A stretch of 64,000 nucleotides of DNA from Dyella japonica A8 (lineage in GTDB: Bacteria > Pseudomonadota > Gammaproteobacteria > Xanthomonadales > Rhodanobacteraceae): assembly GCF_000725385.1 (NCBI RefSeq), contig NZ_CP008884.1, positions 434,001 to 498,000 on the forward strand, in the 5' to 3' direction. Position 1 is the stretch's first letter. Every line of letters begins with the position of its first letter. Under the pieces are notes generated by a model. It was not told the DNA's origin and searched no databases. It worked only from the letters and a program-made list of their open reading frames with translations. Shown one piece after another: positions 1 to 64,000 of the stretch. The translations under genes and the position numbers were made by a program.

Positions 1-612
1 CGTGCCTTTGCCGATGCCGATGGCCGGCGGCAGGCCCACACTGGTGGCCTCGTGGCACATATTGGAGCAGTCGGGGAAATTGTTGGTGCCAAATTCCCGC
101 GCGAAGATCTGGTACAGGAACGCCGCCTCGTTGGAGGCGCGGCCGGAGGTATAGAACTCCACGCTGTCCGGGTCGCCCAGGCCGCGCAGGATCTCGCCGA
201 TGCGCGCAAACGCGTCATCCCAGGGGATGCTTTCGTAGATGTCCTTGTCGGCGTTGTAGACCATGGGGTGCGTGAGGCGCCCCTCGTCTTCCAGCTCGTA
301 ATCGCTCCAGTGCCACAGCTCGCCGATCTTGTTGGCGGCGAAGAAGGTCGGCGGCACGCGCTTGTTGGTCGCTTCCCAGGTCACGGCCTTGGCGCCGTTC
401 TCGCAGAACTGGAAGGTGGAGGTGTGCTTCTTGTCCGGCCAGGCGCAACCGGGGCAGTCGAAACCCTCGGGCTTGTTGGTGCGCAGCAGGGTGACGGTGG
501 CGTCGCCCGCATCCATCTGCTCGCGCACCGCGCGTGCGGTAGCACGCAACGCGCCCCAACCACCGGCCGGGGCATCGTAGGTGCGGATGCCCGGAATGTC
601 TTTCTCAGCCAT
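1..612 (-). CDS. FdhF/YdeP-family molybdopterin oxidoreductase, N-terminal part (runs off left edge)
   Basis: The minus strand is open from an ATG at 610-612 to the window edge (204 codons), so only the N-terminus is present. It contains the stretch around CPGCAWPD (about residue 54) and the later SNMCHEATSVG segment, both typical of the YdeP-like 'oxidoreductase alpha (molybdopterin) subunit' family. These are cytoplasmic relatives of formate dehydrogenase H and probably bind bis-MGD and an Fe-S cluster. The physiological substrate is not known from sequence; YdeP of E. coli is linked to acid resistance. The gene is co-directional with the DyP/encapsulin genes upstream but separated from them by about 115 bp. 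The family call is confident, the function is not. Confidence 0.85.
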   Translation of the reverse strand, partial: MAEKDIPGIRTYDAPAGGWGALRATARAVREQMDAGDATVTLLRTNKPEGFDCPGCAWPDKKHTSTFQFCENGAKAVTWEATNKRVPPTFFAANKIGELWHWSDYELEDEGRLTHPMVYNADKDIYESIPWDDAFARIGEILRGLGDPDSVEFYTSGRASNEAAFLYQIFAREFGTNNFPDCSNMCHEATSVGLPPAIGIGKGT

Positions 613-726
613 GAAGCAACGTCCTGGTGCCTGATCTGGATACCCGGCCTTTATACACAAAACGCTGCTGCCGCACGGTTGGAGCGCAAGACCGTGCGAT
701 GAACACGTGCTGTCGCACCCGGAACC

Positions 727-1284
727 CTAAGAGCTCAGCTTGTTTTCCGATTCGTCGACGTAACGCGAATATCCCAGCGCAATCGAACCATCGGGCATCA
801 GGGTTGCCGTCACGGTAAGCCTGAACTCCGCCGCCGCCGAAGCACTGAACATGTTCGGGTGCCCTGGCACGGGCTGGAAGTCGGCGCCATCGAAATCGAC
901 GCCCGTGGGCGTGGAATCGGTGACGTCCCACGCGGCCAGATCGTCGTCGCCCGGCGGCGGCGGCATCGGCACCGCAACTTTCAAATGGCCTTTCAGCATG
1001 GCCTTGCCCTCACCGGCGATGCCTGTCGCATCGCCGCAAGCGCGTATCGCGTCCACCCACACCGGCGAATGCGATGCGCCGAATGCTCAACTTCCCAACT
1101 CCTGGAAAGCATGCCCGTTGGCTTCCAGCCCTTGCAGCACCGCTGGCGGCAACTCGTTGGCCCACACATGGCCTTCGAGCTGCCACTGACCCGGCTCCGC
1201 CAGATCCGGCAGACCCGCGCCCTTGCGCACGTAGAGCCCGAGCGTGGGCTTGGCTGGGTTGATGTACAGGTCGAACTCGTCCAT
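727..1284 (-). pseudogene. Third gene of the encapsulin operon, interrupted by an in-frame TGA
   Basis: A good ribosome binding site (GAGGAGGG at 1291-1298) precedes ATG 1284. The frame reads MDEFDLYINPAKPTLGLYVR... for 65 codons to TGA at 1087-1089. The same frame then stays open to TAG at 727-729 for another 119 codons, with equally coding-like composition (GDATGIAGEGKAMLKG, PMPPPPGDDDLAAWDV, LTVTATLMPDGSIALGY). The only start in the downstream half is a GTG at 1062 with no Shine-Dalgarno. The simplest reading is one protein of about 185 residues split by a nonsense mutation. I do not recognise the family. It lies 88 bp downstream of the encapsulin gene on the same strand, so it could have been an accessory cargo. 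A sequencing error or readthrough are alternatives. Confidence 0.55.
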
Positions 1285-1372
1285 GGGGAGCCCTCCTCTG
1301 TCTGGTTCAACGGCGCATTGAAGCGTCGAGACACTATGCACCGCTTCATGGCCGTCCCACACCACCGCCCTC

Positions 1373-2176
1373 CTACTTCTCCGCCGTCAACACCACCGCC
1401 GCTTCAGCCGTCAGTTGCAGGAAGGTGAAGGACTCCTGCAAGTACAGCTGCACCGTCTCCTCGTTGTGGCTGAGATAGCCGATGGAGATGTCCTGGCCGA
1501 GATACAGCTCGAAATCCCCGCCGCGCGTGCTGAGCACCACCCCACCCTGGATGGCCGGCGCCCAGATGATTTCGCCATCCACCAGGTTGCGCATGTCGCG
1601 CGCCACGGGATAGCCGTGCTGCGTGGCGGCGCTCACCGCCGTATACGCCTGCTCGCCGAGCAGCAGGGTGTACGGGCCGTTGACGCCCATCTCGCGAAGC
1701 TGGCTGACCGCGCGCGCCACGGCACCGGGATAACCGGCGACATCCTTCGGCAGCGCGATGGCTTCGTTGCTGGTGCCCTTGCGGATGCCTTCGATGTGGC
1801 CGGCCTCATAGCCCTCGAACACCGCGCGATCCTCGGCAAAGGCGATCTTGCGCGCAGCGTCCTTCAGTGGCTGCAGGTCCGGATCGTTCGCGCCGCGCTC
1901 CACCGAATCCAGCGAACGACGCGATAGCCCGAACGGCACGCGGAACTCCACCAGCGGCTTCGCCTCGCGCAGGTGGGCTTCGATGCCGCCATCCGGCGCG
2001 TGGATCTTCGCCACGTGTCCGGTGCCGACCGCCGAGAACTCGCTGCCCTTGGGGCCCAGCACGTCGGCCACCCGCCGCGCCGCCAGATGGCGCTTCAGCG
2101 TGCGCGCGGCTTCCTGCTCGATCTGGTCCCACGCCCGTTCGGAAATGGGCGCGAGCTTCCGGTGAAGATTATTCAT
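1373..2176 (-). CDS. Family 1 encapsulin nanocompartment shell protein
   Basis: A 267-residue protein of the usual length for HK97-fold encapsulins. It starts MNNLHRKLAPISERAWDQIE, followed by the ARRVADVLGPKG segment and ends in TFLQLTAEAAVVLTAEK, all characteristic of the linocin M18/encapsulin family. It self-assembles into a cytoplasmic protein shell that encloses a cargo enzyme. The ATG at 2176 has AAAGGAG upstream, inside the end of the DyP gene. The DyP stop lies 8 bases into this gene (ATGAATAA), so the two are translationally coupled. The cargo is almost certainly the DyP peroxidase, which carries an encapsulin targeting peptide. Confidence 0.95.
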   Translation of the reverse strand: MNNLHRKLAPISERAWDQIEQEAARTLKRHLAARRVADVLGPKGSEFSAVGTGHVAKIHAPDGGIEAHLREAKPLVEFRVPFGLSRRSLDSVERGANDPDLQPLKDAARKIAFAEDRAVFEGYEAGHIEGIRKGTSNEAIALPKDVAGYPGAVARAVSQLREMGVNGPYTLLLGEQAYTAVSAATQHGYPVARDMRNLVDGEIIWAPAIQGGVVLSTRGGDFELYLGQDISIGYLSHNEETVQLYLQESFTFLQLTAEAAVVLTAEK

Positions 2177-3209
2177 GTGCGGGCTCTCCTTTGAGCGAAC
2201 CGATACCGAGCGAACCGTCAGGCGACGGCGCCGCGCCGGATGCTGCTTCATCCGTCGCAGGCGTAACAGCCGGGGTTTCATCCACCGGCACATCGTCAAG
2301 GAAGGTGGCAGTGGGAACGAAGAACAACGAGCCCGTTACCGCCTTGCTGAAATCCAGCAAGCGGTCGTAGTTGCCTGGCGGGTTGCCCACGAACATGTTG
2401 TTGAGCATCTTCTCGATGCGCGAGGGGGAGCGCGCGTAGCCGATGAAGTAGGTGCCGAACTCGCCCTTGGACACGTCGCCGAACGGCATGTTGTCGCGCA
2501 GGATCTGCAACTGCTCACCGTTCTCTTCGATATTGGTAAGCACGTTGTGCGCATAGCTGGCCTTGGCGGCGTCAGCCTGCTCGATGTCCGACAGCTTGTG
2601 CCGCCCGATGATGCGCTCCTGCTGCTCCACCGGCAGCTTGTTCCAGGCGGTGAGGTCGTGCAGGTATTTCTGCACGATGACATAGCTGCCGCCGGCAAAG
2701 TCCGGATCCTCGTCGCGGATCAGGGTGGCATCCAGCGCCGCCTGGCCCGAGGGGTTCTCGGTACCATCGACGAAACCCAGCAAATCACGCTCATCGAAGT
2801 ACTTGAAACCGTGCACTTCGTCGGCCGAGGTCACGCCATCACCAAGTCGTAACATGATCTGGGACGCCAGTTCGAAGCACAGATCCATATGCGTGGCACG
2901 GATATGGAAGAGTAGGTCGCCCTGCGTGGAGACGGCGTGGTGTTCTCCCCGGATCTCCCGGAAGGGATGCAACTCCGCCGGACGCGGTCCGCCGAACAGG
3001 CGATCCCACGTGTCCGAACCAAAGCCCATGGTGCACGACAACTTGCGCGTGGGATGGCGGAAACCGATGCCGCGCAGCAACGACGACAGATCGGCGCAGA
3101 GCGCCCGCACGGCTTGATCCACCCGCGGCTCCGGCGCCAGCGTCACCACGAGGAAGATGGCCGATTGCGTCAATTTCTCGGCAACCGGCTGCGAAACGAT
3201 GGAAGACAC
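2169..3209 (-). CDS. Dye-decolorising (DyP-type) haem peroxidase, encapsulin cargo
   Basis: A 346-residue DyP peroxidase starting at GTG 3209, with AAGGAG 6 nt upstream; longer readings to 3281 lack a ribosome site. The DyP fingerprint GFVDGTENPSG carries the catalytic Asp, and the haem-side region RDEDPDFAGGSYVIVQKY follows. The enzyme uses peroxide to oxidise dyes, phenolics and possibly haem. The C-terminus is extended by a Pro/Ala/Thr-rich linker and ends SLGIGSLKGEPAHE, which matches the SLGIGSLKG cargo-loading peptide that docks DyP inside encapsulin shells. It overlaps the encapsulin start by 8 nt and is the first gene of the operon. The promoter should lie in 3210-3300. Likely role: an oxidative-stress nanocompartment. 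Confidence 0.95.
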   Translation of the reverse strand: MSSIVSQPVAEKLTQSAIFLVVTLAPEPRVDQAVRALCADLSSLLRGIGFRHPTRKLSCTMGFGSDTWDRLFGGPRPAELHPFREIRGEHHAVSTQGDLLFHIRATHMDLCFELASQIMLRLGDGVTSADEVHGFKYFDERDLLGFVDGTENPSGQAALDATLIRDEDPDFAGGSYVIVQKYLHDLTAWNKLPVEQQERIIGRHKLSDIEQADAAKASYAHNVLTNIEENGEQLQILRDNMPFGDVSKGEFGTYFIGYARSPSRIEKMLNNMFVGNPPGNYDRLLDFSKAVTGSLFFVPTATFLDDVPVDETPAVTPATDEAASGAAPSPDGSLGIGSLKGEPAHE

Positions 3210-3309
3210 AATCTGCTCCTTATGACGGGGTCTGGCCGAGGCATGGCAATCACGCCATGAAGCACCCATGCGGAGCAACATTCAATACCCAAGGAGGTGA
3301 CTGAACCGT

Positions 3310-3420
3310 ATGCCGGCCACCGAACTCGCAGCGATTCGCACCGGAACGTCACCCGTAGGGCAACCGTGCTTCAGTCCTGATGCGGGGGCGCCGCGCTTTC
3401 CACAAGCCGGGTGTAGCTAA
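3310..3420 (+). CDS. Possible short ORF behind a perfect Shine-Dalgarno (36 aa)
   Basis: AAGGAGGTGA at 3291-3300 is an almost ideal anti-16S complement, 9 nt ahead of ATG 3310. The ORF reads MPATELAAIRTGTSPVGQPC... for 36 codons to TAA 3418. It has no recognisable domain and overlaps the 3' end of a decayed ABC-transporter gene on the other strand. It may be the surviving start of a gene cut off by the rearrangement at about 3.4 kb, a leader peptide, or chance. Confidence 0.3.
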   Translation: MPATELAAIRTGTSPVGQPCFSPDAGAPRFPQAGCS

Positions 3421-3890
3421 GCCGGACAGGGGCGAGCGGCTCCATGGCCCTGCCCGCATCAGCGCCGCGCCCTGTGCCCCCTCGGGCGGTGTGAAGCTCG
3501 CTGGGTACAACCCTGAAGTACGTGTCCGCCACCGATTTGGGGTCGCCCATCATCCCGAGCTTCCCATGCTCCAGCCACATAACGCGGTTGCACGCAATTC
3601 AAGATGAGCTCGCGGGAATGCGAGGCAATCACCAGGATGCGAGTGGCCTTCACCATGCTGAGCAGACGCGCTTCCGAACGATGCTTGAATCCCTCCTCGC
3701 CCACGGATAGCCATTCGTCCATCAGAAGACTTTCCGGACGAAGGATGATGGACACGGCAAAGACCAGGCGCAGCTGCATGCCCGTGGATTACGTGCGCAG
3801 CGGCACGTCGATGAAATCGCCCAGCTCGGAGAACCGATCAAGAGCTGTCATGTCTGCCTCGCGTCGGAAGCGGACATCATTGACCTCGAG
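3371..3890 (-). pseudogene. Decayed Wzt-like polysaccharide ABC exporter ATPase fragment
   Basis: Reading leftwards, three frames together spell the C-terminal half of a Wzt/TagH-type ATPase. First comes RFSELGDFIDVPLRT, then a TAA where Tyr of the YSTGM signature is expected, then STGMQLRLVFAVSI and LLMDEWLSVGEEGFKHR (Walker B). Then ARLLSMVKATRILVIASHSREL and, after a frameshift near 3600, MWLEHGKLGMMGDPKSVADTYF. Walker A and the N-terminal half are missing. At least one nonsense codon and one frameshift make it non-functional. Intact homologues energise export of O-antigen or other glycans, so a glycan locus once lay here. Homology begins at a copy of the dispersed palindrome (3850-3877). 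Confidence 0.8.
3850..3877. repeat. Dispersed palindrome, copy inside the Wzt pseudogene
   Basis: Reads ATGTCTGCCTCGCGTCGG/AAGCGGACAT, the same imperfect palindrome that recurs at 11.6, 12.2 and 45-54 kb. It sits where the recognisable Wzt homology starts and may mark the truncation breakpoint. Confidence 0.5.
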
Positions 3891-4041
3891 ATAAACCCCT
3901 GACCTTCCGGACCATCGCTTCAACCTCCTCGACGGCCCCAGAGTTCCCGCAGTTGTCTATGCAATCCTGCGGAAGCTGTTCACTGCCCGCCGTTTCGGCT
4001 GCAGCGGAGTGGCTTAAAAAAAGCAGATACCGCCTTCCATC

Positions 4042-4087
4042 GAAGATTGGCCAAGACGGACAAACTTTGATGGATCAGGCAGCAAGT
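4042..4087 (+). repeat. 46-bp repeat, left copy (partner at 62241-62286)
   Basis: Matches 62241-62286 over the full 46 bp in direct orientation, about 85% identical by eye. It runs from GA.G.TTGGCCAA.ACGG.CAAACTTTG to GCAGCAAGT. The other copy sits between the Tn7-like tnsD gene and tRNA-Ile. It may be a transposon end or the scar of an excised or degraded one. Confidence 0.6.
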
Positions 4088-4094
4088 GCGCGAT

Positions 4095-4134
4095 CTCACA
4101 TAGTTTGGCCGCACCCGTCTCGCATAGTTTGGCC
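4095..4134 (+). repeat. Two 16-bp direct repeats, 24-bp period (transposase-site-like)
   Basis: CTCACATAGTTTGGCC at 4095-4110 and CTCGCATAGTTTGGCC at 4119-4134 differ by one base. Their TTTGGCC core also occurs in the 46-bp repeat just to the left. Tandem sites of this kind are typical of Tn7/TniA-type and IS21-type element ends. No transposase gene lies nearby. Confidence 0.5.
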
Positions 4135-4491
4135 AATTCGGAGTCGCGCGGTTCGGAAATCGCCTGTGGACAGATGCCCGCGGCGCCCGAACTTTCACCG
4201 TGAGTCGCGGCGCCAAAGGCGCTACGAATTGTTCTGACTCAGGACCACTCAGTGGCCCCAGCAGGCCGACACCGAGCAGCAGGCGCGCCTTCGCCAACCC
4301 CAGGGTTCACGTATGGAAACGACGAATGAGCAGGAGTTTGTACATAAGCAGGCCAGCTCTACTGCATTCGTCCATGAAAAGTTCCTACCACCCGCTAACC
4401 CCATTATCCGGCTGGGCTTTTCGGCTTATCCACGCCCGATCCACAAACTATTGGGTTGACCAGCCCTGAACAGGCCGATATGTTGTGCCCC

Positions 4492-4679
4492 GTCGGTGCC
4501 ACTCTCGGACCCATGGTCGGACTGGCTTAAAACGGGAATCCGGTGCAAATCCGGGACTGCCCCGCAGCGGTAAGCGGAAACGAAAGCCATCAACGCACTG
4601 GTCCGAGGTGACTGGGAGGCGGGAGCGAGTAGGCGGGTCGAAAGACCCTCGTCCGCAAGTCCGAAGACCTGCCGACAGC
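4492..4679 (+). ncRNA. Cobalamin (AdoCbl) riboswitch
   Basis: The conserved elements occur in order. CGGTGCCACTC opens P1/P2. AACGGGAATCCGGTGCAAATCC is followed by GGGACTGCCCCGCAGCGGTAAG and GGAAACGAAAGCC in the core, then the variable GGGAGGCGGGAGCGAGTAGGCGGGT arm. AAGTCCGAAGACCTGCCG is the B12 box (4657-4674). This is a complete cobalamin aptamer on the plus strand. Such elements repress B12 uptake (btuB) or synthesis genes when cobalamin binds. No btuB or cob gene follows; only a 41-codon ORF and a strong hairpin lie downstream. The element is therefore an orphan, or it controls a truncated gene. Confidence 0.9.
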
Positions 4680-4807
4680 TGCGGCCAACGCGCCGCAACG
4701 AATGAGCCTTTGACGCAGGGGGGCGGTGACGCCATGCCACGTCGCGGCCTTCCATGTTGGACTCGCGCGCGGGAGCGAGCTTCGATCAATTTCATTGGAG
4801 CATTCCA

Positions 4808-4933
4808 ATGGTCATGTATTTGCTCTTGTTCCTGCAGTGGCTACGCTCTCTGCGTTGTTTTAAGTGTGCCCTGGCTTTGCGTTTTGGCCCGGCTAGCATC
4901 GAAATCAAAGTGGAGACGGATCGCCGTAAGTAA
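4808..4933 (+). CDS. 41-aa ORF downstream of the cobalamin riboswitch, possibly a btuB leader remnant
   Basis: ATG 4808 has TTGGAG 8 nt upstream, and the ORF runs MVMYLLLFLQWLRSLRCF... to TAA 4931. The neighbouring frame over the same bases reads HVFALVPAVATLSALF, which looks like the signal-peptide core of an outer-membrane receptor. The ORF may therefore be a frameshifted start of a lost BtuB-type TonB receptor. Position right after the riboswitch supports a link to B12; the sequence alone does not show a function. Confidence 0.3.
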   Translation: MVMYLLLFLQWLRSLRCFKCALALRFGPASIEIKVETDRRK

Positions 4934-4941
4934 GCATGTGG

Positions 4942-4967
4942 CGCCGGGAGCCTATTGGTTCCCGGCG
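4942..4967 (+). terminator. Strong hairpin after the riboswitch ORF
   Basis: CGCCGGGA (4942-4949) pairs perfectly with TCCCGGCG (4960-4967) across a 10-nt loop. No long U-run follows (TCATCATT), so it is terminator-like, not a textbook terminator. Confidence 0.5.
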
Positions 4968-5436
4968 TCATCATTCCCACTTCGCAGCGGGCTGAAAACG
5001 CCCACAAAGTCGACGGCTCACTACTTAGTCATCCAAACCACAGAGGTGCTGATGCGTCTTCACATCCAATCTCCGTCGGTTGAGGGATTGGACTCCAAAT
5101 CGCCGTGCTACTGAAAAGCGGGGGTACGTCGTTTGTCTGGGTTCGAAGACTGGTCGAAAGTCTATTTCAAAGGATTAGCATCCCTCGCTGGAATCGGCCA
5201 CACGGTGGATAGCCTCTAGCCCTTTGATCAAGTTCTAGTGCCCTCTCTGAGAGGCACTATCTCGAGGCAATCGTAAGCCGGAGATTGCCTGCCCTATGCA
5301 TGCCGCGACTTGCCGTGTGCCATGGATGGGACCTCCCGCGACGCTATCCAGGCTTACGACCGCAAAAGGAACGGAACTGCCTCAGCTTTTCTTGTCAATG
5401 CGCGTTGCAACCACAAATACCGGGACGGAGGCCACC

Positions 5437-6444
5437 ATGGCGACGTTGATATCGGTTGTTATTGCCGTTGTCACCTATCTCACATTCAACCACCACCTCT
5501 CTGGCCTTGAGACGGCGGTAATGCTTGGCGGGATAGTCACCATCGTACGAATAGGCATCGCTATAGATAGAAATTCGTATCAAACGAAAAAGAACAAACG
5601 CTTCCAGGCAGACATGCTTTCCGTCTACCACGAAATTCTTGGGCGAGAGCATGACGACAGTGAAAGCCCAGTGCTATCGGATGCTGCGATTGAAATCGAC
5701 GGCTCTCTTGCACAGCCGTTGCACGGCGGCCACGAGTCCTGCGACGGCCTACAAACTTATGAGCTGGGGGAATCCATTTCTAACCAAGACTTGGTGCATG
5801 CTCGGTCCAGTAGCGAGAAACGATTCGGCCGAAAAGGCTCTACGAAGTGCATCATTCTGTTTCTCAGGCCATTTGTTCTTGACCGCGACTTTAAGGTCGT
5901 CAATCCGGTTAGTCCTTGGAAACGATTGATACCTTTCTACAGTCTCGCAGTGCCATCCGTGACTTCCTTGGACGACGCAATGGCGATTGCAATAAAGGGC
6001 TATGGTGAACTTATCGCCATTGGCGACCAAGCGGGTCAGATCGGCGCCACCCGCCTTCAAACGACAGAAGAAAACTGGCGGAATGACTTCGCCGTGCTTG
6101 CCGAGGCCGCGAGCGCAATCATCATATATGGCAGTAAACAGTCGGGGACCGCCTGGGAGACCACCCAGGTGATATCCAAAGGAGATTGGCTTGCCAAGTC
6201 AGTCTTCATCTTCCCGTACCCAACTGCCAACGAAGGGGTCCGCGGTGAAAATTTCGTGGCCGCCAAAGATCTTTTACGCCATGCCGGATGTGTCATCTCT
6301 TCGAAGACGGCGCACGGAGACGGTATTACTTTCTCAAGAGCAAAGACCGTGTCGCGTCGAGTCTCGTTGCTAGCGCCGCGCTTGGTACAACTTGAACTCA
6401 AAGCAAAAGAATTCAAGCAAATCGTTGAGGCTGTCGGTGTCTGA
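5437..6444 (+). CDS. Two-TM membrane protein with TIR-like soluble domain (candidate defence effector)
   Basis: The start at ATG 5437 is chosen for GGAGG 6 nt upstream and because the first residues form a membrane segment (MATLISVVIAVVTYLTF). A second hydrophobic stretch lies at about 28-45. The roughly 200-residue soluble region has an alternating beta/alpha pattern: IILFLRPFVLDRDF, ELIAIGDQAGQIGATRL, then an ENWRNDFAVLAEAASAIII helix-strand, SGTAWETTQVI and SVFIFPYP. The WE motif after a strand-loop resembles the catalytic Glu region of TIR-like folds, but I cannot assign a family. It stands alone, convergent with the TIR gene at 6563, at the left edge of the TIR/caspase island. A membrane-anchored sensor or effector is an inference from context. 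Confidence 0.7.
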   Translation: MATLISVVIAVVTYLTFNHHLSGLETAVMLGGIVTIVRIGIAIDRNSYQTKKNKRFQADMLSVYHEILGREHDDSESPVLSDAAIEIDGSLAQPLHGGHESCDGLQTYELGESISNQDLVHARSSSEKRFGRKGSTKCIILFLRPFVLDRDFKVVNPVSPWKRLIPFYSLAVPSVTSLDDAMAIAIKGYGELIAIGDQAGQIGATRLQTTEENWRNDFAVLAEAASAIIIYGSKQSGTAWETTQVISKGDWLAKSVFIFPYPTANEGVRGENFVAAKDLLRHAGCVISSKTAHGDGITFSRAKTVSRRVSLLAPRLVQLELKAKEFKQIVEAVGV

Positions 6445-6562
6445 TGAATGGACGACGTCAAGCAACAGATACTTCCAGACCACGATTCATTCCCAGTGCC
6501 CATAGATTGGACATCAGCGAACGCCGACTCGCTAATATTCTGGCGCCCCTTTCACTGTACGT

Positions 6563-7042
6563 TTACTGCCCCAGTCGACGACGCAGATCTTCATAGAACA
6601 GATCCGTTGAGTGCCGCTTCACGACCGCCTCCTCCTTATGGACACCTCGACTCTCGAGAATGGCAGTCAACCCCGCTTGCTGAGCGGCTGCCACATATGA
6701 ATCCAAATGCTCCGCGCGACTCAAGTACGGCCACTTCTGCAGATAAGTTGGCAGGCTGGCGCCACCCTCGGAAAAAGTTGCTAGAGGAAGGTCTCGCTCA
6801 GATGCGACGCCAATCTCCCACGGCACCCACCAAGAGCGCTGCGTCGAGCCCGAAACGACTGCCAGTAGATGGCTACAACCACGCATCTTCTCGCGTAAGT
6901 GCATGGCGAGCTGATGCCCATCCTTCGCGCCATCATCCATAACGTCCAGATAGGATTCGACCTTATGGTTATCACGCAGACGAGTGGCAATTCGGATGGC
7001 TAGCGGCGCATCTTCCATTTGGTGCGAAATGAATACCTTCAC
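6563..7042 (-). CDS. TIR-domain protein (159 aa), divergent from caspase/hydrolase operon
   Basis: Starts at GTG 7042 behind AGGGAAAG. The N-terminus MKVFISHQMEDAPLAIRIA is TIR box 1. YLDVMDDG follows, then SGSTQRSWWVPWEIGVA, which holds the conserved Glu (E76) used by NAD-cleaving TIRs. The protein is essentially a lone TIR domain with a short C-terminal helix region. It could make an NAD-derived signal or deplete NAD. It is transcribed away from the caspase-like gene across a 157-bp shared promoter region. The pairing of a lone TIR with a neighbouring caspase-like effector parallels TIR-signalling defence systems, so the two may form one module. The partnership is inferred from position. 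Confidence 0.8.
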   Translation of the reverse strand: MKVFISHQMEDAPLAIRIATRLRDNHKVESYLDVMDDGAKDGHQLAMHLREKMRGCSHLLAVVSGSTQRSWWVPWEIGVASERDLPLATFSEGGASLPTYLQKWPYLSRAEHLDSYVAAAQQAGLTAILESRGVHKEEAVVKRHSTDLFYEDLRRRLGQ

Positions 7043-7199
7043 TGTGCTTTCCCTTGCATCTTGGGTGCGTGATAGACGAAGGAAGATAATCGTTTAGATT
7101 TGCTTTCTCAATAGACCAATCGACAGCTATAGTTCGCTACGCATTACCCACTTTCGCGACACATCAACCTGAAACTCCAACGGAACCTCTTCGTTAGCT

Positions 7200-8975
7200 A
7201 TGGAACGAGCAATTATCCTCATTGGAGTCAGTCGGGCCGCAGGCGGGCTACGGCCATTGATGGCAGTCGATAAGTCCGTTGAAAGTATGTATCAATGGGC
7301 AGTACATCAGGGAATAGCCAAAGATCGCATCATCGTATGCTCGGATGCCAAAGGCTGTCGCGTCACCATTGCGCAAATTTTTGATGCAATACATGGCCTA
7401 CCTTCGACCGTAGAGCAGTTGATCGTTTATTTCTCCGGGCATGGCGTCATTAACAGCAGGCAGGAGTACTGGCTTCTGTCTGGGGCGCCAGACAACGCCA
7501 ACGAAGCGATCAATCTTGAAGCAAATATTGTCCTCGCCCGCATGGGGCGGTTTTCTCACGTCGTATTGATTTCGGACGCCTGCCGAACACAAACCCAGAG
7601 CATCGAGTTTGGTCAAATACGGGGGAGCGATATATTTCCCAACGCGACGAATGCATCGTTGGAGCGACCCGTCGACGTCTTCTTTGCAACCTCTCTTGGT
7701 TCCCCTGCACTGGAGGTCAAAGACGAAACTGGTGAGGCGTACAACGCTGTTTTCACCGAAGTACTCGTCGAGGCTCTCAATGGTCGAGTGGCCCAAGCAG
7801 TCACCGGAATGTATGTAAGGCCTCATCCACTTAAAAGAGCACTCCCTGAGGTTGTGCGTAAGAGCCTCCATGAGAAGGGCTTGTCTATCTTCACCGACCA
7901 GACCCCGGATGGTCGCATTACCTCGGACGAATCTGCATGGATATCTAGGTTGTCCAGTAGTACACCCACCACTCTGAATCAGTCGCCAGGCCCCACAGTT
8001 CGCTTCAGCCTAGGCGAAAAAAGGAGTGAGTCTCGCACCAACGAGAGAACAGATCCCGCGAAGCAACAGCCTCCTTCTGTCTTGGCAGAGAAGAGAGTAG
8101 AGAGGCTTTTAGACAGTTCCCGCGACGGGACCCGCATTTCACTAGGGGAACTCGAGCCCCCAAAGTCATTTCTTCACTCTCTTATTGAAGCGAGGAACCT
8201 CAGCCCGTCTCGGTACAGAGAATTATCTGGTCTTGAAGTGTACGGAGAATACCTTGGGTCGATCAGATTCAGACGTGGGCGAGCAGGATCGCAGATCCTT
8301 CCAGAATCATTTGAACGACGGGCGGTGCTGTTCCAGGATTTGAGCACGCCTGTGGAAACGCTCCTTACCTTTGTAGACGGTACGGGAACAACCATTCCCC
8401 TCATTCCCGGATACTTTGCTTTGCTCCGATTTAACGGAAGTAGCCTCGCGGAAGTGTGGTATGAGCCGGCCCATCCGGAGATTGCTCGAGTAAGCAGACG
8501 CGAAATAGCCCCTTTGAGAACAGCCATCGCAGATGCAATTTCCTTAGGAGTCTTCTCGCCCGACGTCGAAGGCGCGAATCGGCTTGCTGATCTAATGAGG
8601 TCCCACAAGTTTGGTGATCCGGCGTTGGCTATTTACGCTTCCTACGCCTACCACCAGCTCGGCAAGACAACAAAGATTGTCAACATGCGACGGTACCTGA
8701 AAAATGAGTTGGGTATGGACATCTTTGATGCAGCGTTTTTGTCTCGGCAGTTTCTTATGGAGCCGAGAGATAGCCGGCCGACAATGCCAACGACGCCCAT
8801 GCTCACCCGAGGCTGGGCTCTAGTTAGTGCGCTAGGCGGATCGCACGCGGAAAAATTGTCACAGCTGCGCCCATACATTCTTCCGTCGACCTGGTCATTG
8901 TATTCGATCGATGGAGTGCGCCTACTTGATCAATGGTTCGATCAAATGGGCGGCGAACTACTGGCTAATTATTAG
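7200..8975 (+). CDS. Caspase-like (C14/metacaspase) protease with long unknown C-terminal region
   Basis: A 591-residue protein. Its first 230 residues form a caspase p20-like fold: strand MERAIILIGVS, catalytic His81 in LIVYFSGHG, and catalytic Cys128 in VVLISDACRTQ. A basic/Ser-rich linker (about 240-320) precedes a 270-residue C-terminal region without a motif I recognise. That region may sense a signal or be the maturation partner. The gene is 10 bp upstream of an alpha/beta hydrolase gene and divergent from a TIR gene. Caspase-like proteases in such islands are abortive-infection executioners activated by a nucleotide signal or by proteolysis. The start has only a weak ribosome site, but the next Met would remove the first strand. 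Confidence 0.8.
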   Translation: MERAIILIGVSRAAGGLRPLMAVDKSVESMYQWAVHQGIAKDRIIVCSDAKGCRVTIAQIFDAIHGLPSTVEQLIVYFSGHGVINSRQEYWLLSGAPDNANEAINLEANIVLARMGRFSHVVLISDACRTQTQSIEFGQIRGSDIFPNATNASLERPVDVFFATSLGSPALEVKDETGEAYNAVFTEVLVEALNGRVAQAVTGMYVRPHPLKRALPEVVRKSLHEKGLSIFTDQTPDGRITSDESAWISRLSSSTPTTLNQSPGPTVRFSLGEKRSESRTNERTDPAKQQPPSVLAEKRVERLLDSSRDGTRISLGELEPPKSFLHSLIEARNLSPSRYRELSGLEVYGEYLGSIRFRRGRAGSQILPESFERRAVLFQDLSTPVETLLTFVDGTGTTIPLIPGYFALLRFNGSSLAEVWYEPAHPEIARVSRREIAPLRTAIADAISLGVFSPDVEGANRLADLMRSHKFGDPALAIYASYAYHQLGKTTKIVNMRRYLKNELGMDIFDAAFLSRQFLMEPRDSRPTMPTTPMLTRGWALVSALGGSHAEKLSQLRPYILPSTWSLYSIDGVRLLDQWFDQMGGELLANY

Positions 8976-8985
8976 GGAGAAGATC

Positions 8986-9867
8986 ATGAAAGACCTGGTG
9001 CTGATTCATGGTCGTTCGCAGGAAGGGAAAAATGCGATCGAATTGAAAGCCAGTTGGGTAGATGCCTGGGCAAGAGGTCTTGGCAAAGACAGCCTAGATG
9101 TACCCATTACTGATTCGCGCATTCACTTCCCTTACTACGGCGACTCTCTGTTCGATCTGACCAACGGAAGTAGCGTCGACGATGCAGCCAGAATTATTGT
9201 TCGCGGAGCGGAGATCGACATTACATCAGCTTCGTTTATCAATCGGATGCTTGAAGATTACGTCAATGGATTGGGCATCACCGATGCCGAGATTGCAGAA
9301 GAATTACCTGTCGATCAACGCCGAGTCATACAGCGCGGAATTCAGAACTTGCCTTGGGTCCAGGCAGCGCTCAGAGTCATGGACCAACGCCTTCCGGGCA
9401 CAGGTGCAGCGATAGCATTGGCAACCTACGATGTATACATCTACCTCACAAATGACCGAGCGCGCACCTACATCAATGATGGAGTACGTAAGGCGATTCG
9501 TGATTGTAGCGTCGTGGTTGCCCATTCACTTGGAACGATTGTGGCCTACAACGTTCTTAGGGACTTGGACCCCAAAGAAGTAAAAATCCCGCTACTAGTC
9601 ACCCTGGGATCGCCGCTAGGAATTCGCTCTATCCGCGAAAAGCTTAGCCCTATCAAGCATCCGCCCTGCGTTTTTGAATGGCGTAACGCTAGAGACCCGC
9701 GAGATGTCGTGGCCTTATACCCACTGGACAACGTCAACTTTGATATCAAGCCATCGATCATCAATAAGAGCGACGTATTCAATCACACTTCGAATTGCCA
9801 TGGCATCGCGGGATATTTCGATGACCCAGTTGTCGCGCAGTGGGTCTACGACGCCATATCCGATTAA
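8986..9867 (+). CDS. Alpha/beta hydrolase co-transcribed with the caspase-like protease
   Basis: A 293-residue protein starting at ATG 8986 (AGGGAGA upstream), 10 bp after the caspase stop. KDLVLIHGRSQEGK gives the oxyanion HG loop, and VVVAHSLGTIVAYNVL is the nucleophile elbow with Ser181. A late Asp (ARDPRDVV) and His (NCHGIAGYF) are placed to complete the triad. The fold matches lipase/esterase-like serine hydrolases of unknown substrate. There is no signal peptide, so it acts in the cytoplasm. Tight coupling to a caspase-like gene suggests either a second toxic effector or a zymogen switched on by cleavage. Neither can be proven here. Confidence 0.8.
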   Translation: MKDLVLIHGRSQEGKNAIELKASWVDAWARGLGKDSLDVPITDSRIHFPYYGDSLFDLTNGSSVDDAARIIVRGAEIDITSASFINRMLEDYVNGLGITDAEIAEELPVDQRRVIQRGIQNLPWVQAALRVMDQRLPGTGAAIALATYDVYIYLTNDRARTYINDGVRKAIRDCSVVVAHSLGTIVAYNVLRDLDPKEVKIPLLVTLGSPLGIRSIREKLSPIKHPPCVFEWRNARDPRDVVALYPLDNVNFDIKPSIINKSDVFNHTSNCHGIAGYFDDPVVAQWVYDAISD

Positions 9868-9944
9868 GCGCCTTCAGCCACGAACTGGGGCGACCGAGTG
9901 CTGCTCGAACCGATCCGTATCGCGTAGTGCTTACATCGAGATTG

Positions 9945-10919
9945 TCAAAGTCGACCTTTGGCAACAAGTCGCCTGTAGTGCTCTCCAAGAACAGTTAGCT
10001 TGCAGCTCTTGCTCTCCATTGCCGCATGCCACATATGGGGCGCATTGACTGGCACGACCAAATTGAGACGGTTGTAACGCTGAAGGATTGCAAATCGCCA
10101 AGTGTTCTCGGGGTCGGGATTGGGCATACCTGGATCGCGCCCCTTCATCTCCGGTTCGAACGATGGGTCGAGCCCGAATTCGGCACCGGGAAAAGGAAAA
10201 AACTCCGAGATTCGCTGCAGATCACTTAGGTCAATAGGGGGTGCAACCTTACGAAGCGATACAAACTCCTGCACGTTTGTCTTGAACACCGGACGCTGCT
10301 CCCATCCGCCAAGCGATTGATCGACGTGTGCGTAGACGCTTCCAGGAGTGATATCGCCGGTAAGATTTGCCGCTCCCCCAAAAAGTGCGTCTACAAGAAG
10401 TGTTGTGAATACCCCCCGACCATCTTCTTCAATCGCAGGCTGATCGGCTGTGGATGCGGTGAGAATCGTCATCCCCTCTGACAGCGACGCGAGGTTACTC
10501 ACACCAGGGATCGCTCCGGCAGCTCCCGAGTAGCAGCTATCGAGGACGATGATCTTGTTCTGGGCGGGAGAGGCGTTTGCTAGCGTCATGATCTCAGAGA
10601 GGGACAGTCCTTCGTCTCCTTGCGTGGCATCTGACGCCACCACATATCCGCCAGTCGCCTCCACTTGCCCATGGCCTGCAAAATAAAACAGCGCAATCTC
10701 CGCTTTGGCATTGAATAGTTTTCTGACGTGTTCCTTGAGCTGTCGCCGGTCTACCTTCTGCTCAGGCCCCACGCTGGTGAGCAAGGTTGTATCAAAATTG
10801 ACCGTTCCGTCACCGTGACGACTAAGAACGGATTGCACCGAGTAGGCGTCTGCCACACAACCGGTGAGCGGCTTTAGATGCTCGTAGAAGTCGATTCCAA
10901 CAATCAGCGCAATTCGCAT
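9945..10919 (-). CDS. Caspase-like protease of a TIR-caspase (type IV Thoeris-like) operon
   Basis: ATG 10919 behind GGGAG gives a 324-residue protein; the longer reading to 10964 has no ribosome site. The peptidase C14 core shows [13 protein letters not shown], catalytic His83 in [10 protein letters not shown] and catalytic Cys129 in [13 protein letters not shown]. The segment [19 protein letters not shown] completes the p20/p10-like fold. The C-terminal 110 residues ([16 protein letters not shown] onward) are probably the signal-binding or regulatory part. It lies 13 bp downstream of a ThsB-like TIR gene. This order (TIR, then caspase) matches the pairs reported as type IV Thoeris, where a TIR-made cyclic ADP-ribose isomer activates the protease to kill infected cells. 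Confidence 0.85.
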
Positions 10920-10932
10920 TTTAGCTCCCAAA

Positions 10933-11304
10933 CTAAAGGCCGTCGATAAAGTCCTTGATTGCATCCCAAGTCCAAGGCACCGTCTTCAGTCCTTGGATAA
11001 CGGTCCGGTCATGACTGTAGATCCAGAGGCCGAGTACCGGACGTTTCTCCTCGCGAGCGCAGGCTATCTCCCACTTCTGGCCGGTAGACGCTAGTGAGTT
11101 CTTACTTACTAGCGCAATGACGCCATCAGATCGTCTTATTCGATTGCGAACGTGTTCCTTCCACTCGGAGGTGTAGGCCTCCTTGACAGACATATCGATA
11201 TACTCAAAGGGAGACTTTGTATGCAGAGACTGCCCCTTAAGTAGGTCGCGCGAGCGCTCGTCTTCAATTGCAAAAGCCACAAATACAACCTTTTTTTCGG
11301 CCAT
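10933..11304 (-). CDS. ThsB-like TIR protein of the TIR-caspase operon
   Basis: A 123-residue single-domain protein behind AGGGAGATC. It follows the DUF1863/ThsB-type TIR pattern: [56 protein letters not shown], then [13 protein letters not shown] with the candidate catalytic Glu79. ThsB-type TIRs sense infection and convert NAD into a cyclic ADP-ribose signal. The next gene, 13 bp downstream, is a caspase-like protease, the expected effector. The operon converges on the hydrolase gene of the neighbouring TIR/caspase module. Domain call is strong; the exact Thoeris type is inferred from gene pairing. Confidence 0.85.
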
Positions 11305-11438
11305 ACTGATCTCCCTATGTGAAGCAGTGACAATGGAACGCTCCGTTGGCGACTAGAGCACTGAAGCGCAGTCAACCTTGAGAACAGGTCCGCGCTACCC
11401 GCCTTGGAGTCGACACCAGCAGATGCGTGTCCTCGGAT

Positions 11439-11591
11439 TCAAGTATGGACAGAAGCGCTCTCAATTGGCTGGGCGGATTTGGCATCTTTCACCACGCCCG
11501 CTACGTAGGTAAGCCGATCGCATGGCCCAAAGTAGCAACAGCCGCCCAAAAGCAGTGAGGCAAATAGCCCGGCCCATCTAGAAAATGACAT
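11439..11591 (-). pseudogene. Small lipoprotein gene cut by an in-frame TGA
   Basis: Behind a GGGGGGCG ribosome site the frame reads MSFSRWAGLFASLLLGGC, a lipoprotein signal with Cys18. It continues DRLTYVAGVVKDAKSAQPIE to TGA at 11439-11441. The frame then continues with IRGHASAGVDSKAGSADLF, which resembles the next strand of a carboxypeptidase-regulatory-like beta fold. A 50-residue lipoprotein is possible, but premature truncation of a longer one is more likely. Confidence 0.45.
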
Positions 11592-11606
11592 CGCCCCCCT
11601 TTTCCG

Positions 11607-11635
11607 ATGTCCGCTTTGTGTCGAAAGCAGACCTT
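11607..11635. repeat. Dispersed palindrome flanking the kinase gene, left copy
   Basis: ATGTCCGCTTTGTGTCGAAAGCAGACCTT, same orientation as the copy at 12191. It abuts the kinase stop codon. Confidence 0.75.
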
Positions 11636-12138
11636 CAAGCTAAACCAACTACACGTACATCATATATTTCACGTTCAACCTCTCCGATCGGCTCCCAGTG
11701 ATCGCTTGCCAGCTCGAAAAACGCATCAGGCACGTCCATCGCGTATGTCGGGCCTCGTTCCAGATTGCGCTTGCGGACACGCTCCCGTCGCACCTCGCGC
11801 GGGGCATCCAGCAAGTATATGGCCAAGTCGTATCCGGCCTCGCTCACCTGTGCGTAGAAGTGTTCGCGGCTAGCCCGTTCGACCAGCCCGAGCTCAAGGA
11901 CGACATCATGGCCCGCATCCAGAACCTCCCGGGCCGCCATCCAGATCTGATCAAGGCAACGCGCCTTCCTGGCGATGTACCACTCCATCGCGTTCGTCGC
12001 AGGACGATCCGGGCTATATAGCCTGACGAACCACGCATCCAGGATAAAACCCGGTGCCGCGTATTGCTTTCGGAGTTCGGCGACGAACGTGGATTTGCCG
12101 GCGCCAACCGGCCCTTCAACCAGGTGAATCGTTGCCAT
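11635..12138 (-). CDS. AAA_33-type P-loop kinase / ATP-binding protein
   Basis: The start at ATG 12138 is preferred because MATIHLVEGPVGAGKSTF begins directly with the first strand and Walker A (residues 9-16), and AAGGAAG lies upstream. The 167-residue protein continues with a mobile lid (REVRRERVRKRNLERG) typical of small zeta-toxin/gluconate-kinase-like phosphotransferases of the AAA_33 family. The substrate is unknown. The gene is monocistronic and bracketed by two direct copies of a 28-bp palindromic repeat (11607 and 12191), so it looks like a movable single-gene unit. It could be a metabolic or antibiotic kinase, or a toxin-like kinase. Confidence 0.75.
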   Translation of the reverse strand: MATIHLVEGPVGAGKSTFVAELRKQYAAPGFILDAWFVRLYSPDRPATNAMEWYIARKARCLDQIWMAAREVLDAGHDVVLELGLVERASREHFYAQVSEAGYDLAIYLLDAPREVRRERVRKRNLERGPTYAMDVPDAFFELASDHWEPIGEVEREIYDVRVVGLA

Positions 12139-12190
12139 TTCGGTGAAGTCTTCCTTGATGGTGTAAGTAGGTGGCGATGCCAAAGCAAAG

Positions 12191-12218
12191 GGTCGGCTTT
12201 GGGTCGAAAGCAGACCTT
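12191..12218. repeat. Dispersed palindrome flanking the kinase gene, right copy
   Basis: GGTCGGCTTTGGGTCGAAAGCAGACCTT; one arm has a C-to-G change relative to the consensus. Confidence 0.75.
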
Positions 12219-12364
12219 ACCATTCGCAAGAACTGGAGGGTCAAGTTACCCCATTCGGCCGCCGACAGAACAAGCAGCGAGACACCCCAAGGGACCGAAA
12301 CAGAACCCGAGCGGCACGTTGGTCAAGGGCCAGTCCGCCCACCTCAAGCAGGGCATGGAATTCG

Positions 12365-13239
12365 ATGTCTTCCTCACTGACCGCTCGTAGTCCTGATCTG
12401 TTGCGCCTGCGGAATGAGGGCTTTCATCTGGAGGTGCAGGATGGCTATCTGCTCGTCCACGACGCGCCCTACGTCAACTCGGACGCGGTGTGGAGCGCGG
12501 AACGCTTGCGTTCCGCCTGGATTTGACCGGCGCCATCGCGGTCAAGCCGCAGGAGCACACGGCCTATTTCATCGGTAAACGTCCCTGCGATACGCAGGTA
12601 CATCCGTTGTCGGCCATCATCAACAACAGCGCGACCACGGTGGTGAATAGCATCACCGTGAACCACTATCTCTCGGCAAAACCGCGGACGGCTGACCTTC
12701 TCTATCGGTTCTACTACGAGAAGGTCACCAAGTATGTGGCGCAGCTCGAAGGGCATGCCAAGCACCTCTCGCCAGGGATCAGTGCGCGTACGCTTCCGCT
12801 CGTCTTGGCCGACGGCAATGAGTCCGCGTTCGCATACAAAGACACCGCTTCGACGCGAGCCCACATTGGTGTACCCACCGGCCGCCTGAAATCGCGGCGC
12901 ATCGCGATTGTTGGTCTGGGGGGCACCGGTGCCTATGTGCTCGACCTCGTGGCGAGAACGCCTGTCGCCAAGATCGATCTCTGGGACGGCGATGTTCTCC
13001 AGCAGCACAACGTGTTTCGCTATCCAGGTGCGGCGCCCATCGAGACCCTTCAAGCGACGCCGACCAAGGTCGGGTATCTGGCCGGCGTCTATCAGGCCAT
13101 GCGCCGGCACATCGTCCCGCACGCGGAAATGATCACTGCGGACAACGCTCATCTCCTTCGCGACTTCGACTACGTGTTCGCCTGCGTCGACCGAGCCGAC
13201 GCCCGACGCCTTAGGGCAGCCCGCACGCTGCAACATTGA
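12365..13239 (+). pseudogene. DUF6791-ThiF (E1-like adenylyltransferase) gene, frameshifted and C-terminally truncated
   Basis: ATG 12365 opens SPDLLRLRNEGFHLEV and YLLVHDAPYVNSDAV, the start of a DUF6791-type N-terminal domain. Near 12488-12490 one base appears to be missing. The protein resumes in another frame as ERGTLAFRLDLTGAIAV...HTAYFIGKRPC, then RRIAIVGLGGTGAYVLD (the ThiF nucleotide loop) and IDLWDGDVLQQHN. The frame ends soon after DYVFACVDRADARRL, so the C-terminal half is lost. Intact relatives are E1-like enzymes of bacterial ubiquitin-like pathways, often with JAB peptidases and multiubiquitin proteins in defence islands. Just upstream, the end of another ORF (GTLVKGQSAHLKQGMEFDV, stop 12388-12390) overlaps this start and may be the remnant of its partner. 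Confidence 0.75.
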
Positions 13240-13999
13240 ATCGCCTCTCTCACATCACCACGAGGTACATGTAAAAGGCCGGTTTTTTCATTTTTTACGT
13301 AGATAAACACGTCCTTATCTCGCCATTCTGATCTCGGCGTAGCGGACAGCCAAATTGCTTAGTCGCGTATATCTTGCGCTTCTTGTCGAAGTGTAGAGGT
13401 GGGGATGCGCTCATCGCTGAAAGATGGGTTCTAGTGCCTTCTTACGCACTAATCGTAACGCATGTAACCGTAACGCATGAAACGTGCAGGAACTCCGCGC
13501 CATTAACGACGCGGAACGCCATTGAAGGGTCGATTCTACCGGAGGCCACCAGCGTCAGTTGCTTCGTAATGATTCTCCAAGCATCCGAATGCAGGCCTGA
13601 TCCATAGTCTGCTTTTCTCGACACCGTAGGCTGTATAAGGATGTGCCGAAGCGGATACCAACCCCCCGTGTATTCGCTTTACCTGCGGTGCCGATCAAAG
13701 TGGACTGAAATCCTGAGATTGCCAGAAGAGTCCTCAGGAACACCCCTACATCTAATAGACGCAACTGATCAGTCCAAGACGCTCGATCCTACCCGCAATA
13801 CGTTTCGGCAGTCACCGCCGAATCTCGGCATGAACCGGCTTCAACGAGTTTGCGTCGGCCATAGAGACGCAGGTTAAGGACATCAGACATAGCATCACTC
13901 CAAGCTCAAGGAAGACATAGCTCTCTACGACATCAGTGACGAGAGGCTGAGTTGCATTCGACTTAGCCCAAGTCACTCCATCCGAGTGCAAGTGCGACC
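13240..13999. other. Intergenic, 760 bp
   Basis: Only short ORFs without motif or ribosome site are present. It is relatively AT-rich, with no clear hairpin. It separates the defence island from the signalling/adhesin block. Confidence 0.5.
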
Positions 14000-14398
14000 A
14001 TGACGATCGACCTAGATACGGAAAATTGTTCGCCGAGATATGCCGCAATCCACTTACGAGGAAGGCTCGACTCGCTCACGTTTAGTGAATTCGACGAAGC
14101 GGTCGTCACTGTACTTCAAGCGATGCCCATGGGTGGCACAGTCGTTCTGGATCTCTCTGGTCTTGAATACATTAGCAGTGCGGGATTGCGAAGTATTGCA
14201 AAACTCCGAAGATCGATGCGGGCACGCAACGGTCAAATCCTGTTCGCCAATCCGCAGGCTCAAGTTCGTAGGGTATTCGAGATCATCAAAGCAGCGCCTA
14301 TTAACGACGTGTTCTCGAGCTTGGCGGAACTAGACCACTACCTTGATCACATCCAAGGAAAGATCGTCCATGGAGATGATGATGATAACAGTTCATGA
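14000..14398 (+). CDS. STAS-domain protein (anti-sigma factor antagonist-like)
   Basis: A 132-residue single STAS domain. IHLRGRLDSLTFSEFDEAV is followed by GTVVLDLSGLEYISSAGLRSI, which holds the phosphorylatable Ser in the ISSAGL loop. It then ends in an acidic tail (HGDDDDNSS). Such proteins bind a kinase/anti-sigma partner when unphosphorylated. No HATPase_c or PP2C partner is encoded here, so the partner is elsewhere. It stands 180 bp ahead of an RcsB-like regulator on the same strand and may belong to the same surface/biofilm control unit. Confidence 0.85.
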   Translation: MTIDLDTENCSPRYAAIHLRGRLDSLTFSEFDEAVVTVLQAMPMGGTVVLDLSGLEYISSAGLRSIAKLRRSMRARNGQILFANPQAQVRRVFEIIKAAPINDVFSSLAELDHYLDHIQGKIVHGDDDDNSS

Positions 14399-14581
14399 GT
14401 ATCCTTCTCTGCTCGTCGCGACCTCGAATATCGCCAAATGTACTCAAGGCGTTGAGCCGATAGAGAAGATAGGGCCGATATCGATCCGCAGACTAATGTC
14501 ATGCGCCGTGCCGACAGAATCAGTCACCTAGAAGTGTCTTCGGCAAATCACTGAAGCGATCGAAATTGCCAGCCAAGTACT

Positions 14582-15280
14582 ATGTTGCGGGTCCAGTTTA
14601 TGCAAAATGGTCACTCGAGCACCCGTGTCGTAATCGCAGATGATCACCCTGTAGTCATGCTTGGGGTTAGAACACTCCTGAAGGATGTGGACGATATACA
14701 GATTGTGGGTGAGGCTGCCGATGGCGAGGAGCTAATGGCCATGCTCCGATCTCGTCCCTGCGATCTATTGATCACGGATTTCTCTATGCCTTTCGCGCAT
14801 GCGAGCGGTGATGGCCTCATTCTCCTCCGTCGGCTGCGGCGAACCTATCCAAAACTTCCCATCATCGTCCTAACGATGATTCATAACCGGTCACTGATTC
14901 GATGCATGCTTGCTACAGGCATTGCAGGGTTGGTAGGAAAGGCGTCAATGATGAACGAACTGGTCCTTGCCGTTAGAGCAGTTACGCAAGGGCGTGTTTA
15001 CCTATGCGATGCCTGGCGATCCCACCTGGAGGGGACAGTTGACCTGCACGTCCATGGCGAAGGATTGATTCATGAGCGATCGCATCGCAGCGACCTCTCC
15101 CGACGCGAAGCAGAAGTTGTACGCCTATTCGCTCTTGGATTGACAATGACACAGATCGCTGACCGCCTCAGTCGAAGCATTAAGACTGTAAGCAAGCAAA
15201 AATGCGATGCCATGCGTAAGTTGGCCATCTCGAACAATACGGAACTTTACGAGTACGCCAAAACCAGCGGACTGCTGTAA
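14582..15280 (+). CDS. RcsB/NarL-type response regulator
   Basis: Receiver domain (VVIADDHPVVMLGV acidic pair, phospho-acceptor Asp in LLITDFSMPF, T/K switch in IVLTM and GLVGKAS) followed by a LuxR-type HTH (LSRREAEVVRLFALGLTMTQIADRLSRSIKTVSKQK). The C-terminal half closely follows the RcsB/EvgA pattern. The first ATG is at 14582 and a second at 14600; neither has a good ribosome site, so 226-232 residues are possible. The hybrid kinase at 28378 has receiver and HPt domains and is a natural phosphodonor candidate. Likely target: the adhesin/glycan cluster between them. Confidence 0.88.
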   Translation: MLRVQFMQNGHSSTRVVIADDHPVVMLGVRTLLKDVDDIQIVGEAADGEELMAMLRSRPCDLLITDFSMPFAHASGDGLILLRRLRRTYPKLPIIVLTMIHNRSLIRCMLATGIAGLVGKASMMNELVLAVRAVTQGRVYLCDAWRSHLEGTVDLHVHGEGLIHERSHRSDLSRREAEVVRLFALGLTMTQIADRLSRSIKTVSKQKCDAMRKLAISNNTELYEYAKTSGLL

Positions 15281-15498
15281 CCCAGTCGACGTGCCAGTGT
15301 TCCATCAATCGCGCTGAAACTAACCCACTTTCCAAACCACGTTTTTCGGATTGATCTAATATCAACTCCACTTTTGCAGTGATACTTTGGATTCGGCAGC
15401 TGAGGCTGCCGGGCACATTGATCGGCAAATTTTCCCCAACTTGAGTATCGACCGTTTTCCGCATGCGTGAAACGCGTATGCGTCGGCGAAGTCGCCGA

Positions 15499-15537
15499 AG
15501 GCCGCCGGGATCTACCCCCTTTTGGTCCCGGCGGCCT
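15499..15537 (+). terminator. Intergenic hairpin terminator-like
   Basis: AGGCCGCCGGGA (15499-15510) pairs over 12 bp with TCCCGGCGGCCT (15526-15537), followed by GAATTTG. It separates the response regulator from the GGDEF-EAL gene. Confidence 0.6.
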
Positions 15538-15766
15538 GAATTTGCTCATGGAGCCTCGGCATCATGAGTTTCCTGGAAACGCGTTTTGGCCAGTTTTTCG
15601 GCAATAGCATTCTCAGGAATGCAGGTGCTGCGGCCGGTTTTCCTTGTGGGAAACGGCGCACTAGCCGGCCTCAACGGTTGCTTTCTCTACTTTTCCACTT
15701 ACCTGCCAGCACTACCCTCAATACCAATGACAACGCCATTTGAAGGACCAGCAAGGCAGCCGTCGC

Positions 15767-17971
15767 ATGAATGTTCTACTTGGCACTATCGACCCCATCA
15801 AACGTCTTAGCGGGCGCACGAGAGAACGGTGGAATCGTGTCATCTCGCAATTTTGCATGCCAACCTTCAAAGGCGCCCGTTCATTTATCGGCCGCATGGG
15901 AAAGCCTTTCGCTAAGCCGGGGCGACAGAAGGCGCTATTGCGTGCGTTGTTGGAAAGCAGCCCCGATGCGATGTGGATTAAGGACCACGATGGAACATAT
16001 ATTGCGTGCAATTCCCGAGCTGCGCGAAATCTCGGCCTTCAGGTTGACGACGTAATTGGGAAGAGGGACGCCGACCTCTTCGATTGCGAAACGGCACGCC
16101 GACATCTCACCGTGGATCAAACCATCCTCGCGGGAGAGGTGTCCGTCACCTCCGAGGGAAAGTACGTCGACGCTAGGACGGGTGACGTCTATGTTCTTGA
16201 ATCTATAAAGACGGCTGTGTACCACGCCAATGGCGATCTCCTTGGCGTACTCGGTATCGCTCGAGACATAACTGATCGAAAGCGTGCCGAAGAGCGGCTT
16301 AGTCAGGCCGCAAAGGTCGTGGAAAGTACCAGTGAAGGGGTGATGATCACCGATACAAGCGGCCGGATCATCTCCGTAAATCAGGCACTCTGCACCATCA
16401 CCGGCTACTCTGAGCAAGAAGTCCTCGGGCAGACACCCGGATTGCTAGACGTTGCAGACCGGGATTTCGGGCTCATGCAGGCCATTTGGTCATCCGTTCG
16501 CCATACCCATACCTGGCAGGGCGAAATATGGAATAAGCGCAAGAATGGTGAGCGCTATCCCGTCCGATGGGCCATCAATTCGGTGAGGGATCGCAACGGA
16601 AATACGACTCACTATGCAGGCGTAGCCACCGACCTTAGCCGCATTAAGCGCTATGAAGACCAGCTCGACTACAAAGCGCATTACGATGAGATCACCGGAC
16701 TACCAAATCGTACATTGGCAATGGAGCAGATCGATCACCGCATTCGCATCGGCCTGAAGGGTGACGAGAAGCTGGCGGTACTTTTGATTGATCTGGACTT
16801 CTTCAAACGCGTCAATGAGAGCCTCGGTCACCTCGCCGGGAACAAGCTCCTTCAACATGTGGCGGAAAGGATTTCTTGTGCGTCTCCTGACGCAAACACC
16901 GTAGCTCGGCTGGGAAGCGACGAATTTGCCATCATCCTAGCCGGGCGCTCGGGCCTGGCAGAGGTCGAAGACACCGCCAAAAGGATCATCGCCGCCATGT
17001 CCAGCCCGTTCGATGTCAACGGTAATGACGTCTACATCGGCTGCACGATCGGTATAAGCGTCTACCCCACTGGGGGATGCGATAGCATTACGATGCTAAC
17101 GAATGCCGACACTGCATTGTCACATGCCAAGAGGCAAGCGCGGAATTCGTTTTGCTTCTACAACCCGACACTTACCTACGTCGCGCGGCAGTTCCTTGAC
17201 CTTGACGCCAGCCTCAGGCGTGCGCTGGAGCTCAACGAGTTCGAGCTCTACTATCAGCCTCAGATCTGTCTCGCAACGGGAGCAATTCGCGCCGTTGAGG
17301 CGCTGCTGCGGTGGAATCGTCCTGGTGTAGGCATGGTCTCTCCCGCTGCGTTTATAGCTCATGCCGAACAGACCGGCCTAATTGTACCGATCGGTCAATG
17401 GGTTGTTATGCAAGCCTGCAAGCAACTGTCGGCGTGGCAGTCCCTTGGCCTTTCGGGCTTCCGCATCTCCGTCAATCTTTCGCCAAGCCATTTAACCAGC
17501 CCCGATCTCATTGCGCAGATCCGCGCATCTCTGGCATCAACAGGAGCGCAGCCAGAAATGCTGGAGCTGGAAATTACAGAAACCACCCTGATGGAACACC
17601 ATTCAAGTACCAGGGACGTTCTTCAAGATATCAAGAAGCTAGGCGTTACTCTGGCCATTGACGACTTTGGCACTGGCTACTCGTCGCTAGCCTATCTTCA
17701 ACAGTTCCCCGTTGACCTCATAAAAATCGATCGTAGGTTTATCAATGACGCCCCGGCCAACGCTCGTGCGGAGGGTATGTTGGCCAGTATTATTGCCATG
17801 GCACGTCACCTTCATATGGATCCCCTTGTGGAGGGCGTCGAGACTGAGGCGCAATGCCGACTGCTTCACGTCCTTGGATGCGACTACGCACAAGGTAACT
17901 ATTTCAGTGCTCCCACATCGGCAGGTGACGTCACGAGCTTCTTGCAAAACTCCAAGAAGAACATGCCTTAA
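15767..17971 (+). CDS. PAS-PAS-GGDEF-EAL cyclic-di-GMP protein
   Basis: A 734-residue cytoplasmic protein; the start at ATG 15767 is preferred over the TTG at 15740. Two PAS domains (about 60-170 and 180-300, with ARDITDRKRAEERL and YAGVATDLSRIKRYEDQL linkers) precede a GGDEF domain (LTGLPNR-like ITGLPNRTL; active loop LGSDEFAII). A C-terminal EAL domain follows, with AVEALLRW, LELEITETTLM and IDDFGTGYSSL, all consistent with an active phosphodiesterase. The cyclase loop is GSDEF in place of GGDEF, a change that often lowers activity, so net c-di-GMP hydrolysis is likely. It sits among adhesin and two-component genes, where c-di-GMP turnover would affect attachment. Confidence 0.92.
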   Translation: MNVLLGTIDPIKRLSGRTRERWNRVISQFCMPTFKGARSFIGRMGKPFAKPGRQKALLRALLESSPDAMWIKDHDGTYIACNSRAARNLGLQVDDVIGKRDADLFDCETARRHLTVDQTILAGEVSVTSEGKYVDARTGDVYVLESIKTAVYHANGDLLGVLGIARDITDRKRAEERLSQAAKVVESTSEGVMITDTSGRIISVNQALCTITGYSEQEVLGQTPGLLDVADRDFGLMQAIWSSVRHTHTWQGEIWNKRKNGERYPVRWAINSVRDRNGNTTHYAGVATDLSRIKRYEDQLDYKAHYDEITGLPNRTLAMEQIDHRIRIGLKGDEKLAVLLIDLDFFKRVNESLGHLAGNKLLQHVAERISCASPDANTVARLGSDEFAIILAGRSGLAEVEDTAKRIIAAMSSPFDVNGNDVYIGCTIGISVYPTGGCDSITMLTNADTALSHAKRQARNSFCFYNPTLTYVARQFLDLDASLRRALELNEFELYYQPQICLATGAIRAVEALLRWNRPGVGMVSPAAFIAHAEQTGLIVPIGQWVVMQACKQLSAWQSLGLSGFRISVNLSPSHLTSPDLIAQIRASLASTGAQPEMLELEITETTLMEHHSSTRDVLQDIKKLGVTLAIDDFGTGYSSLAYLQQFPVDLIKIDRRFINDAPANARAEGMLASIIAMARHLHMDPLVEGVETEAQCRLLHVLGCDYAQGNYFSAPTSAGDVTSFLQNSKKNMP

Positions 17972-18092
17972 TTTGTTGGGACAAACAAACTAGATCATTT
18001 TAGCCGTCAAGACATGTCTTAAAAGGCCATCTGAAGCCAAAGCATGAGCACATGGCAATACGGCAGTTGATAAAACCAGCAGCCAGCATCAT

Positions 18093-19235
18093 TCAGTACA
18101 GGCGCTGTAGCTCGCGCGTATATGCAAGTACATTTTCTGTGTTGGCCACATCCAGCGTACTCAACAGCGCCATCACATTTCGACGATAGTCACCCACTTC
18201 AGAATCGTGTCGCTCAAAAGTCTGCAGAAGCATGCGACCTCCTTCCTGGCAGTCGAAGTCGGGATAGTAGTAGCCATAGTTACGAATGAATTCGGAGTTG
18301 TGAATCAACGGATATCCACCGTACAGGACCTCATAATATAGATAGTTCTGGCCATTCTCCCAATGATGGGAGATCACGCAGTCTCCGCAACTAGCCATGA
18401 AATCAGCCAGCGGGTAGCGTCCCTCAAACGTGGTCAAGCCGTGGTTGACGATGTCAAGGCTCCTCGCGAAGTGAAGAAACTTCACGTGGTCCTTCATATG
18501 CAGGCTATTGCATACGCGCACAGATTCAAACATTGAAGGCCTGGCGCGATAGGCCTCCTCGCACACAAGCATGGGAATGAATGACGTCTTGACCATGCAT
18601 ACGTTGGGCTCAAAGACGCACATTCGCCAACGGTCTTTGCCCGACTGATACCCCCAAGGTGTTTGCGTTGGAAGCGTAGCGATCGCGCGGTCAAGAAAAT
18701 ATGGATTCCATAGATGTGGAACAATGCGAAGAGGTGCACGTGCCATCATGGAAAAATAGTCTCCGCAACTCCGCTCGTACTCAGGAATGGTCCAAACGGC
18801 ATCGTAAGGTTTGTCGCTCGACAGACCACTGTGCGGCTTGTTAAACATTGCCCTTTCTATATCGATCACATAGTCATTGCCGACTCTCATCCATACGTAT
18901 CGCCCACCCGATTGACGATAAGCCTTGACCCAATCATCACTAAGCTGAGAACTCATCTCGATAACGACATCGAGCTTCTCGTAGGCATCGCCCACCTCCA
19001 TCAACTCGATTCCCGTACCTTCCAGCATCATGGATGGATGAGCCACCTTGCCCTCTCCCCCACGCACCAACACTGCTTCTTCGACGACAGGGCTCAGTTT
19101 GAGAAGCTGAACTAGAAAGACGCAGTTCTGAAAGATCCCGTTCTCCCATATCGATTGAACGTTCTCACGCAAATGCAAAGTAACGCCCACCTTCAAGCGA
19201 TTGGCATCAATCCTTCTTCCAGCTTGTTCGCTCAT
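18093..19235 (-). CDS. DUF2827 protein, third of a tandem trio (putative glycosyltransferase)
   Basis: A 380-residue protein starting with ATGA that overlaps the upstream paralogue's stop. Family hallmarks are KVGVTLHLRENVQSIWENGI, FLVQLLKLSP, FEPNVCMVKTSFIPMLVCEE, VVNHG-type and SHHWENGQNYLYYEVLYGGY, then HNSEFIRNYGYYYPDFD. The layout suggests two Rossmann-like halves (GT-B style) with a late donor-site-like region, but no DUF2827 function is established to my knowledge. There is no signal peptide, so it is cytoplasmic. It is the last gene of a three-gene operon downstream of a giant adhesin. Modification of the Ser/Thr/Asn-rich adhesin stalk is an attractive inference. Confidence 0.85.
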   Translation of the reverse strand: MSEQAGRRIDANRLKVGVTLHLRENVQSIWENGIFQNCVFLVQLLKLSPVVEEAVLVRGGEGKVAHPSMMLEGTGIELMEVGDAYEKLDVVIEMSSQLSDDWVKAYRQSGGRYVWMRVGNDYVIDIERAMFNKPHSGLSSDKPYDAVWTIPEYERSCGDYFSMMARAPLRIVPHLWNPYFLDRAIATLPTQTPWGYQSGKDRWRMCVFEPNVCMVKTSFIPMLVCEEAYRARPSMFESVRVCNSLHMKDHVKFLHFARSLDIVNHGLTTFEGRYPLADFMASCGDCVISHHWENGQNYLYYEVLYGGYPLIHNSEFIRNYGYYYPDFDCQEGGRMLLQTFERHDSEVGDYRRNVMALLSTLDVANTENVLAYTRELQRLY

Positions 19236-20422
19236 TCGCTCACCACGTTGTCGACTAGCATTTCGATGCGATGGACAAATTCACTAATATTGTCGGGATG
19301 CCCCGGGGAAAGGCGTGCCAGCAAGCGTCGCGCGCACGCGGCGTAATCGCTCCAGTAGTCTGCGTCTTTCTCCCAAGCCTCAATGAGACAAGCGCCACCC
19401 GTAGCGGCGTCGAAATCGGGGTAGTACAGCCCTGCGCCGTGACCTCGTAGAAATTGCGAATTGTGCACGAGAGGATATCCACCATAGAGAGCATCGTAGT
19501 ACAGGTAGTTCATGTCGCACTCCCAATGGTGCGAGACGACGACGTCCATGGCATACCGCGTCATGCAGTCAGCAAAATCCAAACGAGGTTCGTAACTTGC
19601 ATGAGAGTTGCGAGTCAAATCGAGATTGGAAGCAAAGCGATTGAAGGTGTAGTGCTCCTTCATATGGTAGCTATTCATAACCATCATCAACGCAATCGAT
19701 TCAGGCTTGCTTCTATAGGCCTTCTCACATACCAGCATTGGTAGAACGCTATTCTTTACCACTGATATGTTGGGCTCGAAGATGGCAGCACGCCAGCCGT
19801 GGCGAACCGCACCAGGCTGCCTCGGCCGAAAGCCGAAGGACCGACCTACTTCGCCAAGGCCTTGCAGTCGCTTCTGAATAAAAGTGGGGGCCCATATGTG
19901 TGGCACGGCGTGCACGGGCACGCGCGTCACCGTCTTCAGTAAGGGTCCGCTGGTCTTCATGTGGTGCGGCAACGTCCAGACTTCGTGCCATGGAGTGCCA
20001 TTAAAAATGTGCCCGGCCTCTTTCCCAAAGAGCGGACTTTCGGCGAGATCCGCGAATGTATGTCCCACGAAGAAGGTGACGATCTTGGTGCCTAGCGCAC
20101 GCACATGGCGAAGCCACTCCAAAGGAAGCTGCGCTCCCATTTCGATAACAAGATCCAGCTCATGAGTGACCTCTGAGGGCGCCACAAGAGGGGTGTCCAA
20201 TAGATCAAAATTCAACCCCGCCGGCAGCCGTGGCTGATCACCACCGTTGAGCAAAACGATGCGCCCTACCCGCTCGCTGTCGCGCAGCAGTGTCACCAGG
20301 AATGCCAGATTCTGGTTGAGTCCACTTGACCAAAGCTCAGCGCCTTGCACGGCAAACACGGAAATGCCGACATTGATTTTACGGCCCAACTGACCTTCCT
20401 TCAGGGATGGAGCTTTAGTCAT
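19232..20422 (-). CDS. DUF2827 protein, second of trio
   Basis: A 396-residue paralogue, with 4-nt overlaps at both ends (19232-19235 and 20419-20422), so all three genes are translationally coupled. It carries NVGISVFAVQGAELWSSGLN, NLAFLVTLL, FEPNISVVKNSVLPMLVCEK, VVSHHWECDMNYLYY, ALYGGYPLVHNS and LYYPDFD. It differs from the other two in the AELWSSGLNQ start and RHVRALGTKIVTFF segment, which suggests a different acceptor or donor, not a recent duplicate. Confidence 0.85.
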   Translation of the reverse strand: MTKAPSLKEGQLGRKINVGISVFAVQGAELWSSGLNQNLAFLVTLLRDSERVGRIVLLNGGDQPRLPAGLNFDLLDTPLVAPSEVTHELDLVIEMGAQLPLEWLRHVRALGTKIVTFFVGHTFADLAESPLFGKEAGHIFNGTPWHEVWTLPHHMKTSGPLLKTVTRVPVHAVPHIWAPTFIQKRLQGLGEVGRSFGFRPRQPGAVRHGWRAAIFEPNISVVKNSVLPMLVCEKAYRSKPESIALMMVMNSYHMKEHYTFNRFASNLDLTRNSHASYEPRLDFADCMTRYAMDVVVSHHWECDMNYLYYDALYGGYPLVHNSQFLRGHGAGLYYPDFDAATGGACLIEAWEKDADYWSDYAACARRLLARLSPGHPDNISEFVHRIEMLVDNVVSE

Positions 20423-21558
20423 ATTGGAGGGGTTATCCTGAGTTCCGTCAGGAGCTGTGCGTACTGAGCTATGACGGACCTATTCTGTGGCAGATAGCGG
20501 GTAATGAGCGTTCGCTGCCGGCGTCGATACTCTTCCCACTGCTGGTCATGCGTCGCTATTGCATGGAGCAAAGTATCGGCACCGATCTGGACATCATTGT
20601 CAGGGTAGTAATAGCCAAGATCGGAGCACATGTTCGCGTTGTGCACCAACGGATAACCCATCCAACAAACATCGAAGTAGAAGTAATTAAGCGGATTCTC
20701 CCATTGATGCGATACAACCACGTCTGTGAATTCGCTCAAGAAGTAGGGCGTGTCATAGCGACCAAGGAAGGTGGCCTTGTGGTCACGCACTAGGTCAAGG
20801 TGATTCATCAGTGCGATGAACTCGGCGCTATCGCTTGCCATGGATTCGGTATTGGTGACATACAGGCTCGCTATGTCCTGGGGCCGGCGTCGATATGCCT
20901 CCTCGGCAATCAGAATCGGATACAGGCAAAACTTCACGATGTCATGGTTGGGCTCCATGATGCTCAGCCGCTTTGCATCCCGGTGTGGAACATACTCGGC
21001 TACTTTCGACAGCTCACGACAGCGCTGATCGAGAAGAACTGGTGACCACACAAAGGGTACGGTGCGCGCCTGACGTCGCCTCAGGGTTTGAAAATAGTGA
21101 CGGCTTATGTAATCAACCTGAGGCACCATCCAAATGGCATCGTAGCGCTGGTTCACGAATAAGTTATATCCCCACATCGGCCGTTTAAATAGGATCGACT
21201 CCATGGCATGGACGTATTCGAAACCGCAGCAATAAGACACCAGGTGTGTACCGCGTTGCTTCAAGTAATCGGTTGCGTCGGCACCAACCTGACCACCCAG
21301 TTCAATCAATACGTCTAAGTAATCCTTGATCTCACCCAGCCCCTTTACGGGCCAGCGAGACGTATTCCACGGCATGCTTTCTTCAAGCGGCACGGAAGTC
21401 GTATTGACCAACGTCACCGAACCGACGTTTGGGCACTGCCTGAGCGTCTCCGCCAGGTAAATGGCATTCTGTTTGATGCCGTTATTCCACAACGTCTCCG
21501 TTGGGCTGGACAATCCGATAGTGATACCGATGCGAAGAAGATCTGAATCATTGGACAT
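20419..21558 (-). CDS. DUF2827 protein, first of trio
   Basis: A 379-residue paralogue, first in the operon, beginning 221 bp downstream of the adhesin stop on the same strand. It has RIGITIGLSSPTETLWNNGIK, NAIYLAETLRQCP, MEPNHDIVKFCLYPILIAEE, VVSHQWENPLNYFYFDVCW and LGYYYPDNDV. Sequence drift between the three members is large, so the trio is old. No separate promoter is obvious in the 221-bp gap, and cotranscription with the adhesin is possible. Confidence 0.85.
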   Translation of the reverse strand: MSNDSDLLRIGITIGLSSPTETLWNNGIKQNAIYLAETLRQCPNVGSVTLVNTTSVPLEESMPWNTSRWPVKGLGEIKDYLDVLIELGGQVGADATDYLKQRGTHLVSYCCGFEYVHAMESILFKRPMWGYNLFVNQRYDAIWMVPQVDYISRHYFQTLRRRQARTVPFVWSPVLLDQRCRELSKVAEYVPHRDAKRLSIMEPNHDIVKFCLYPILIAEEAYRRRPQDIASLYVTNTESMASDSAEFIALMNHLDLVRDHKATFLGRYDTPYFLSEFTDVVVSHQWENPLNYFYFDVCWMGYPLVHNANMCSDLGYYYPDNDVQIGADTLLHAIATHDQQWEEYRRRQRTLITRYLPQNRSVIAQYAQLLTELRITPPI

Positions 21559-21779
21559 AAGTTAGTTGTACCAATCCGGCATCGAACGCCTTGCGTGTTA
21601 AGGCAATCACCATCCAAGCAGCTGGCGCCCCAGCGCTCGCAGGACGCGAAGCGCTGCAAATTGCGTTCACGTCACCACGACCGAAGGCGCGGCACAGGGC
21701 CATTGCCACGCACATTCCAAGGACTTGTGTTGGATAGCACGATCAAACGAACCCTGTAGCCTTGCGCCATAAGCCAGCA

Positions 21780-24700
21780 TTACCACGAAATTCCGACGCC
21801 CGCGTTCACCATGACATGGTTACCGTCTCCCGCACTGACACCAAACTTTGCCTGTATGTTGTCACCAATGCGCGCACCCATTCCTACCGCCACCGCCGAA
21901 TATCCGGCGTATTTGCTAACACCTGCGCCGACGATGAATCGATCGTCCTTGCCGACGGCCGGAATGCCGGCCAACGCACCGCTCATGGCTATGCCTGAAT
22001 AGGTGGAGCGAGCCAGATTGTTGACAGTGGTAGTCAGATTGGTGGCGTTACCCGTTGCCTGCTGAAGCTGCGCCAAAGTGACCGCATCATTGGGATTGAT
22101 ACCTGGAGCCACGTTAGTGATGCGGCGCTGATTGCCGGCGGAACCAACGGAAACCGTGTTGGCTTCGTTGGCCACCGAGCCTGCACCAAGCGCTACACTA
22201 TTTGCACCCGCGGCCACGCTATTGGCACCCAGGGCTACGCTATTGGCGCCGCTGGCTACGGCGTTATTGCCTATCGCCACGGTTGGATCTCCTGTGGCCT
22301 GAGCGCCCTGGCCTATAGCCACCGAACCACTGGTAGTGGCCTGCGCCGACTGACCCACCGCTATTGCGCCTGAGCCGTTTGCATTGGCGGCGATACCTTG
22401 CGCGACTGCACCCATCCCACTGGCACGGGCTGGTTGTTGCCCGATCACAGAGCACGTCATAGCGCCATTGCTCACCGTGCAAACACCCGCTTGGCCATTC
22501 ACGAGCGCCTGGATCTGCACGGATGCCGTGGACACGCTGGTAGACAGGCTGTTGACGTTCGTATTGGTGGCGCCCAGGCTCGTCGATAGTGCGGCTACAT
22601 TGCCGTTGGTCGTGGTTACGCTTGTCGACAGTGAAGCGACGGCACTGTTGTTGCTTCTCAATCCCGTCGACAACGAAGCGATACCACTGCTCTCAGTATT
22701 CAGGCTGCTCGCTGTCGATGTGGACAACGAGTTGACATTGCTACCGATCGTATTCAGTCCAGTCGACAGCGATGTAATTCCACTATTGGCTGTACTCAAT
22801 CCGCTCGACGTCGACATAGACAGCGACTGGATGTCACTTGCATTCGTGGATATACCGGTCGAAACCGAGGTCGATAGCGATTTCACATTGCTGTTTGCGG
22901 CACTCAATCCCGTCGACAAAGATGTGACGTTATTCACAACGCCACTCATACTCGTTGAAAGCGACGTGATACCGCTGCTGGCTGTACTCAAGCCACTTGA
23001 TGTCAGCGATGAAAGTGACGCGATAGAGCTCGTGTTCGTGGAGATTGCCGAAGACGTCGACGTTGATAGCGATGTGACATTGCTGCTGGTGGTGCTAAAG
23101 CCCGTCGACAACGACGCGACGTTGCTGCTGGTCGCACTCAAGCCCGTTGAGAGCGACGCCACATTGCTATTGGTGCTGCTCAAGCCGGTCGACAGCGATC
23201 CCACATTGCTGTTGGTCGTGCTCAGTCCCGTCGACAACGACGCAACGTTGCTACTGGTCGCGCTCAGGCCCGTTGAGAGCGACGCCACATTGCTGTTGGT
23301 GCCGCTCAAGCCGGTCGATAGCGATCCCACATTGCTGTCGGTCGTGCTTAACCCCGACGACAGCGACGTGATATTGCTCTGGTCCGTCGCTATCGAGGAC
23401 GACGTGGATGTCGACAGTGATGCGACGCTGCTACTGGTGCTGCTCAAGCCGGTCGACAGCGATCCCACATTGCTGTTGGTCGTGCTCAGCCCCGACGACA
23501 ACGACGCGACGTTGCTGCTGGCGGCGCTCAGACCCGTTGAGAGCGACGCCACATTGCTGTTGGTGCCGCTCAAGCCGGTCGACAGCGAGCTCACATTGCT
23601 GTTGGTCGTGCTCAATCCCGACGACAGCGAGCCCACATTGCTGTTGGTCGTGCTCAATCCCGACGATAGCGACGTGATATTGCTCTGATCCGTCGCAATC
23701 GAGGACGACGTGGAGGTCGACAGCGACGCGACGTTGCTGTTTGTGGCACTCAGCCCCGTTGACAACGATGCAACGTTACTGTTGGTCGAACTCAAACCCG
23801 TTGAGAGCGACGCCACATTGCTGTTAGTGCTGCTCAATCCCGATGACAGCGACGTGATATTGCCCTGGTCCGTCGCTATCGAGGACGACGTGGAGGTCGA
23901 CAGTGACGCGACGCTGCTATTTGTTGCACTCAGCCCTGTCGACAACGATGCGACGTTGCTGCTGGTCGCGCTCAAACCCGTCGAGAGCGACGCCACATTG
24001 CTGTTAGTCGTACTCAACCCCGACGACAGCGACGTGATATTGCTCTGGTCCGTCGCTATCGAGGACGACGCAGAGGTCGACAGGGACGCCACGTTGCTGT
24101 TCGTGCTGCTCAGGCCGGCCGACAGCGAGCCAACGCCGCTGTTGGTCGTGCTCAACCCCGACGACAACGATGTGATATTACTCTGGTCCGTCGCAATCGA
24201 GGACGACGTGGAGGTAGACAGCGACGCCACGTTGCTGGTCGTGCTGCTCAAGCCCGCCGACAACGATCCCACATTGCTATCGGTCGTGCTCAGTCCCGTC
24301 GACAGCGACGCGATGTTGCTCTGGTCCGTCGCAATCGAGGACGACGTGGAGGTAGACAGTGACGCCACGTTGCTGTTCGTGCTGCTCAAGCCGGTCGACA
24401 GCGAGCCCACACTGCTGTTGGTCGTGCTCAACCCCGACGACAGCGACGTGATATTGCTCTGGTCCGTCGCTATCGAGGACGACGTGGATGTCGACAGTGA
24501 TGCGACGCTGCTACTGGTGCTGCTCAAGCCGGTCGACAGCGATCCCACATTGCTGTTGGTCGTGCTCAGCCCCGACGACAACGACGCGACGTTGCTGCTG
24601 GCGGCGCTCAGACCCGTTGAGAGCGACGCCACATTGCTGTTGGTGCCGCTCAAGCTGGTCGACAGCGAGCTCACATTACTGTTGGTCGTGCTCAATCCCG

Positions 24701-27317
24701 ACGACAGCGAGCCCACATTGCTGTTGGTCGTACTCAATCCCGACGACAGCGAGCCCACATTGCTGTTGGTCGTGCTCAACTCCGACGATAGCGAGCCCAC
24801 ATTGCTGCTGGTCGTGCTCAACCACGACGATAGCGACGTGATATTGCTCTGATCCGTCGCAATCGAGGACGACGTGGAGGTCGACAGCGACGCGACGTTG
24901 CTGTTTGTGGCACTCAGCCCCGTTGACAACGATGCAACGTTGCTGTTGGTCGAACTCAAACCCGTTGAGAGCGACGCCACATTGCTGTTAGTGCTGCTCA
25001 ATCCTGCCGACAGCGAGCCTACATTGCTGTTGGTCGTGCTCAATCCCGTCGAAAGCGACGTGATGTTACTTCCGTTCGTGGCGATTGACGACGAGGCCGA
25101 GGTGGACAGTGATGCAAGGTTGCTGTTGGTGCTACTCAAACCCGTCGACAATGACGTTATGTTGCTATTGGTTGTACTTAATCCCGTCGACAGCGATCCA
25201 ACATCTGTAGCCTCCTGGGTCGAAAGAGAAAGCACGAAGCTGTCGGTGCTAGCCAGGCTGCTCGCCAGAGCGCTCACGTTACCGTTGGTTCTATTCAAGC
25301 CTGTAGATAGTGAAGTTATTCCACTATTGGCGCTGCTCAAGCCGCTCGATGTCGACGTTGACAGCGCCGTCAGGTTGCTATCGGTATTACTCAAGCCTGT
25401 TGATAGCGAGCCAACATCCGTCGCCTCTTGCGTCGACAAAGCAGCCACGTTACTAGTAGTACCGCTCAGGCTTGTCGATAGCGACGTGATGCCGCTAGTC
25501 GCAGTATTCAGGCCGCTCGATGCGGATGTTGATAGCGAGACGATATTGCTATCAGCCGACGCAATACTCGCCGATGACGATGTCGATAGCGCAGTCAAGT
25601 TGCTATTCGTGTTACTCATCCCGGTCGACAGGGAGACGATGCCGCTCGTCGCGCTGCTCAACCCACCTGAGGTGGAAGTCGACAGAGACGCAATGCTGCT
25701 GACATTCGCGGAAACGCTCGACGAGGTCGAGGCCGAGAGAGCGCTGACATTGCTATTAGTGGTACTTAGGCCAGACGACAGCGAAGTAATGCTACTGGCG
25801 TTGGTTGAAATACTGGATGATGTCGATGCCGACAACGATGATATGCTGCTATTCGTCGCATTGAGGCCCGTCGACAACGATGTAATACCGCTGTTTGCAG
25901 TGCTCAATCCACCTGACGTGGATGTCGATAGAGACGCAATATTGCTTGTGTTCGCCGAGATGCTCGATGATGTCGATGTCGAAAGCGCCGTGACATTGCT
26001 ATTGGTAGTGCTCACCCCGGTTGACAGCGAAGCAATGCCGCTTGTCGCAGCACTCAAGCCACTTGAGGTCGACGTTGACAGCGACCCGATGTTGCTCGTG
26101 TTCGTGGATATCGCCGTCGATGCAGAGGTCGATAGCGCCGTTACAGTGCTCGTTGTCGTGCTGATCGTGGCGTAGAGTTCAGAACCGTTGATGGCATCCG
26201 TCGAGGTGGCCGTCACTTGCCCAGCTGCTACATTCTGGATCTGACGCTCGCTACCAACGGATCCGACGCTCACCACACCCGCGGTCGCAGGCGTCGTCCC
26301 TGCAAAGCCTCCATATGTGACACCATTGATGGTCGCGCTTGTTACGTTGGTGCCTAACGTAGTGACACTCGACGCCCCTAACGCAACCGAATTCGCCACG
26401 TTGGCGATGGATGATGCGCCCAAGGCAATGGAATTTGCCGCGCTGGCTGCCGATTGATCACCTAGGGCAAGGGCACCGGTCGCGGATGCATTAGCCAGCG
26501 TGCCAAGCGCAATGGCGTCCTGCGCTGCCGCAGAGGACTGCACGCCAACCGCAAACGAACCGTTACCAGTTGCCGTGGCGTTGATGCCAAGCGCGTTTGC
26601 CCCGGTGCCCGTCGCGATGGCCCCATATCCAACGGCGCTGGAGCCCGCTCCAAGTGCCTGAGATCCACAACCGACGGCGAAGGAGTTGAGGCCAAGCGCA
26701 TACGTCCCGTTGTTCATCAAACCATATGTGTTAGCCGCTCCATTGACCTGTGCATTGGTGACATAGAAGAGGTAGCTGGGATTGTTGAGTGATCCGAGGC
26801 CCTGTGGACCCTCCCAGTTTTGAATGCCGGGTGTACCGGTGCCTGAGTTGTAGTTACCGCCATTGCCAAAGCCGGTATAGTCCAGAGGAGTTTTTTGCGG
26901 CGCCAGACCATAAAGCCCATTGGCATTCGTAGCACCCGTCCCATAAACCCCCGACGCAGTAAGTGGCGAAGAATTTGTCGCGCTTCCCTGAAGTACAGCG
27001 CATGCACTAGTGCCGGCAAAGGCCACACCCATTTGGCCAGCTTGGGTGATGCCAACGCCCGCTTCTGTTGTCTGGTTGTGATTATTGGCAGCTGCAAGCC
27101 CGGAAGCGCTGCCAACGACGCTCGCGACTGCTGCGGACCCAGCCCCAAAGTAAGTGAGCGCCGCAGCCACTGCTGATACCAAGACGCGAGTCGCACCAAT
27201 GCCAGCCCCACGCGTACCTTGCGCATAGCCTACGCATGAATGAGATTTCGCAAATTCCGAAGCGACATCGATGCGACCCAGCGCTCGGTTGTAGACAAGC
27301 TTATAGATTCGATTCAT
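21780..27317 (-). CDS. Giant trimeric autotransporter adhesin (YadA/Hia-like), 1845 aa
   Basis: The start at ATG 27317 (GGGGGAT upstream) begins MNRIYKLVYNRALGRIDVAS, an extended signal peptide region (ESPR), followed by a hydrophobic signal core. Head: YadA-like beta-roll repeats (SFAVG, ANALG, NSIALGA, about residues 215-340). A neck follows with QNVAAGQVTATSTDAINGSEL. The stalk of about 1,200 residues is built from 14-residue units of the type SLSTGLSSTNSNVA, expected to form a trimeric coiled coil. A second short head (AVGQSAQATTSGSVAIGQ) and neck (ITNVAPGINPNDAVTLAQL) precede the C-terminal YadA anchor ending GVGISW, which forms the outer-membrane barrel. It mediates surface attachment or autoaggregation. 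The protein is unusually Ser/Thr/Asn-rich and nearly Lys-free in the stalk. Confidence 0.95.
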   Translation of the reverse strand: MNRIYKLVYNRALGRIDVASEFAKSHSCVGYAQGTRGAGIGATRVLVSAVAAALTYFGAGSAAVASVVGSASGLAAANNHNQTTEAGVGITQAGQMGVAFAGTSACAVLQGSATNSSPLTASGVYGTGATNANGLYGLAPQKTPLDYTGFGNGGNYNSGTGTPGIQNWEGPQGLGSLNNPSYLFYVTNAQVNGAANTYGLMNNGTYALGLNSFAVGCGSQALGAGSSAVGYGAIATGTGANALGINATATGNGSFAVGVQSSAAAQDAIALGTLANASATGALALGDQSAASAANSIALGASSIANVANSVALGASSVTTLGTNVTSATINGVTYGGFAGTTPATAGVVSVGSVGSERQIQNVAAGQVTATSTDAINGSELYATISTTTSTVTALSTSASTAISTNTSNIGSLSTSTSSGLSAATSGIASLSTGVSTTNSNVTALSTSTSSSISANTSNIASLSTSTSGGLSTANSGITSLSTGLNATNSSISSLSASTSSSISTNASSITSLSSGLSTTNSNVSALSASTSSSVSANVSSIASLSTSTSGGLSSATSGIVSLSTGMSNTNSNLTALSTSSSASIASADSNIVSLSTSASSGLNTATSGITSLSTSLSGTTSNVAALSTQEATDVGSLSTGLSNTDSNLTALSTSTSSGLSSANSGITSLSTGLNRTNGNVSALASSLASTDSFVLSLSTQEATDVGSLSTGLSTTNSNITSLSTGLSSTNSNLASLSTSASSSIATNGSNITSLSTGLSTTNSNVGSLSAGLSSTNSNVASLSTGLSSTNSNVASLSTGLSATNSNVASLSTSTSSSIATDQSNITSLSSWLSTTSSNVGSLSSELSTTNSNVGSLSSGLSTTNSNVGSLSSGLSTTNSNVSSLSTSLSGTNSNVASLSTGLSAASSNVASLSSGLSTTNSNVGSLSTGLSSTSSSVASLSTSTSSSIATDQSNITSLSSGLSTTNSSVGSLSTGLSSTNSNVASLSTSTSSSIATDQSNIASLSTGLSTTDSNVGSLSAGLSSTTSNVASLSTSTSSSIATDQSNITSLSSGLSTTNSGVGSLSAGLSSTNSNVASLSTSASSSIATDQSNITSLSSGLSTTNSNVASLSTGLSATSSNVASLSTGLSATNSSVASLSTSTSSSIATDQGNITSLSSGLSSTNSNVASLSTGLSSTNSNVASLSTGLSATNSNVASLSTSTSSSIATDQSNITSLSSGLSTTNSNVGSLSSGLSTTNSNVSSLSTGLSGTNSNVASLSTGLSAASSNVASLSSGLSTTNSNVGSLSTGLSSTSSSVASLSTSTSSSIATDQSNITSLSSGLSTTDSNVGSLSTGLSGTNSNVASLSTGLSATSSNVASLSTGLSTTNSNVGSLSTGLSSTNSNVASLSTGLSATSSNVASLSTGFSTTSSNVTSLSTSTSSAISTNTSSIASLSSLTSSGLSTASSGITSLSTSMSGVVNNVTSLSTGLSAANSNVKSLSTSVSTGISTNASDIQSLSMSTSSGLSTANSGITSLSTGLNTIGSNVNSLSTSTASSLNTESSGIASLSTGLRSNNSAVASLSTSVTTTNGNVAALSTSLGATNTNVNSLSTSVSTASVQIQALVNGQAGVCTVSNGAMTCSVIGQQPARASGMGAVAQGIAANANGSGAIAVGQSAQATTSGSVAIGQGAQATGDPTVAIGNNAVASGANSVALGANSVAAGANSVALGAGSVANEANTVSVGSAGNQRRITNVAPGINPNDAVTLAQLQQATGNATNLTTTVNNLARSTYSGIAMSGALAGIPAVGKDDRFIVGAGVSKYAGYSAVAVGMGARIGDNIQAKFGVSAGDGNHVMVNAGVGISW
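22500..26160 (-). repeat. 42-bp tandem coding repeats of the adhesin stalk, with larger duplicated blocks
   Basis: The stalk is coded by 42-bp units (14 residues), most regular at about 23070-25080. Larger blocks are duplicated: 23401-23640 matches 24481-24720 (offset 1080) almost exactly, while 23671 onward matches 24835 onward (offset 1164). The 84-bp difference equals two extra units near 24720-24800 in the second block. This indicates recent block duplication followed by unit-number change. The plus strand is also open through much of this region as a by-product of the repeat. Confidence 0.9.
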
Positions 27318-28377
27318 GGCATCCCCCAAGTACCGGTATGCCTGCATCGAGGGTCACCTGGTGACACGATTCGCAAGGTGACCTGGATCCAAGGCATTTA
27401 CGCGGCCAATCGTTAAATCTGCGCCGATCCACCCAATAACCGCCGTTGAGCTCGTGAAATCCGCCCTTTAGCTCAATAGCCGTGCGTCATTGCAGGACTC
27501 CGTAGCGTATTCTCTTAACGCTAGGCACAAACTATTCAGATGTGTCCGATGAACAAATCAGAGAATTCGCAATTTTTGTGGCGCGTTAAACGAATCTGAT
27601 TATTCTCAATTCCGCTTCCTCTGGATGCATGCAGTACTAGCCAGGCATCGAAAGGGCAGTCAGACGAACCTAGCGAAGCGCCATAGCGCCCGTTCCGTCA
27701 GGGCATCAGAATCGACGCGATGCACGTCAAGTGCTTAACAGGTCTAGCCGTATGCAGCGGCTTTCGATGACGCCAACCAAAGACCTCATCGGCCTTGGCA
27801 CGCACGGCCCATGACCGATTCGCGCCAAACGGCGAAAGATTTGGATGGAAGCTCAGCTGGCCCTTATCTGCTTGGCGTTCCGTGATACGTGCGCACCCAG
27901 CCCAATCGCTCCAATCTGAACATCGGGCGAGCCAGATCGATGGCTATCGGAATGGGGGCTTGGATGCGAACCAATTAATCGCCACTAGCCTGCTCAATGC
28001 ACGGTTTCGAGTCGTTGTTGATTCGTCTCGCAAAAAAAGCACATATACGTAGCCACCGCAAGGAAGACCTCCGGTCCATCACCTGAATGCACGAGGCTTC
28101 TGCAGCATGAATTGTCTTGTTCACTCGGTCGACCTAACAATGCTCAATGCGGCGATCACGCATCAACGTAAAAAGTGCAAATACTCGAGCCAGTGATAGA
28201 CAGCTCGCTTCCCTGGATTGCATCCCTTTCTTCGTCCTGACGATCGACCTTCGCGTTGCGCAACACCAAACACTTTCGGTCTGCGATGAAGCCGATTGAC
28301 CTACTTCAGTAAAAGAGCATTATGGAGCGCACGTTTGCCAATGGTCGGGCGGCGCATCCAGATGAACGGTCACAGTG
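27318..28377. other. Intergenic, about 1.06 kb, between divergent adhesin and hybrid kinase
   Basis: No credible gene is present. It must hold the adhesin promoter (leftward) and the kinase promoter (rightward). The part near 27510-27620 is AT-rich (AACAAATCAGAGAATTCG..., GATTATTCTCAATTCC), a reasonable place for regulator binding, but I see no defined operator. Confidence 0.5.
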
Positions 28378-31251
28378 ATGACTTCAACGCTCTTGGATCT
28401 TCTCAATCCCAGCTGGCTGACATCGCAATCGGCCGGATCGATATTGGCTGACATCTTGGCGGGCCTGTTGACACTGTCATGCCTACTGTCTCTCCTCCTC
28501 CTAAGAGTCATCTATGGTCTTCGTTATAGACTGACAAAAGCCGAAGGCTCGTCACGCGATCGCGAAACGTCATACCAGAGTCTGCTAAACGCCATCCCAT
28601 TTCCTGTTATGCAAAAGAACGCTGCTGGCGCCTACCTAAGGCTTAATGAGGCCTGTCGAATTCGGTTAGGTATCGAGCCGTTCCAGATGATCGGACGAAC
28701 TAGCCTTGATCTACACGACCACCGCCTTCAAGACATGACAGACGGCGTATCCGTAGAGCGCAAGATTCATCAGCTATCGATGGATGTGATATGCAACAGC
28801 CAGACACAACACTGCGAGATTGATTACAAAAGCTTGGATGGCCGGCAGCGCAATGGGCTGCTTATCGAGTCACCCGTCCGCCTTGGGGGCGAAAGTTCGA
28901 TCGGTTCCGTGGGTGTGTTGCTTGACATTACCCAATACCGAGAGATCGAACTTAGCACGCTTGCCACCGAGCGAAGTCTTCGCGAGATCACTCAACGCAT
29001 GCCGGTTGTCGTTTTCGTCGTGCAGCGCGATAGCGACCGCTTGTCACGACTTGCATTTATTGCCGGTAACCTTGGTGCGCTGTTTGGTCTAAGTCCAACG
29101 GATCTGGTTGAAAAGTCAGACATCCTGCGCGACTGGCCGTTCCATGATCGCATCCATACCGAGGATACGACCGCTTTGCAGCATCTTATACACCGTGCCT
29201 CCAGACACACTGGTACCACCACGTTCGATTTTCGCGCTTATGGCGCCGAGGGGTTGCGCTGGATCCATTTGGTCATGGTTGCGCGTCGGCTTCCCAACAG
29301 GGGCATGCAATGGGTCGGCTATTTCATAGATACGACGAGCATCAATGCGCACAATGAAGCGCTTCGCTCAGCGCGTGACGCTGCCGAACGGGCATCGAAG
29401 GCGAAGGCTAGCTTTCTAGCCATGATGAGTCATGAGATTCGCACGCCCATGAACGGCGTTCTCGGCATGATCGAACTGCTCGAACATACGCCCGTCAATA
29501 CTGAGCAGCACGAACTTCTTTACGCCGTGAAAGATTCCGCGAGCGTTTTGATGCAAGTCCTCAATGATGTACTGGACTTCTCTAAGCTCGAGGCCGGCAA
29601 CCTTCACCTAGACAGCGCGCCCTTCGATCCCCGGACCTTGATCGACAATGTCGTCGGAGTGATGGCGAATTCTTTGCATAAAAAGGGATTGCGAATCGAG
29701 GTCAATGCGGATTCGGTGCTAGCCGGACGGCTTCTCGGTGACAGCGTACGAATTCGCCAAATACTTCTCAATCTCCTCAGCAATGCAATCAAATTCACCG
29801 AGCGCGGCAGCATCTTTGTCGGCATTCGCGTGCTGGGAGACGACGGCCAATCACAGCGTGTGTGTTTGATCGTCGCGGACACGGGAATAGGCATTGCCGA
29901 CGACAAGCAGACAAATCTCTTTACTCCCTTTTCGCAGGCCGAGTCATGGACCACGCGCCGTTACGGCGGGACTGGGCTTGGACTATCTATCTGCCGGCAC
30001 CTTGTTCAGCTCATGGGTGGCACCATCGAGATGAACAGCAGCCTTGGACAAGGCACCACATTCACAATAGAGCTTCGACTACCGATAGCTCGCCGCGGGA
30101 TTGATCGCCACCCTACTTTGGTGAATCGGCATGCCATTGTCAGATTGAGTTCAATTGGCATTGCGGGAGGGTTGACCGCCCATTTGAAGGCACTTGGTCT
30201 CACGGTCGAGCAGATACCGCCCTCACAGCCGTTGCGTAGCGGTATAGCGGCCGACCTGCTATTTGTGGCCACGTCCGATAAGGAGATTCGTACCAGGACG
30301 GCCACCAAGGTTATCGAGGTCGACACCCAACCCTATGTTTTCCGTGGATTGCAGGAAGGCGATGATCGTATCGTTCTGAGTGTGAATCCGCTGAAATGGC
30401 AGGCCGTTCTACGCACTTGCCTTTTGGCGCTCGGCAGGGAAAGTCCACATTTTGATGAAGAAGAACAGGTCGTCCTCGCAACGAGAAGCGACACCATCGT
30501 GCGGGCTCGAAGTCGCATTCTTGTCGCAGAAGATCACCCCATCAGCCAGTCGCTTATCCGACGCCAGCTCACCTTACTTGGCTGGTCATGCGACGTTGTT
30601 GGCGATGGAAAGCTTGCCTACGACGCCTTATGCCATGGCGGTTACGGCATCCTACTAACCGACTGCCAGATGCCACAAATGAGCGGTTATCAACTGGCCT
30701 CCGAATGGAGGGGCCACGAAGCCAAGAATGCCTTGCAGGCACGAATTCCCATTATCGCTATGACTGCCAATGTGCTGGATGGCGAAATTGAGCGCTGTCT
30801 CGCCGCGGGCATGGATGACTACTTGAGCAAACCAGTGCAACTGCAAGAGCTCGACAGGAAGCTCAAGGCCTGGATGAATGGATCGTTGACCATTGACCGC
30901 GCTTCCTCGGAGCCATCGACACCGTCGCAAGAAAACGGTTCCACTTCGGCAGACCTACAGAGCCTTCAGGCCGATATGCTTAAGCTACTGCTTCAAACAG
31001 GCAGTTCGGATATAGCCAAGATCGATCTGGCATTTATCAATGCCGATGCCATTCAGGCGATGCAGGCCATACATCACCTAGTGGGCGTGCTCGAACTATT
31101 TACAAGCGATCGCGTCATTGAAGACGGCCGGAGTCTGATGAGGGACCTTGTGGAGAGCGACAAAGCGGGTGCCCTGCGTAAGTTGCCGGCTTACGCAAAG
31201 GACTTACGACAAACCCTTGCCAAGCTTGAGGCGCGGGCAGTCAGCGTTTGA
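28378..31251 (+). CDS. Hybrid sensor histidine kinase (PAS-HisKA-HATPase-REC-HPt)
   Basis: A 957-residue membrane kinase (ATG 28378, or GTG one codon earlier). A single TM segment lies at about 21-46 (ILADILAGLLTLSCLLSLLLL), followed by two PAS domains (about 65-185 and 195-320). HisKA shows FLAMMSHEIRTPMNGVLGM with His352; HATPase shows NLLSNAIKFTE, DTGIGI and GGTGLGLSI. An inactive-looking receiver-like stretch follows, then a true receiver (LVAEDHP, Asp762 in LLTDCQMPQMSG). A C-terminal HPt has IHHLVGVLELF with His899/900. It resembles EvgS/BvgS-type phosphorelay kinases. The HPt would pass phosphate to a NarL/RcsB-type regulator such as the one at 14582. The HPt box lacks the usual Lys-Gly after His. 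Confidence 0.92.
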   Translation: MTSTLLDLLNPSWLTSQSAGSILADILAGLLTLSCLLSLLLLRVIYGLRYRLTKAEGSSRDRETSYQSLLNAIPFPVMQKNAAGAYLRLNEACRIRLGIEPFQMIGRTSLDLHDHRLQDMTDGVSVERKIHQLSMDVICNSQTQHCEIDYKSLDGRQRNGLLIESPVRLGGESSIGSVGVLLDITQYREIELSTLATERSLREITQRMPVVVFVVQRDSDRLSRLAFIAGNLGALFGLSPTDLVEKSDILRDWPFHDRIHTEDTTALQHLIHRASRHTGTTTFDFRAYGAEGLRWIHLVMVARRLPNRGMQWVGYFIDTTSINAHNEALRSARDAAERASKAKASFLAMMSHEIRTPMNGVLGMIELLEHTPVNTEQHELLYAVKDSASVLMQVLNDVLDFSKLEAGNLHLDSAPFDPRTLIDNVVGVMANSLHKKGLRIEVNADSVLAGRLLGDSVRIRQILLNLLSNAIKFTERGSIFVGIRVLGDDGQSQRVCLIVADTGIGIADDKQTNLFTPFSQAESWTTRRYGGTGLGLSICRHLVQLMGGTIEMNSSLGQGTTFTIELRLPIARRGIDRHPTLVNRHAIVRLSSIGIAGGLTAHLKALGLTVEQIPPSQPLRSGIAADLLFVATSDKEIRTRTATKVIEVDTQPYVFRGLQEGDDRIVLSVNPLKWQAVLRTCLLALGRESPHFDEEEQVVLATRSDTIVRARSRILVAEDHPISQSLIRRQLTLLGWSCDVVGDGKLAYDALCHGGYGILLTDCQMPQMSGYQLASEWRGHEAKNALQARIPIIAMTANVLDGEIERCLAAGMDDYLSKPVQLQELDRKLKAWMNGSLTIDRASSEPSTPSQENGSTSADLQSLQADMLKLLLQTGSSDIAKIDLAFINADAIQAMQAIHHLVGVLELFTSDRVIEDGRSLMRDLVESDKAGALRKLPAYAKDLRQTLAKLEARAVSV

Positions 31252-31438
31252 GCCGTTAGAAGCCTGCAACTGCCGGATATCTGTTGGTATTCCAAACTGG
31301 GTGTCTCAGAATAGCATCCAATTATCAGCTCAAAGCGGACACCTCAGGACCGAGGCGATCCATTTGAATCTGGTTTCTGACGAACGGGGGCGTTTCGTCA
31401 GCGCGGTGCCATCACTGCGCGAGGTACACGAGGCAACG

Positions 31439-33088
31439 ATGGATCTCAAGCGTGGCAAGCTGCTTCTGCAACGTCTGTGTGCTGTTCTATTGTTAGCGGC
31501 GATAGCTCCAACGGCGTGGACTTCCGATTGGGTTTATCGAATTCGATTGCACGACAATATCTGGGATCTATCTAATCGGTATCTCAAACCCGAGATTCCT
31601 TGGCAGAAGCTTCAAGACTACAACCAAGTTTCCGACCCCCTTCATCTCCCTCCAGGCATGACCCTGCGCGTGCCGATCGCCTGGTTGCGTGTACAACCGG
31701 CAAGCGCCACCGTCGTCGCCCTAAGCGGCAGCGCTCACGTGCGACTAGCCGGTCAAGAGCAAACGGCCGTTGCAACGGTAGGTATGCCACTCACGGCTGG
31801 GTCGAGTCTGACCACGGACGAGAACAGCAGCGTTATGCTTCAATTTGCCGACGGATCCCACCTTTTACTTCAGGAAAGTGGCCAGCTTGATTTTGATGAA
31901 ATGAGCGCATATGGCCAGACGGGTATGGTGGATACTCGGCTGCGCCTGCAACATGGACGCGTATCAACTGAAGTGACCCCCATGACGGGATCCGGCGCAC
32001 ACTTCATCGTGACGAATCCTAGATCCATTTCCAGCGTCCGTGGCACTCATTTTCGTGTAGCCACCAATCTTGATCAGTCGCAAACTGAGGTGCTTACCGG
32101 GCGCGTCGACGTGGCATCCCATCGCGCTCACGTACTGGTTGGCTACGGCATGGGTATAACGGTTGCCGAAGGAAGCCCGCCGTCACATGCGCAATCGCAG
32201 TTGCAAGCTCCCGTGCTTCACTGCCCGTCCCAACCGATCAGTCAGCTACCTTATCCGATCGAGTGGGACGCGCTCAGTGAGGCAAAGAGCTACCGCGTCC
32301 AAATGACGTCCGGTCAAGGCTACCAAACACCTCTGATCGACCGCATCACCGACGCCCTGCACGCCGACCTGCCAGATGCCCCGGATGGCGACTATGTAGT
32401 GCAGGTGCGTGGCATCGATCATTCACTGCTGGAGGGACTAGATGCCGTCTGCACCATTCGCACTAGCGCTCATCCACAACCCCCCTTGGTAATCTTCCCT
32501 CTTCCTGATTCCAAAGTGCGTGAGAGGCGCCCACGCTTCAGCTGGACCGAGAACCAGCAGGCCAGTTCTTATTTCTGGGAGCTCGCGAGCGATGTGCGGT
32601 TCTCTCAAATACTCGCGAGTGAGGAAGCGCTCACCGGCAAAAGCGTTCAGGCGCCGCAAGCATTTCCGTTTGGTCATTATTACTGGCGGATAGCAAGCCG
32701 CGATCATAGCGGCAAGCTTGGGCCTTTCAGCAACCCCATGTCATTTGACCTGGTCCCTGAGCCGTCCACGCCACAAATGGACAAACCAACGTTGGTTAAA
32801 GGCAAAGTCCGCATCGGCTGGCAACGTGGCGGACTGGGCTATCGCTACCACGTCCAGCTGGATCGCAATCCGCGGTTCGAGCACCCGCAACTGGATCAAG
32901 AACTGGACCAGAATGTGTTCGATATTCCCAAGCCAGGTGGCGGAACGTGGTATATGCGGCTGCAAGTCATTGATACCGACGGTTACGCTGGCCCATGGAG
33001 TGACACGCAAAAAGTCCGCGTCTCCTGCATGGCATGTCGGGTCACAGCCATCGGGGGCGGCGTCGTGCTTCTATGGGTGCTTCTGTGA
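31439..33088 (+). CDS. Exported LysM + FecR-domain protein with C-terminal fibronectin-like repeats
   Basis: The start at ATG 31439 (GAGG 5 nt upstream) gives 549 residues with a signal peptide (LLLQRLCAVLLLAAIAPTAW). A LysM-like segment (YRIRLHDNIWDLSNRYLKP...LPPGMTLRVP) precedes a FecR domain (about 100-235: GSAHVRLAGQ, SSVMLQFADGSHLLL, ISSVRGTHFRVA, EVLTGRVDV). Several Trp/Tyr-rich beta-sandwich repeats follow (PIEWDALSEAKSYRVQ, RPRFSWTENQQASSYFWEL), ending in a hydrophobic tail (VTAIGGGVVLLWVLL). LysM binds peptidoglycan and FecR domains are periplasmic signal modules. Such genes are usually paired with CHASE2 signalling proteins, and the next gene is one. Confidence 0.88.
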   Translation: MDLKRGKLLLQRLCAVLLLAAIAPTAWTSDWVYRIRLHDNIWDLSNRYLKPEIPWQKLQDYNQVSDPLHLPPGMTLRVPIAWLRVQPASATVVALSGSAHVRLAGQEQTAVATVGMPLTAGSSLTTDENSSVMLQFADGSHLLLQESGQLDFDEMSAYGQTGMVDTRLRLQHGRVSTEVTPMTGSGAHFIVTNPRSISSVRGTHFRVATNLDQSQTEVLTGRVDVASHRAHVLVGYGMGITVAEGSPPSHAQSQLQAPVLHCPSQPISQLPYPIEWDALSEAKSYRVQMTSGQGYQTPLIDRITDALHADLPDAPDGDYVVQVRGIDHSLLEGLDAVCTIRTSAHPQPPLVIFPLPDSKVRERRPRFSWTENQQASSYFWELASDVRFSQILASEEALTGKSVQAPQAFPFGHYYWRIASRDHSGKLGPFSNPMSFDLVPEPSTPQMDKPTLVKGKVRIGWQRGGLGYRYHVQLDRNPRFEHPQLDQELDQNVFDIPKPGGGTWYMRLQVIDTDGYAGPWSDTQKVRVSCMACRVTAIGGGVVLLWVLL

Positions 33089-33154
33089 TGATTCCATCAT
33101 CGCTTCCATGAGGCTTCCACATCGTGGCCAGCAGCCAGTGATAGCGAGCCATCC

Positions 33155-34285
33155 ATGCTAGGCAATGCGCTGTCCTGGTTGACTAGGGCTATCGTTTTTA
33201 TGGCTGCTATCGGCCTTTTCACAGTGCTGCTCATCAACGACTCGACCACGTCTTTTGACAACAGCATTTACGATATGCAAGCCAGATACTGGGGATTCAC
33301 GCCTAGCGACGACGTGATCATTGTTGCCATTGATCAGAAAAGCATCGACGAATTGGGTCAATTTCCATGGCATCGATCAATACATGCTCGCCTGATAGAC
33401 AAATTAACCGCGGTCGATGTTCGTGGTGTTGGCATGGACATCATCATGTCCACGCCAGAGAGCGGCCATTCCCGGGATGATCTCATGCTCGCGGATGCCA
33501 TTCGCCGCAATGGAAAGGTCGTTATGCCGGTGTACGCAGAAGTCACTCGTCTCAACGGAACGCTTCAAGAGATTCTTCCCATCCCGTTGTTTGCCAAAAA
33601 TGTTGCCGCGCTTGGTCATGTGGATGTGGCCGAGGATGACGATGCGCTTGTTCGAGGCGTCTATTTGAAAGCGGGTCTTGGAGGCGCCTACTGGCCGTCA
33701 ATCGCGCTGGCATTGAAGCAACTGGATAGCGCAGAGCCCGCTATCGAACCGCCAGGCCTTCGCAATCCACAGGCCAACAACGCATCGCCCTATTTGTGGG
33801 TACGCGACAACTACGCTTTGCTTCGCTATGCAGGCCCCGCTGGAACGTTTGGTCGGGTTTCCTATGTCGATGTGCTCAATGGCATTGTGCCAAACACGGT
33901 ACTAAGAGGCCATTGGGTGCTGATAGGCGCGGCCGCGAACGGATTTGGCGACACTATTCAAACGCCCTACTCACGCATGCCGGGCGTCGAATATCAGGCA
34001 AACGTGCTGGAGTCTGCCAGGCGAGGCATCTTTGTTACGCCGCTCAGCCTGCTCGCTCAATGGCTGTTATCGGTCTGCATGCTTGGCGTGCCGTTACTGC
34101 TATACGAAGTGCAAATGCTTCGCACGGGCGGGCGCTTACTGACTATCGCAAGCCTAAGCATCGTTGCAATCTGCTTTACACTCCTGCGTATCCGCTATAC
34201 GTGGTGGCCTCCCACCGGCTGTCTTATGACCGTGTGCCTGGAAATTCCGACACTCATGCTGTTACTGAAGCAACGGTACATATAA
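33155..34285 (+). CDS. CHASE2-domain membrane protein lacking an output domain
   Basis: A 376-residue protein. An N-terminal TM (LTRAIVFMAAIGLFTVLLI) is followed by a CHASE2 sensor (SFDNSIYDMQARYWG, VIIVAIDQKSIDELGQFPWHR, GVGMDIIMSTPE, SYVDVLNGIVPNTVLRGHWVLIGAAA). Three C-terminal TM helices then end at LLLKQRYI. CHASE2 proteins normally continue into a kinase, cyclase or GGDEF domain; here the frame stops directly after the last helix. It lies 66 bp after the FecR gene, the usual partner order. Either it is a truncated receptor or it works by contact with a separate output protein. Confidence 0.88.
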   Translation: MLGNALSWLTRAIVFMAAIGLFTVLLINDSTTSFDNSIYDMQARYWGFTPSDDVIIVAIDQKSIDELGQFPWHRSIHARLIDKLTAVDVRGVGMDIIMSTPESGHSRDDLMLADAIRRNGKVVMPVYAEVTRLNGTLQEILPIPLFAKNVAALGHVDVAEDDDALVRGVYLKAGLGGAYWPSIALALKQLDSAEPAIEPPGLRNPQANNASPYLWVRDNYALLRYAGPAGTFGRVSYVDVLNGIVPNTVLRGHWVLIGAAANGFGDTIQTPYSRMPGVEYQANVLESARRGIFVTPLSLLAQWLLSVCMLGVPLLLYEVQMLRTGGRLLTIASLSIVAICFTLLRIRYTWWPPTGCLMTVCLEIPTLMLLLKQRYI

Positions 34286-34475
34286 CAGTTTCTTGGGGGA
34301 TCGCGTACGAGCATGTTCTGTTGTGTCTGTAACTCGGTGCCCAACCGCCGACACCCCGTGATGATCTTACAGAACATAGCCGCGACGTTCTTCTTCCACC
34401 TTGTGGACGGCGGATCCGGTGGTCAAGCTATCGCCCATCTGCTCAGGCGGCTCCGCGGCAACAGCTTGCGGCAAG

Positions 34476-34715
34476 CTACCCACCTTTATGCGTTACTAAG
34501 TGAGCGCTCCAGCAAGCCTCGTCAGCGCGATCCGGCCTGCAATAAGGCCTAACCTCTTCCGTCAGTCCGGCGAGCAGATCGACCACTTGACGCAGCTGGA
34601 GCGAGCGTTTGACATCAGGAAGTTTCACGAGCCGGAACGGCCACCAAACCGGAAACGTCGCATCTGGCAGTGGAGCCAAGCCCCAACTCCATATGGCTCG
34701 AATCAACGGAGCCAC
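34476..34715 (-). CDS. Possible 79-aa hypothetical protein or remnant
   Basis: The frame gives IRAIWSWGLAPLPDATFPVWW and LQLRQVVDLLAGLTEEV, a protein-like composition. The open frame extends a little upstream (FRLTEDEVAPL) without a start. There is no family I recognise and no ribosome site. It may be the tail of a lost gene. Confidence 0.3.
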   Translation of the reverse strand: MAPLIRAIWSWGLAPLPDATFPVWWPFRLVKLPDVKRSLQLRQVVDLLAGLTEEVRPYCRPDRADEACWSAHLVTHKGG

Positions 34716-34765
34716 TTCATCTTCAGTTAGCCTGAAAATTCGTTGTTGGCAACTACCGGTAAGCA

Positions 34766-34795
34766 GAGCCCGGTGGGTTTAACTCCACCGGGCTC
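34766..34795. terminator. Hairpin terminator between CHASE2 and metalloprotease genes
   Basis: GAGCCCGGTGG (34766-34776) pairs over 11 bp with CCACCGGGCTC (34785-34795), followed on the plus strand by CGCTTTAAAA. It probably serves the convergent metalloprotease gene (end 34897) or the signalling operon. Confidence 0.65.
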
Positions 34796-34896
34796 CGCTT
34801 TAAAAATGTTGCAATGAATCTCTATCTCGATCAGCCACTAAAGCCGAGGACTTGTGATGATGAATGAGAACCATCCTTAATATGCGCTAGGCGTTT

Positions 34897-37200
34897 TCAC
34901 GGTTGCGCGGGCGTGCTGGAAACAATGTTCCACCCTGAAGGATAGTTGGCGTAGTAAGTGCCCGCGCTAGACGCAGGAAAGGCCGATATCGTGGATGAAC
35001 TGAAATTGCCATGGCCATCGTTCTGCCACACATAGGTGTCACGGGCGTTACTGGTCAACAGAAGGCTCACCGTGCCCCCTGAAAGCCTGTTGACTAGAGC
35101 AACCTCATAACCCGATGGAAGCGACAAGTCCAAATAACTCTTACGTGTCGCACCATCCATCAACCAGTACTCGATCTGATGCGTCGTATCGTTCTCGAAA
35201 ATCAGATCCGCGTATCCATCGCCATTGACGTCGCCGCTACCTACAAACCTCCACCCTTGACCGTAACTAGCACCGGTTGAGGCCTGATTGAGCGAGTAGT
35301 CGTCATTGATCTCCGTGACGTAAACGCCATTGGCTCCATGAGACCAGACTAGATCAGCTCGACCGTTACCCCAGAGGTCATCGATACCCATCACATACCA
35401 GCCACTTGGGAAGTTCAAGGTATGAATAGCAGTGCTTGCCGTGCCATTCATCAACCAGTACTGAACTTGATGCGTTGTATCGTTCTCGAAGACAAGATCG
35501 GCGTATCCATCGCCGTTAATATCACCTGCCCCGACAATCCGAAAGCCGGCGGGAACGTTAGGTCCCGCAACACTGGTGAACGTACCATCACCATTGCTCA
35601 TCAGAAATAGGATGGCGTTGGAGGAGTTGCTCAATACCAGATCGGTCAGGCCATTACCTGCAAGGTCACCCATGGCCACAATGGAATAACCAGATGGCAA
35701 CGATTGTATGCTGCTCGCATTGCTACCATAAGCAGCACCTTGACCTGCATCCAACCACACGTAGGCGAATTGCCCAGTTGAGGTGTTCTGGTAGAGCAGA
35801 TCCCCTTCGCCGTCACCATTGAGGTCGATGGCCGGCTCACCCGGCTCGTTGAAGGCCGCCACATATGGCATGGTTTGGTTGAGAACCTCTGCCTGGTTCG
35901 CCACCGTGGGGTCGCCACATGGATTGCCGTTGCAGGAGTTGATGGCAGGGTTGGCATAGTAGGGAGACAACGTCTCGTTATCCTTTCCATAGGCCATAAT
36001 CGTGTGGAAGCTGCCGGTAGCTAGCGTCTGGCGCCATCCATAAGCATAGGGAAATGCTCCGGGCGACGAGGCGTCTGCTTGGTCATGCGCAAGACCCATG
36101 TTATGACCCAACTCGTGTGCAAACGTGTAGTCATCGCAATACCAAGTGGTGTTGGAGACTGTATAGCTACCGTAGCTCACAACCGAGTATCCATCGATTT
36201 CGTCAGCCGTGGTAAACGGAGCCTCATTGTTCCCATTGAGGTATCCAGTTCCGCAGCTTCCTTGACTTGAATTGAAGGGACGAATGAGGCTAACCAAATC
36301 GGCACCCAAAGCTCTACGCCGCCCATGCAACGCAGCGAGAGGACTCGTCGGCGATGTGCCTCTCAGATCATCCAGCGCCTGACTGTTTTGACTGCCGTCC
36401 GAATAATTGACTTCCAACGTGCCAGCGAGCTTTATCTGCCCGTTGACCTGGCTGTCTGTTAACGCCTGATTGGTGTCGGAAACTAGCTGTTCAATCTCGG
36501 TAACCACAGCCGTCGTAGAACCAATCGAAGTCACCAGGCCGGGCGTATATCCCACGAGAACGCTGACGACGGGACCAGAACTGACCGAGCCTCCAGAATT
36601 TGTGGAGCCGGCAGAACTAGCCGAGGTAGCGGAGCTGCTTGAACTTCCGGAACTTGTTGCAGCATCCGCCGCCACTGCGGCATCGCGCGATTTCGCCTTG
36701 GCACGATCTTTATCTGAGATCGGCGGCGCAGGAATTCCATCAGACTGCGAGCGAGGAAGAAACGCTTCAGGATGTGCCGCCGCCGCCCTATCGTCACGCT
36801 GAGTGAGATAGGTTGAACCGTGTTGCGTCACAATCTTGAGTGGCCTGCCCGCCGGCGACACGAGCGAACCGAAGATCGCCTCTTTGCCATAGGTAATCAC
36901 AACACTTCGCTCGCCAGTGTTTGTCATCACCTTGCCAAAGAACGTCTTGTCGCCACTTTTATGCTGAACAATGCGAACAGTGCTCGCGAAGAGACGCCCA
37001 CCATCCGGCGTAGTTAGCCAAATGCCTCCCGTAGTTCCCGCTGAATTCAGGGCACCCTTCTGAAGGTCCGCTGGATAGAATCGATCTACGCTCTGGAGAA
37101 AGCTCTTATCCGTCGAAATTCGCCCCACTAGTTCCTGCGTTTGGGCTGAGCAAATCCCACTTGCCATCAAACATAGGCCTGCCAATAGCACTCTGCGCAT
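34897..37200 (-). CDS. Secreted reprolysin-like zinc metalloprotease with FG-GAP/VCBS repeats
   Basis: The start at ATG 37200 behind GAGGAGGG gives 767 residues with a signal peptide (MRRVLLAGLCLMASGICSAQ). A propeptide-like region and a Ser/Ala-rich low-complexity linker (about 190-220) precede a catalytic domain with FAHELGHNMGLAHD, the HExxHxxGxxH zinc site of M12/reprolysin-type metzincins. Its C-terminal third carries at least three Ca-binding-like repeats (DLNGDGEGDLL, DINGDGYADLVFEND, DVNGDGYADLIFEND), probably a beta-propeller. It degrades extracellular or host proteins. It is a single gene with terminator-like hairpin downstream. Confidence 0.92.
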   Translation of the reverse strand: MRRVLLAGLCLMASGICSAQTQELVGRISTDKSFLQSVDRFYPADLQKGALNSAGTTGGIWLTTPDGGRLFASTVRIVQHKSGDKTFFGKVMTNTGERSVVITYGKEAIFGSLVSPAGRPLKIVTQHGSTYLTQRDDRAAAAHPEAFLPRSQSDGIPAPPISDKDRAKAKSRDAAVAADAATSSGSSSSSATSASSAGSTNSGGSVSSGPVVSVLVGYTPGLVTSIGSTTAVVTEIEQLVSDTNQALTDSQVNGQIKLAGTLEVNYSDGSQNSQALDDLRGTSPTSPLAALHGRRRALGADLVSLIRPFNSSQGSCGTGYLNGNNEAPFTTADEIDGYSVVSYGSYTVSNTTWYCDDYTFAHELGHNMGLAHDQADASSPGAFPYAYGWRQTLATGSFHTIMAYGKDNETLSPYYANPAINSCNGNPCGDPTVANQAEVLNQTMPYVAAFNEPGEPAIDLNGDGEGDLLYQNTSTGQFAYVWLDAGQGAAYGSNASSIQSLPSGYSIVAMGDLAGNGLTDLVLSNSSNAILFLMSNGDGTFTSVAGPNVPAGFRIVGAGDINGDGYADLVFENDTTHQVQYWLMNGTASTAIHTLNFPSGWYVMGIDDLWGNGRADLVWSHGANGVYVTEINDDYSLNQASTGASYGQGWRFVGSGDVNGDGYADLIFENDTTHQIEYWLMDGATRKSYLDLSLPSGYEVALVNRLSGGTVSLLLTSNARDTYVWQNDGHGNFSSSTISAFPASSAGTYYANYPSGWNIVSSTPAQP

Positions 37201-38357
37201 GACACCCTCCTCAGGATTCATCGAAATTCGCCTAAGGGAGAAGCCAAATTGGCAACACTATCCCGACGCACTCCTCCAAGGAGCGCGGCTTGATCAGCAT
37301 CATTTGGATTCCCCCAATCGGCAATCTATGCCCTGCGTGCGCAGCGTTGATATTAGAACTTTCCTAAATGTGTCCGAATCGATGCGATGACTTCGCATGT
37401 GCTGTCTCGATGCACAGTCACGATGACGGCACGCCCCCTAGTGACTAACTGGAGGCGCGAGCGGCCGATCGCGCCACTCACGTCGACAAATTGCCGAGCG
37501 CACGAATCACGGGAGCAGAACAGCCTAGGCATACGCTTCGCTCAGCTGGGCCGCTGGCGAAAAACCGCACCGTGTTGAACGGCTAAACAAGAGCTCTTCC
37601 ACCTCGACACGCTAAAGAGGGTGAGAGCGAACGGCTGCGTGCGTGACCATCCAGGGGTCGGGGATCCAAACGGCTGCGAGAGCCATGCCTTCAGCCCAAG
37701 TGAGAGGCTGGCGTTGAGCCCTCAAACCATAACAAATGAAACCAATTGGCGCCTCGGGCGGGCCGAGACCACAACTCTCGGACACGCCCTCACCCCAATC
37801 CCATGAAAACGTTTTTTTCCGAGGTAAAACGCACTTTTTGCACAATTTACGTAGAAAAGTAACGGAGCGAAAATCATCCTAAATTCACTGAAATCGTTTC
37901 AAACGGACGGTCAGTGGGAGTGACCCTTAGCGCAGCCCTGGCAATTTCGTCTCGCACCATGCACCGCGCGAGGTTTGTGTAATCAATCTCGAATCATCAC
38001 TTGAGCAGGCACTTCTTGGGTCATCCCTGTACGCGGCACCAACCGCTTGTGACTAAGAGTGCGCAGCAGAGATGCTCATGATGAGCATGGACAACAGCAG
38101 CGAGGCGCTGTGCAACCTATCAAGGCGATCAAGACCTTGTGATCCACCACAATCTACCCTGTCGAGCAGCTGATTGCCCCGCAAGCGTACTGCGGCGTCG
38201 AAAGCTGTTGGCACATGATTGAAACCGTGCGAGTACCGAGAAAGCATCTGCGTAGCAAGCGTTGCATCGTGCCCATTCACGACCAGCCAGCTGAGCTTGG
38301 GTTGCAAAGTGCTCTCATCGTCCAAGCCGGCCGGACGTGTAAAAGGGGGACTGAGCC
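37201..38357. other. Intergenic, about 1.16 kb
   Basis: No convincing gene is present. A minus-strand ORF at 38053-38325 (MDDESTLQPKLSWLVVNGHD..., 90 aa), divergent from the AraC gene, has no ribosome site and no motif. 37800-37870 is AT-rich (AAAACGTTTTTTTCCG, TTTTTGCACAATTTACGTAG), possibly promoter DNA. Confidence 0.4.
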
Positions 38358-39293
38358 ATGCCCAAGATAATTTGTAGCCAATTCGATGAGTTTGAGCGCG
38401 TGATGCTCCGGATAAACAGCCGGTTCATTCCCACCAAACCGGGCACACATGACTGGCTTCATCACTCAGTGGACTTGGGCGACGTGACAATCGCCATAAA
38501 CCAGCTGGGCAGTGGGACCATTCATAGCGGAGCAATGTACAAAGGAACGTACAGCCTCTTCATCCCACTATCGCGACCCGGCTCGTGTCGTATTTATGGC
38601 CAAGAAATGGAGCCAGGCCTTATTGGCTGGTTTGTGCCTGACGTCGAAACATATAGCTACAGTAGAGAAGCATTGCTCTGGCTCGGCATCACCATCGAGC
38701 AAAAGCATATCCTGCAATGGGTAGCGCAACAGCCCGAGAATTTTCTGCCAGGCCTCAAGGCTCACAGGGTGGGCCTTGGAAACACGAAAATGATCGATGA
38801 ACTGGCCGATTTGATTAAACGTGCGTTACACGTTGATGCTATCGATCCCTTCGCAGCTCAACCCGCCCGATGCCTCGAAACCCTTAGGGAACAGGTTCTT
38901 GATGCCTCCTACTTCGCCGTCCAGTCAGTGGGGCCCAGCGATGAGCGGTCTCATGGCCGCCCCCGGCTTTCCAGGCAGGCCATCATCCGTAAGGCGGCCA
39001 CTTTTATTGACGCCAGCTTCGACGATAGCATCAGCGTGCGCGACCTGTGCGCCGCCTGTCGAGTTTCCTCTCGAACCCTTCACTCGGTATTCCTTGAAGA
39101 GATTGGTGTTAGCCCACACCGCTATCTCATGCTCAAGCGCTTGAGTGCCATACATATAGCCTTAACCCGCGGCGGTACAGATCGAACCGTTGCGTCGATC
39201 TGCGCCAAATACGGGGTATGGGACTTTGGTCGATTCGCCAGTCTGTATCGCCGAGTCTTCGGTGTACTGCCATCTCAAGCACTGAGGCAATAG
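38358..39293 (+). CDS. AraC-family regulator, left paralogue
   Basis: A 311-residue regulator (ATG 38358, GGGGGA upstream). The N-terminal 200 residues form a sensing domain (HHSVDLGDVTIAINQLGSG, FVPDVETYSYSREALLWLGI). The C-terminal AraC double HTH follows (DSISVRDLCAACRVSSRTLHSVF; ASICAKYGVWDFGRFASLYRRVFG). It is closely similar throughout to the regulator at 43139-44077, which points the opposite way. The two bracket the OYE/TetR/Tag block. The domain layout resembles regulators that sense amines or alcohols (EutR/FeaR-like C-terminus), but the ligand is unknown. Confidence 0.9.
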   Translation: MPKIICSQFDEFERVMLRINSRFIPTKPGTHDWLHHSVDLGDVTIAINQLGSGTIHSGAMYKGTYSLFIPLSRPGSCRIYGQEMEPGLIGWFVPDVETYSYSREALLWLGITIEQKHILQWVAQQPENFLPGLKAHRVGLGNTKMIDELADLIKRALHVDAIDPFAAQPARCLETLREQVLDASYFAVQSVGPSDERSHGRPRLSRQAIIRKAATFIDASFDDSISVRDLCAACRVSSRTLHSVFLEEIGVSPHRYLMLKRLSAIHIALTRGGTDRTVASICAKYGVWDFGRFASLYRRVFGVLPSQALRQ

Positions 39294-39658
39294 TGATCCT
39301 GCGGATCCACGTGGAATGACGTTACATCTTTAGTGCACAAGTACCAGTGCCGCTGTGCAAGTCCATGCATGGCTCGTCTATGCCACTAGAGCATTGATGA
39401 AACACACTGCTCGGTACGATTTGATGCTCCTGGCCTAGCACGATACACATGTAATGTTCTGCAAAACGTCGGTCAGCTCAGCGAGCCCTCGCACGTGCAC
39501 ATCCACGGCGTAATCTGGCGCCAGGAATATACCCGCTCCACATGGTTATGACTTCCATCGAGAAGGAGCCGTGCGTCTCAGGCTGTACGTCAAAGAGATG
39601 GAACGACGACATTAGACGCCCAGTGCTGCCGGCCTTGACGTTGTTTGCGGTCACCTCG

Positions 39659-39707
39659 ATTAGGACGCTTGACCTAATCTACGCCCGAGAATAGGATGCT
39701 CGTCCTA
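39659..39707 (+). promoter_or_regulatory. Sigma-70-type promoter with two overlapping 16-bp operator palindromes
   Basis: TTGACC (39669-39674) and TAGGAT (39692-39697) are spaced by exactly 17 bp. TAGGACGCTTGACCTA (39661-39676) overlaps the -35, and TAGGATGCTCGTCCTA (39692-39707) covers the -10. Both are imperfect inverted repeats of one motif, 31 bp (about three turns) apart. The pattern fits repression by the TetR protein encoded two genes down (40824). Confidence 0.75.
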
Positions 39708-39735
39708 GCTGAAGGTGCCAAGGAAAGCCAGAACC

Positions 39736-40827
39736 ATGAAATTGAGTGTCCTATTTGGGCCGACTACCGTGGGCGAGATCAGACTCGATAACCGGATTGT
39801 GATGGCGCCAATGACTCGGAACCGTGGTTCAGTGGAGGGTGATGCAACAGAGTTGCAGGGGGAGTACTACGCACACCGGGCGACCGCCGGGCTAATCGTG
39901 AGTGAGTCAATTCCTGTTTCTGCGCAGGGTGTTGGATATCCGCTCACGGCGGGCCTGTTCGCAGACTCCCACGTCACGTCCTGGTCCCGCGTGGTCGAGA
40001 GGGTCCATGCGGTTGGCGGAAAGATTTTTGCGCAGTTGCAGCACTGCGGCCGAATCTCTCACCCATCGTTGCAACCAAATGGCACCGTGCCCGTTGCACC
40101 GTCGGCGATCGCCCCGATGGGGATGGCAGTTACGTATGAGGGCTTCCTGGATTTTGTCGTGCCACATGCACTCGGCGCCGACGAGATCCCGGATATCGTG
40201 AGGCAGTTCCGGTCGGCGGCCGCACGGGCTCGCGAAGCTGGCTTCGACGGGATCGAGGTTCATGCAGCAAACGGCTACTTGCTGGACCAGTTCCTTCGGG
40301 ACGGTTCAAACAAGCGTTTCGACTACTACGGCGGCACGATCAAGAATCGAATGCGTCTGCTCGGCGAGGTACTTGACGCGGTTTCGCAAGAGTGGCCGTC
40401 GTCGCGGGTGGGTGTACGGCTGACACCCGAGAACTCGTTCAACTCGATGTCCGACTCCAATCCTGTCGCCCATTTTGCGCACGTGATGGAGCGTCTGAGC
40501 GAACGCGGCCTGGCCTATGTCCACGTGCTGGAAGGTGACATGTTGAATGGCAGGCGTGCAATCGACTACGCGCAACTTCGCCGCTACTTCCGAGGGACCT
40601 ACATCGCCAACAACGGCTACAACCTCGAATCAGGGACGCACGCTGTGACGAGCGGTCACGCCGATCTCGTCGCGTTCGGCACTCCGTTCATCGCGAATCC
40701 CGACTTGGTTGCTCGCTGGCGAGAGGGACATCCCCTTGCGGCGGCTGATACTTCCACGTTTTACACCGGCGGTGCCACCGGCTATATCGACTACCCAATG
40801 GTCGGCAAGACAGGGCCGACACGGTGA
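39736..40827 (+). CDS. Old yellow enzyme family ene-reductase (NemA-like)
   Basis: A 363-residue FMN TIM-barrel enzyme; start at ATG 39736 preferred over GTG 39715. KLSVLFGPTTVGEIRLDNRIVMAPMTRNR is the OYE N-terminus. IFAQLQHCGRISHPS and EVHAANGYLLDQFL (His/Asn pair that binds the substrate carbonyl) are class-defining. It reduces activated C=C bonds of enals, enones, quinones or nitro compounds with NAD(P)H. It is the first gene of an operon with TetR, YciI and Tag, under a promoter carrying paired palindromes. TetR-OYE pairs are typical electrophile/quinone-inducible detoxification units. Confidence 0.93.
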   Translation: MKLSVLFGPTTVGEIRLDNRIVMAPMTRNRGSVEGDATELQGEYYAHRATAGLIVSESIPVSAQGVGYPLTAGLFADSHVTSWSRVVERVHAVGGKIFAQLQHCGRISHPSLQPNGTVPVAPSAIAPMGMAVTYEGFLDFVVPHALGADEIPDIVRQFRSAAARAREAGFDGIEVHAANGYLLDQFLRDGSNKRFDYYGGTIKNRMRLLGEVLDAVSQEWPSSRVGVRLTPENSFNSMSDSNPVAHFAHVMERLSERGLAYVHVLEGDMLNGRRAIDYAQLRRYFRGTYIANNGYNLESGTHAVTSGHADLVAFGTPFIANPDLVARWREGHPLAAADTSTFYTGGATGYIDYPMVGKTGPTR

Positions 40828-41435
40828 CGGCGTCATCGACCCGACAGCGGATCGTCGACACGGCGGACCGGTTGTTCTATGAGCACGGCTTTGAGCACAC
40901 CTCATTTGCCACAATCGCAGCCGAGGTCGGGATATCCCGGGGCAACTTCTACCACCACTTCAAGACCAAAGACGAGATTCTCGATGCAGTGATCGCCTCC
41001 CGCCTGTCTGCCACCCGTGAGATGCTTGCCGAATGGGAGGCTGCATCGGTGGACCCACTCGGGCGCGTACGACAGTTCGTGGAGATCGTGATCCGCAACG
41101 CGGCCGACATTGAACTCCACGGCTGCCCGGTTGGCACCCTGACTACCGAGCTTAGCAAGCTTGATCATCCGGCTCGTGCCCAAGCGGTGGCAGTGTTCGC
41201 GCTATTTCGCGACTGGCTGATCGTGCAGTTCGGACGGCTCGGCCGCGCTCGCGATGCCGAGGATCTAGCTCTCCACGTGCTTATGTTCAGCCAAGGCACC
41301 GCCACCGTCTCTAGCGCCTTCCGCGATCGTGCCTGGGTGCGCCGAGAGGTTGCCCGTTTCGAGCAATGGCTGGCCACAGAAGTGTTTACCACCAAGCGGC
41401 CTTCAGCTCCGCAAGTTCGCCCGCGTCGATCATAA
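40824..41435 (+). CDS. TetR-family repressor, likely autoregulator of the OYE operon
   Basis: A 203-residue protein starting at GTG 40824, overlapping the OYE stop (GTGA). The N-terminal HTH (RIVDTADRLFYEHGFEHTSFATIAAEVGISRGNFYHHFKTKDEIL) is classical TetR/AcrR. The C-terminal domain (HGCPVGTLTTELSKLDHPA) follows the NemR/TetR_C-like pattern with a Cys that could sense electrophiles. Likely operator: the two palindromes at 39661 and 39692. Confidence 0.92.
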   Translation: MTASSTRQRIVDTADRLFYEHGFEHTSFATIAAEVGISRGNFYHHFKTKDEILDAVIASRLSATREMLAEWEAASVDPLGRVRQFVEIVIRNAADIELHGCPVGTLTTELSKLDHPARAQAVAVFALFRDWLIVQFGRLGRARDAEDLALHVLMFSQGTATVSSAFRDRAWVRREVARFEQWLATEVFTTKRPSAPQVRPRRS

Positions 41436-41448
41436 ATGGGAGTCAGTG

Positions 41449-41736
41449 ATGTTCCTCATCCTTCTTCGCTTCTCTGACAACAAAGCCTCCGCCACCGATC
41501 ATATGAGCGGCCACAAAGAGTGGATCCGGCAAGGTGTCGACGTCGGCACATTCGTATTGGTTGGCAGTATCCGGCCCGGTGTGGGTGGTGCGGTGATCGC
41601 GACGGGCACCGAGCGCCATTTGATCGAACAACGTGTTGCTGAAGACCCGTTTGTGATTCACAACGTTGTCGTCGCCGAGATCCTGGATATCGAGCCGAGC
41701 GTAACTGATGCTCGCCTGGCCTTCCTTGCCGGCTGA
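41449..41736 (+). CDS. YciI-family protein
   Basis: A 95-residue ferredoxin-like fold protein (ATG 41449, GGGAG upstream). MFLILLRFSDNKASATDHMSGHKEWI and FVLVGSIRPGVGGAVIA, then DPFVIHNVVVAEI, match the YciI/YCII family with its conserved His-Asp pair. Its enzymatic role is uncertain (dehydrochlorinase-like relatives exist). It belongs to the OYE-TetR operon, 13 bp after the TetR stop and 12 bp before Tag. Confidence 0.85.
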   Translation: MFLILLRFSDNKASATDHMSGHKEWIRQGVDVGTFVLVGSIRPGVGGAVIATGTERHLIEQRVAEDPFVIHNVVVAEILDIEPSVTDARLAFLAG

Positions 41737-41748
41737 TAGGAGGTCGCC

Positions 41749-42360
41749 GTGAACTCTTACGTCGCGCCCGACGGCGCTCCGCGCTGCAGTTGGGCGGGGT
41801 CTGCACCCGATTTCCTCGCCTACCACGATACCGAGTGGGGGTTCCCCGTCGCGGACGACCGACGGCTGTTCGAGAAGATTAGTCTCGAGGGTTTCCAGTC
41901 GGGTCTAAGTTGGCGCACCATCCTCGCAAAACGCCCCGCCTTCCGCGCGGCGTTCGCGGACTTCGACTTTCGTGCAATCGCGGAGTTCGATGAGAACGAA
42001 GTTGATCGCCTTCTTGCCGATACCGGGATTGTGAGACACCGAGGCAAGATCCAAGCCGTCATCAACAATGCACGTTGTGCGGTGGAGATGGAGCAACGTG
42101 AAGGTTCGTTGGCTGCGTTCTTCTGGAGTTATGAGCCCGGTCCAGCCGAGACTGCGATCCCGCAGACCGCGTCGATCAGTCCGTCATCGCTTACGCTGTC
42201 TAAGGAACTCAAGCGGCGCGGTTGGAAGTTCGTTGGTCCAACCACCGCGTTCGCTTTTATGCAGGCCATGGGCTTGATTAACGATCACACTACGTCATGC
42301 TGCACCCGTCCGTTGGTCGCGGCCGCTAGAACCCAATTCGAAGCACCTCGTCGCCGGTGA
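41749..42360 (+). CDS. tag: DNA-3-methyladenine glycosylase I
   Basis: A 203-residue enzyme from GTG 41749 behind AGGAGGT. It carries CSWAGSAPDFLAYHDTEWG, GFQSGLSWRTILAKR and GPTTAFAFMQAMGLINDH, the Tag signature with the zinc-binding Cys/His ends. It excises 3-methyladenine from alkylated DNA. Placement with an OYE reductase and a TetR regulator suggests a combined response to reactive electrophiles or alkylators. The sequence style (APRCSWAGSAPDFLAYHDTEWGFPVADDRRL) recalls actinobacterial Tag proteins more than gammaproteobacterial ones, consistent with transfer. Confidence 0.93.
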   Translation: MNSYVAPDGAPRCSWAGSAPDFLAYHDTEWGFPVADDRRLFEKISLEGFQSGLSWRTILAKRPAFRAAFADFDFRAIAEFDENEVDRLLADTGIVRHRGKIQAVINNARCAVEMEQREGSLAAFFWSYEPGPAETAIPQTASISPSSLTLSKELKRRGWKFVGPTTAFAFMQAMGLINDHTTSCCTRPLVAAARTQFEAPRRR

Positions 42361-42363
42361 CCC

Positions 42364-42570
42364 ATCTCAACGCCACTCTCGATTCAGGGGCGCAGGCGCG
42401 TGGTCGCGCCTTGTCTCACCAGGCCCATCGCACATGTCGCCACGAAGACCGGAATCTCTCGTGCCGCGGCTTCGAAGTGGGTCAACCGGCACAGAGAATT
42501 CGACGACCTCGGGCTCCATGACTGTTCCGCCACACCCAGGCGACAGCCATCTGCGGTGACAAGCAACGTC
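42364..42570 (+). pseudogene. IS481-family transposase N-terminal remnant
   Basis: Immediately after tag, the frame reads PLSIQGRRRVVAPCLTRPIA then HVATKTGISRAAASKWVNRH and LGLHDCSATPRRQPSAV. This is the N-terminal HTH region of an IS481-type transposase. There is no start codon, and the homology stops after about 65 codons. The DDE domain is absent. It is a scar showing that the OYE-tag block arrived with, or was cut by, an insertion sequence. Confidence 0.75.
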
Positions 42571-43138
42571 ATCTCTTTTCGGAGCGACATCAGATTGACG
42601 TTACGGCCAGCCCTTATGCCGGCTCTATCCAACAAAAGTGAGAAATGCCACCTCTCAGATCGCAGACGATTCCACGAGTCATCAGATGTCGGCGGATAGC
42701 AAAATATGACACAGATAGATTGCTGAAATAGCATGCAAGCACATAGACACGAAGGCGATCATGGTGCTGCGATTCTCGTCTCTCCTGTACCGAAGCCATA
42801 GGTAGCAGGCCACGGCGAAAAATAGGGGTACCAGACGATAAACACCGCGATAAGAACAAGCCCTCCTCCCGCTTCACTAAAAGAGTCCCTCATCCCCGGC
42901 GGGGTGCTGTCCGGCCATAGGATGAAACCAATGGATGCCTAGAAAGCAAGAAACGGTAACCACCCGACTTGGCGCCTTCGGTAGTCACTGGCGCTACCAG
43001 TAAGCAGCTTTGTCACCACCTTCATGGCAAAGACCGCGTCATCTCCAGCGTCTTTCTTTCGGTCCATAGCGCCCTTCGATCAGTGGTATAGACGGGCGAC
43101 ATCACGTCTTGGTGACTTTCAGCAATATGGACGATGAC
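42571..43138. other. Intergenic, about 570 bp
   Basis: No credible ORF or RNA is seen. It probably contains degraded mobile-element DNA between the IS481 remnant and the AraC gene. Confidence 0.45.
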
Positions 43139-44077
43139 TCAATGCCCTCTCAATACTTGAGATGGCAACACACCGAAGACTCGCCGATACAGGTTGGCAA
43201 ATCGACCGAAGTCCCACACCCCGTGCTTGGCGCAAATCGATGCAACCGTCTCTTCGGCATGTCCACGCATCAAAGCCTTATGTATAGCGCTTAAGCGTTT
43301 CAGCGTGAGGTAGCGGTGCGGGCTAACACCAATCTCTTCAAGGAATACCGAGTGAAGGGTTCGAGGAGAAACGCTGCAGGCGAGGCACAAGTCGCGAAGG
43401 CTGACACCATCGCCAAGATTGGCATCGATGAAACTCATTGCGTTTTGGACAATGCTCCGTCTAGAAAGCCTTGGCCTACCATAGCTCCGTTCAACATTCG
43501 ACCCATCCGATAGAGTCGCAAAGTAGGTCGCGTCAAGAACCTGTCTCTTCAGCGTTTCTTTGCACCTAGTGGATTGAAACGCAAGGGGGTTGGTGACGTC
43601 AGCGTGCAGGGCACGCTTAACCAATTCGATTAGTGCGTCAAGTACTTTCTTATTACCCACGTAAACTCTGTTGGCCCGCAGGCTCGGCAAGAATTGTTCG
43701 GTTTGCTCCGCCACCCATTGCGCGACATGCTTTTTTTCGAGCGTGATGCCGAGCCAGAGAAAAGCCTCCCTACCGTAACTATACGTTTCGATCTCTGGTA
43801 CAAACCAAGCAGTAAGCCCAGGCTCCATATCGCGACCGTAGATGCGACAGGATCCCGCGTGCGTCAACGGACAAAATAGTGCGTAGAAACCCCGTTGCAT
43901 CGCTCCCCGATATATGACCCCACTGCCCACCTGGTTTATGGACACGGTCACATCACCCAAATCCACCGAATGGTGGCACCAGTCGCGCGTACGCGATTTG
44001 ATAGGAGTGAGTCGGCCATTGATACGCAGCATGGCGCGCTCGAACTCATCGAACTCTTTGCAAATAATCTTGGGCAC
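43139..44077 (-). CDS. AraC-family regulator, right paralogue
   Basis: GTG 44077 (GGAGAGG upstream) aligns with the ATG of the left paralogue (VPKIICKEFDEFERAMLRIN against MPKIICSQFDEFERVMLRIN). The result is 312 residues with the same sensor domain and C-terminal double HTH (GVSLRDLCLACSVSPRTLHSVF; ASICAKHGVWDFGRFANLYRRVFG). The HTH part is nearly identical to the left copy. The two lie in inverted orientation around 39.3-43.1 kb. Paralogues this similar may bind the same sites. Confidence 0.9.
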   Translation of the reverse strand: MPKIICKEFDEFERAMLRINGRLTPIKSRTRDWCHHSVDLGDVTVSINQVGSGVIYRGAMQRGFYALFCPLTHAGSCRIYGRDMEPGLTAWFVPEIETYSYGREAFLWLGITLEKKHVAQWVAEQTEQFLPSLRANRVYVGNKKVLDALIELVKRALHADVTNPLAFQSTRCKETLKRQVLDATYFATLSDGSNVERSYGRPRLSRRSIVQNAMSFIDANLGDGVSLRDLCLACSVSPRTLHSVFLEEIGVSPHRYLTLKRLSAIHKALMRGHAEETVASICAKHGVWDFGRFANLYRRVFGVLPSQVLRGH

Positions 44078-44319
44078 AGCCTCTCCACACGTTTGATCGC
44101 GCCGGCCGATACCCGCGCTGTCAGATGGCAAGCCAATACGTGAGCGCTATGAAGCGTTTGAGTTGGTGAGCGTGAAAGCTACGTCGGTGATGTCTTCTGG
44201 CAGCCCCACAACCGCCCGCCGTGTCCATCTTTCGATAGGAGCATGCTCGGTCTCAGCTGATTTGCGAGCGTCGCTACTCTCTTGCTATACCGGAAGGTGA
44301 TCTTAGATAGCCGCGGAGT

Positions 44320-45024
44320 ATGCATCGGAGTGTCTGTAAGGTCTCGGCGATAGGCCTATCCCAGCGCTCCATGTCATCCACGATGCAGATCAATATGGTG
44401 ATCGCGTATCACAAAGCCGGATTCTCTGGGCGGCTATTTTTTAAATCATGCTCGGCGCTTGTTAGAATCGTTGCCTTAACACTCTTTATCTACGTAAATT
44501 GCGCAAAAAAAAGGCTAATTAGTTTCCTTGCGTTCCGCATCACAACCACTTCGGTGCGGCATATCTTGGCGAGATATAACATTGTCGATGGACGCAGAAT
44601 CACTGGCGTGATTCCGCTCTTCTGCGACATGGTTAGAGATTTTACCAGCGAAAATCCGAGGGAATTTGCCCATCCACAATCGCGACTTGACTGCGTACTC
44701 GAGGACCTTGGCATGCAGGCATCACACACTGCCGCCGCCATTGGTGCAGATCCCTACCTCTGCAAGGCGGTGCATCGTGCTTTTCATTCAGCCCTTTACA
44801 CGCGAGGTTGCAACCCTGGTGTGATTGATGGAGAACAGGTTGAGCCGACCAAGGGCGCTCTTCGAAGATTCCAGATGGGCCGGGGATTAACGGTCAGCGG
44901 AAAGATGAGCACCGAGACGCTAGATGCCCTTTGCATCACGTATCAGGATCGACAGGGCCGGAGCCTCCAGCTCAACCTGCACACTACCGTCAAGTTGACC
45001 ATTGGTGTTCCCGGACCTACCTAG
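44320..45024 (+). CDS. Hypothetical protein with C-terminal peptidoglycan-binding-like domain
   Basis: The last 80 residues (KAVHRAFHSALYTRGCNPG, VIDGEQVEPTKGALRRFQ, MGRGLTVSGKMSTETLDAL) match the PG_binding_1 helix repeat. The N-terminal half is atypical, AT-rich (44440-44560) and has one hydrophobic stretch, and no clear ribosome site marks a start; the true gene may be shorter. Another open frame continues from 44931 to 45287 (SRHFDEIFDAASMLVRSDD), so a frameshift at the 3' end is possible. Treat the boundaries as uncertain. Confidence 0.4.
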   Translation: MHRSVCKVSAIGLSQRSMSSTMQINMVIAYHKAGFSGRLFFKSCSALVRIVALTLFIYVNCAKKRLISFLAFRITTTSVRHILARYNIVDGRRITGVIPLFCDMVRDFTSENPREFAHPQSRLDCVLEDLGMQASHTAAAIGADPYLCKAVHRAFHSALYTRGCNPGVIDGEQVEPTKGALRRFQMGRGLTVSGKMSTETLDALCITYQDRQGRSLQLNLHTTVKLTIGVPGPT

Positions 45025-45390
45025 CCAACCTTCCTTCTGTGCCGGCCTCAGTATCCCGTCACTTTGACGAGATATTCGACGCGGCGTCCATGCTGGTTCG
45101 AAGCGATGACGCCACCTTGAAGGCGCTCGTCGCTTGGCTGAAAGCCAATCACGAGCCATCCCTTGCTTCATCGGTGGAGCGTGGCGAAGTCCCTCTACAC
45201 GAGCCGAGTAGCATGGACGCGGTAAGTGTCACCCAAGGAGCGGGTGGCGCAATCCCCGGCGGCCTCACGTGCCATGCGAATCGCTGACGCGTTCAAAGGT
45301 GATCAAAGAGTCATCGAGTCGTAGGCATCGACTCAATCATGGAATGCGAACCAAAGTAGCACCCATCGCCCCATCTCCTATGCATTGAAC

Positions 45391-45417
45391 TGTCCGCTTC
45401 GGGTCGGAAGCGGTCGC
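45391..45417. repeat. Dispersed palindrome copy
   Basis: TGTCCGCTTCGGGTCGGAAGCGGTCG; right arm one base off. It is the first of the series that punctuates 45-54 kb. Confidence 0.7.
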
Positions 45418-45629
45418 CAGAACGCGACGCCCCTGGTCCTGGAAGGACTGGCGACCCCAACGGGCGCGCCATCCATTCCCCGGCCAGGCATGAGACCGCG
45501 TGCATCGCGCTACCGCGATACGGGCCTGTGTTCTCTCTTCTTCACCGAAATTTATCGGCGCACTTCGTATTGCCGACCGATAATGTCGGAGCGACTATTG
45601 CCCACGCCCATGAATGTGGGAGAGCAACG

Positions 45630-45836
45630 ATGACCGGTTACGAAGTGAAACGCGATTCCGACGCGAAAGCGAAAGACCAGGAAGCAAAAGTCCAAAGCCC
45701 GGCACGTGCCGGGCAACCGCAGCCATCCTATTACGTGGCCGGCCAGGGAGCGCCGGGTGGCACGTGCGACGATGACGGCACCAGCGAAAATCAACAGGGC
45801 GATAGTGGTCGCGGCGCGGCAAAACCCAACACCTGA
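45630..45836 (+). CDS. Small Gln/Gly/Asp-rich hypothetical protein (68 aa)
   Basis: ATG 45630 follows GGGAGAG at good spacing. The product (MTGYEVKRDSDAKAKDQEAK, SPARAGQPQPSYYVAGQGAP) is hydrophilic and low-complexity with no domain. The ribosome site and position before the coupled genes at 46060 and 46191 make it plausible, but it may be spurious. Confidence 0.4.
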   Translation: MTGYEVKRDSDAKAKDQEAKVQSPARAGQPQPSYYVAGQGAPGGTCDDDGTSENQQGDSGRGAAKPNT

Positions 45837-46059
45837 CAGGGCTTCCGCCCACCCTCAAGCTGTCCCGGTACGCCACCGGCTTGCTTTCGATGGCACCTGG
45901 CCATGCATAGCTCGGCGTGGGCTCGCCGTTGGTGCTGGCCCCATGGGTGATTCTGCTCGTACCAGGTGGCACGGCGGCTGCGCGGATAGCGACTGCGCCA
46001 AGGCGGAATCACGCTACCTGGAATCGTGATATCAATGGAGAAGGGAATCCAGAAAGAAC

Positions 46060-46194
46060 ATGGACATGGATAGCGAGATGGATCTCTTTGACCTGTGGGC
46101 AGCCAATGGCCCCGCCGAATTCCTCTTTCACCAAGTCTGGGACTGGATCACCGGCCACGGTTCGCGGGGCCGCCCGGCACGGGGGGCCGCATGA
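46060..46194 (+). CDS. 44-aa protein coupled to a DUF2987-like exported protein
   Basis: The ORF MDMDSEMDLFDLWAANGPAE...WDWITGHG ends in ATGA, where its stop overlaps the start of the next gene at 46191. The overlap suggests real translation and coupling. It has acidic and aromatic residues and no signal or domain I recognise. It might be a leader or a small partner of the next protein. Confidence 0.5.
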   Translation: MDMDSEMDLFDLWAANGPAEFLFHQVWDWITGHGSRGRPARGAA

Positions 46195-46844
46195 ACCGGT
46201 GGAAGCATGGCCTGCTCCTCGCGTGCACAGCATGGTGCTCCGCCACAGCGGCTGCCTCGGCTGAGCGACACTACGCGGACATCTACCCATGGGCCCAAGG
46301 CGTGGCCTGGGTCAACGCACAGCCCGGGCCGGGGTACATCAAGGCCTCGATCATGGCCAACAGCGCCGACAAGAGCGTGCCGGTGGAGCAGATCCGGTTC
46401 GTGATCCATGCCAGCCACGGCGATATGGCCGTGCCCATCGAGGCGGATGGACGTCTGACTGTCCCCATCAACGGCGACCTGATCACCAACAACCCGGTGG
46501 TGGAGTTCACCCAGCACGTCAAGCTGTCGGTTTCGATCGTATCGTCTGCTCCCGCGCAGCAGAGCTTCGACTATGGCTTGCTGCTGACGATGGCGGACAA
46601 CTACTTCGACGTGGTCAGCCGGCAGGACTTCCTGCCGAGTGAGTTCAAGTATCTCCGTGTCAAAGGCCTTGCCATCGAGCCGATGAGCGGTGAAGCGCTG
46701 GACGTTGTCAGCACCTGCGGTTTGCGCATCAAGCGCGATGGTACGAACTACATCCTGCCTTACGACAAAGATACCGACCGTGGCTGCCACATTGCTTTGT
46801 CGCGCATGCCCAAGAGCCTCACCCTTTCCTTCAAGCGCTTCTGA
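46191..46844 (+). CDS. Exported hypothetical protein, DUF2987-like
   Basis: A 217-residue protein with a signal peptide (MNRWKHGLLLACTAWCSATA), cleaved near AAASA. The mature part is beta-rich (IRFVIHASHGDMAVPIEADG, FTQHVKLSVSIVS) with two Cys late in the protein. The family label is tentative. It is translationally coupled to the 44-aa ORF and followed within 25 bp by another small exported protein, forming a small operon. Confidence 0.7.
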   Translation: MNRWKHGLLLACTAWCSATAAASAERHYADIYPWAQGVAWVNAQPGPGYIKASIMANSADKSVPVEQIRFVIHASHGDMAVPIEADGRLTVPINGDLITNNPVVEFTQHVKLSVSIVSSAPAQQSFDYGLLLTMADNYFDVVSRQDFLPSEFKYLRVKGLAIEPMSGEALDVVSTCGLRIKRDGTNYILPYDKDTDRGCHIALSRMPKSLTLSFKRF

Positions 46845-46868
46845 AGCCCATTTGAGCAGGGGATACCG

Positions 46869-47129
46869 ATGGTATTGAGCATGGTGGTCAGCGCGATGCT
46901 GTGGGTCCAGGCACCCGCCCCGTCCCAAGCGGGTCCGGCTGCCACGGTGAGTGCCGCGCCACCCGCTGGCGTTGCCGCCGATGCTCGCGATAGCCATGCA
47001 AGGTTCAAGGACGCACTGTCCAGCGGCTTCGACAAGCCGGTGCCGCCCATACGCACTTATCGCCCCAGGAAACCCACGGAAGTCCCGGCGAAAACGAAAG
47101 GCCCCCAGTTCACCGGTGGCGGGTTCTAG
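46869..47129 (+). CDS. Small exported Pro/Ala-rich protein (86 aa)
   Basis: ATG 46869 follows a purine-rich GGGGAT. The product has a signal-like N-terminus (MVLSMVVSAMLWVQAPAP) and a Pro/Lys-rich tail (RTYRPRKPTEVPAKTKG). No domain is recognised. It is likely the last gene of the 46060-47129 operon. Confidence 0.6.
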   Translation: MVLSMVVSAMLWVQAPAPSQAGPAATVSAAPPAGVAADARDSHARFKDALSSGFDKPVPPIRTYRPRKPTEVPAKTKGPQFTGGGF

Positions 47130-47255
47130 AGACCGGACCAGGGCACCGTCGCCTTGAACAAGGCAGGTCGGCGCATGGCCATGAACTGGTATTATCGAAT
47201 AACGAAAGCACAAAGAGCTCGCCCACCGAGTTGCCGCAAACAGGAGTCACTTTCC

Positions 47256-49298
47256 ATGTTCCTGCGCACCTTGAAGTACCTTTTGCTTTTGCTTTTGCTT
47301 TTGCTTTTGCTTTTGCTTTTGCTTTTCACGCTCACGGCTCACGCCGAGGTTACGCGAGTCGATGTCGTTACCCGCAGCGACATTCTTGGCGGCCAGGCAT
47401 TTGGTGCGGCCGGCGCGTATGAACGACTCACGGGCAAGGTGTATTTTTCCGTCGCCGTTGCGAATGCGCACAATCGTGCCATCGTCGACCTCGACAACGC
47501 GGCCAATCTGAAGGACGGAAAAGTCCAGTTCTCGGCCGATTTCATTTCGATCCAGCCAAAGGATGCGAGCAAGGGCAACGGCTCCGTGCTGTTCGAGAAT
47601 CCCAATCGCGGCGGCAACCACATTCTCGCGATCGTCGACGGCGGCGACGCGGACATCAGCAAGGACGCGGGAGACGGGTGGCTGTTGCGCAATGGCTACA
47701 GCGTCGTGTCGTTGGGCTGGCAATGGGATGCGGATACCAATGCCCCGTTGCACCTGTACGCCCCCATCGCGCGCGATCACGGCAAGACCATCAGCGGACT
47801 GCTGCGCGGCGATGTTATGCCAGCGAAGGCAACTGACGACATCCCGCTTGGCCACTTGATCGCCGGCAGGATCGGTGGCCGCGAATATCCCGTTGCTGCG
47901 CCGGATGATCCGCGCAACACGCTGACCGTGCGCGACTCGCGGGATGCGCCACGCACGATCATCCCGCGCTCACGTTGGCGCTTCGCGCACGAGGTCGACG
48001 GCGAACTCGTACCGAGCGACCGCTACATCCATCTCGACGGCGGCTTCCAGCCTGGCAAGATCTACGAATACGTCTATGTGGTCACCGACCCGGTCTTGGC
48101 CGGCCTCGGCTTCGCTGCCGTACGCGACGTGGCCTCGTACCTCAAGCACGCGCCGGCTGCGTTCGTTCACGCCCAGCGCGTCTATGGCGAGGGCATTTCG
48201 CAGAACGGCCGATTCCTTCGCGATTTTATCTACCAGGGCTTCAACGCCGACGAACGCGGACGCATCGCGCTCGATGGCGTACTCGCCCACGTCGCGGGGG
48301 CAGGGCGTGGCAATTTCAACTATCGGTTCGCCCAGCCTTCGCGTGACGCATCGCCGACGTCGTCGGTCGACTTTGCCACGGATATCTTTCCGTTTACCGA
48401 TATGCCGGAAACCGATCCGCAGACCGGCGCAAAGGCCGGCTTGCTCGATCGTGCCAACGCCGATCACGTCGTACCCAAGATCTTCTTCTCGAACACGTCC
48501 TACGAGTACTGGGGCCGCGTCGCGTCCCTTGTCACCACGACCGCGGACGGCCAGCGCGATGTTGCCCTCTCCCCGAATATTCGCGTCTATCACTTCACCG
48601 GTCTGCAGCACTACTCCGTAGCGTTTCCCCCGGTGCACGGCGAGGGCGAACTCGACGGCCAGCAGCCGCAATCGCCATTGCCGGTGCGCTACTTCTGGCG
48701 CGCGATGATCTCGAATATGGATGCATGGGTACGCAACGGTATCGAGCCACCAGCTAGCAGCTATCCCAGGATCTCCGACCACACGCTCGTTCCACTAAGC
48801 GCTTATGCCTTTCCCTGGCTCCCCAACGTCAACCACCCGCACGAAGTCAGCCATGCAACGCATCTCGATTTCGGGCCGAACTGGTCGCGCGGCATTGTCG
48901 AACGCCAACCACCACGGGTCGGCGCGCCTTTCGTCGTGCTCGTGCCGCAGGTCGATACCGACGGAAACGAGATCGACGGCGTGCGCCTGCCTGAGCTGAG
49001 TGTGCCGCTTGCGACCTATGCCGCCTGGAACCTGCGTGATCCCTCGATCGGTGCGCCTGGCGAGCGTGTTGCCTTTGAGGGTTCGTTCCTGCCTTTTCCC
49101 AGAACACCCGTCGAGCGCGAGGCAAAGCACGATCCTCGCCCATCGATCACCGAACGCTATGCAGGCCGCCAGGACTACCTGGACCGCTACGGAGCGGCAC
49201 TCGACGAGCTCATCAAGCAACACTGGATACTCGCCCAGGACCGCGCCGCGCTACTTGCGCGTGGCGCGCAGGAGTGGGATGTGCTGACCAAGCCATAA
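47256..49298 (+). CDS. Exported alpha/beta-hydrolase-domain protein (Abhydrolase_10-like), repeat-encoded signal peptide
   Basis: The start at ATG 47256 (AGGAG 8 nt upstream) gives 680 residues. The signal peptide is MFLRTLKY followed by an unbroken run of Leu and one Phe, cleaved near TAHA. The mature protein (VTRVDVVTRSDILGGQAFG; SVLFENPNRGGNHIL; VVSLGWQWD; GFAAVRDVASYL; VYGEGISQNGRFLRDFIYQG; HLDFGPNW) follows the 'alpha/beta hydrolase domain-containing protein' family of about 600-700 residues. The GISQNGR motif is the nucleophile elbow (G-x-S-x-N/G). The substrate is unknown; periplasmic or secreted esterase activity is expected. The Leu run is coded by a TTTTGC microsatellite. Confidence 0.88.
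   Translation: MFLRTLKYLLLLLLLLLLLLLLLFTLTAHAEVTRVDVVTRSDILGGQAFGAAGAYERLTGKVYFSVAVANAHNRAIVDLDNAANLKDGKVQFSADFISIQPKDASKGNGSVLFENPNRGGNHILAIVDGGDADISKDAGDGWLLRNGYSVVSLGWQWDADTNAPLHLYAPIARDHGKTISGLLRGDVMPAKATDDIPLGHLIAGRIGGREYPVAAPDDPRNTLTVRDSRDAPRTIIPRSRWRFAHEVDGELVPSDRYIHLDGGFQPGKIYEYVYVVTDPVLAGLGFAAVRDVASYLKHAPAAFVHAQRVYGEGISQNGRFLRDFIYQGFNADERGRIALDGVLAHVAGAGRGNFNYRFAQPSRDASPTSSVDFATDIFPFTDMPETDPQTGAKAGLLDRANADHVVPKIFFSNTSYEYWGRVASLVTTTADGQRDVALSPNIRVYHFTGLQHYSVAFPPVHGEGELDGQQPQSPLPVRYFWRAMISNMDAWVRNGIEPPASSYPRISDHTLVPLSAYAFPWLPNVNHPHEVSHATHLDFGPNWSRGIVERQPPRVGAPFVVLVPQVDTDGNEIDGVRLPELSVPLATYAAWNLRDPSIGAPGERVAFEGSFLPFPRTPVEREAKHDPRPSITERYAGRQDYLDRYGAALDELIKQHWILAQDRAALLARGAQEWDVLTKP
47281..47326 (+). 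repeat. (TTTTGC)7.7 microsatellite inside the signal peptide
   Basis: Seven perfect hexamers (47281-47322) plus TTTT. Each unit adds two Leu codons to the hydrophobic core, so copy-number change keeps frame but changes signal-peptide length. Confidence 0.95.
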
Positions 49299-49404
49299 GC
49301 GGCTGCTGTGATGCAGAGGAAAGCCGGGGCCAGAGCGCACTTTTCAAGCCGATACGAAGAAGCGACAAGTACGATATGACCCCGTTTGGCATGGTCGTGA
49401 TGAC

Positions 49405-49434
49405 AATGTCCGCTCTGGGTCGGCAGCGGACATT
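49405..49434. repeat. Dispersed palindrome copy
   Basis: AATGTCCGCTCTGGGTCGGCAGCGGACATT, arms perfectly matched (AATGTCCGC/GCGGACATT). It precedes the 3' end of the next minus-strand gene. Confidence 0.8.
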
Positions 49435-49438
49435 GGCA

Positions 49439-49942
49439 CTATTTGATAGCGTGGTGGCCGTAGCTGAATACGCGCGTGGCACGCCAACCGCCAGGCGTTT
49501 GGTGCCAAACAATCAGAAATTTGGCCTCTCCAAAGCACTTTTTGGATTTGATGTCGCAGAACGTTTGATCGCCCTCTTCGATCGCACCAAACCCTTTGAT
49601 CGGGTAAACCTCAAGGCTGCCCGGTGTCAGTTTCCGACGAAAGTTGCCGCAAACATTTTTGCGCGTCTTTTCAACATAATCCTGCCTGGTCCAACTGACG
49701 CCTCCGTTGTCGTGATAGAACTCGACGCTGGGGTCGAGGAACGAAGCATGCCGTTCGAGCTGTCCGGGCGCATCGCAACTATTGAAGGCACCGAAGAACT
49801 CTGAGTCCAAATCAGAGACAGTGCGATAGAGGGCATCCTGGTTCGTTGACCCATCTTGCGCTGCTTGGCCGGATGGCTGCGCCTGCAGACACTGCGCGGC
49901 AAGCGCTAGAGCCACGAACGCCCCATAGAGAGTCCCTTTCAT
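49439..49942 (-). CDS. Exported NTF2/SnoaL-like (DUF4440-type) protein
   Basis: A 167-residue protein with a signal peptide (MKGTLYGAFVALALAAQCLQ). A cone-fold pattern follows: DLDSEFFGAFNSCDAPGQL, HASFLDPSVEFYHDNGGVSW, then GGWRATRVFSYGH at the end. Members of this fold are ketosteroid-isomerase-like; the activity here is unknown. It is bracketed by palindrome copies at 49405 and 49988. Confidence 0.8.
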   Translation of the reverse strand: MKGTLYGAFVALALAAQCLQAQPSGQAAQDGSTNQDALYRTVSDLDSEFFGAFNSCDAPGQLERHASFLDPSVEFYHDNGGVSWTRQDYVEKTRKNVCGNFRRKLTPGSLEVYPIKGFGAIEEGDQTFCDIKSKKCFGEAKFLIVWHQTPGGWRATRVFSYGHHAIK

Positions 49943-49987
49943 TCTGAAGTCCTCGTTGTTGCCTGACGTGATGTCACGTGGATCATT

Positions 49988-50016
49988 ATGTCCGCGTGGG
50001 GTCGGAAGCGGACATT
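49988..50016. repeat. Dispersed palindrome copy
   Basis: TGTCCGCGTGGGGTCGGAAGCGGACATTA, between two minus-strand genes. Confidence 0.8.
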
Positions 50017-50296
50017 ACGCGTCTCGCCGCTGACTACCTAAACTCTTCATGGCTTCTTCAAAAACGCGAACTTGAACCAGCTCTCCTGGGTACGCGTGTA
50101 CTTTGGCCTCAGTTAGGACCAAGGCATCGGACGGTCGCTCACCTGCCAAATAGAGCTCGAAGACCACAAGGTCGTCCTGCCAAAAGGTACCTAGCGTCAG
50201 ATTCTCTTGCTTCCCAAAGTCGGTCCAGCGCGACAGTTGATCTCTTGTCGCAACTCGTGCGGTTTCTTGCAGCACGTCGAGAGGTATTCGCTTCAT
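50015..50296 (-). CDS. Small hypothetical protein (93 aa)
   Basis: ORF MKRIPLDVLQETARVATRDQ...LWQ-type mixed alpha/beta composition (NLTLGTFWQDDLVVFELYLA, VLTEAKVHAYPGELVQVRVF). There is no signal peptide and no family I recognise. AAAGAGGTCAAGGG lies upstream as a ribosome site. It lies between palindrome copies at 49988 and 50321, like its neighbours. Confidence 0.6.
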   Translation of the reverse strand: MKRIPLDVLQETARVATRDQLSRWTDFGKQENLTLGTFWQDDLVVFELYLAGERPSDALVLTEAKVHAYPGELVQVRVFEEAMKSLGSQRRDA

Positions 50297-50320
50297 CCCT
50301 TGACCTCTTTAATTTGTAGG

Positions 50321-50348
50321 CGTCCGCTTTGGGCCGGAAGCAGACATT
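50321..50348. repeat. Dispersed palindrome copy
   Basis: CGTCCGCTTTGGGCCGGAAGCAGACATT. Confidence 0.8.
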
Positions 50349-50420
50349 TCCAATTCGTCTACTTGACTGACGAAATCACCGCCAGGAGCCTTTTGAGTTC
50401 CTGATGTCATCGAGTGACAG

Positions 50421-50756
50421 TCAGGAGCTCCAATAACCCAGCATGGCACCGACAGAAAACACGATAACGCCCGCGCCAAGGGCACTTCCGGTGGCAATGC
50501 TCGCCCAAAAGAGCTTTGGCTCCTTGGAACGGCTCACGGGACGGTGGTAAAGAACCGCCCAGCCGCTTCTGACATCCATGATGGTAAACAGAAGTGTCGC
50601 GCAGCCGATCAGTAACCAGCCCCAAGGGTGCGAAGCCGCGTCACCACCCTTGCGACTCAGGTACAAGCCGCCCAAAAACAATGCGGCGCATAGAAGAGTG
50701 CGCCCAGTTGGATAGCCCTCCCAATCGTCTTCTTGGGACACCTGGTTAACCATCAT
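50421..50756 (-). CDS. Small membrane protein (111 aa, three TM helices)
   Basis: Hydrophobic segments at about 20-35 (LLCAALFLGGLYL), 46-62 (WGWLLIGCATLLFTIMDV) and 84-107 (FWASIATGSALGAGVIVFSVG). No conserved family is recognised. It is flanked by palindrome copies at 50321 and 50796. Confidence 0.65.
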   Translation of the reverse strand: MMVNQVSQEDDWEGYPTGRTLLCAALFLGGLYLSRKGGDAASHPWGWLLIGCATLLFTIMDVRSGWAVLYHRPVSRSKEPKLFWASIATGSALGAGVIVFSVGAMLGYWSS

Positions 50757-50795
50757 GATCTCCCCAACTCGCCTTTCTCAGGTATTGAATGCGAA

Positions 50796-50821
50796 GGTCT
50801 GCTTCGGGTCGAAAGCGGACG
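50796..50821. repeat. Dispersed palindrome copy
   Basis: GGTCTGCTTCGGGTCGAAAGCGGACG. Confidence 0.75.
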
Positions 50822-50847
50822 GCTCGAGCTCTTCTCACAGCACGACG

Positions 50848-51063
50848 TTATCCAGAGCCAGATTTTCGCAACCTATCCATGGTCATCTTGATTCCAAGTC
50901 CAGTGAACAAAACTGGAGTCACCTGAAAAAGGAATTCCGACAGCGGGCTGTGCCCAAACAGAAGGTGCACAAGAGTCAGCGTCACGGCCAGCAGCAACAG
51001 GATCTGGGCCAGGGTTACCGCAAGGACTTTCCAGAAGCGTCGATCAAATTGACGATTGTTCAC
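50848..51063 (-). CDS. Small membrane protein (71 aa, two TM helices)
   Basis: GTG 51063 with AAGGGGG just upstream is preferred over the longer frame. VNNRQFDRRFWKVLAVTLAQ leads into two hydrophobic helices (ILLLLAVTLTLVHLLFG; LFQVTPVLFTGLGIKM) and a basic tail (RLRKSGSG). No family is recognised. It lies between palindrome copies at 50796 and 51123. Confidence 0.6.
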   Translation of the reverse strand: MNNRQFDRRFWKVLAVTLAQILLLLAVTLTLVHLLFGHSPLSEFLFQVTPVLFTGLGIKMTMDRLRKSGSG

Positions 51064-51122
51064 GCCCGCCCCCTTCGATTGGGCCCACCGACAGAAGCAC
51101 GAGCCTTGAAGCACCCAACATT

Positions 51123-51152
51123 GATGTCTGCTTCGGGTCGAAACTGGACATT
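51123..51152. repeat. Dispersed palindrome copy
   Basis: TGATGTCTGCTTCGGGTCGAAACTGGACAT; right arm partly decayed. Confidence 0.7.
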
Positions 51153-51302
51153 CCCAGCATCGCAATCTCGGCAATGACAGACAAGGTGGGAAACACCTTC
51201 AATGGCCACTCACGTCTACGGCAAAGACACCTATCTTCAATCAGTTGACCACCCCAAACTGAGTGGTAAGCGCCCTGGAAGTGGCAAACTTGGAAACAAA
51301 AA

Positions 51303-51320
51303 AGGCGCCCAAAGGCGCCT
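51303..51320 (-). terminator. Intrinsic terminator downstream of the tRNA-Cys fragment
   Basis: On the minus strand AGGCGCC-TTTG-GGCGCCT is followed directly by TTTTTTGTTT, a textbook rho-independent terminator. It lies 14 bp beyond the CCA end of the tRNA-Cys fragment and is probably the native tRNA terminator. Confidence 0.85.
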
Positions 51321-51333
51321 AAGTATTTGATAG

Positions 51334-51379
51334 TGGAGGCCTGGGCCGGAATCGAACCGGCATTGGCGGCTTTGCAGGG
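51334..51379 (-). tRNA. tRNA-Cys(GCA) 3' fragment, attachment-site remnant
   Basis: The minus strand reads CCTGCAAAGCCGCCAATGCC then GGTTCGATTCCGGCCCAGGCCTCCA: anticodon arm with GCA, variable loop, T arm (GGTTCGATTCC), 3' acceptor strand and CCA. The D arm and 5' acceptor half are missing, so it is not functional. Integrases commonly use the 3' end of tRNA genes, and such displaced 3' ends mark island boundaries. The island body would lie towards higher coordinates. Confidence 0.8.
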
Positions 51380-51434
51380 CGTAATGCCCGCATGAGAATC
51401 AATCAATTAAGCGAAACACCACTTGATTTGCCAC

Positions 51435-52097
51435 TCACGCACTTTCAGTCTGGGCGGCATCGAAGGTTAGGGAAACTGATCCCAAAGTGATCGTCTGCTT
51501 GCCCAGATGGTAGGTCCCGACCTCCTTCTCCAGTACCACCGGCAGGAGCACAAGCGCGCGCATATCAATTGATCGAATTGGCGTTCCCTCCTTGAGCTCA
51601 AATACATAGCGCCAAATGACGAACGCCTTATCAACGGAAGCGACGGCATCGTCAAAAGTCTCTACAGGGCCATTGCTTGACCCATTGTCCGCGGTGAAAG
51701 AGCACCTGAAATCCACGATGGTAAGGGGCGACTCCTTGCCCGCGCTCTTATGCGATTGCAACTCCGAGTCAAAATGAGCCCTGAGTCGGCCCCGAGCATC
51801 TTCTGGAATTAAATTTGCCAGATCGACAAGCGAGTGGGCGCGGGCTCCCTTTGGATAGCTCCCGGTTCGCTGCCAGACGATGAGCTTAATGAGCAACTCG
51901 CAGGCAAATGCGAGATTGACGATTGCGGGGGTAGCCGTCCGCATCGCCATAAAATAGTCGAACGCTTGGCCGCTATCTCGCGACTCGCGGTAGTGGTCAG
52001 CTAGCTTGTTGTATTGCGTCAGGCCAGTTTCGGCGAAGGCCTGAGCGTTCATTAGCGCAATCGGCATTCCAACTTCAGGCGGCAAACGATCTAGCAT
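51435..52097 (-). CDS. HEPN-like hypothetical protein (220 aa)
   Basis: Mostly helical N-terminal half (FAETGLTQYNKLADHYRESR, PAIVNLAFACELLIKLIVWQ, GARAHSLVDLANLIPEDARG) of a type seen in HEPN/MAE-type helical bundles, followed by a beta-rich tail (SIDMRALVLLPVVLEKEV). Family assignment is tentative and the RxxxxH nuclease motif is not clear. It is the first gene inside the tRNA-Cys remnant and may be island cargo. Confidence 0.55.
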   Translation of the reverse strand: MLDRLPPEVGMPIALMNAQAFAETGLTQYNKLADHYRESRDSGQAFDYFMAMRTATPAIVNLAFACELLIKLIVWQRTGSYPKGARAHSLVDLANLIPEDARGRLRAHFDSELQSHKSAGKESPLTIVDFRCSFTADNGSSNGPVETFDDAVASVDKAFVIWRYVFELKEGTPIRSIDMRALVLLPVVLEKEVGTYHLGKQTITLGSVSLTFDAAQTESA

Positions 52098-52171
52098 GAC
52101 TCGATTCCATCCATGTGCAATTGATTGATCCGTGTCCGGCGCCAGTGGAGGCTAACCACTTCCGCTCGGCC

Positions 52172-52516
52172 TCACCGAACCCGATAAGCAATGTAGGCCA
52201 AGAGGGCAATGGCGAGCCATGCCAGTGCGCGAAGGCTGCTCAAGCGCTTTAGAACTTTCAGCTGTATCGCCAGTACTGCAGCGATGTCCTCGCGACCATG
52301 AGCAGCGGCGCGGGCGATCTGGTCCCTGGAGTATTTCAACTCCCCGTACTGTGTGCGACTCGGCATATCTCCGTCAGCTTGCGCCTGGCGCCTTGCAAAC
52401 AAGACTGACTCAAAGAAGTCCTTGTCGGCACCGCCACGCTTGATGCCATCAGATATCAGCAGCTCCCAGGCAGCATTTGCTTCCCGATCCTTCGCGTTCC
52501 AATCAATTGGATCCAT
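52172..52516 (-). CDS. Hypothetical protein with C-terminal TM helix (114 aa)
   Basis: The start at ATG 52516 behind GGGGGAC is chosen; the ORF upstream of it is not protein-like. The product MDPIDWNAKDREANAAWELL is hydrophilic and helical, ending in one membrane helix (LRALAWLAIALLAYIAYRVR), a tail-anchored topology. No family is recognised. Confidence 0.6.
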   Translation of the reverse strand: MDPIDWNAKDREANAAWELLISDGIKRGGADKDFFESVLFARRQAQADGDMPSRTQYGELKYSRDQIARAAAHGREDIAAVLAIQLKVLKRLSSLRALAWLAIALLAYIAYRVR

Positions 52517-52768
52517 GTTGTCCCCCGTCGATTTGCAGCAATATGCCAGTGATCCGTCGGCGACGCATCGAATTAAAAGTCTGAATGACTTCAAAAAATG
52601 GGGCCAGAGTGCAGTTCGGCAGCTTGGAAAGACCGGCCGGACAAGAAAAATACTCTGCCCCTTATCTGGCCGAACGATTCCAGCAATGTGTTGCAACGAC
52701 CGGCTGAAGTCGCAGTCGAAAGCGGACATGCCGTAGTCCCCAAGAAGGGGACCGCTTCTTCGAAAGAG

Positions 52769-53470
52769 TTAGCCGCCAGGAGTGCTGGGACCGGCCGGGT
52801 TACCCATCCACCGATAAACGGTCGGATGTGTCCCTTCTGGCGGCCTACCCATGATCGCCCTGGCATTGAACGGAGCCGGCCCGTTGATGCTCAACGTCTT
52901 CGTGAACTCGTTGAACAGCGAAATCGTCCTGTAGGTGCTGTGGAGCGGCGCATACACCCCCGTTGTCCGTCCCTGTTGCTCCTCCTGTCCGTAGACGGTC
53001 AGCAGTGCCAACTCATCGGACTCGGCAGCGGCCATGGGAAAGAGGAACGCTTCTTCCGCGACATAGCCGTCCTGCACTCCAATGCGATAGAGCACGACCA
53101 CTTTGCCATCGTCGGCGTGGCCAAGGAAGACGCACGTTCGCCAACTCGACCCGTCGTCTGCGCAGCTGATGGGCACACCGCCAAGGGTGATCGTCTTGGC
53201 CACCTGGACGAGATCAATGTTGTCCATTCGGAGCCCTGCGGGCTGCTTGTAGGTTCGAATCATGACCACGGGATGATCTTTCGAACTTACGCCGTCAGTG
53301 ACTTCGAACGTGACGCTCTGTTTTTTCGCGTTCAAGCCATCGTCGCTCATCCGCTTCCATGAAGCGGGCACCTGATAGGAGACAGGCGATGACGCGGGCA
53401 CGCTGGCACTTACCTGAGCCGGACAAGCCAATACGCAGGCCAATACTGCAACACCGATGGCGTTCTTCAT
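52769..53470 (-). CDS. Exported hypothetical protein (233 aa)
   Basis: Signal peptide MKNAIGVAVLACVLACPAQV with cleavage near VSAS. The mature part is a beta-rich domain (VSYQVPASWKRMSDDG, VVMIRTYKQPAGLRMDNIDL, TCVFLGHADDGKVVVLYRI) with two Cys that could form a disulphide. No family is recognised. A half copy of the dispersed palindrome (52715-52730) lies just downstream and a full copy (53574) upstream. Confidence 0.7.
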   Translation of the reverse strand: MKNAIGVAVLACVLACPAQVSASVPASSPVSYQVPASWKRMSDDGLNAKKQSVTFEVTDGVSSKDHPVVMIRTYKQPAGLRMDNIDLVQVAKTITLGGVPISCADDGSSWRTCVFLGHADDGKVVVLYRIGVQDGYVAEEAFLFPMAAAESDELALLTVYGQEEQQGRTTGVYAPLHSTYRTISLFNEFTKTLSINGPAPFNARAIMGRPPEGTHPTVYRWMGNPAGPSTPGG

Positions 53471-53573
53471 TGACTACCTCCCTGCGCCTTGTGAGCGGGA
53501 GTGGTGGGTCGACATACGCAATCAGCTTCCGACTGCGCTGGTCTTGCTTTCGTCATCAATCCCCCGTTGGTTT

Positions 53574-53600
53574 ATGTCTGCTTTGGGTCGCAAGCGGACC
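53574..53600. repeat. Dispersed palindrome copy
   Basis: ATGTCTGCTTTGGGTCGCAAGCGGACC. Confidence 0.75.
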
Positions 53601-53926
53601 TAAGCGCCTGTTCCATTGGGGCGATCATACTGGCCTTCCGAAACCAAATCTCAGCCCCCCCGCGATACGATAGGGAAATCGACAGGCCCGTGGTGCATGC
53701 AGGCTGGTGGCGTTGTTCATACTGGCGCTCGGGTGCAGAGACCTTGGCGCCGCCGTGCTGTCCACGTGGCGGCGCTGCGCAGTGGGGCTGGTGTCCGTGC
53801 GCAGTTGGGCGGCTTTTTTCATCCAGTCGGCCTTTTGGCGAACTTGTAAGAGCTCCTGACTACTTGCCTCCTGGGTCACCTCTCCGGAAGGATGGGGGCT
53901 GGTCTTCCATGCATTGAGGGGGTTCC
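53601..53926. other. Intergenic, about 325 bp
   Basis: No confident gene is present. A minus-strand frame (53625-53879, MTQEASSQELLQVRQKADW...) is Gln/Lys-rich and might be the head of a lost gene, but it degenerates after about 45 codons. Confidence 0.35.
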
Positions 53927-54388
53927 TTGGATCATTTTGAAAGCGTCATCGTGGAGTATCTCCGCGCGGATCGGTCGCTCTTCGTTAATACGCAACTCTG
54001 CATCCAGCTCAATGCCGGCCCAAATCCAGACGTCAGCGGACCACACTGGTACTGCGATGCCGTCGCCGTGTCCTTGAAGAACCAATCGGCGTATTTGTGT
54101 GAGATTACCTACGCGAACCCGCCGGCCAGCCTGTTTAAGCGGTTGACCGGGTGGGACTCGCAGTGGACAGCATTGCGCGCCGCGCTGGAGCGGGACTCCG
54201 GTGTGCCTTCGAGTTGGTCGCTGCGCCCTTGGGTTTTTGTTCCAGATGCGCTTGCGGCGCGCGTCGACGGCTTCATCGACTCGCTTTCGTTGTCGGAGAT
54301 GCCCCGGCCACGCGTAACCCGGATCGAGCAGGTGATGCCTTGGCTGTACCGTTCTTGGGATCGGGTGGAATCGGCCGATAACCAATGA
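53927..54388 (+). CDS. Hypothetical protein, possible PD-(D/E)xK-like fold (153 aa)
   Basis: TTG 53927 follows GAGGGGG at ideal distance. The product has HWYCDAVAVSLKNQSAYLCE followed by IT, a D...E-x-T arrangement on adjacent strands that recalls restriction-endonuclease-like cores. TGWDSQWTALRAALERDSGV and LRPWVFVPDAL follow. The final Lys is not obvious, so catalysis is uncertain. It precedes a PLD-type nuclease gene by 86 bp on the same strand, so the pair could act together. Confidence 0.6.
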   Translation: MDHFESVIVEYLRADRSLFVNTQLCIQLNAGPNPDVSGPHWYCDAVAVSLKNQSAYLCEITYANPPASLFKRLTGWDSQWTALRAALERDSGVPSSWSLRPWVFVPDALAARVDGFIDSLSLSEMPRPRVTRIEQVMPWLYRSWDRVESADNQ

Positions 54389-54474
54389 TTGCCCGGCGTT
54401 GGCGGACGTCAGCGGCCATATATTGCGGCCCGTAGCGTGCGCGGTCGCGTTTCGCGTCAAAAAAAGGGGGGTAC

Positions 54475-55629
54475 GTGGAGATCTTTTTGCACACGGGGGA
54501 CGAGCGCAGCGCGCTGGGCGATCAGTATCGGGCGGCTTTCGCGGAAGCGGTCGAGCTTTACGTCCTGTCGGCGTACTTGACAGAGTGGGACGCGGAGCTG
54601 GCGTTGAGCCCGACCTGCAAGCGATTTCGCTTCATCATCGGTAAAGATTTCGGCATCACTCGCAAAGATACCTGCCGCGAGGTGTTGCAATGGCTGCCTG
54701 CTGACCGGCAGTCGGACTTCTTGGTCGCCGAAGAGATCTCCGGCTTTCACCCAAAAGCAGTCATTTGGCGCACCGCGAAGGGGAGGACGTTCATGCTCAT
54801 CGGCTCGTCCAACCTGAGCCGGGCCGCAGTCGACGGCAACGTGGAGGCGAACGTCATGCTCGAGGTGTCGGTGCAACAGTTCGAGGAAGCGTGCACGTGG
54901 ATCGACCGGATCGAGGCGAAGTCGGCTCCCGTTGGAGATGGCTGGTTGGACCGATACGTGGAGGCCGCACGGCAGCCGAAGGGCGGCTCTGCCAAGCGGA
55001 AGCCTGTGAACAAGGACGGGGGCGCGGACATCTCGTTCAAGTTGCCGCGGCCGGCGGGCGCGGCAGCGCTTTTACGCACGCGACGGGCGGTACTGAAGAC
55101 CTACGCCGAAGGCCGCCACGCGCTCCTGCAGCTGTTTCAGCGAGCGGCTGCCAAGCAGATCACCAGCCAGCGGTTTTTCACGGAGCTACCCGAGCATTGG
55201 AGCCAGGAGGTCGGGAACCGCATGCAGGGCAAAGGCTGGGACCGGCTCGGTAAGCAGGCCAACTTCCAGGATCTGGCCCGGTCGTTCGTGGCTATCGTGG
55301 AAAGCCCCAAGCGCGACCGCGATGACGTGGTCCGGGCCGAACTGGACCGTCTGGACGCGCGCGAGAATCCGGCCCGCAAAGCATTCCTGTCGGAAATGTT
55401 GTGCCTGCGCTTCCCTGATGAGTACCCCGTGCTGAATAAACCGGTGCGCCAGTTTTTGCGGAAGAACCGCTTCACCCCCACCCGCGGGTCCAGTGAAGGC
55501 GACTGGTACATCTATGTCGCCAGGCAGTTGCGCGCTGCGCTGCGGGCGAACCCGGCTTATCCGGCCAAGAATCTGGCTGAGCTGGATACGTTGATCTGGG
55601 CATCGGCGGAGTACAACCCCCGGGACTGA
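54475..55629 (+). CDS. Phospholipase D-like (HKD) nuclease
   Basis: GTG 54475 follows AAAAAGGGGGG. The 384-residue protein has VELYVLSAYLTEWDAEL as the first strand/helix and one PLD catalytic motif, GFHPKAVIW...MLIGSSNLSRAAV (H-x-K...GSSN). A helical C-terminal domain of about 200 residues (KTYAEGRHALLQLFQRAAAK, LSEMLCLRFPDEYPVLNKP) follows. Single-HKD proteins dimerise to form the active site. Relatives are nucleases in mobile and defence loci. It could be a restriction-type effector together with the preceding gene. Confidence 0.75.
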   Translation: MEIFLHTGDERSALGDQYRAAFAEAVELYVLSAYLTEWDAELALSPTCKRFRFIIGKDFGITRKDTCREVLQWLPADRQSDFLVAEEISGFHPKAVIWRTAKGRTFMLIGSSNLSRAAVDGNVEANVMLEVSVQQFEEACTWIDRIEAKSAPVGDGWLDRYVEAARQPKGGSAKRKPVNKDGGADISFKLPRPAGAAALLRTRRAVLKTYAEGRHALLQLFQRAAAKQITSQRFFTELPEHWSQEVGNRMQGKGWDRLGKQANFQDLARSFVAIVESPKRDRDDVVRAELDRLDARENPARKAFLSEMLCLRFPDEYPVLNKPVRQFLRKNRFTPTRGSSEGDWYIYVARQLRAALRANPAYPAKNLAELDTLIWASAEYNPRD

Positions 55630-55930
55630 CCCGGCCGTACCGTTCGGGCGATCGGCTGCGGATGCTTGTGCCGGTTGAACACAGCGCCGGCCAGGTCCCT
55701 CCCAGGCAATCCCTTCCGATAGACCTTTCTCAAAGACCTCGCTGGTGACCTGCATTTAGCCTTCCCATCCGTGAAAGTTGGTTTACCGCTACTTGTCGAT
55801 CGGCAAGGCGATGTCCGCTATGCGAAGGGAGCCGTAGAAGGGCGCGCGATGGCCATCGTCCTAAAAGCTGATACGGCATCGTGATCTATTGATCTCCCCA
55901 CAGAAGATTTCCGATTTCGAGGAGATCACC

Positions 55931-56287
55931 ATGACCAGGTCTAAGTGCAGCCCCGCGTATCTCTGGGTTCAGCTGAGCGATATGGAGCGTGTCATTTGGG
56001 GCGCAGTCTATGCAATTTCGAACGGGACGGCCGACAGCCGCGCTCGTAAGGCCGATCGCCTAGTGCGAGACCTTCGAATGTTAGAGCGGGATAGGAAGGG
56101 AGATTTAGGTCCCGAACACGAAGCGGCGCGCGCCGGCCACATGATTGAATTTCAGGATTTCGAGACGTGGTATCGCGTGCAGCTACTTATCCGGCGCGGC
56201 CACGAGTTCAGATATAAGGGCCCGAGCATTGAACAGACAGCTATGGCATACGAAAGCTACCGAAGAGGCATGGCGGACTTCTACTGA
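55931..56287 (+). CDS. Hypothetical protein (118 aa)
   Basis: ATG 55931 has GGAGATCACC upstream. The product is charged and helical (MTRSKCSPAYLWVQLSDMER, ADRLVRDLRMLERDRKGDLG, IEFQDFETWYRVQLLI). No signal peptide, membrane segment or known family is seen. Confidence 0.6.
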   Translation: MTRSKCSPAYLWVQLSDMERVIWGAVYAISNGTADSRARKADRLVRDLRMLERDRKGDLGPEHEAARAGHMIEFQDFETWYRVQLLIRRGHEFRYKGPSIEQTAMAYESYRRGMADFY

Positions 56288-56299
56288 TCATTACCTGCA

Positions 56300-56606
56300 T
56301 GTCCAAAGTAATATGAAAGCAGACTTTGCCCTTGTCTACGGCCAGGCTTCAGCCGCAGATTTGCATCTGATTTGGATGTCGATAAGCCACATGCCCGCCG
56401 GGTAGCGACCGTGGAGTTCCGTGTGATGGCCATCGGGATAGGCATGCCGTAGCTGACGAGCGTCCAGACGCCGACTAATGCCTTCGGAACCTAGCCGTGG
56501 CCGGCACCTTCACCTGGCTTCATGTCGTCCTGTGTGGCCAGTAGCGGCGATGCGGCCATGGCGGCGATGAGGCAGGCAACGAAAACCCGTTTGGTGATGG
56601 AGCATG
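56300..56606 (-). pseudogene. Decayed exported lipocalin-like protein gene (possible)
   Basis: The minus frame reads ITKRVFVACLIAAMAASPLL (signal-like), TQDDMKPGEGAGHG, then TAG at 56491-56493. It continues VPKALVGVWTLVSYG, the first strand of a lipocalin-like domain, before losing coherence. No start codon is evident. Evidence is short and the call tentative. Confidence 0.35.
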
Positions 56607-56640
56607 GATTTGATTCCAGCCGACGGGACGGTTGCCCAGT

Positions 56641-56823
56641 TCACTCAGGCTCGTCAATTTGCTCTAGGCGAACGAACCCCTCTTCGTCTTCGCCAAGACT
56701 GCGCAGTCGGTTTCGGCGACCGCAAACGGGACACATGAAGTGTAGTCCGAAGCTGTCGATGTTCGCCTCGGCACCTCCCGTGAACTCCGGGAAGTTGGTA
56801 TGGCAGCGGATACATATCCACAT
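56641..56823 (-). CDS. Small zinc-ribbon protein (60 aa)
   Basis: MWICIRCHTNFPEFTGGAEA has CxxC, and FMCPVCGRRNRLRSLG has the second CxxC, forming a two-knuckle zinc ribbon. The tail is acidic (EDEEGFVRLEQIDEPE). The ribosome site is weak. It may be a transcription-linked or cargo adaptor protein; its function is unknown. Confidence 0.55.
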   Translation of the reverse strand: MWICIRCHTNFPEFTGGAEANIDSFGLHFMCPVCGRRNRLRSLGEDEEGFVRLEQIDEPE

Positions 56824-57322
56824 GCTTACAAGTGTACGCCTGCGAGGCGGCGTCGGAATACGCTGAGGCTCAGCCCAAGCTCGATTCGACGCCGATAGTA
56901 AGTTGCAAGGTGAATTCATCTGCGAAAGATTGAGCCGCGGCGGCGCAATCCTCTGTTGTCACCTGCTTGAGCTTGGTGATCGGTGGTCCGAACTCCACGC
57001 TCCGCGTTTCGTTTCTCGGAGTCTTTCGCAACCGCCTAATTCCGTTTAAAAACTCAGCGCCACCGTTGCGCTTACTAGTACGAATATCCCGCAATATCAG
57101 TCACTTACGCTTGACTCGACGGACACTAAAGGTGTAGCGTTCGGCTGCATCTGAATATCATTGGGCGACGCAGAATAGCGGTCGCAAGTTTTCTGCAATT
57201 GCACCGAACGCTTCGGCTACGCCGCGGCTAGACCTCACTTTGCTCCAGAGCCCCACCCCATCGCGGACTGGGGCGCGATTGTCTTCGCCTCGAACTTCAC
57301 GATCTGGGTCAGGAAATCAGCT
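56824..57322. other. Region upstream of the Tn7-like operon, about 500 bp
   Basis: No convincing gene is present. A minus-strand frame ending at 57235 (TADFLTQIVKFEAKTIAPQS) overlaps the tnsAB start and may be the tail of a lost gene. If a transposon end lies on this side it should be here, but I see no tandem transposase-binding repeats or TGT terminus. Confidence 0.4.
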
Positions 57323-59761
57323 GTGGCGCCAAACAAAGTCTCTAGAGAGCAACTGGAACAACGGTGCCTTCCTGAGGAAGGAGTCCAATACGTTCTCGAT
57401 GTATGCGACTCCCCTCCTAGCCGTAAGGTCGGTCGAAAGAGGCGTCGCAATCTGATCCTCGAAGTGCCCATGCGCTGCGTCCACGCCGTGCTCCAGGCGG
57501 AATCTTTGACTGGGGAATACTGCTTTCTCCTGGAATTGGATCGTCGCAATGATGTAGTTGCTGTATTCGATCAGCCAATAACGATCAAAGTCGAGATTAC
57601 TGATCGCTTAGGTCGGCAGACGAGAACGCAATACACAGCCGACTACCTAGTCGTCTATGAGTCGAAAGTCTGCGCTATCGAACTCAAAGCAGACGACGAA
57701 CTCTCCGAACTGGTCAGCGCACGGCCTCAGGATTGGCAGGTCGAAGAAGGCCGTTATCGTTATCTCCCTGCGGTACGACGCTTCGGTGCGATGGGTATCG
57801 AACATATCGTCATACCAAACAGTACGTTCAATACAATCAGGGCAGACAATATTACCCTCCTCGGTACCATCCGTAGGGTTCCCGATACAAGGAGATATCG
57901 GAAAGCACGCACCGGGTTGATGCAGCTCCTTCATGACGAGCAGACGATGCTGCTCGCCGACATACTAGAACGCGTCGGCGATACAGATACGACACCCATT
58001 CTGCAACTCATCGATTCGGGCGACCTTTTCGCTGATCTGGACGGCGTTACGCTTTCAGACCCAGCTAGCGTATGGGTGTCGGTTGACCCCAACTTGGCAA
58101 GCATCGCGCAGGAATCCAGCGCCAATCTCTCGCTTTACCTCAACAGCACTGAGCTAGAGGCAGACGGTTTCATAGATCCGCATTATTCCCTCGAGGTTGC
58201 TACGCGCCTCTTAGTTGCTCAGGGGCTATCTAAGCTGAACAAGCACGGAAAGCCCCTGTCCGACAGAACCATAAGGAGGCACAGAAGCGCCTTCACCAAG
58301 GGCCAAGGCAACCCGATCGCACTTCAACCGAAATGGGCTAACTGCGGAAACCATGAGCTACGCATCAGCAATCTCCATCAAACCTATCTCTCTGAATGCA
58401 TCCACTCCGGCAAGAGTGACCCGGACCATCCCAGCACGGAAAAATGTTTTCGGAAATACGAGCGAGAATTCGAAGAGGCTCGTGAATTCCTGGGCTTCTA
58501 CGACACGCGACCAATCGCGCGGTCGACCTTCTATAAATATTGGGACACGACTTCTTACCGGGATGACGACTCCCGCAGCAAAGGTGGCCGCCGTCTCGCG
58601 AATGCTGATGCAGAGTCCCTGGAACCAACGGCAAAATCTCTGGTTGTAAGTCGGCCTTTTGCGGTCGCTCATATTGATCATTGGAAGTGCGACTTCTTTC
58701 TAGTCGTCGGCATCGTCAATGGAAAGGTCATAGTGGCTAGACCGTGGTTAACAGCTATGGTCGATGCCTTCAGTGGCGAGGTACTCGCCATCTGGCTCTC
58801 CTTCGCGAACCCAAGTCGACGATCGTGCACCATGGTCATCAGAGACTGCGTACGACGCCACAACAGGCTTCCAGAGATGATCGTGGTCGATGGGGGAAGC
58901 GATTTCCGGAGCGTACACTTCCAAGTCATGCTCGCAACATTGGGTGTGGTCCGCTGTGAAAGGCCGCCGGAGGACCCGCGCTTTGGGCAAGAAGTCGAGC
59001 GCCTCTTTGGAGCCTTCAAAGAGCGGTTCGCGCGCGGCCTTCCCGGATTCGGGATAAGCATCGAGAAGTCTCGTGCAGTATCCGCCGCCTTCAAGTCCGA
59101 AAAGAGGGCAACGCTATCCCTTCTGGACGGATTTAACGTGCTGGAGGCTTACGTATTCCATGGCTACAACCACTCTCCAAAGCCTGGTGAAAACTCGTCT
59201 AGATACGCAATGAAGGAGAAGGCGCTGCGCCTTTACCCCCATTGCGGCCGTCCTATCGACTGGGACATCAAATTCTTGATCGCCACCTCGATCGAAGCCC
59301 CCGGAAGGGATTACACGCTGTGGCCAGGACGTGGTCTACATGTCAATGACAAGTGGTACACATCATCTAGGCTGAAAGCCTATAGAGGGTTCAAGAAGCA
59401 ACTGATTGTTCGTCTTGAGCCATATGCCGACAGTGTCATTTACGTATACATCGATGGCAAATGGCTGGTTTGCCTAAATTCGCAGGCGAAGCTTCAGTTC
59501 GCTATGACGGAGCGCAGCCTCCTAATGGCCACAGCCGAGCGGTCTGATCTTCGTGCCGTTCGAAGGGAATTGGAGAACGAGATGACACGATACGCTGCGG
59601 CGATTGTCGATCAAAAGCTTGAGGAAATAGCAAGCCAAAGGTCATCACATCCCGAACCAGCGAGTAATGAAAGCGTTTCTACAGAGGACAGCGACGGCGT
59701 GACTAGACGTGTGCTGTTCAACTTTGATGACATTGAGCCCTTTGCGAACGAGGAAGGCTAA
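57323..59761 (+). CDS. TnsA-TnsB fusion transposase of a Tn7-like element
   Basis: An 812-residue protein from GTG 57323 (AGGAAA upstream). Residues 1-200 are a TnsA-type endonuclease with Glu71 (CFLLELDRR), Asp107 (TADYLVVY) and Glu120-x-Lys122 (AIELKAD). Residues 300 onward are TnsB: an HTH/DNA-binding region, then an RNase-H DDE domain with Asp452 (AHIDHWKCD), Asp523 (VVDGGSDF) and Glu559 (GQEVERLF), and a C-terminal beta-barrel/tail. TnsA cuts the 5' ends and TnsB joins the 3' ends, so the fusion should support cut-and-paste transposition. TnsAB fusions are known in some Tn7-like and type I-B CRISPR-associated transposons. The C-terminal tail probably contacts TnsC. Confidence 0.93.
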   Translation: MAPNKVSREQLEQRCLPEEGVQYVLDVCDSPPSRKVGRKRRRNLILEVPMRCVHAVLQAESLTGEYCFLLELDRRNDVVAVFDQPITIKVEITDRLGRQTRTQYTADYLVVYESKVCAIELKADDELSELVSARPQDWQVEEGRYRYLPAVRRFGAMGIEHIVIPNSTFNTIRADNITLLGTIRRVPDTRRYRKARTGLMQLLHDEQTMLLADILERVGDTDTTPILQLIDSGDLFADLDGVTLSDPASVWVSVDPNLASIAQESSANLSLYLNSTELEADGFIDPHYSLEVATRLLVAQGLSKLNKHGKPLSDRTIRRHRSAFTKGQGNPIALQPKWANCGNHELRISNLHQTYLSECIHSGKSDPDHPSTEKCFRKYEREFEEAREFLGFYDTRPIARSTFYKYWDTTSYRDDDSRSKGGRRLANADAESLEPTAKSLVVSRPFAVAHIDHWKCDFFLVVGIVNGKVIVARPWLTAMVDAFSGEVLAIWLSFANPSRRSCTMVIRDCVRRHNRLPEMIVVDGGSDFRSVHFQVMLATLGVVRCERPPEDPRFGQEVERLFGAFKERFARGLPGFGISIEKSRAVSAAFKSEKRATLSLLDGFNVLEAYVFHGYNHSPKPGENSSRYAMKEKALRLYPHCGRPIDWDIKFLIATSIEAPGRDYTLWPGRGLHVNDKWYTSSRLKAYRGFKKQLIVRLEPYADSVIYVYIDGKWLVCLNSQAKLQFAMTERSLLMATAERSDLRAVRRELENEMTRYAAAIVDQKLEEIASQRSSHPEPASNESVSTEDSDGVTRRVLFNFDDIEPFANEEG

Positions 59762-60813
59762 TGCAAAGGATCTCTCGCGTTACGCACGGGGTAATCCGCC
59801 ATCGCCTCTTGGAGGAGGCACGATCCATGTTTCTTCCCATGAGCCTCGATGCAGGAGACGGCCTGGTGATTTTGTTGCTGGGTCCGACACAGTGTGGAAA
59901 ATCCATCCTCTTCCATGAAGTTGTGCATGCCCTTAAAGCCGCATTCTTGGATAACCGTCCAGGAGCCATTCCCATTGCAGCGCTCCAGATTGAGACCGTC
60001 GGTGACGGAAGAGCCAAACCCAAGTGGCTCGGGCTCGAGCTTCTCAAAGAGCTTCGGCACCCGATATACGAGCATATCGGCGACCTTGACGAGCATGACC
60101 ACTACTTCCCTTCCAAGGGGAGAGATGAAGGAACTATGCGCGTAGCACTCAAGGCTGCGCTAAATGGGAGGTATACACGCCGAGTCTGCCTTGATGAGGT
60201 GCACCTCCTCACTAGGACAAAGGACCCCGAGCTCAGGGCAGCCATTCTTGAGTCCGTGAAATGCACCTGCGCTATCGATCGGACCTTGATCGCAAGCGGC
60301 GGTTATGAAATCGCCTATAAAGGTCTATTTGACTCCTCGCACTTTAGTGGGCGCGTTGTAACTATAGACTTCGGCAACTACGAGAGCAGTCGTAAGGAAG
60401 ATGTTTGCGACTGGGTCCGTATACTCAAAACGTACGGGCAACATCTCAAGCTGACGCCGGAGACTCTTCTCTTTGACGAGTTTGAGTCCCTCATGGTGAT
60501 GACCAATGGGGTCGTTGGCCTGCTCGACAAGATGCTTTGGCGAGCTCAAATAACCGCCGCCTCAAAAAATTCACCGATAGATCGGGCCATTCTCTTTAGC
60601 TGCGCGCCACCCGCTAACGAACAGGCTTCTATCGCGAAGGACATTCAAAAGGGAAAGGCGGCAATTGCGTTAGCCACGGGGCTTACCAAACGCGCGGAGA
60701 CTGGAGATAACAAAGAAGTCACGAAGGTGAACGCCGGCCAAGGTCTAAAACCTTTTGAAAGGAGGCCAGATCGAAATTCGGCTATGGAAATATCAATCCA
60801 TGACGACGACTGA
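59761..60813 (+). CDS. tnsC: TnsC/TniB-like AAA+ transposition regulator
   Basis: A 350-residue ATPase whose ATG shares one base with the tnsAB stop (TAATG). It has Walker A GPTQCGKS (41-48), Walker B RVCLDEVHLL (Asp145/Glu146), a sensor-like TLIASGGYEIA, and a helical lid. It polymerises on target DNA and links the target selector to the transposase. It is shorter than E. coli TnsC (about 555 residues) and closer to compact TnsC/TniB proteins. It overlaps the tnsD start by 14 nt. Confidence 0.92.
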   Translation: MQRISRVTHGVIRHRLLEEARSMFLPMSLDAGDGLVILLLGPTQCGKSILFHEVVHALKAAFLDNRPGAIPIAALQIETVGDGRAKPKWLGLELLKELRHPIYEHIGDLDEHDHYFPSKGRDEGTMRVALKAALNGRYTRRVCLDEVHLLTRTKDPELRAAILESVKCTCAIDRTLIASGGYEIAYKGLFDSSHFSGRVVTIDFGNYESSRKEDVCDWVRILKTYGQHLKLTPETLLFDEFESLMVMTNGVVGLLDKMLWRAQITAASKNSPIDRAILFSCAPPANEQASIAKDIQKGKAAIALATGLTKRAETGDNKEVTKVNAGQGLKPFERRPDRNSAMEISIHDDD

Positions 60814-62167
60814 CTATCTACCTATCCAGCCAATAGGCCTTGGAACAATAGAAGTGGAGGCGTTTGGGTCTGTACTTTGTCGCATGGCACAGGCACATAG
60901 CGTATCCGTCTATACGCTAGCCATGCATCTTCGCCATTGGTGGAAGCGAAGCCACCTCGGTGACGACAGAGCAAAACTAAATATCGTGAACGGTATTAAC
61001 CCCATGCTGTGCGGCTACGGGCCCAACATCGACGCCTATTTGGATATTGTCAAAGAGGCCACCGGCTGCGAAGCCATCGAAAGAACCACGTTCCTCGCCC
61101 TAAAGGGGGCGCTGGATCCTAACGGGCACGGCGTAATACGTCCTGATCGTGCTTGGTGTCCTGCGTGCTTGGAGGAGGCACACCTGAGTGGAGAGCAATT
61201 TTACGACCGTCTCGCATGGGCAACTAAAGCTATTCGCCGGTGCCCCATACACAAGCTCAGTCTGTCTACGAAGTGCCCTTCATGTCATGCAACCCAGCTC
61301 CATTATCACCATTTAGGAGCTATGGATCTCTGCTTTAAGTGCAAGAGTCCTCTACGCACCGTCGCGGAAGCCTGGGTGGTGATACCGGAGCCTCAACTTT
61401 ACGAACGAGAGTGCCTCGATCTAGTGGGGAAGATCTCCGCGGGAGAACTTCGAATCGCACCTAACGCCTACAGCGTCTTTATCACGACATTCGCTGAGTA
61501 TCTATCGCCGCTTGGAAAGAAGATATCAAGATTCGCTTACAAGGCACCGCGAAGACCACAGCTTGCAAGAGAGGGGAGGCCGCCCAGGCTCGATACGCTA
61601 CTGAGACGTTGCGCGGCATTTGGTGTAAGTCCTGCAGATGTCCTGAGCGATCCAGAAGGCACCGCAAAGTCTGCGTGCCTTCTCGAGTTCGCCCGTTTGG
61701 ATCTCCCGGCTACCGCGAAACCTCGAAGAGCGGCCGAACTAGTTGAGCTGGCAAGGCGCCGTCTAGAAAGCGAGCTTGACGAAGCAAGGATCGATGCAAT
61801 TCCTTCGCTGCGCCAGATCGCCCGCGACGTAGGGGTCTCTACTGGGTTTCTCAACTTTCATTTTCCCGACCTGATCCCGAAGTACTCCGTCTTACGGAAG
61901 ACAAATTCCAAGCGATCGATACAGCGGTCGCGAGACTCCGCTCTCGCATTCCTCCTTGCTGGTCCAGTATTTGAGTACCCTTCCCCAGAGTTCTCAAGCC
62001 AGGACCGCCTGGTCGAAGCGACCGTTGAACGTACCGGGATTGGAGTTCGCGCCGCCAGACTGGCCGTGAAGGCTGCTCTTAAGCAGCGATTCGGTGCCAA
62101 GAGCTACGAGAAGTACAGAAAGAGACGAAGGCGCGACCCCACGGCGAAATGGCCACCGTGCGATTAG
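60800..62167 (+). CDS. TnsD/TniQ target-selection protein
   Basis: The start at ATG 60800 gives 455 residues. The N-terminal TniQ domain has the zinc motifs WCPACLEEAH, RRCPIHKLSL, CPSC and CFKC. The C-terminal 220 residues contain an HTH-like segment (SLRQIARDVGVSTGFLNFHF) and a very basic end (YEKYRKRRRRDPT), fitting sequence-specific target DNA binding. TnsD proteins direct insertion to one chromosomal site. Here the gene ends 140 bp from tRNA-Ile(CAU), the natural candidate target. No TnsE and no Cas gene accompany it. Confidence 0.88.
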   Translation: MTTTDYLPIQPIGLGTIEVEAFGSVLCRMAQAHSVSVYTLAMHLRHWWKRSHLGDDRAKLNIVNGINPMLCGYGPNIDAYLDIVKEATGCEAIERTTFLALKGALDPNGHGVIRPDRAWCPACLEEAHLSGEQFYDRLAWATKAIRRCPIHKLSLSTKCPSCHATQLHYHHLGAMDLCFKCKSPLRTVAEAWVVIPEPQLYERECLDLVGKISAGELRIAPNAYSVFITTFAEYLSPLGKKISRFAYKAPRRPQLAREGRPPRLDTLLRRCAAFGVSPADVLSDPEGTAKSACLLEFARLDLPATAKPRRAAELVELARRRLESELDEARIDAIPSLRQIARDVGVSTGFLNFHFPDLIPKYSVLRKTNSKRSIQRSRDSALAFLLAGPVFEYPSPEFSSQDRLVEATVERTGIGVRAARLAVKAALKQRFGAKSYEKYRKRRRRDPTAKWPPCD

Positions 62168-62240
62168 CCTTGGCGGTCCTGGCCACCTATCAAGAGCGTG
62201 AATGTTGCGCCCTGCTGGACAAACTTGAAGGACGTCCGTC

Positions 62241-62286
62241 GAGGTTTGGCCAAAACGGCCAAACTTTGGCGGATCGCGCAGCAAGT
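62241..62286 (+). repeat. 46-bp repeat, right copy, with GTTTGGCC palindrome
   Basis: Contains GTTTGGCC-AAAAC-GGCCAAAC (62244-62264) and matches 4042-4087 in direct orientation. It lies between tnsD and tRNA-Ile, where a transposon end is expected. No clean TGT/ACA terminus is visible. Confidence 0.6.
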
Positions 62287-62306
62287 CTAGAAAACCCGCA
62301 AATTGA

Positions 62307-62382
<76 letters not shown>

Positions 62383-62550
62383 ATGCGTGCCGGCGTTGCG
62401 CCGGCATGGGGCGGACATGGTAGCCGGGGTGGGCGGGGGCGTCGACGGGGGCGGGGTGGGATTTGCCCGGAAATTCGGCGGGATGGCGCGGGTAACGTAG
62501 ACTTTGTGCCGTCGCGCCGGGTTTGGCGCCTGTTTTCCGAAGGATGCGCC

Positions 62551-62922
62551 ATGCGCGAGCTGATCGAACGTTACCTGGCTGCCTATAACCGCATGGACGT
62601 CAGTGCCATGGTGGCGACGATGCATCGCGAGGTGGTGTTTGAGAATTACACCGCGGGGGTGCTGAGCGTGCGGACGCTGGGCGTGGATGAGCTGAAGCAC
62701 CTGGCGGAGAGTTCGAGCTTTCTGTTTTCGGCCCGGCGACAGCTGATTCTTGCCTATGAAGAGCGGGATGGAACAGCAACGGCGCACATTCTGTTCGAAG
62801 GCACGTTTGCGGTGGATCTGCCCAACGGGGTGCGGGCGGGGCAGTCGATTACCTTGAATGGGCGCAGTGAGTTCCGGCAGCGGGACGGGTTGCTGATTTA
62901 TATCGGGGATTACAGTGAGTGA
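62551..62922 (+). CDS. NTF2/SnoaL-like protein (123 aa)
   Basis: ATG 62551 follows AAGGATG. MRELIERYLAAYNRMDVSAM, MHREVVFENYTAG and GQSITLNGRSEFRQRDGLL follow the nuclear transport factor 2-like/ketosteroid-isomerase cone fold. No signal peptide is present. Its function is unknown. It is probably a core gene next to tRNA-Ile. Confidence 0.82.
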   Translation: MRELIERYLAAYNRMDVSAMVATMHREVVFENYTAGVLSVRTLGVDELKHLAESSSFLFSARRQLILAYEERDGTATAHILFEGTFAVDLPNGVRAGQSITLNGRSEFRQRDGLLIYIGDYSE

Positions 62923-62992
62923 GGGGCGCTTCGCCCTCACCTGCCCCAGAAGCCGCATGAGTTCCTCGCGATAACCGCGCCAAAGGCGCTGG

Positions 62993-63012
62993 GTTCCTGC
63001 CTTCGCAGGAAC
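62993..63012. repeat. REP-like palindrome GTTCCTGC/GCAGGAAC
   Basis: A perfect 8-bp stem with CTTC loop, typical of the abundant intergenic REP elements of Xanthomonadales. It lies between convergent genes and could act as a terminator. Confidence 0.7.
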
Positions 63013-63037
63013 GACGGTGAGGAGATAGCTGGATTTC

Positions 63038-64000
63038 CTAGTCGTTGAAGCCGACCGCTCGCGCGTTGGCCTTCAGGCTGCTTGCGTCGCTGCGGCGCAA
63101 CAGGGCGTTGCGCCAGTGTTGTTGCTGGGCCGGGGTGGACTCGGTCAGCCACTGGGGTTTGTTGGCGACCCATGCGGCAACCGGTACGCCGTCTTCGTAG
63201 AGCACGCGGGTGCCGGTGACGGCGGGAAGCTTGTTGCCGGCCAGCACGGTGCCGACGAGGTTGAGGGGGTCGGAGCCGCTGACGAGGACGAGCTCGCCAT
63301 GGGGCTCCTGCTGGCGCACGGCGCGCAGTCGGGCGATGGCTTCGGGCAGGGCGAACTGTTCGCCGACCAGGCCTTCGACGAAGCGGCCGCCGCGGATTTC
63401 GCCGCGGGCTTCCAGGCGATGGTAGACGCGTAGCAGTTCGCGCCAGCTGGGAAGCCACGGGGCCTCGCGCTCGAGGAGCTTCCAGAAGACGACGCCGTAG
63501 CGCCGGAGAAGGCTGCGGGCGATGTGTTCCAGTTGTTCCTGGTCGAGCTTCTTGTTTGAGGTAGCTGGGGTTTTGGCGAGCACTCGCCCCTCATCTGCCC
63601 TGCCGGGCATCTTCTCTCCGGAGGGGAGAAGAACTGCCCGGTCTGACCTCACCAGGGACCAGCGGCCGGCATCCTCGATGCCGGTGAGCATGTGGCGGCG
63701 CAGGCGGCGGTGACGATGGTTGTCGCGTTTGGCCGCGGGAACGAGCAGTGCGCGCAGGCCGGCGAAGCTGTCGGCGGTGACGCGGCCGGCGGCAACGAGT
63801 TCGCCCAGGGCGTCTTCCAGTTCGGTGCGCAGCAGGCGGGTATCGCTCATCAGTTCGTCGAAAAACAGGGCGCCGTGGTCGCGCAGGGCGTCGAGCACGG
63901 CCTGCGCGCGCGAAGAGACAACGGCGTCCTGCGCGTTGGCGTCGACCGCGGCAGCGCAGCTCCACAGGGCCAGGCTGCGGCGCGGCAGCAGCACGATGGG
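63038..64000 (-). CDS. lhr: Lhr-family DEAD/DEAH helicase, C-terminal part (runs off right edge)
   Basis: At least 320 C-terminal residues are seen. SRAQAVLDALRDHGALFFDELMSDTRL is the winged-helix-like repeat, and SLLRRYGVVFWKLLEREAPW belongs to the Lhr C-terminal domain. LLRVYHRLEARGEIRGGRFV and GEQFALPEAIARLR follow. Long Lhr proteins are ATP-dependent 3'-5' DNA/RNA helicases induced by DNA damage. The motor domains lie outside the window. An extra segment of about 30 residues (VLLPSGEKMPGRADEGR) looks like a translated REP element. Confidence 0.85.
   Translation of the reverse strand, partial: PIVLLPRRSLALWSCAAAVDANAQDAVVSSRAQAVLDALRDHGALFFDELMSDTRLLRTELEDALGELVAAGRVTADSFAGLRALLVPAAKRDNHRHRRLRRHMLTGIEDAGRWSLVRSDRAVLLPSGEKMPGRADEGRVLAKTPATSNKKLDQEQLEHIARSLLRRYGVVFWKLLEREAPWLPSWRELLRVYHRLEARGEIRGGRFVEGLVGEQFALPEAIARLRAVRQQEPHGELVLVSGSDPLNLVGTVLAGNKLPAVTGTRVLYEDGVPVAAWVANKPQWLTESTPAQQQHWRNALLRRSDASSLKANARAVGFND
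63586..63631 (-). repeat. REP-type palindrome in frame within lhr
   Basis: CCCCTCATCTGCCCTGCCGG...CTTCTCTCCGGAGGGGAGAAG resembles the intergenic palindromic element common in this order. It is translated as LLPSGEKMPGRADEGR within the helicase. Confidence 0.7.

Follow-up and report, generated by a model that had tools for sequence, protein, structure and literature searches.

A conserved caspase-hydrolase gene pair nested within a TIR-caspase gene set of Dyella japonica A8

In the genome of Dyella japonica A8, a TIR-domain gene (TIR1) diverges from the gene of a 591-aa caspase-like protease, which is closely followed by that of an alpha/beta hydrolase, an arrangement that raises the question of whether the three act as one module or belong with different partners. 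A sequence-only reading of the window, as we call the whole stretch of 64,000 nucleotides analysed here, had taken them for a candidate undescribed defence module in which a lone TIR faces a caspase, and in which the hydrolase, an addition not part of any system that it could name, would be either a substrate activated by cleavage or a second effector.

Genes of the locus

All three genes are intact and carry the residues that had been named for them (E76 in TIR1, H81 and C128 in the caspase, S181 in the hydrolase), and the sequence confirms that the caspase stop codon stands 10 bp from the hydrolase ATG at 8986, with GGAG ahead of that ATG (Table 1). In a Pfam profile scan of the seven ORFs between 5296 and 12183, TIR1 matched TIR_2 (6.2e-10), the 591-aa caspase came just below the cut-off for Peptidase_C14 (7e-4; 19.8 bits against 21.4), and the hydrolase gave only weak, sub-threshold alpha/beta-hydrolase matches. 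Homologues at E<=0.001 number at least 212 for the caspase (among the best 7998 candidates scored), 1969 for the hydrolase and 210 for TIR1, which excludes a chance reading of the genes. Scanning of the intergenic region for promoters gave one promoter-like match per strand, not above chance, and terminator matches were likewise not above chance. A low-GC island was considered and rejected: GC at the locus is 0.51-0.56 (5-12 kb) against a window mean of 0.56, most of the right side of the window lies at 0.53-0.60 and the first 4 kb alone exceed this, at about 0.64, so that composition alone, being close to that of the rest of the window, is no island marker.

Table 1. Features of the locus, in positions of the window
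Feature	Positions	Strand	Description
TIR1	6563-7042	minus	159 aa, GTG start, motif W72-V-P-W-E76; member of the TIR2-casp2-TIR1 set
TIR1/caspase divergent intergenic region	7043-7199		157 bp
Caspase-like protease (A2 caspase family)	7200-8975	plus	591 aa; H81/C128 dyad (G-H81-G, D126-A-C128-R); predicted S1 acids D126 and E172
Caspase C-terminal region, residues 292-591	8073-8972	plus	helices, eight strands, helices again; conserved; candidate sensor/regulatory part
Alpha/beta hydrolase	8986-9867	plus	293 aa; S181 (A-H-S181-L-G), D237 or D240, H272; helical cap ~64-170
R73-G74 codons of hydrolase	9202-9207	plus	candidate cleavage site in predicted cap
casp2, second caspase	9945-10964	minus	339 aa; ATG at 10919 is the likelier start; Pfam Peptidase_C14 6.4e-16; conserved beside TIR1
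TIR2, ThsB-like TIR	10933-11304	minus	123 aa; Pfam ThsB_TIR 1.7e-7

A two-gene unit and a separate TIR-caspase set

A search of species genomes with the hydrolase alone yielded at least 410 confirmed relatives, 80 loci of which were used for comparison. In 67 of the 80, an A2 caspase gene immediately precedes the hydrolase in the same orientation, in support of the earlier view of caspase and hydrolase as a unit, and in 7 more the protease is a different one, of caspase or CHAT type. These are a second-type caspase, next to which comes a TIR-Sel1 protein, on an Azonexus contig (L028), CHAT proteins at L026 (scanned) and L032 (by homology), EAD11-CHAT proteins at L071, L074 and L077, accompanied at the first two by LRR-Roc-COR proteins, and, weakly, a caspase in a 1200-aa neighbour at L024 (Pfam E 0.04, below the cut-off). 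No protease was seen beside the hydrolase at five loci (L056, L058, L060, L061 and L072), of which L056 lies near two WS/DGAT genes, homologues of which recur at L061 and L072, and L061 adjoins a glycerol-3-phosphate dehydrogenase gene; L022 is cut by a contig end. Plasmids, sampled as 10 of 45 hydrolase records plus two regions from 11 caspase records, agree, a caspase-sized gene adjoining the hydrolase in 7 of the 10 (six annotated as caspase; that of L171 hypothetical, matched by the caspase query); of the others, L170 has a CHAT partner, L177 a trypsin domain fused to the hydrolase, and L175 no caspase match beside it. Among IMG/VR contigs, L098 carries the pair, while a caspase-WD40 protein (L099) and a caspase that matches nSTAND and propeller families below threshold (L100) each adjoin a distant hydrolase.

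Caspase and hydrolase distances over 75 pairs are closely correlated (Mantel r 0.889, a value reached by 0 of 2000 permutations; the partial caspases of L003 and L057 excluded from this test and from the tree), as expected from joint inheritance. By script, the genes of 65 pairs were found to overlap by four bases in 18 and to stand 27-295 bases apart in 12; a few strongly negative spacings are plain start-codon errors. Caspase and hydrolase are a conserved two-gene unit.

The unit is spread over eight phyla, and patchily: of 274 genomes of the class of the window, only that of the window has the 591-aa caspase, and only two others have hydrolase matches, distant and partial. In a hydrolase tree of the 75 pairs (with weak support for 24 of its 72 inner branches, and with 10 rows that fall outside any group) the eight phyla need 17 label changes against a minimum of 7, an excess that does not prove transfer. 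Neighbours of the pair bear no defence-island mark, no family being matched more than twice among the first 25 families listed in a PADLOC scan of 84 neighbour proteins (167 picked by script, 102 aligned, no control set), and the defence context is weak. A role in cell death or stress that has no connection with phage would accord with this lack of enrichment; against it, the patchy spread, plasmid copies and IMG/VR pair suit a mobile gene, without pointing to immunity in particular, and we consider such a role improbable.

TIR1 has other company. The TIR described as lone has TIR2 and casp2 just beyond the hydrolase, and these are its conserved partners. The comparison took in 47 other TIR1 loci: 38 in a single genus, spread over 37 of its 249 genomes, others in 7 of 21 plasmid records, and one each in a viral contig and another genome. 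TIR2, casp2 and TIR1 are all present at 33 of the 47, most commonly in that order on one strand; casp2 accompanies TIR1 without TIR2 at 4, and TIR1 is by itself at the remaining 10, of which one is at a contig edge and nine score <=108 bits. Neither the A2 caspase nor the hydrolase occurs within 4-6 kb of TIR1 at any of the 47, and neither TIR1 nor TIR2 occurs at family strength in the flanks of the hydrolase at any of the 80 loci used of the at least 410 relatives. TIR1 is therefore outside the caspase-hydrolase unit and belongs to the TIR2-casp2-TIR1 set. The gene-neighbour search thus bore out the caspase-hydrolase part of the proposed three-gene module and did away with its TIR part, for which the lack of co-occurrence that the sequence-only reading had itself named as refuting was what was found; the Azonexus locus comes nearest to such a module.

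A tripartite system, in which TIR1 would sense phage and produce a nucleotide signal that switches on the 591-aa caspase, the hydrolase being then its substrate or another effector, might be read from the divergent arrangement of TIR1 and caspase, from type IV Thoeris, where TIR-made N7-cADPR activates a caspase-like protease according to the account in PMC12847820, and from the row of hydrolase, second-type caspase and TIR-Sel1 at L028, the TIR of which scores 26 bits, below family strength. The absence of the TIRs from the hydrolase loci and of the pair from the TIR1 loci, where TIR1 is already provided with a caspase of its own, makes it very unlikely. The TIR2-casp2-TIR1 set, to judge by gene content, is itself type IV Thoeris-like: it combines TIR genes with a caspase-like protease, as that type does in Rousset 2025 as cited in PMC12847820 and PMC13373217, which the caspase-hydrolase pair does not. 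The 591-aa caspase and hydrolase differ from that type in being unlinked to TIR1 in the other loci examined.

In the window, the plus-strand pair fills the 2.9 kb between casp2 and TIR1, both on the minus strand, a nesting seen, among the loci examined, only in the Dyella japonica A8 genome. The pair was probably inserted into the TIR2-casp2-TIR1 set, for which no empty site was found among the relatives examined. Capture may have made the pair an effector of its host set, casp2 or the TIR signal also triggering the inserted caspase; the casp2-TIR1 gap does hold other genes in two plasmid relatives (an S8 peptidase gene and another gene at L088, an extra gene at L092), and casp2 has the D-x-C motif, from which a preference for Arg/Lys is predicted for it too. 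That functional nesting is nonetheless a rather poor prospect, being confined to this one genome, with the pair un-nested in 67 other loci and on the opposite strand here.

A candidate mechanism for the pair

The 591-aa protein has the His/Cys dyad, caspase fold and acidic S1 pocket of the caspase superfamily (clan CD, paracaspase-like). A fold search with its predicted structure gave MALT1 as the nearest solved fold, the lists for the whole protein being filled by caspase-domain matches; a PDB sequence search had MALT1 among its matches and aligned metacaspases over residues 1-82, and a PDB search with the single sequence gave no match. D126 and E172 are invariant in an alignment of 115 sequences. 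From MALT1 numbering, the motif and the shared fold range, we take D126 to be the probable counterpart of MALT1 Asp462 and E172 that of Glu500, and in this register the equivalent of Asp365 does not look conserved. These three MALT1 residues set its preference for Arg (PMC4357240), and a paracaspase-like preference for Arg/Lys at P1 is predicted for the Dyella enzyme. Fold, D-x-C motif and S1 Glu make it resemble MALT1 and metacaspases, from which it differs in its C-terminal region. There the absence of any recognised domain, already remarked upon, holds good, no Pfam family having been matched, and yet the region is modelled mostly at high pLDDT, with P400, D473, D510, P533 and W539 invariant in the 115 sequences; the trigger would most plausibly act through this conserved part.

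The hydrolase has the marks of a lipase-like alpha/beta hydrolase, namely a G/A-H-S-L-G nucleophile elbow, an acid, a His and a lipase-type fold, and LPLA2/LCAT are its best fold matches, on which a lipase/phospholipase fold is predicted. Its candidate cleavage site stands at residues 73-74. In 77 caspase-linked copies (L170 and L175, with unalignable N-termini, excluded), position 73 is R in 49, K in 18, M in 9 and Q in 1, G follows in 76, and R/K-G is complete in 67; the two positions have the lowest entropies of the 28 from 56 to 83. Positions just outside that span, 55 (entropy 0.10) and 84 (entropy 0.87), are equally conserved, so the R-G may be structural, and in the model it falls towards the end of a helix predicted over tool residues 63-75 and at the edge, off centre, of a low-confidence stretch (block means 58, 64 and 73 over residues 51-80), positions that leave an exposed cutting loop unsupported. 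Our confidence in a cleavage mechanism, and in the bolder proposal made below, is slightly reduced by this off-centre placement and by the loss of the GC-island argument.

Other copies are mixed. R/K-G is absent from four Acidimicrobiales and one Acinetobacter hydrolase, all without a protease neighbour, and from the trypsin-fused L177, and L074 and L077 read TRSG at the site; L060 keeps R-G despite having no caspase-type neighbour (an M24 peptidase gene lies upstream), and the distant L085 has R-G in the site region with no caspase-family match within the 3.5 kb examined. E172 of the caspase is retained in 64 of 65 pairs with R/K at P1 as against 2 of 9 with M (Fisher 1.6e-7, on raw counts) and is lost too in the pair with Gln (L039), an association that gives no support for the mechanism, since allowing for phylogeny leaves too few independent evolutionary changes (3 independent pairs, 2.1 agreeing; not significant).

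Were the hydrolase a partner enzyme and not a substrate, such as a deacylating regulator or one that restrains the caspase, the R-G would be structural, as its helix-end position and its conservation together with the catalytic triad would allow, and Kaur et al. (2020), in their treatment of this association, concluded only that the two proteins operate jointly (PMC7159879). The R-G, however, is surrounded by variable positions, and five copies without a protease neighbour lack it, though L060 keeps it, and we hold the partner-enzyme reading to be unlikely.

Activation by cleavage, one of the two roles first suggested for the hydrolase, is the best reading of the pair, and the full mechanism built on it is tentative, with a chance that we put close to even, on the lower side. 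The C-terminal region of the caspase would sense a trigger, and the activated caspase would cut the hydrolase after the Arg/Lys at 73-74, in the predicted cap over the active site; the predicted lipase, so activated, would attack the membrane of the phage-infected cell and bring about its death. For this count the pairing, the spread over eight phyla, the exchange of protease, the intact catalytic residues, the conserved R/K-G and a link to lipids in the LPLA2/LCAT fold matches and the WS/DGAT and glycerol-3-phosphate dehydrogenase neighbours; against it count M or Q at P1 in 10 of 77 copies, the exceptions at L060, L074/L077, L177 and L085, and the weak defence context. A bolder proposal, doubtful in our estimate but worth stating, is that of a mobile caspase-activated lipase: a single family of lipases, with the R/K-G switch built into the cap, would have been coupled repeatedly to different caspase-superfamily proteases. 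The proteases concerned are a stand-alone caspase with its own sensor region, a TIR-caspase, CHAT, EAD11-CHAT with LRR-Roc-COR, and STAND/WD40-like caspases.

Known systems and significance

The pairing of a caspase with an alpha/beta hydrolase is already known, and such a hydrolase is not as foreign to described systems as the sequence-only reading supposed: in the description of VMAP (MoxR-vWA) ternary systems, the caspases invariably have an alpha/beta-hydrolase gene next to them (Kaur et al., 2020; PMC7159879). The Dyella pair differs in standing alone; VMAP membership was rejected, the scan of the seven ORFs (5296-12183) having matched no VMAP, MoxR or vWA and the caspase C-terminal region having given no VMAP domain. 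Canu, as presented in PMC12799240, comprises caspase-nuclease and protease-pronuclease pairs exchanged between systems and would work in a like manner, with a protease, an adjacent pro-effector and swapping among systems, but its effector is an MBL-fold nuclease and its prototype has three genes and an Ig-like domain, where the Dyella pair has two genes and a predicted lipase. The partner being an alpha/beta hydrolase, with no MBL match in the seven ORFs, the pair was not assigned to Canu. Nor was it assigned to the two-gene system with a caspase behind a membrane EACC1 gene, NF047832 scoring 38.8 bits with the caspase and 101.4 with casp2 (cut-off 140), and none of the seven ORFs matching EACC1. 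In caspase-gasdermin systems, a caspase-family protease cleaves an adjacent membrane-damaging protein, and the Dyella pair may work similarly; gasdermin is a pore-former, whereas the Dyella partner is an enzyme, and none of the seven ORFs scanned matched gasdermin. A stand-alone or protease-swapping caspase-lipase system, the cleavage-site proposal and the nesting were not found among the papers listed by searches of the open-licence PMC literature.

The nesting, with a TIR-caspase set interrupted by a protease-effector pair on the opposite strand, warns against taking co-location for membership of one module. If the proposed mechanism is true, it would give a residue-level account of the caspase/alpha-beta-hydrolase association noted in 2020 and would make the hydrolysis of membrane lipids one more output of bacterial caspases. 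If the mobile-lipase proposal also holds, bacterial immunity would have, after gasdermin pores and nucleases activated by proteases, a third way of killing by proteolysis.

The TIR–caspase set and its gap

The sequence-only reading, which proposed a module of one TIR, a caspase and an alpha/beta hydrolase, overlooked a second TIR (TIR2) and a second caspase (casp2), which together with the first, 159-aa TIR (TIR1) form a type IV Thoeris-like set, TIR2-casp2-TIR1. Within one genus of the window's class, 37 of 249 genomes carry TIR1. Between casp2 and TIR1, one plasmid relative (L088) carries an S8 peptidase and a hypothetical gene, and another (L092) a gene annotated as DUF1273 that had no Pfam match in the present analysis; it is as if accessory effectors were accepted in this gap.

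Neighbouring genes

The 382-aa protein beside TIR1 had no match in Pfam, NCBIfam or PADLOC, and its C-terminal half looks, by eye, TIR/SLOG-like. The ThiF-type protein spans residues ~44-281 of a family ~390 aa long and is apparently truncated. Elsewhere in the window, a 1855-aa YadA-like autotransporter is followed downstream by the three tandem DUF2827 genes.

Features of the window and of one hydrolase relative
Feature	Position	Strand	Remark
DyP peroxidase and its encapsulin shell gene	1373-3281	-	within higher-GC flank
382-aa protein	5296-6444	+	N-terminal hydrophobic stretch; ends shortly before TIR1 stop
TIR2 and casp2	9945-11304	-	with TIR1, the TIR2-casp2-TIR1 set
ThiF-type E1-like protein with DUF6791	12490-13239	+	249 aa
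Three DUF2827 genes in tandem	18093-21558	-	~380 aa each
Trypsin-like protease, then hydrolase domain	L177:3918-5906		662-aa fusion; Streptomyces plasmid

Hydrolase relatives in other contexts

Besides the protease fusion, hydrolase copies without a protease occur at three Acidimicrobiales loci (L056, L061, L072), with WS/DGAT genes nearby (by scan in L056, by homology in L061 and L072) and glycerol-3-phosphate dehydrogenase genes near two (by scan in L061, by homology in L072), surroundings that may hint at the ancestral substrate.
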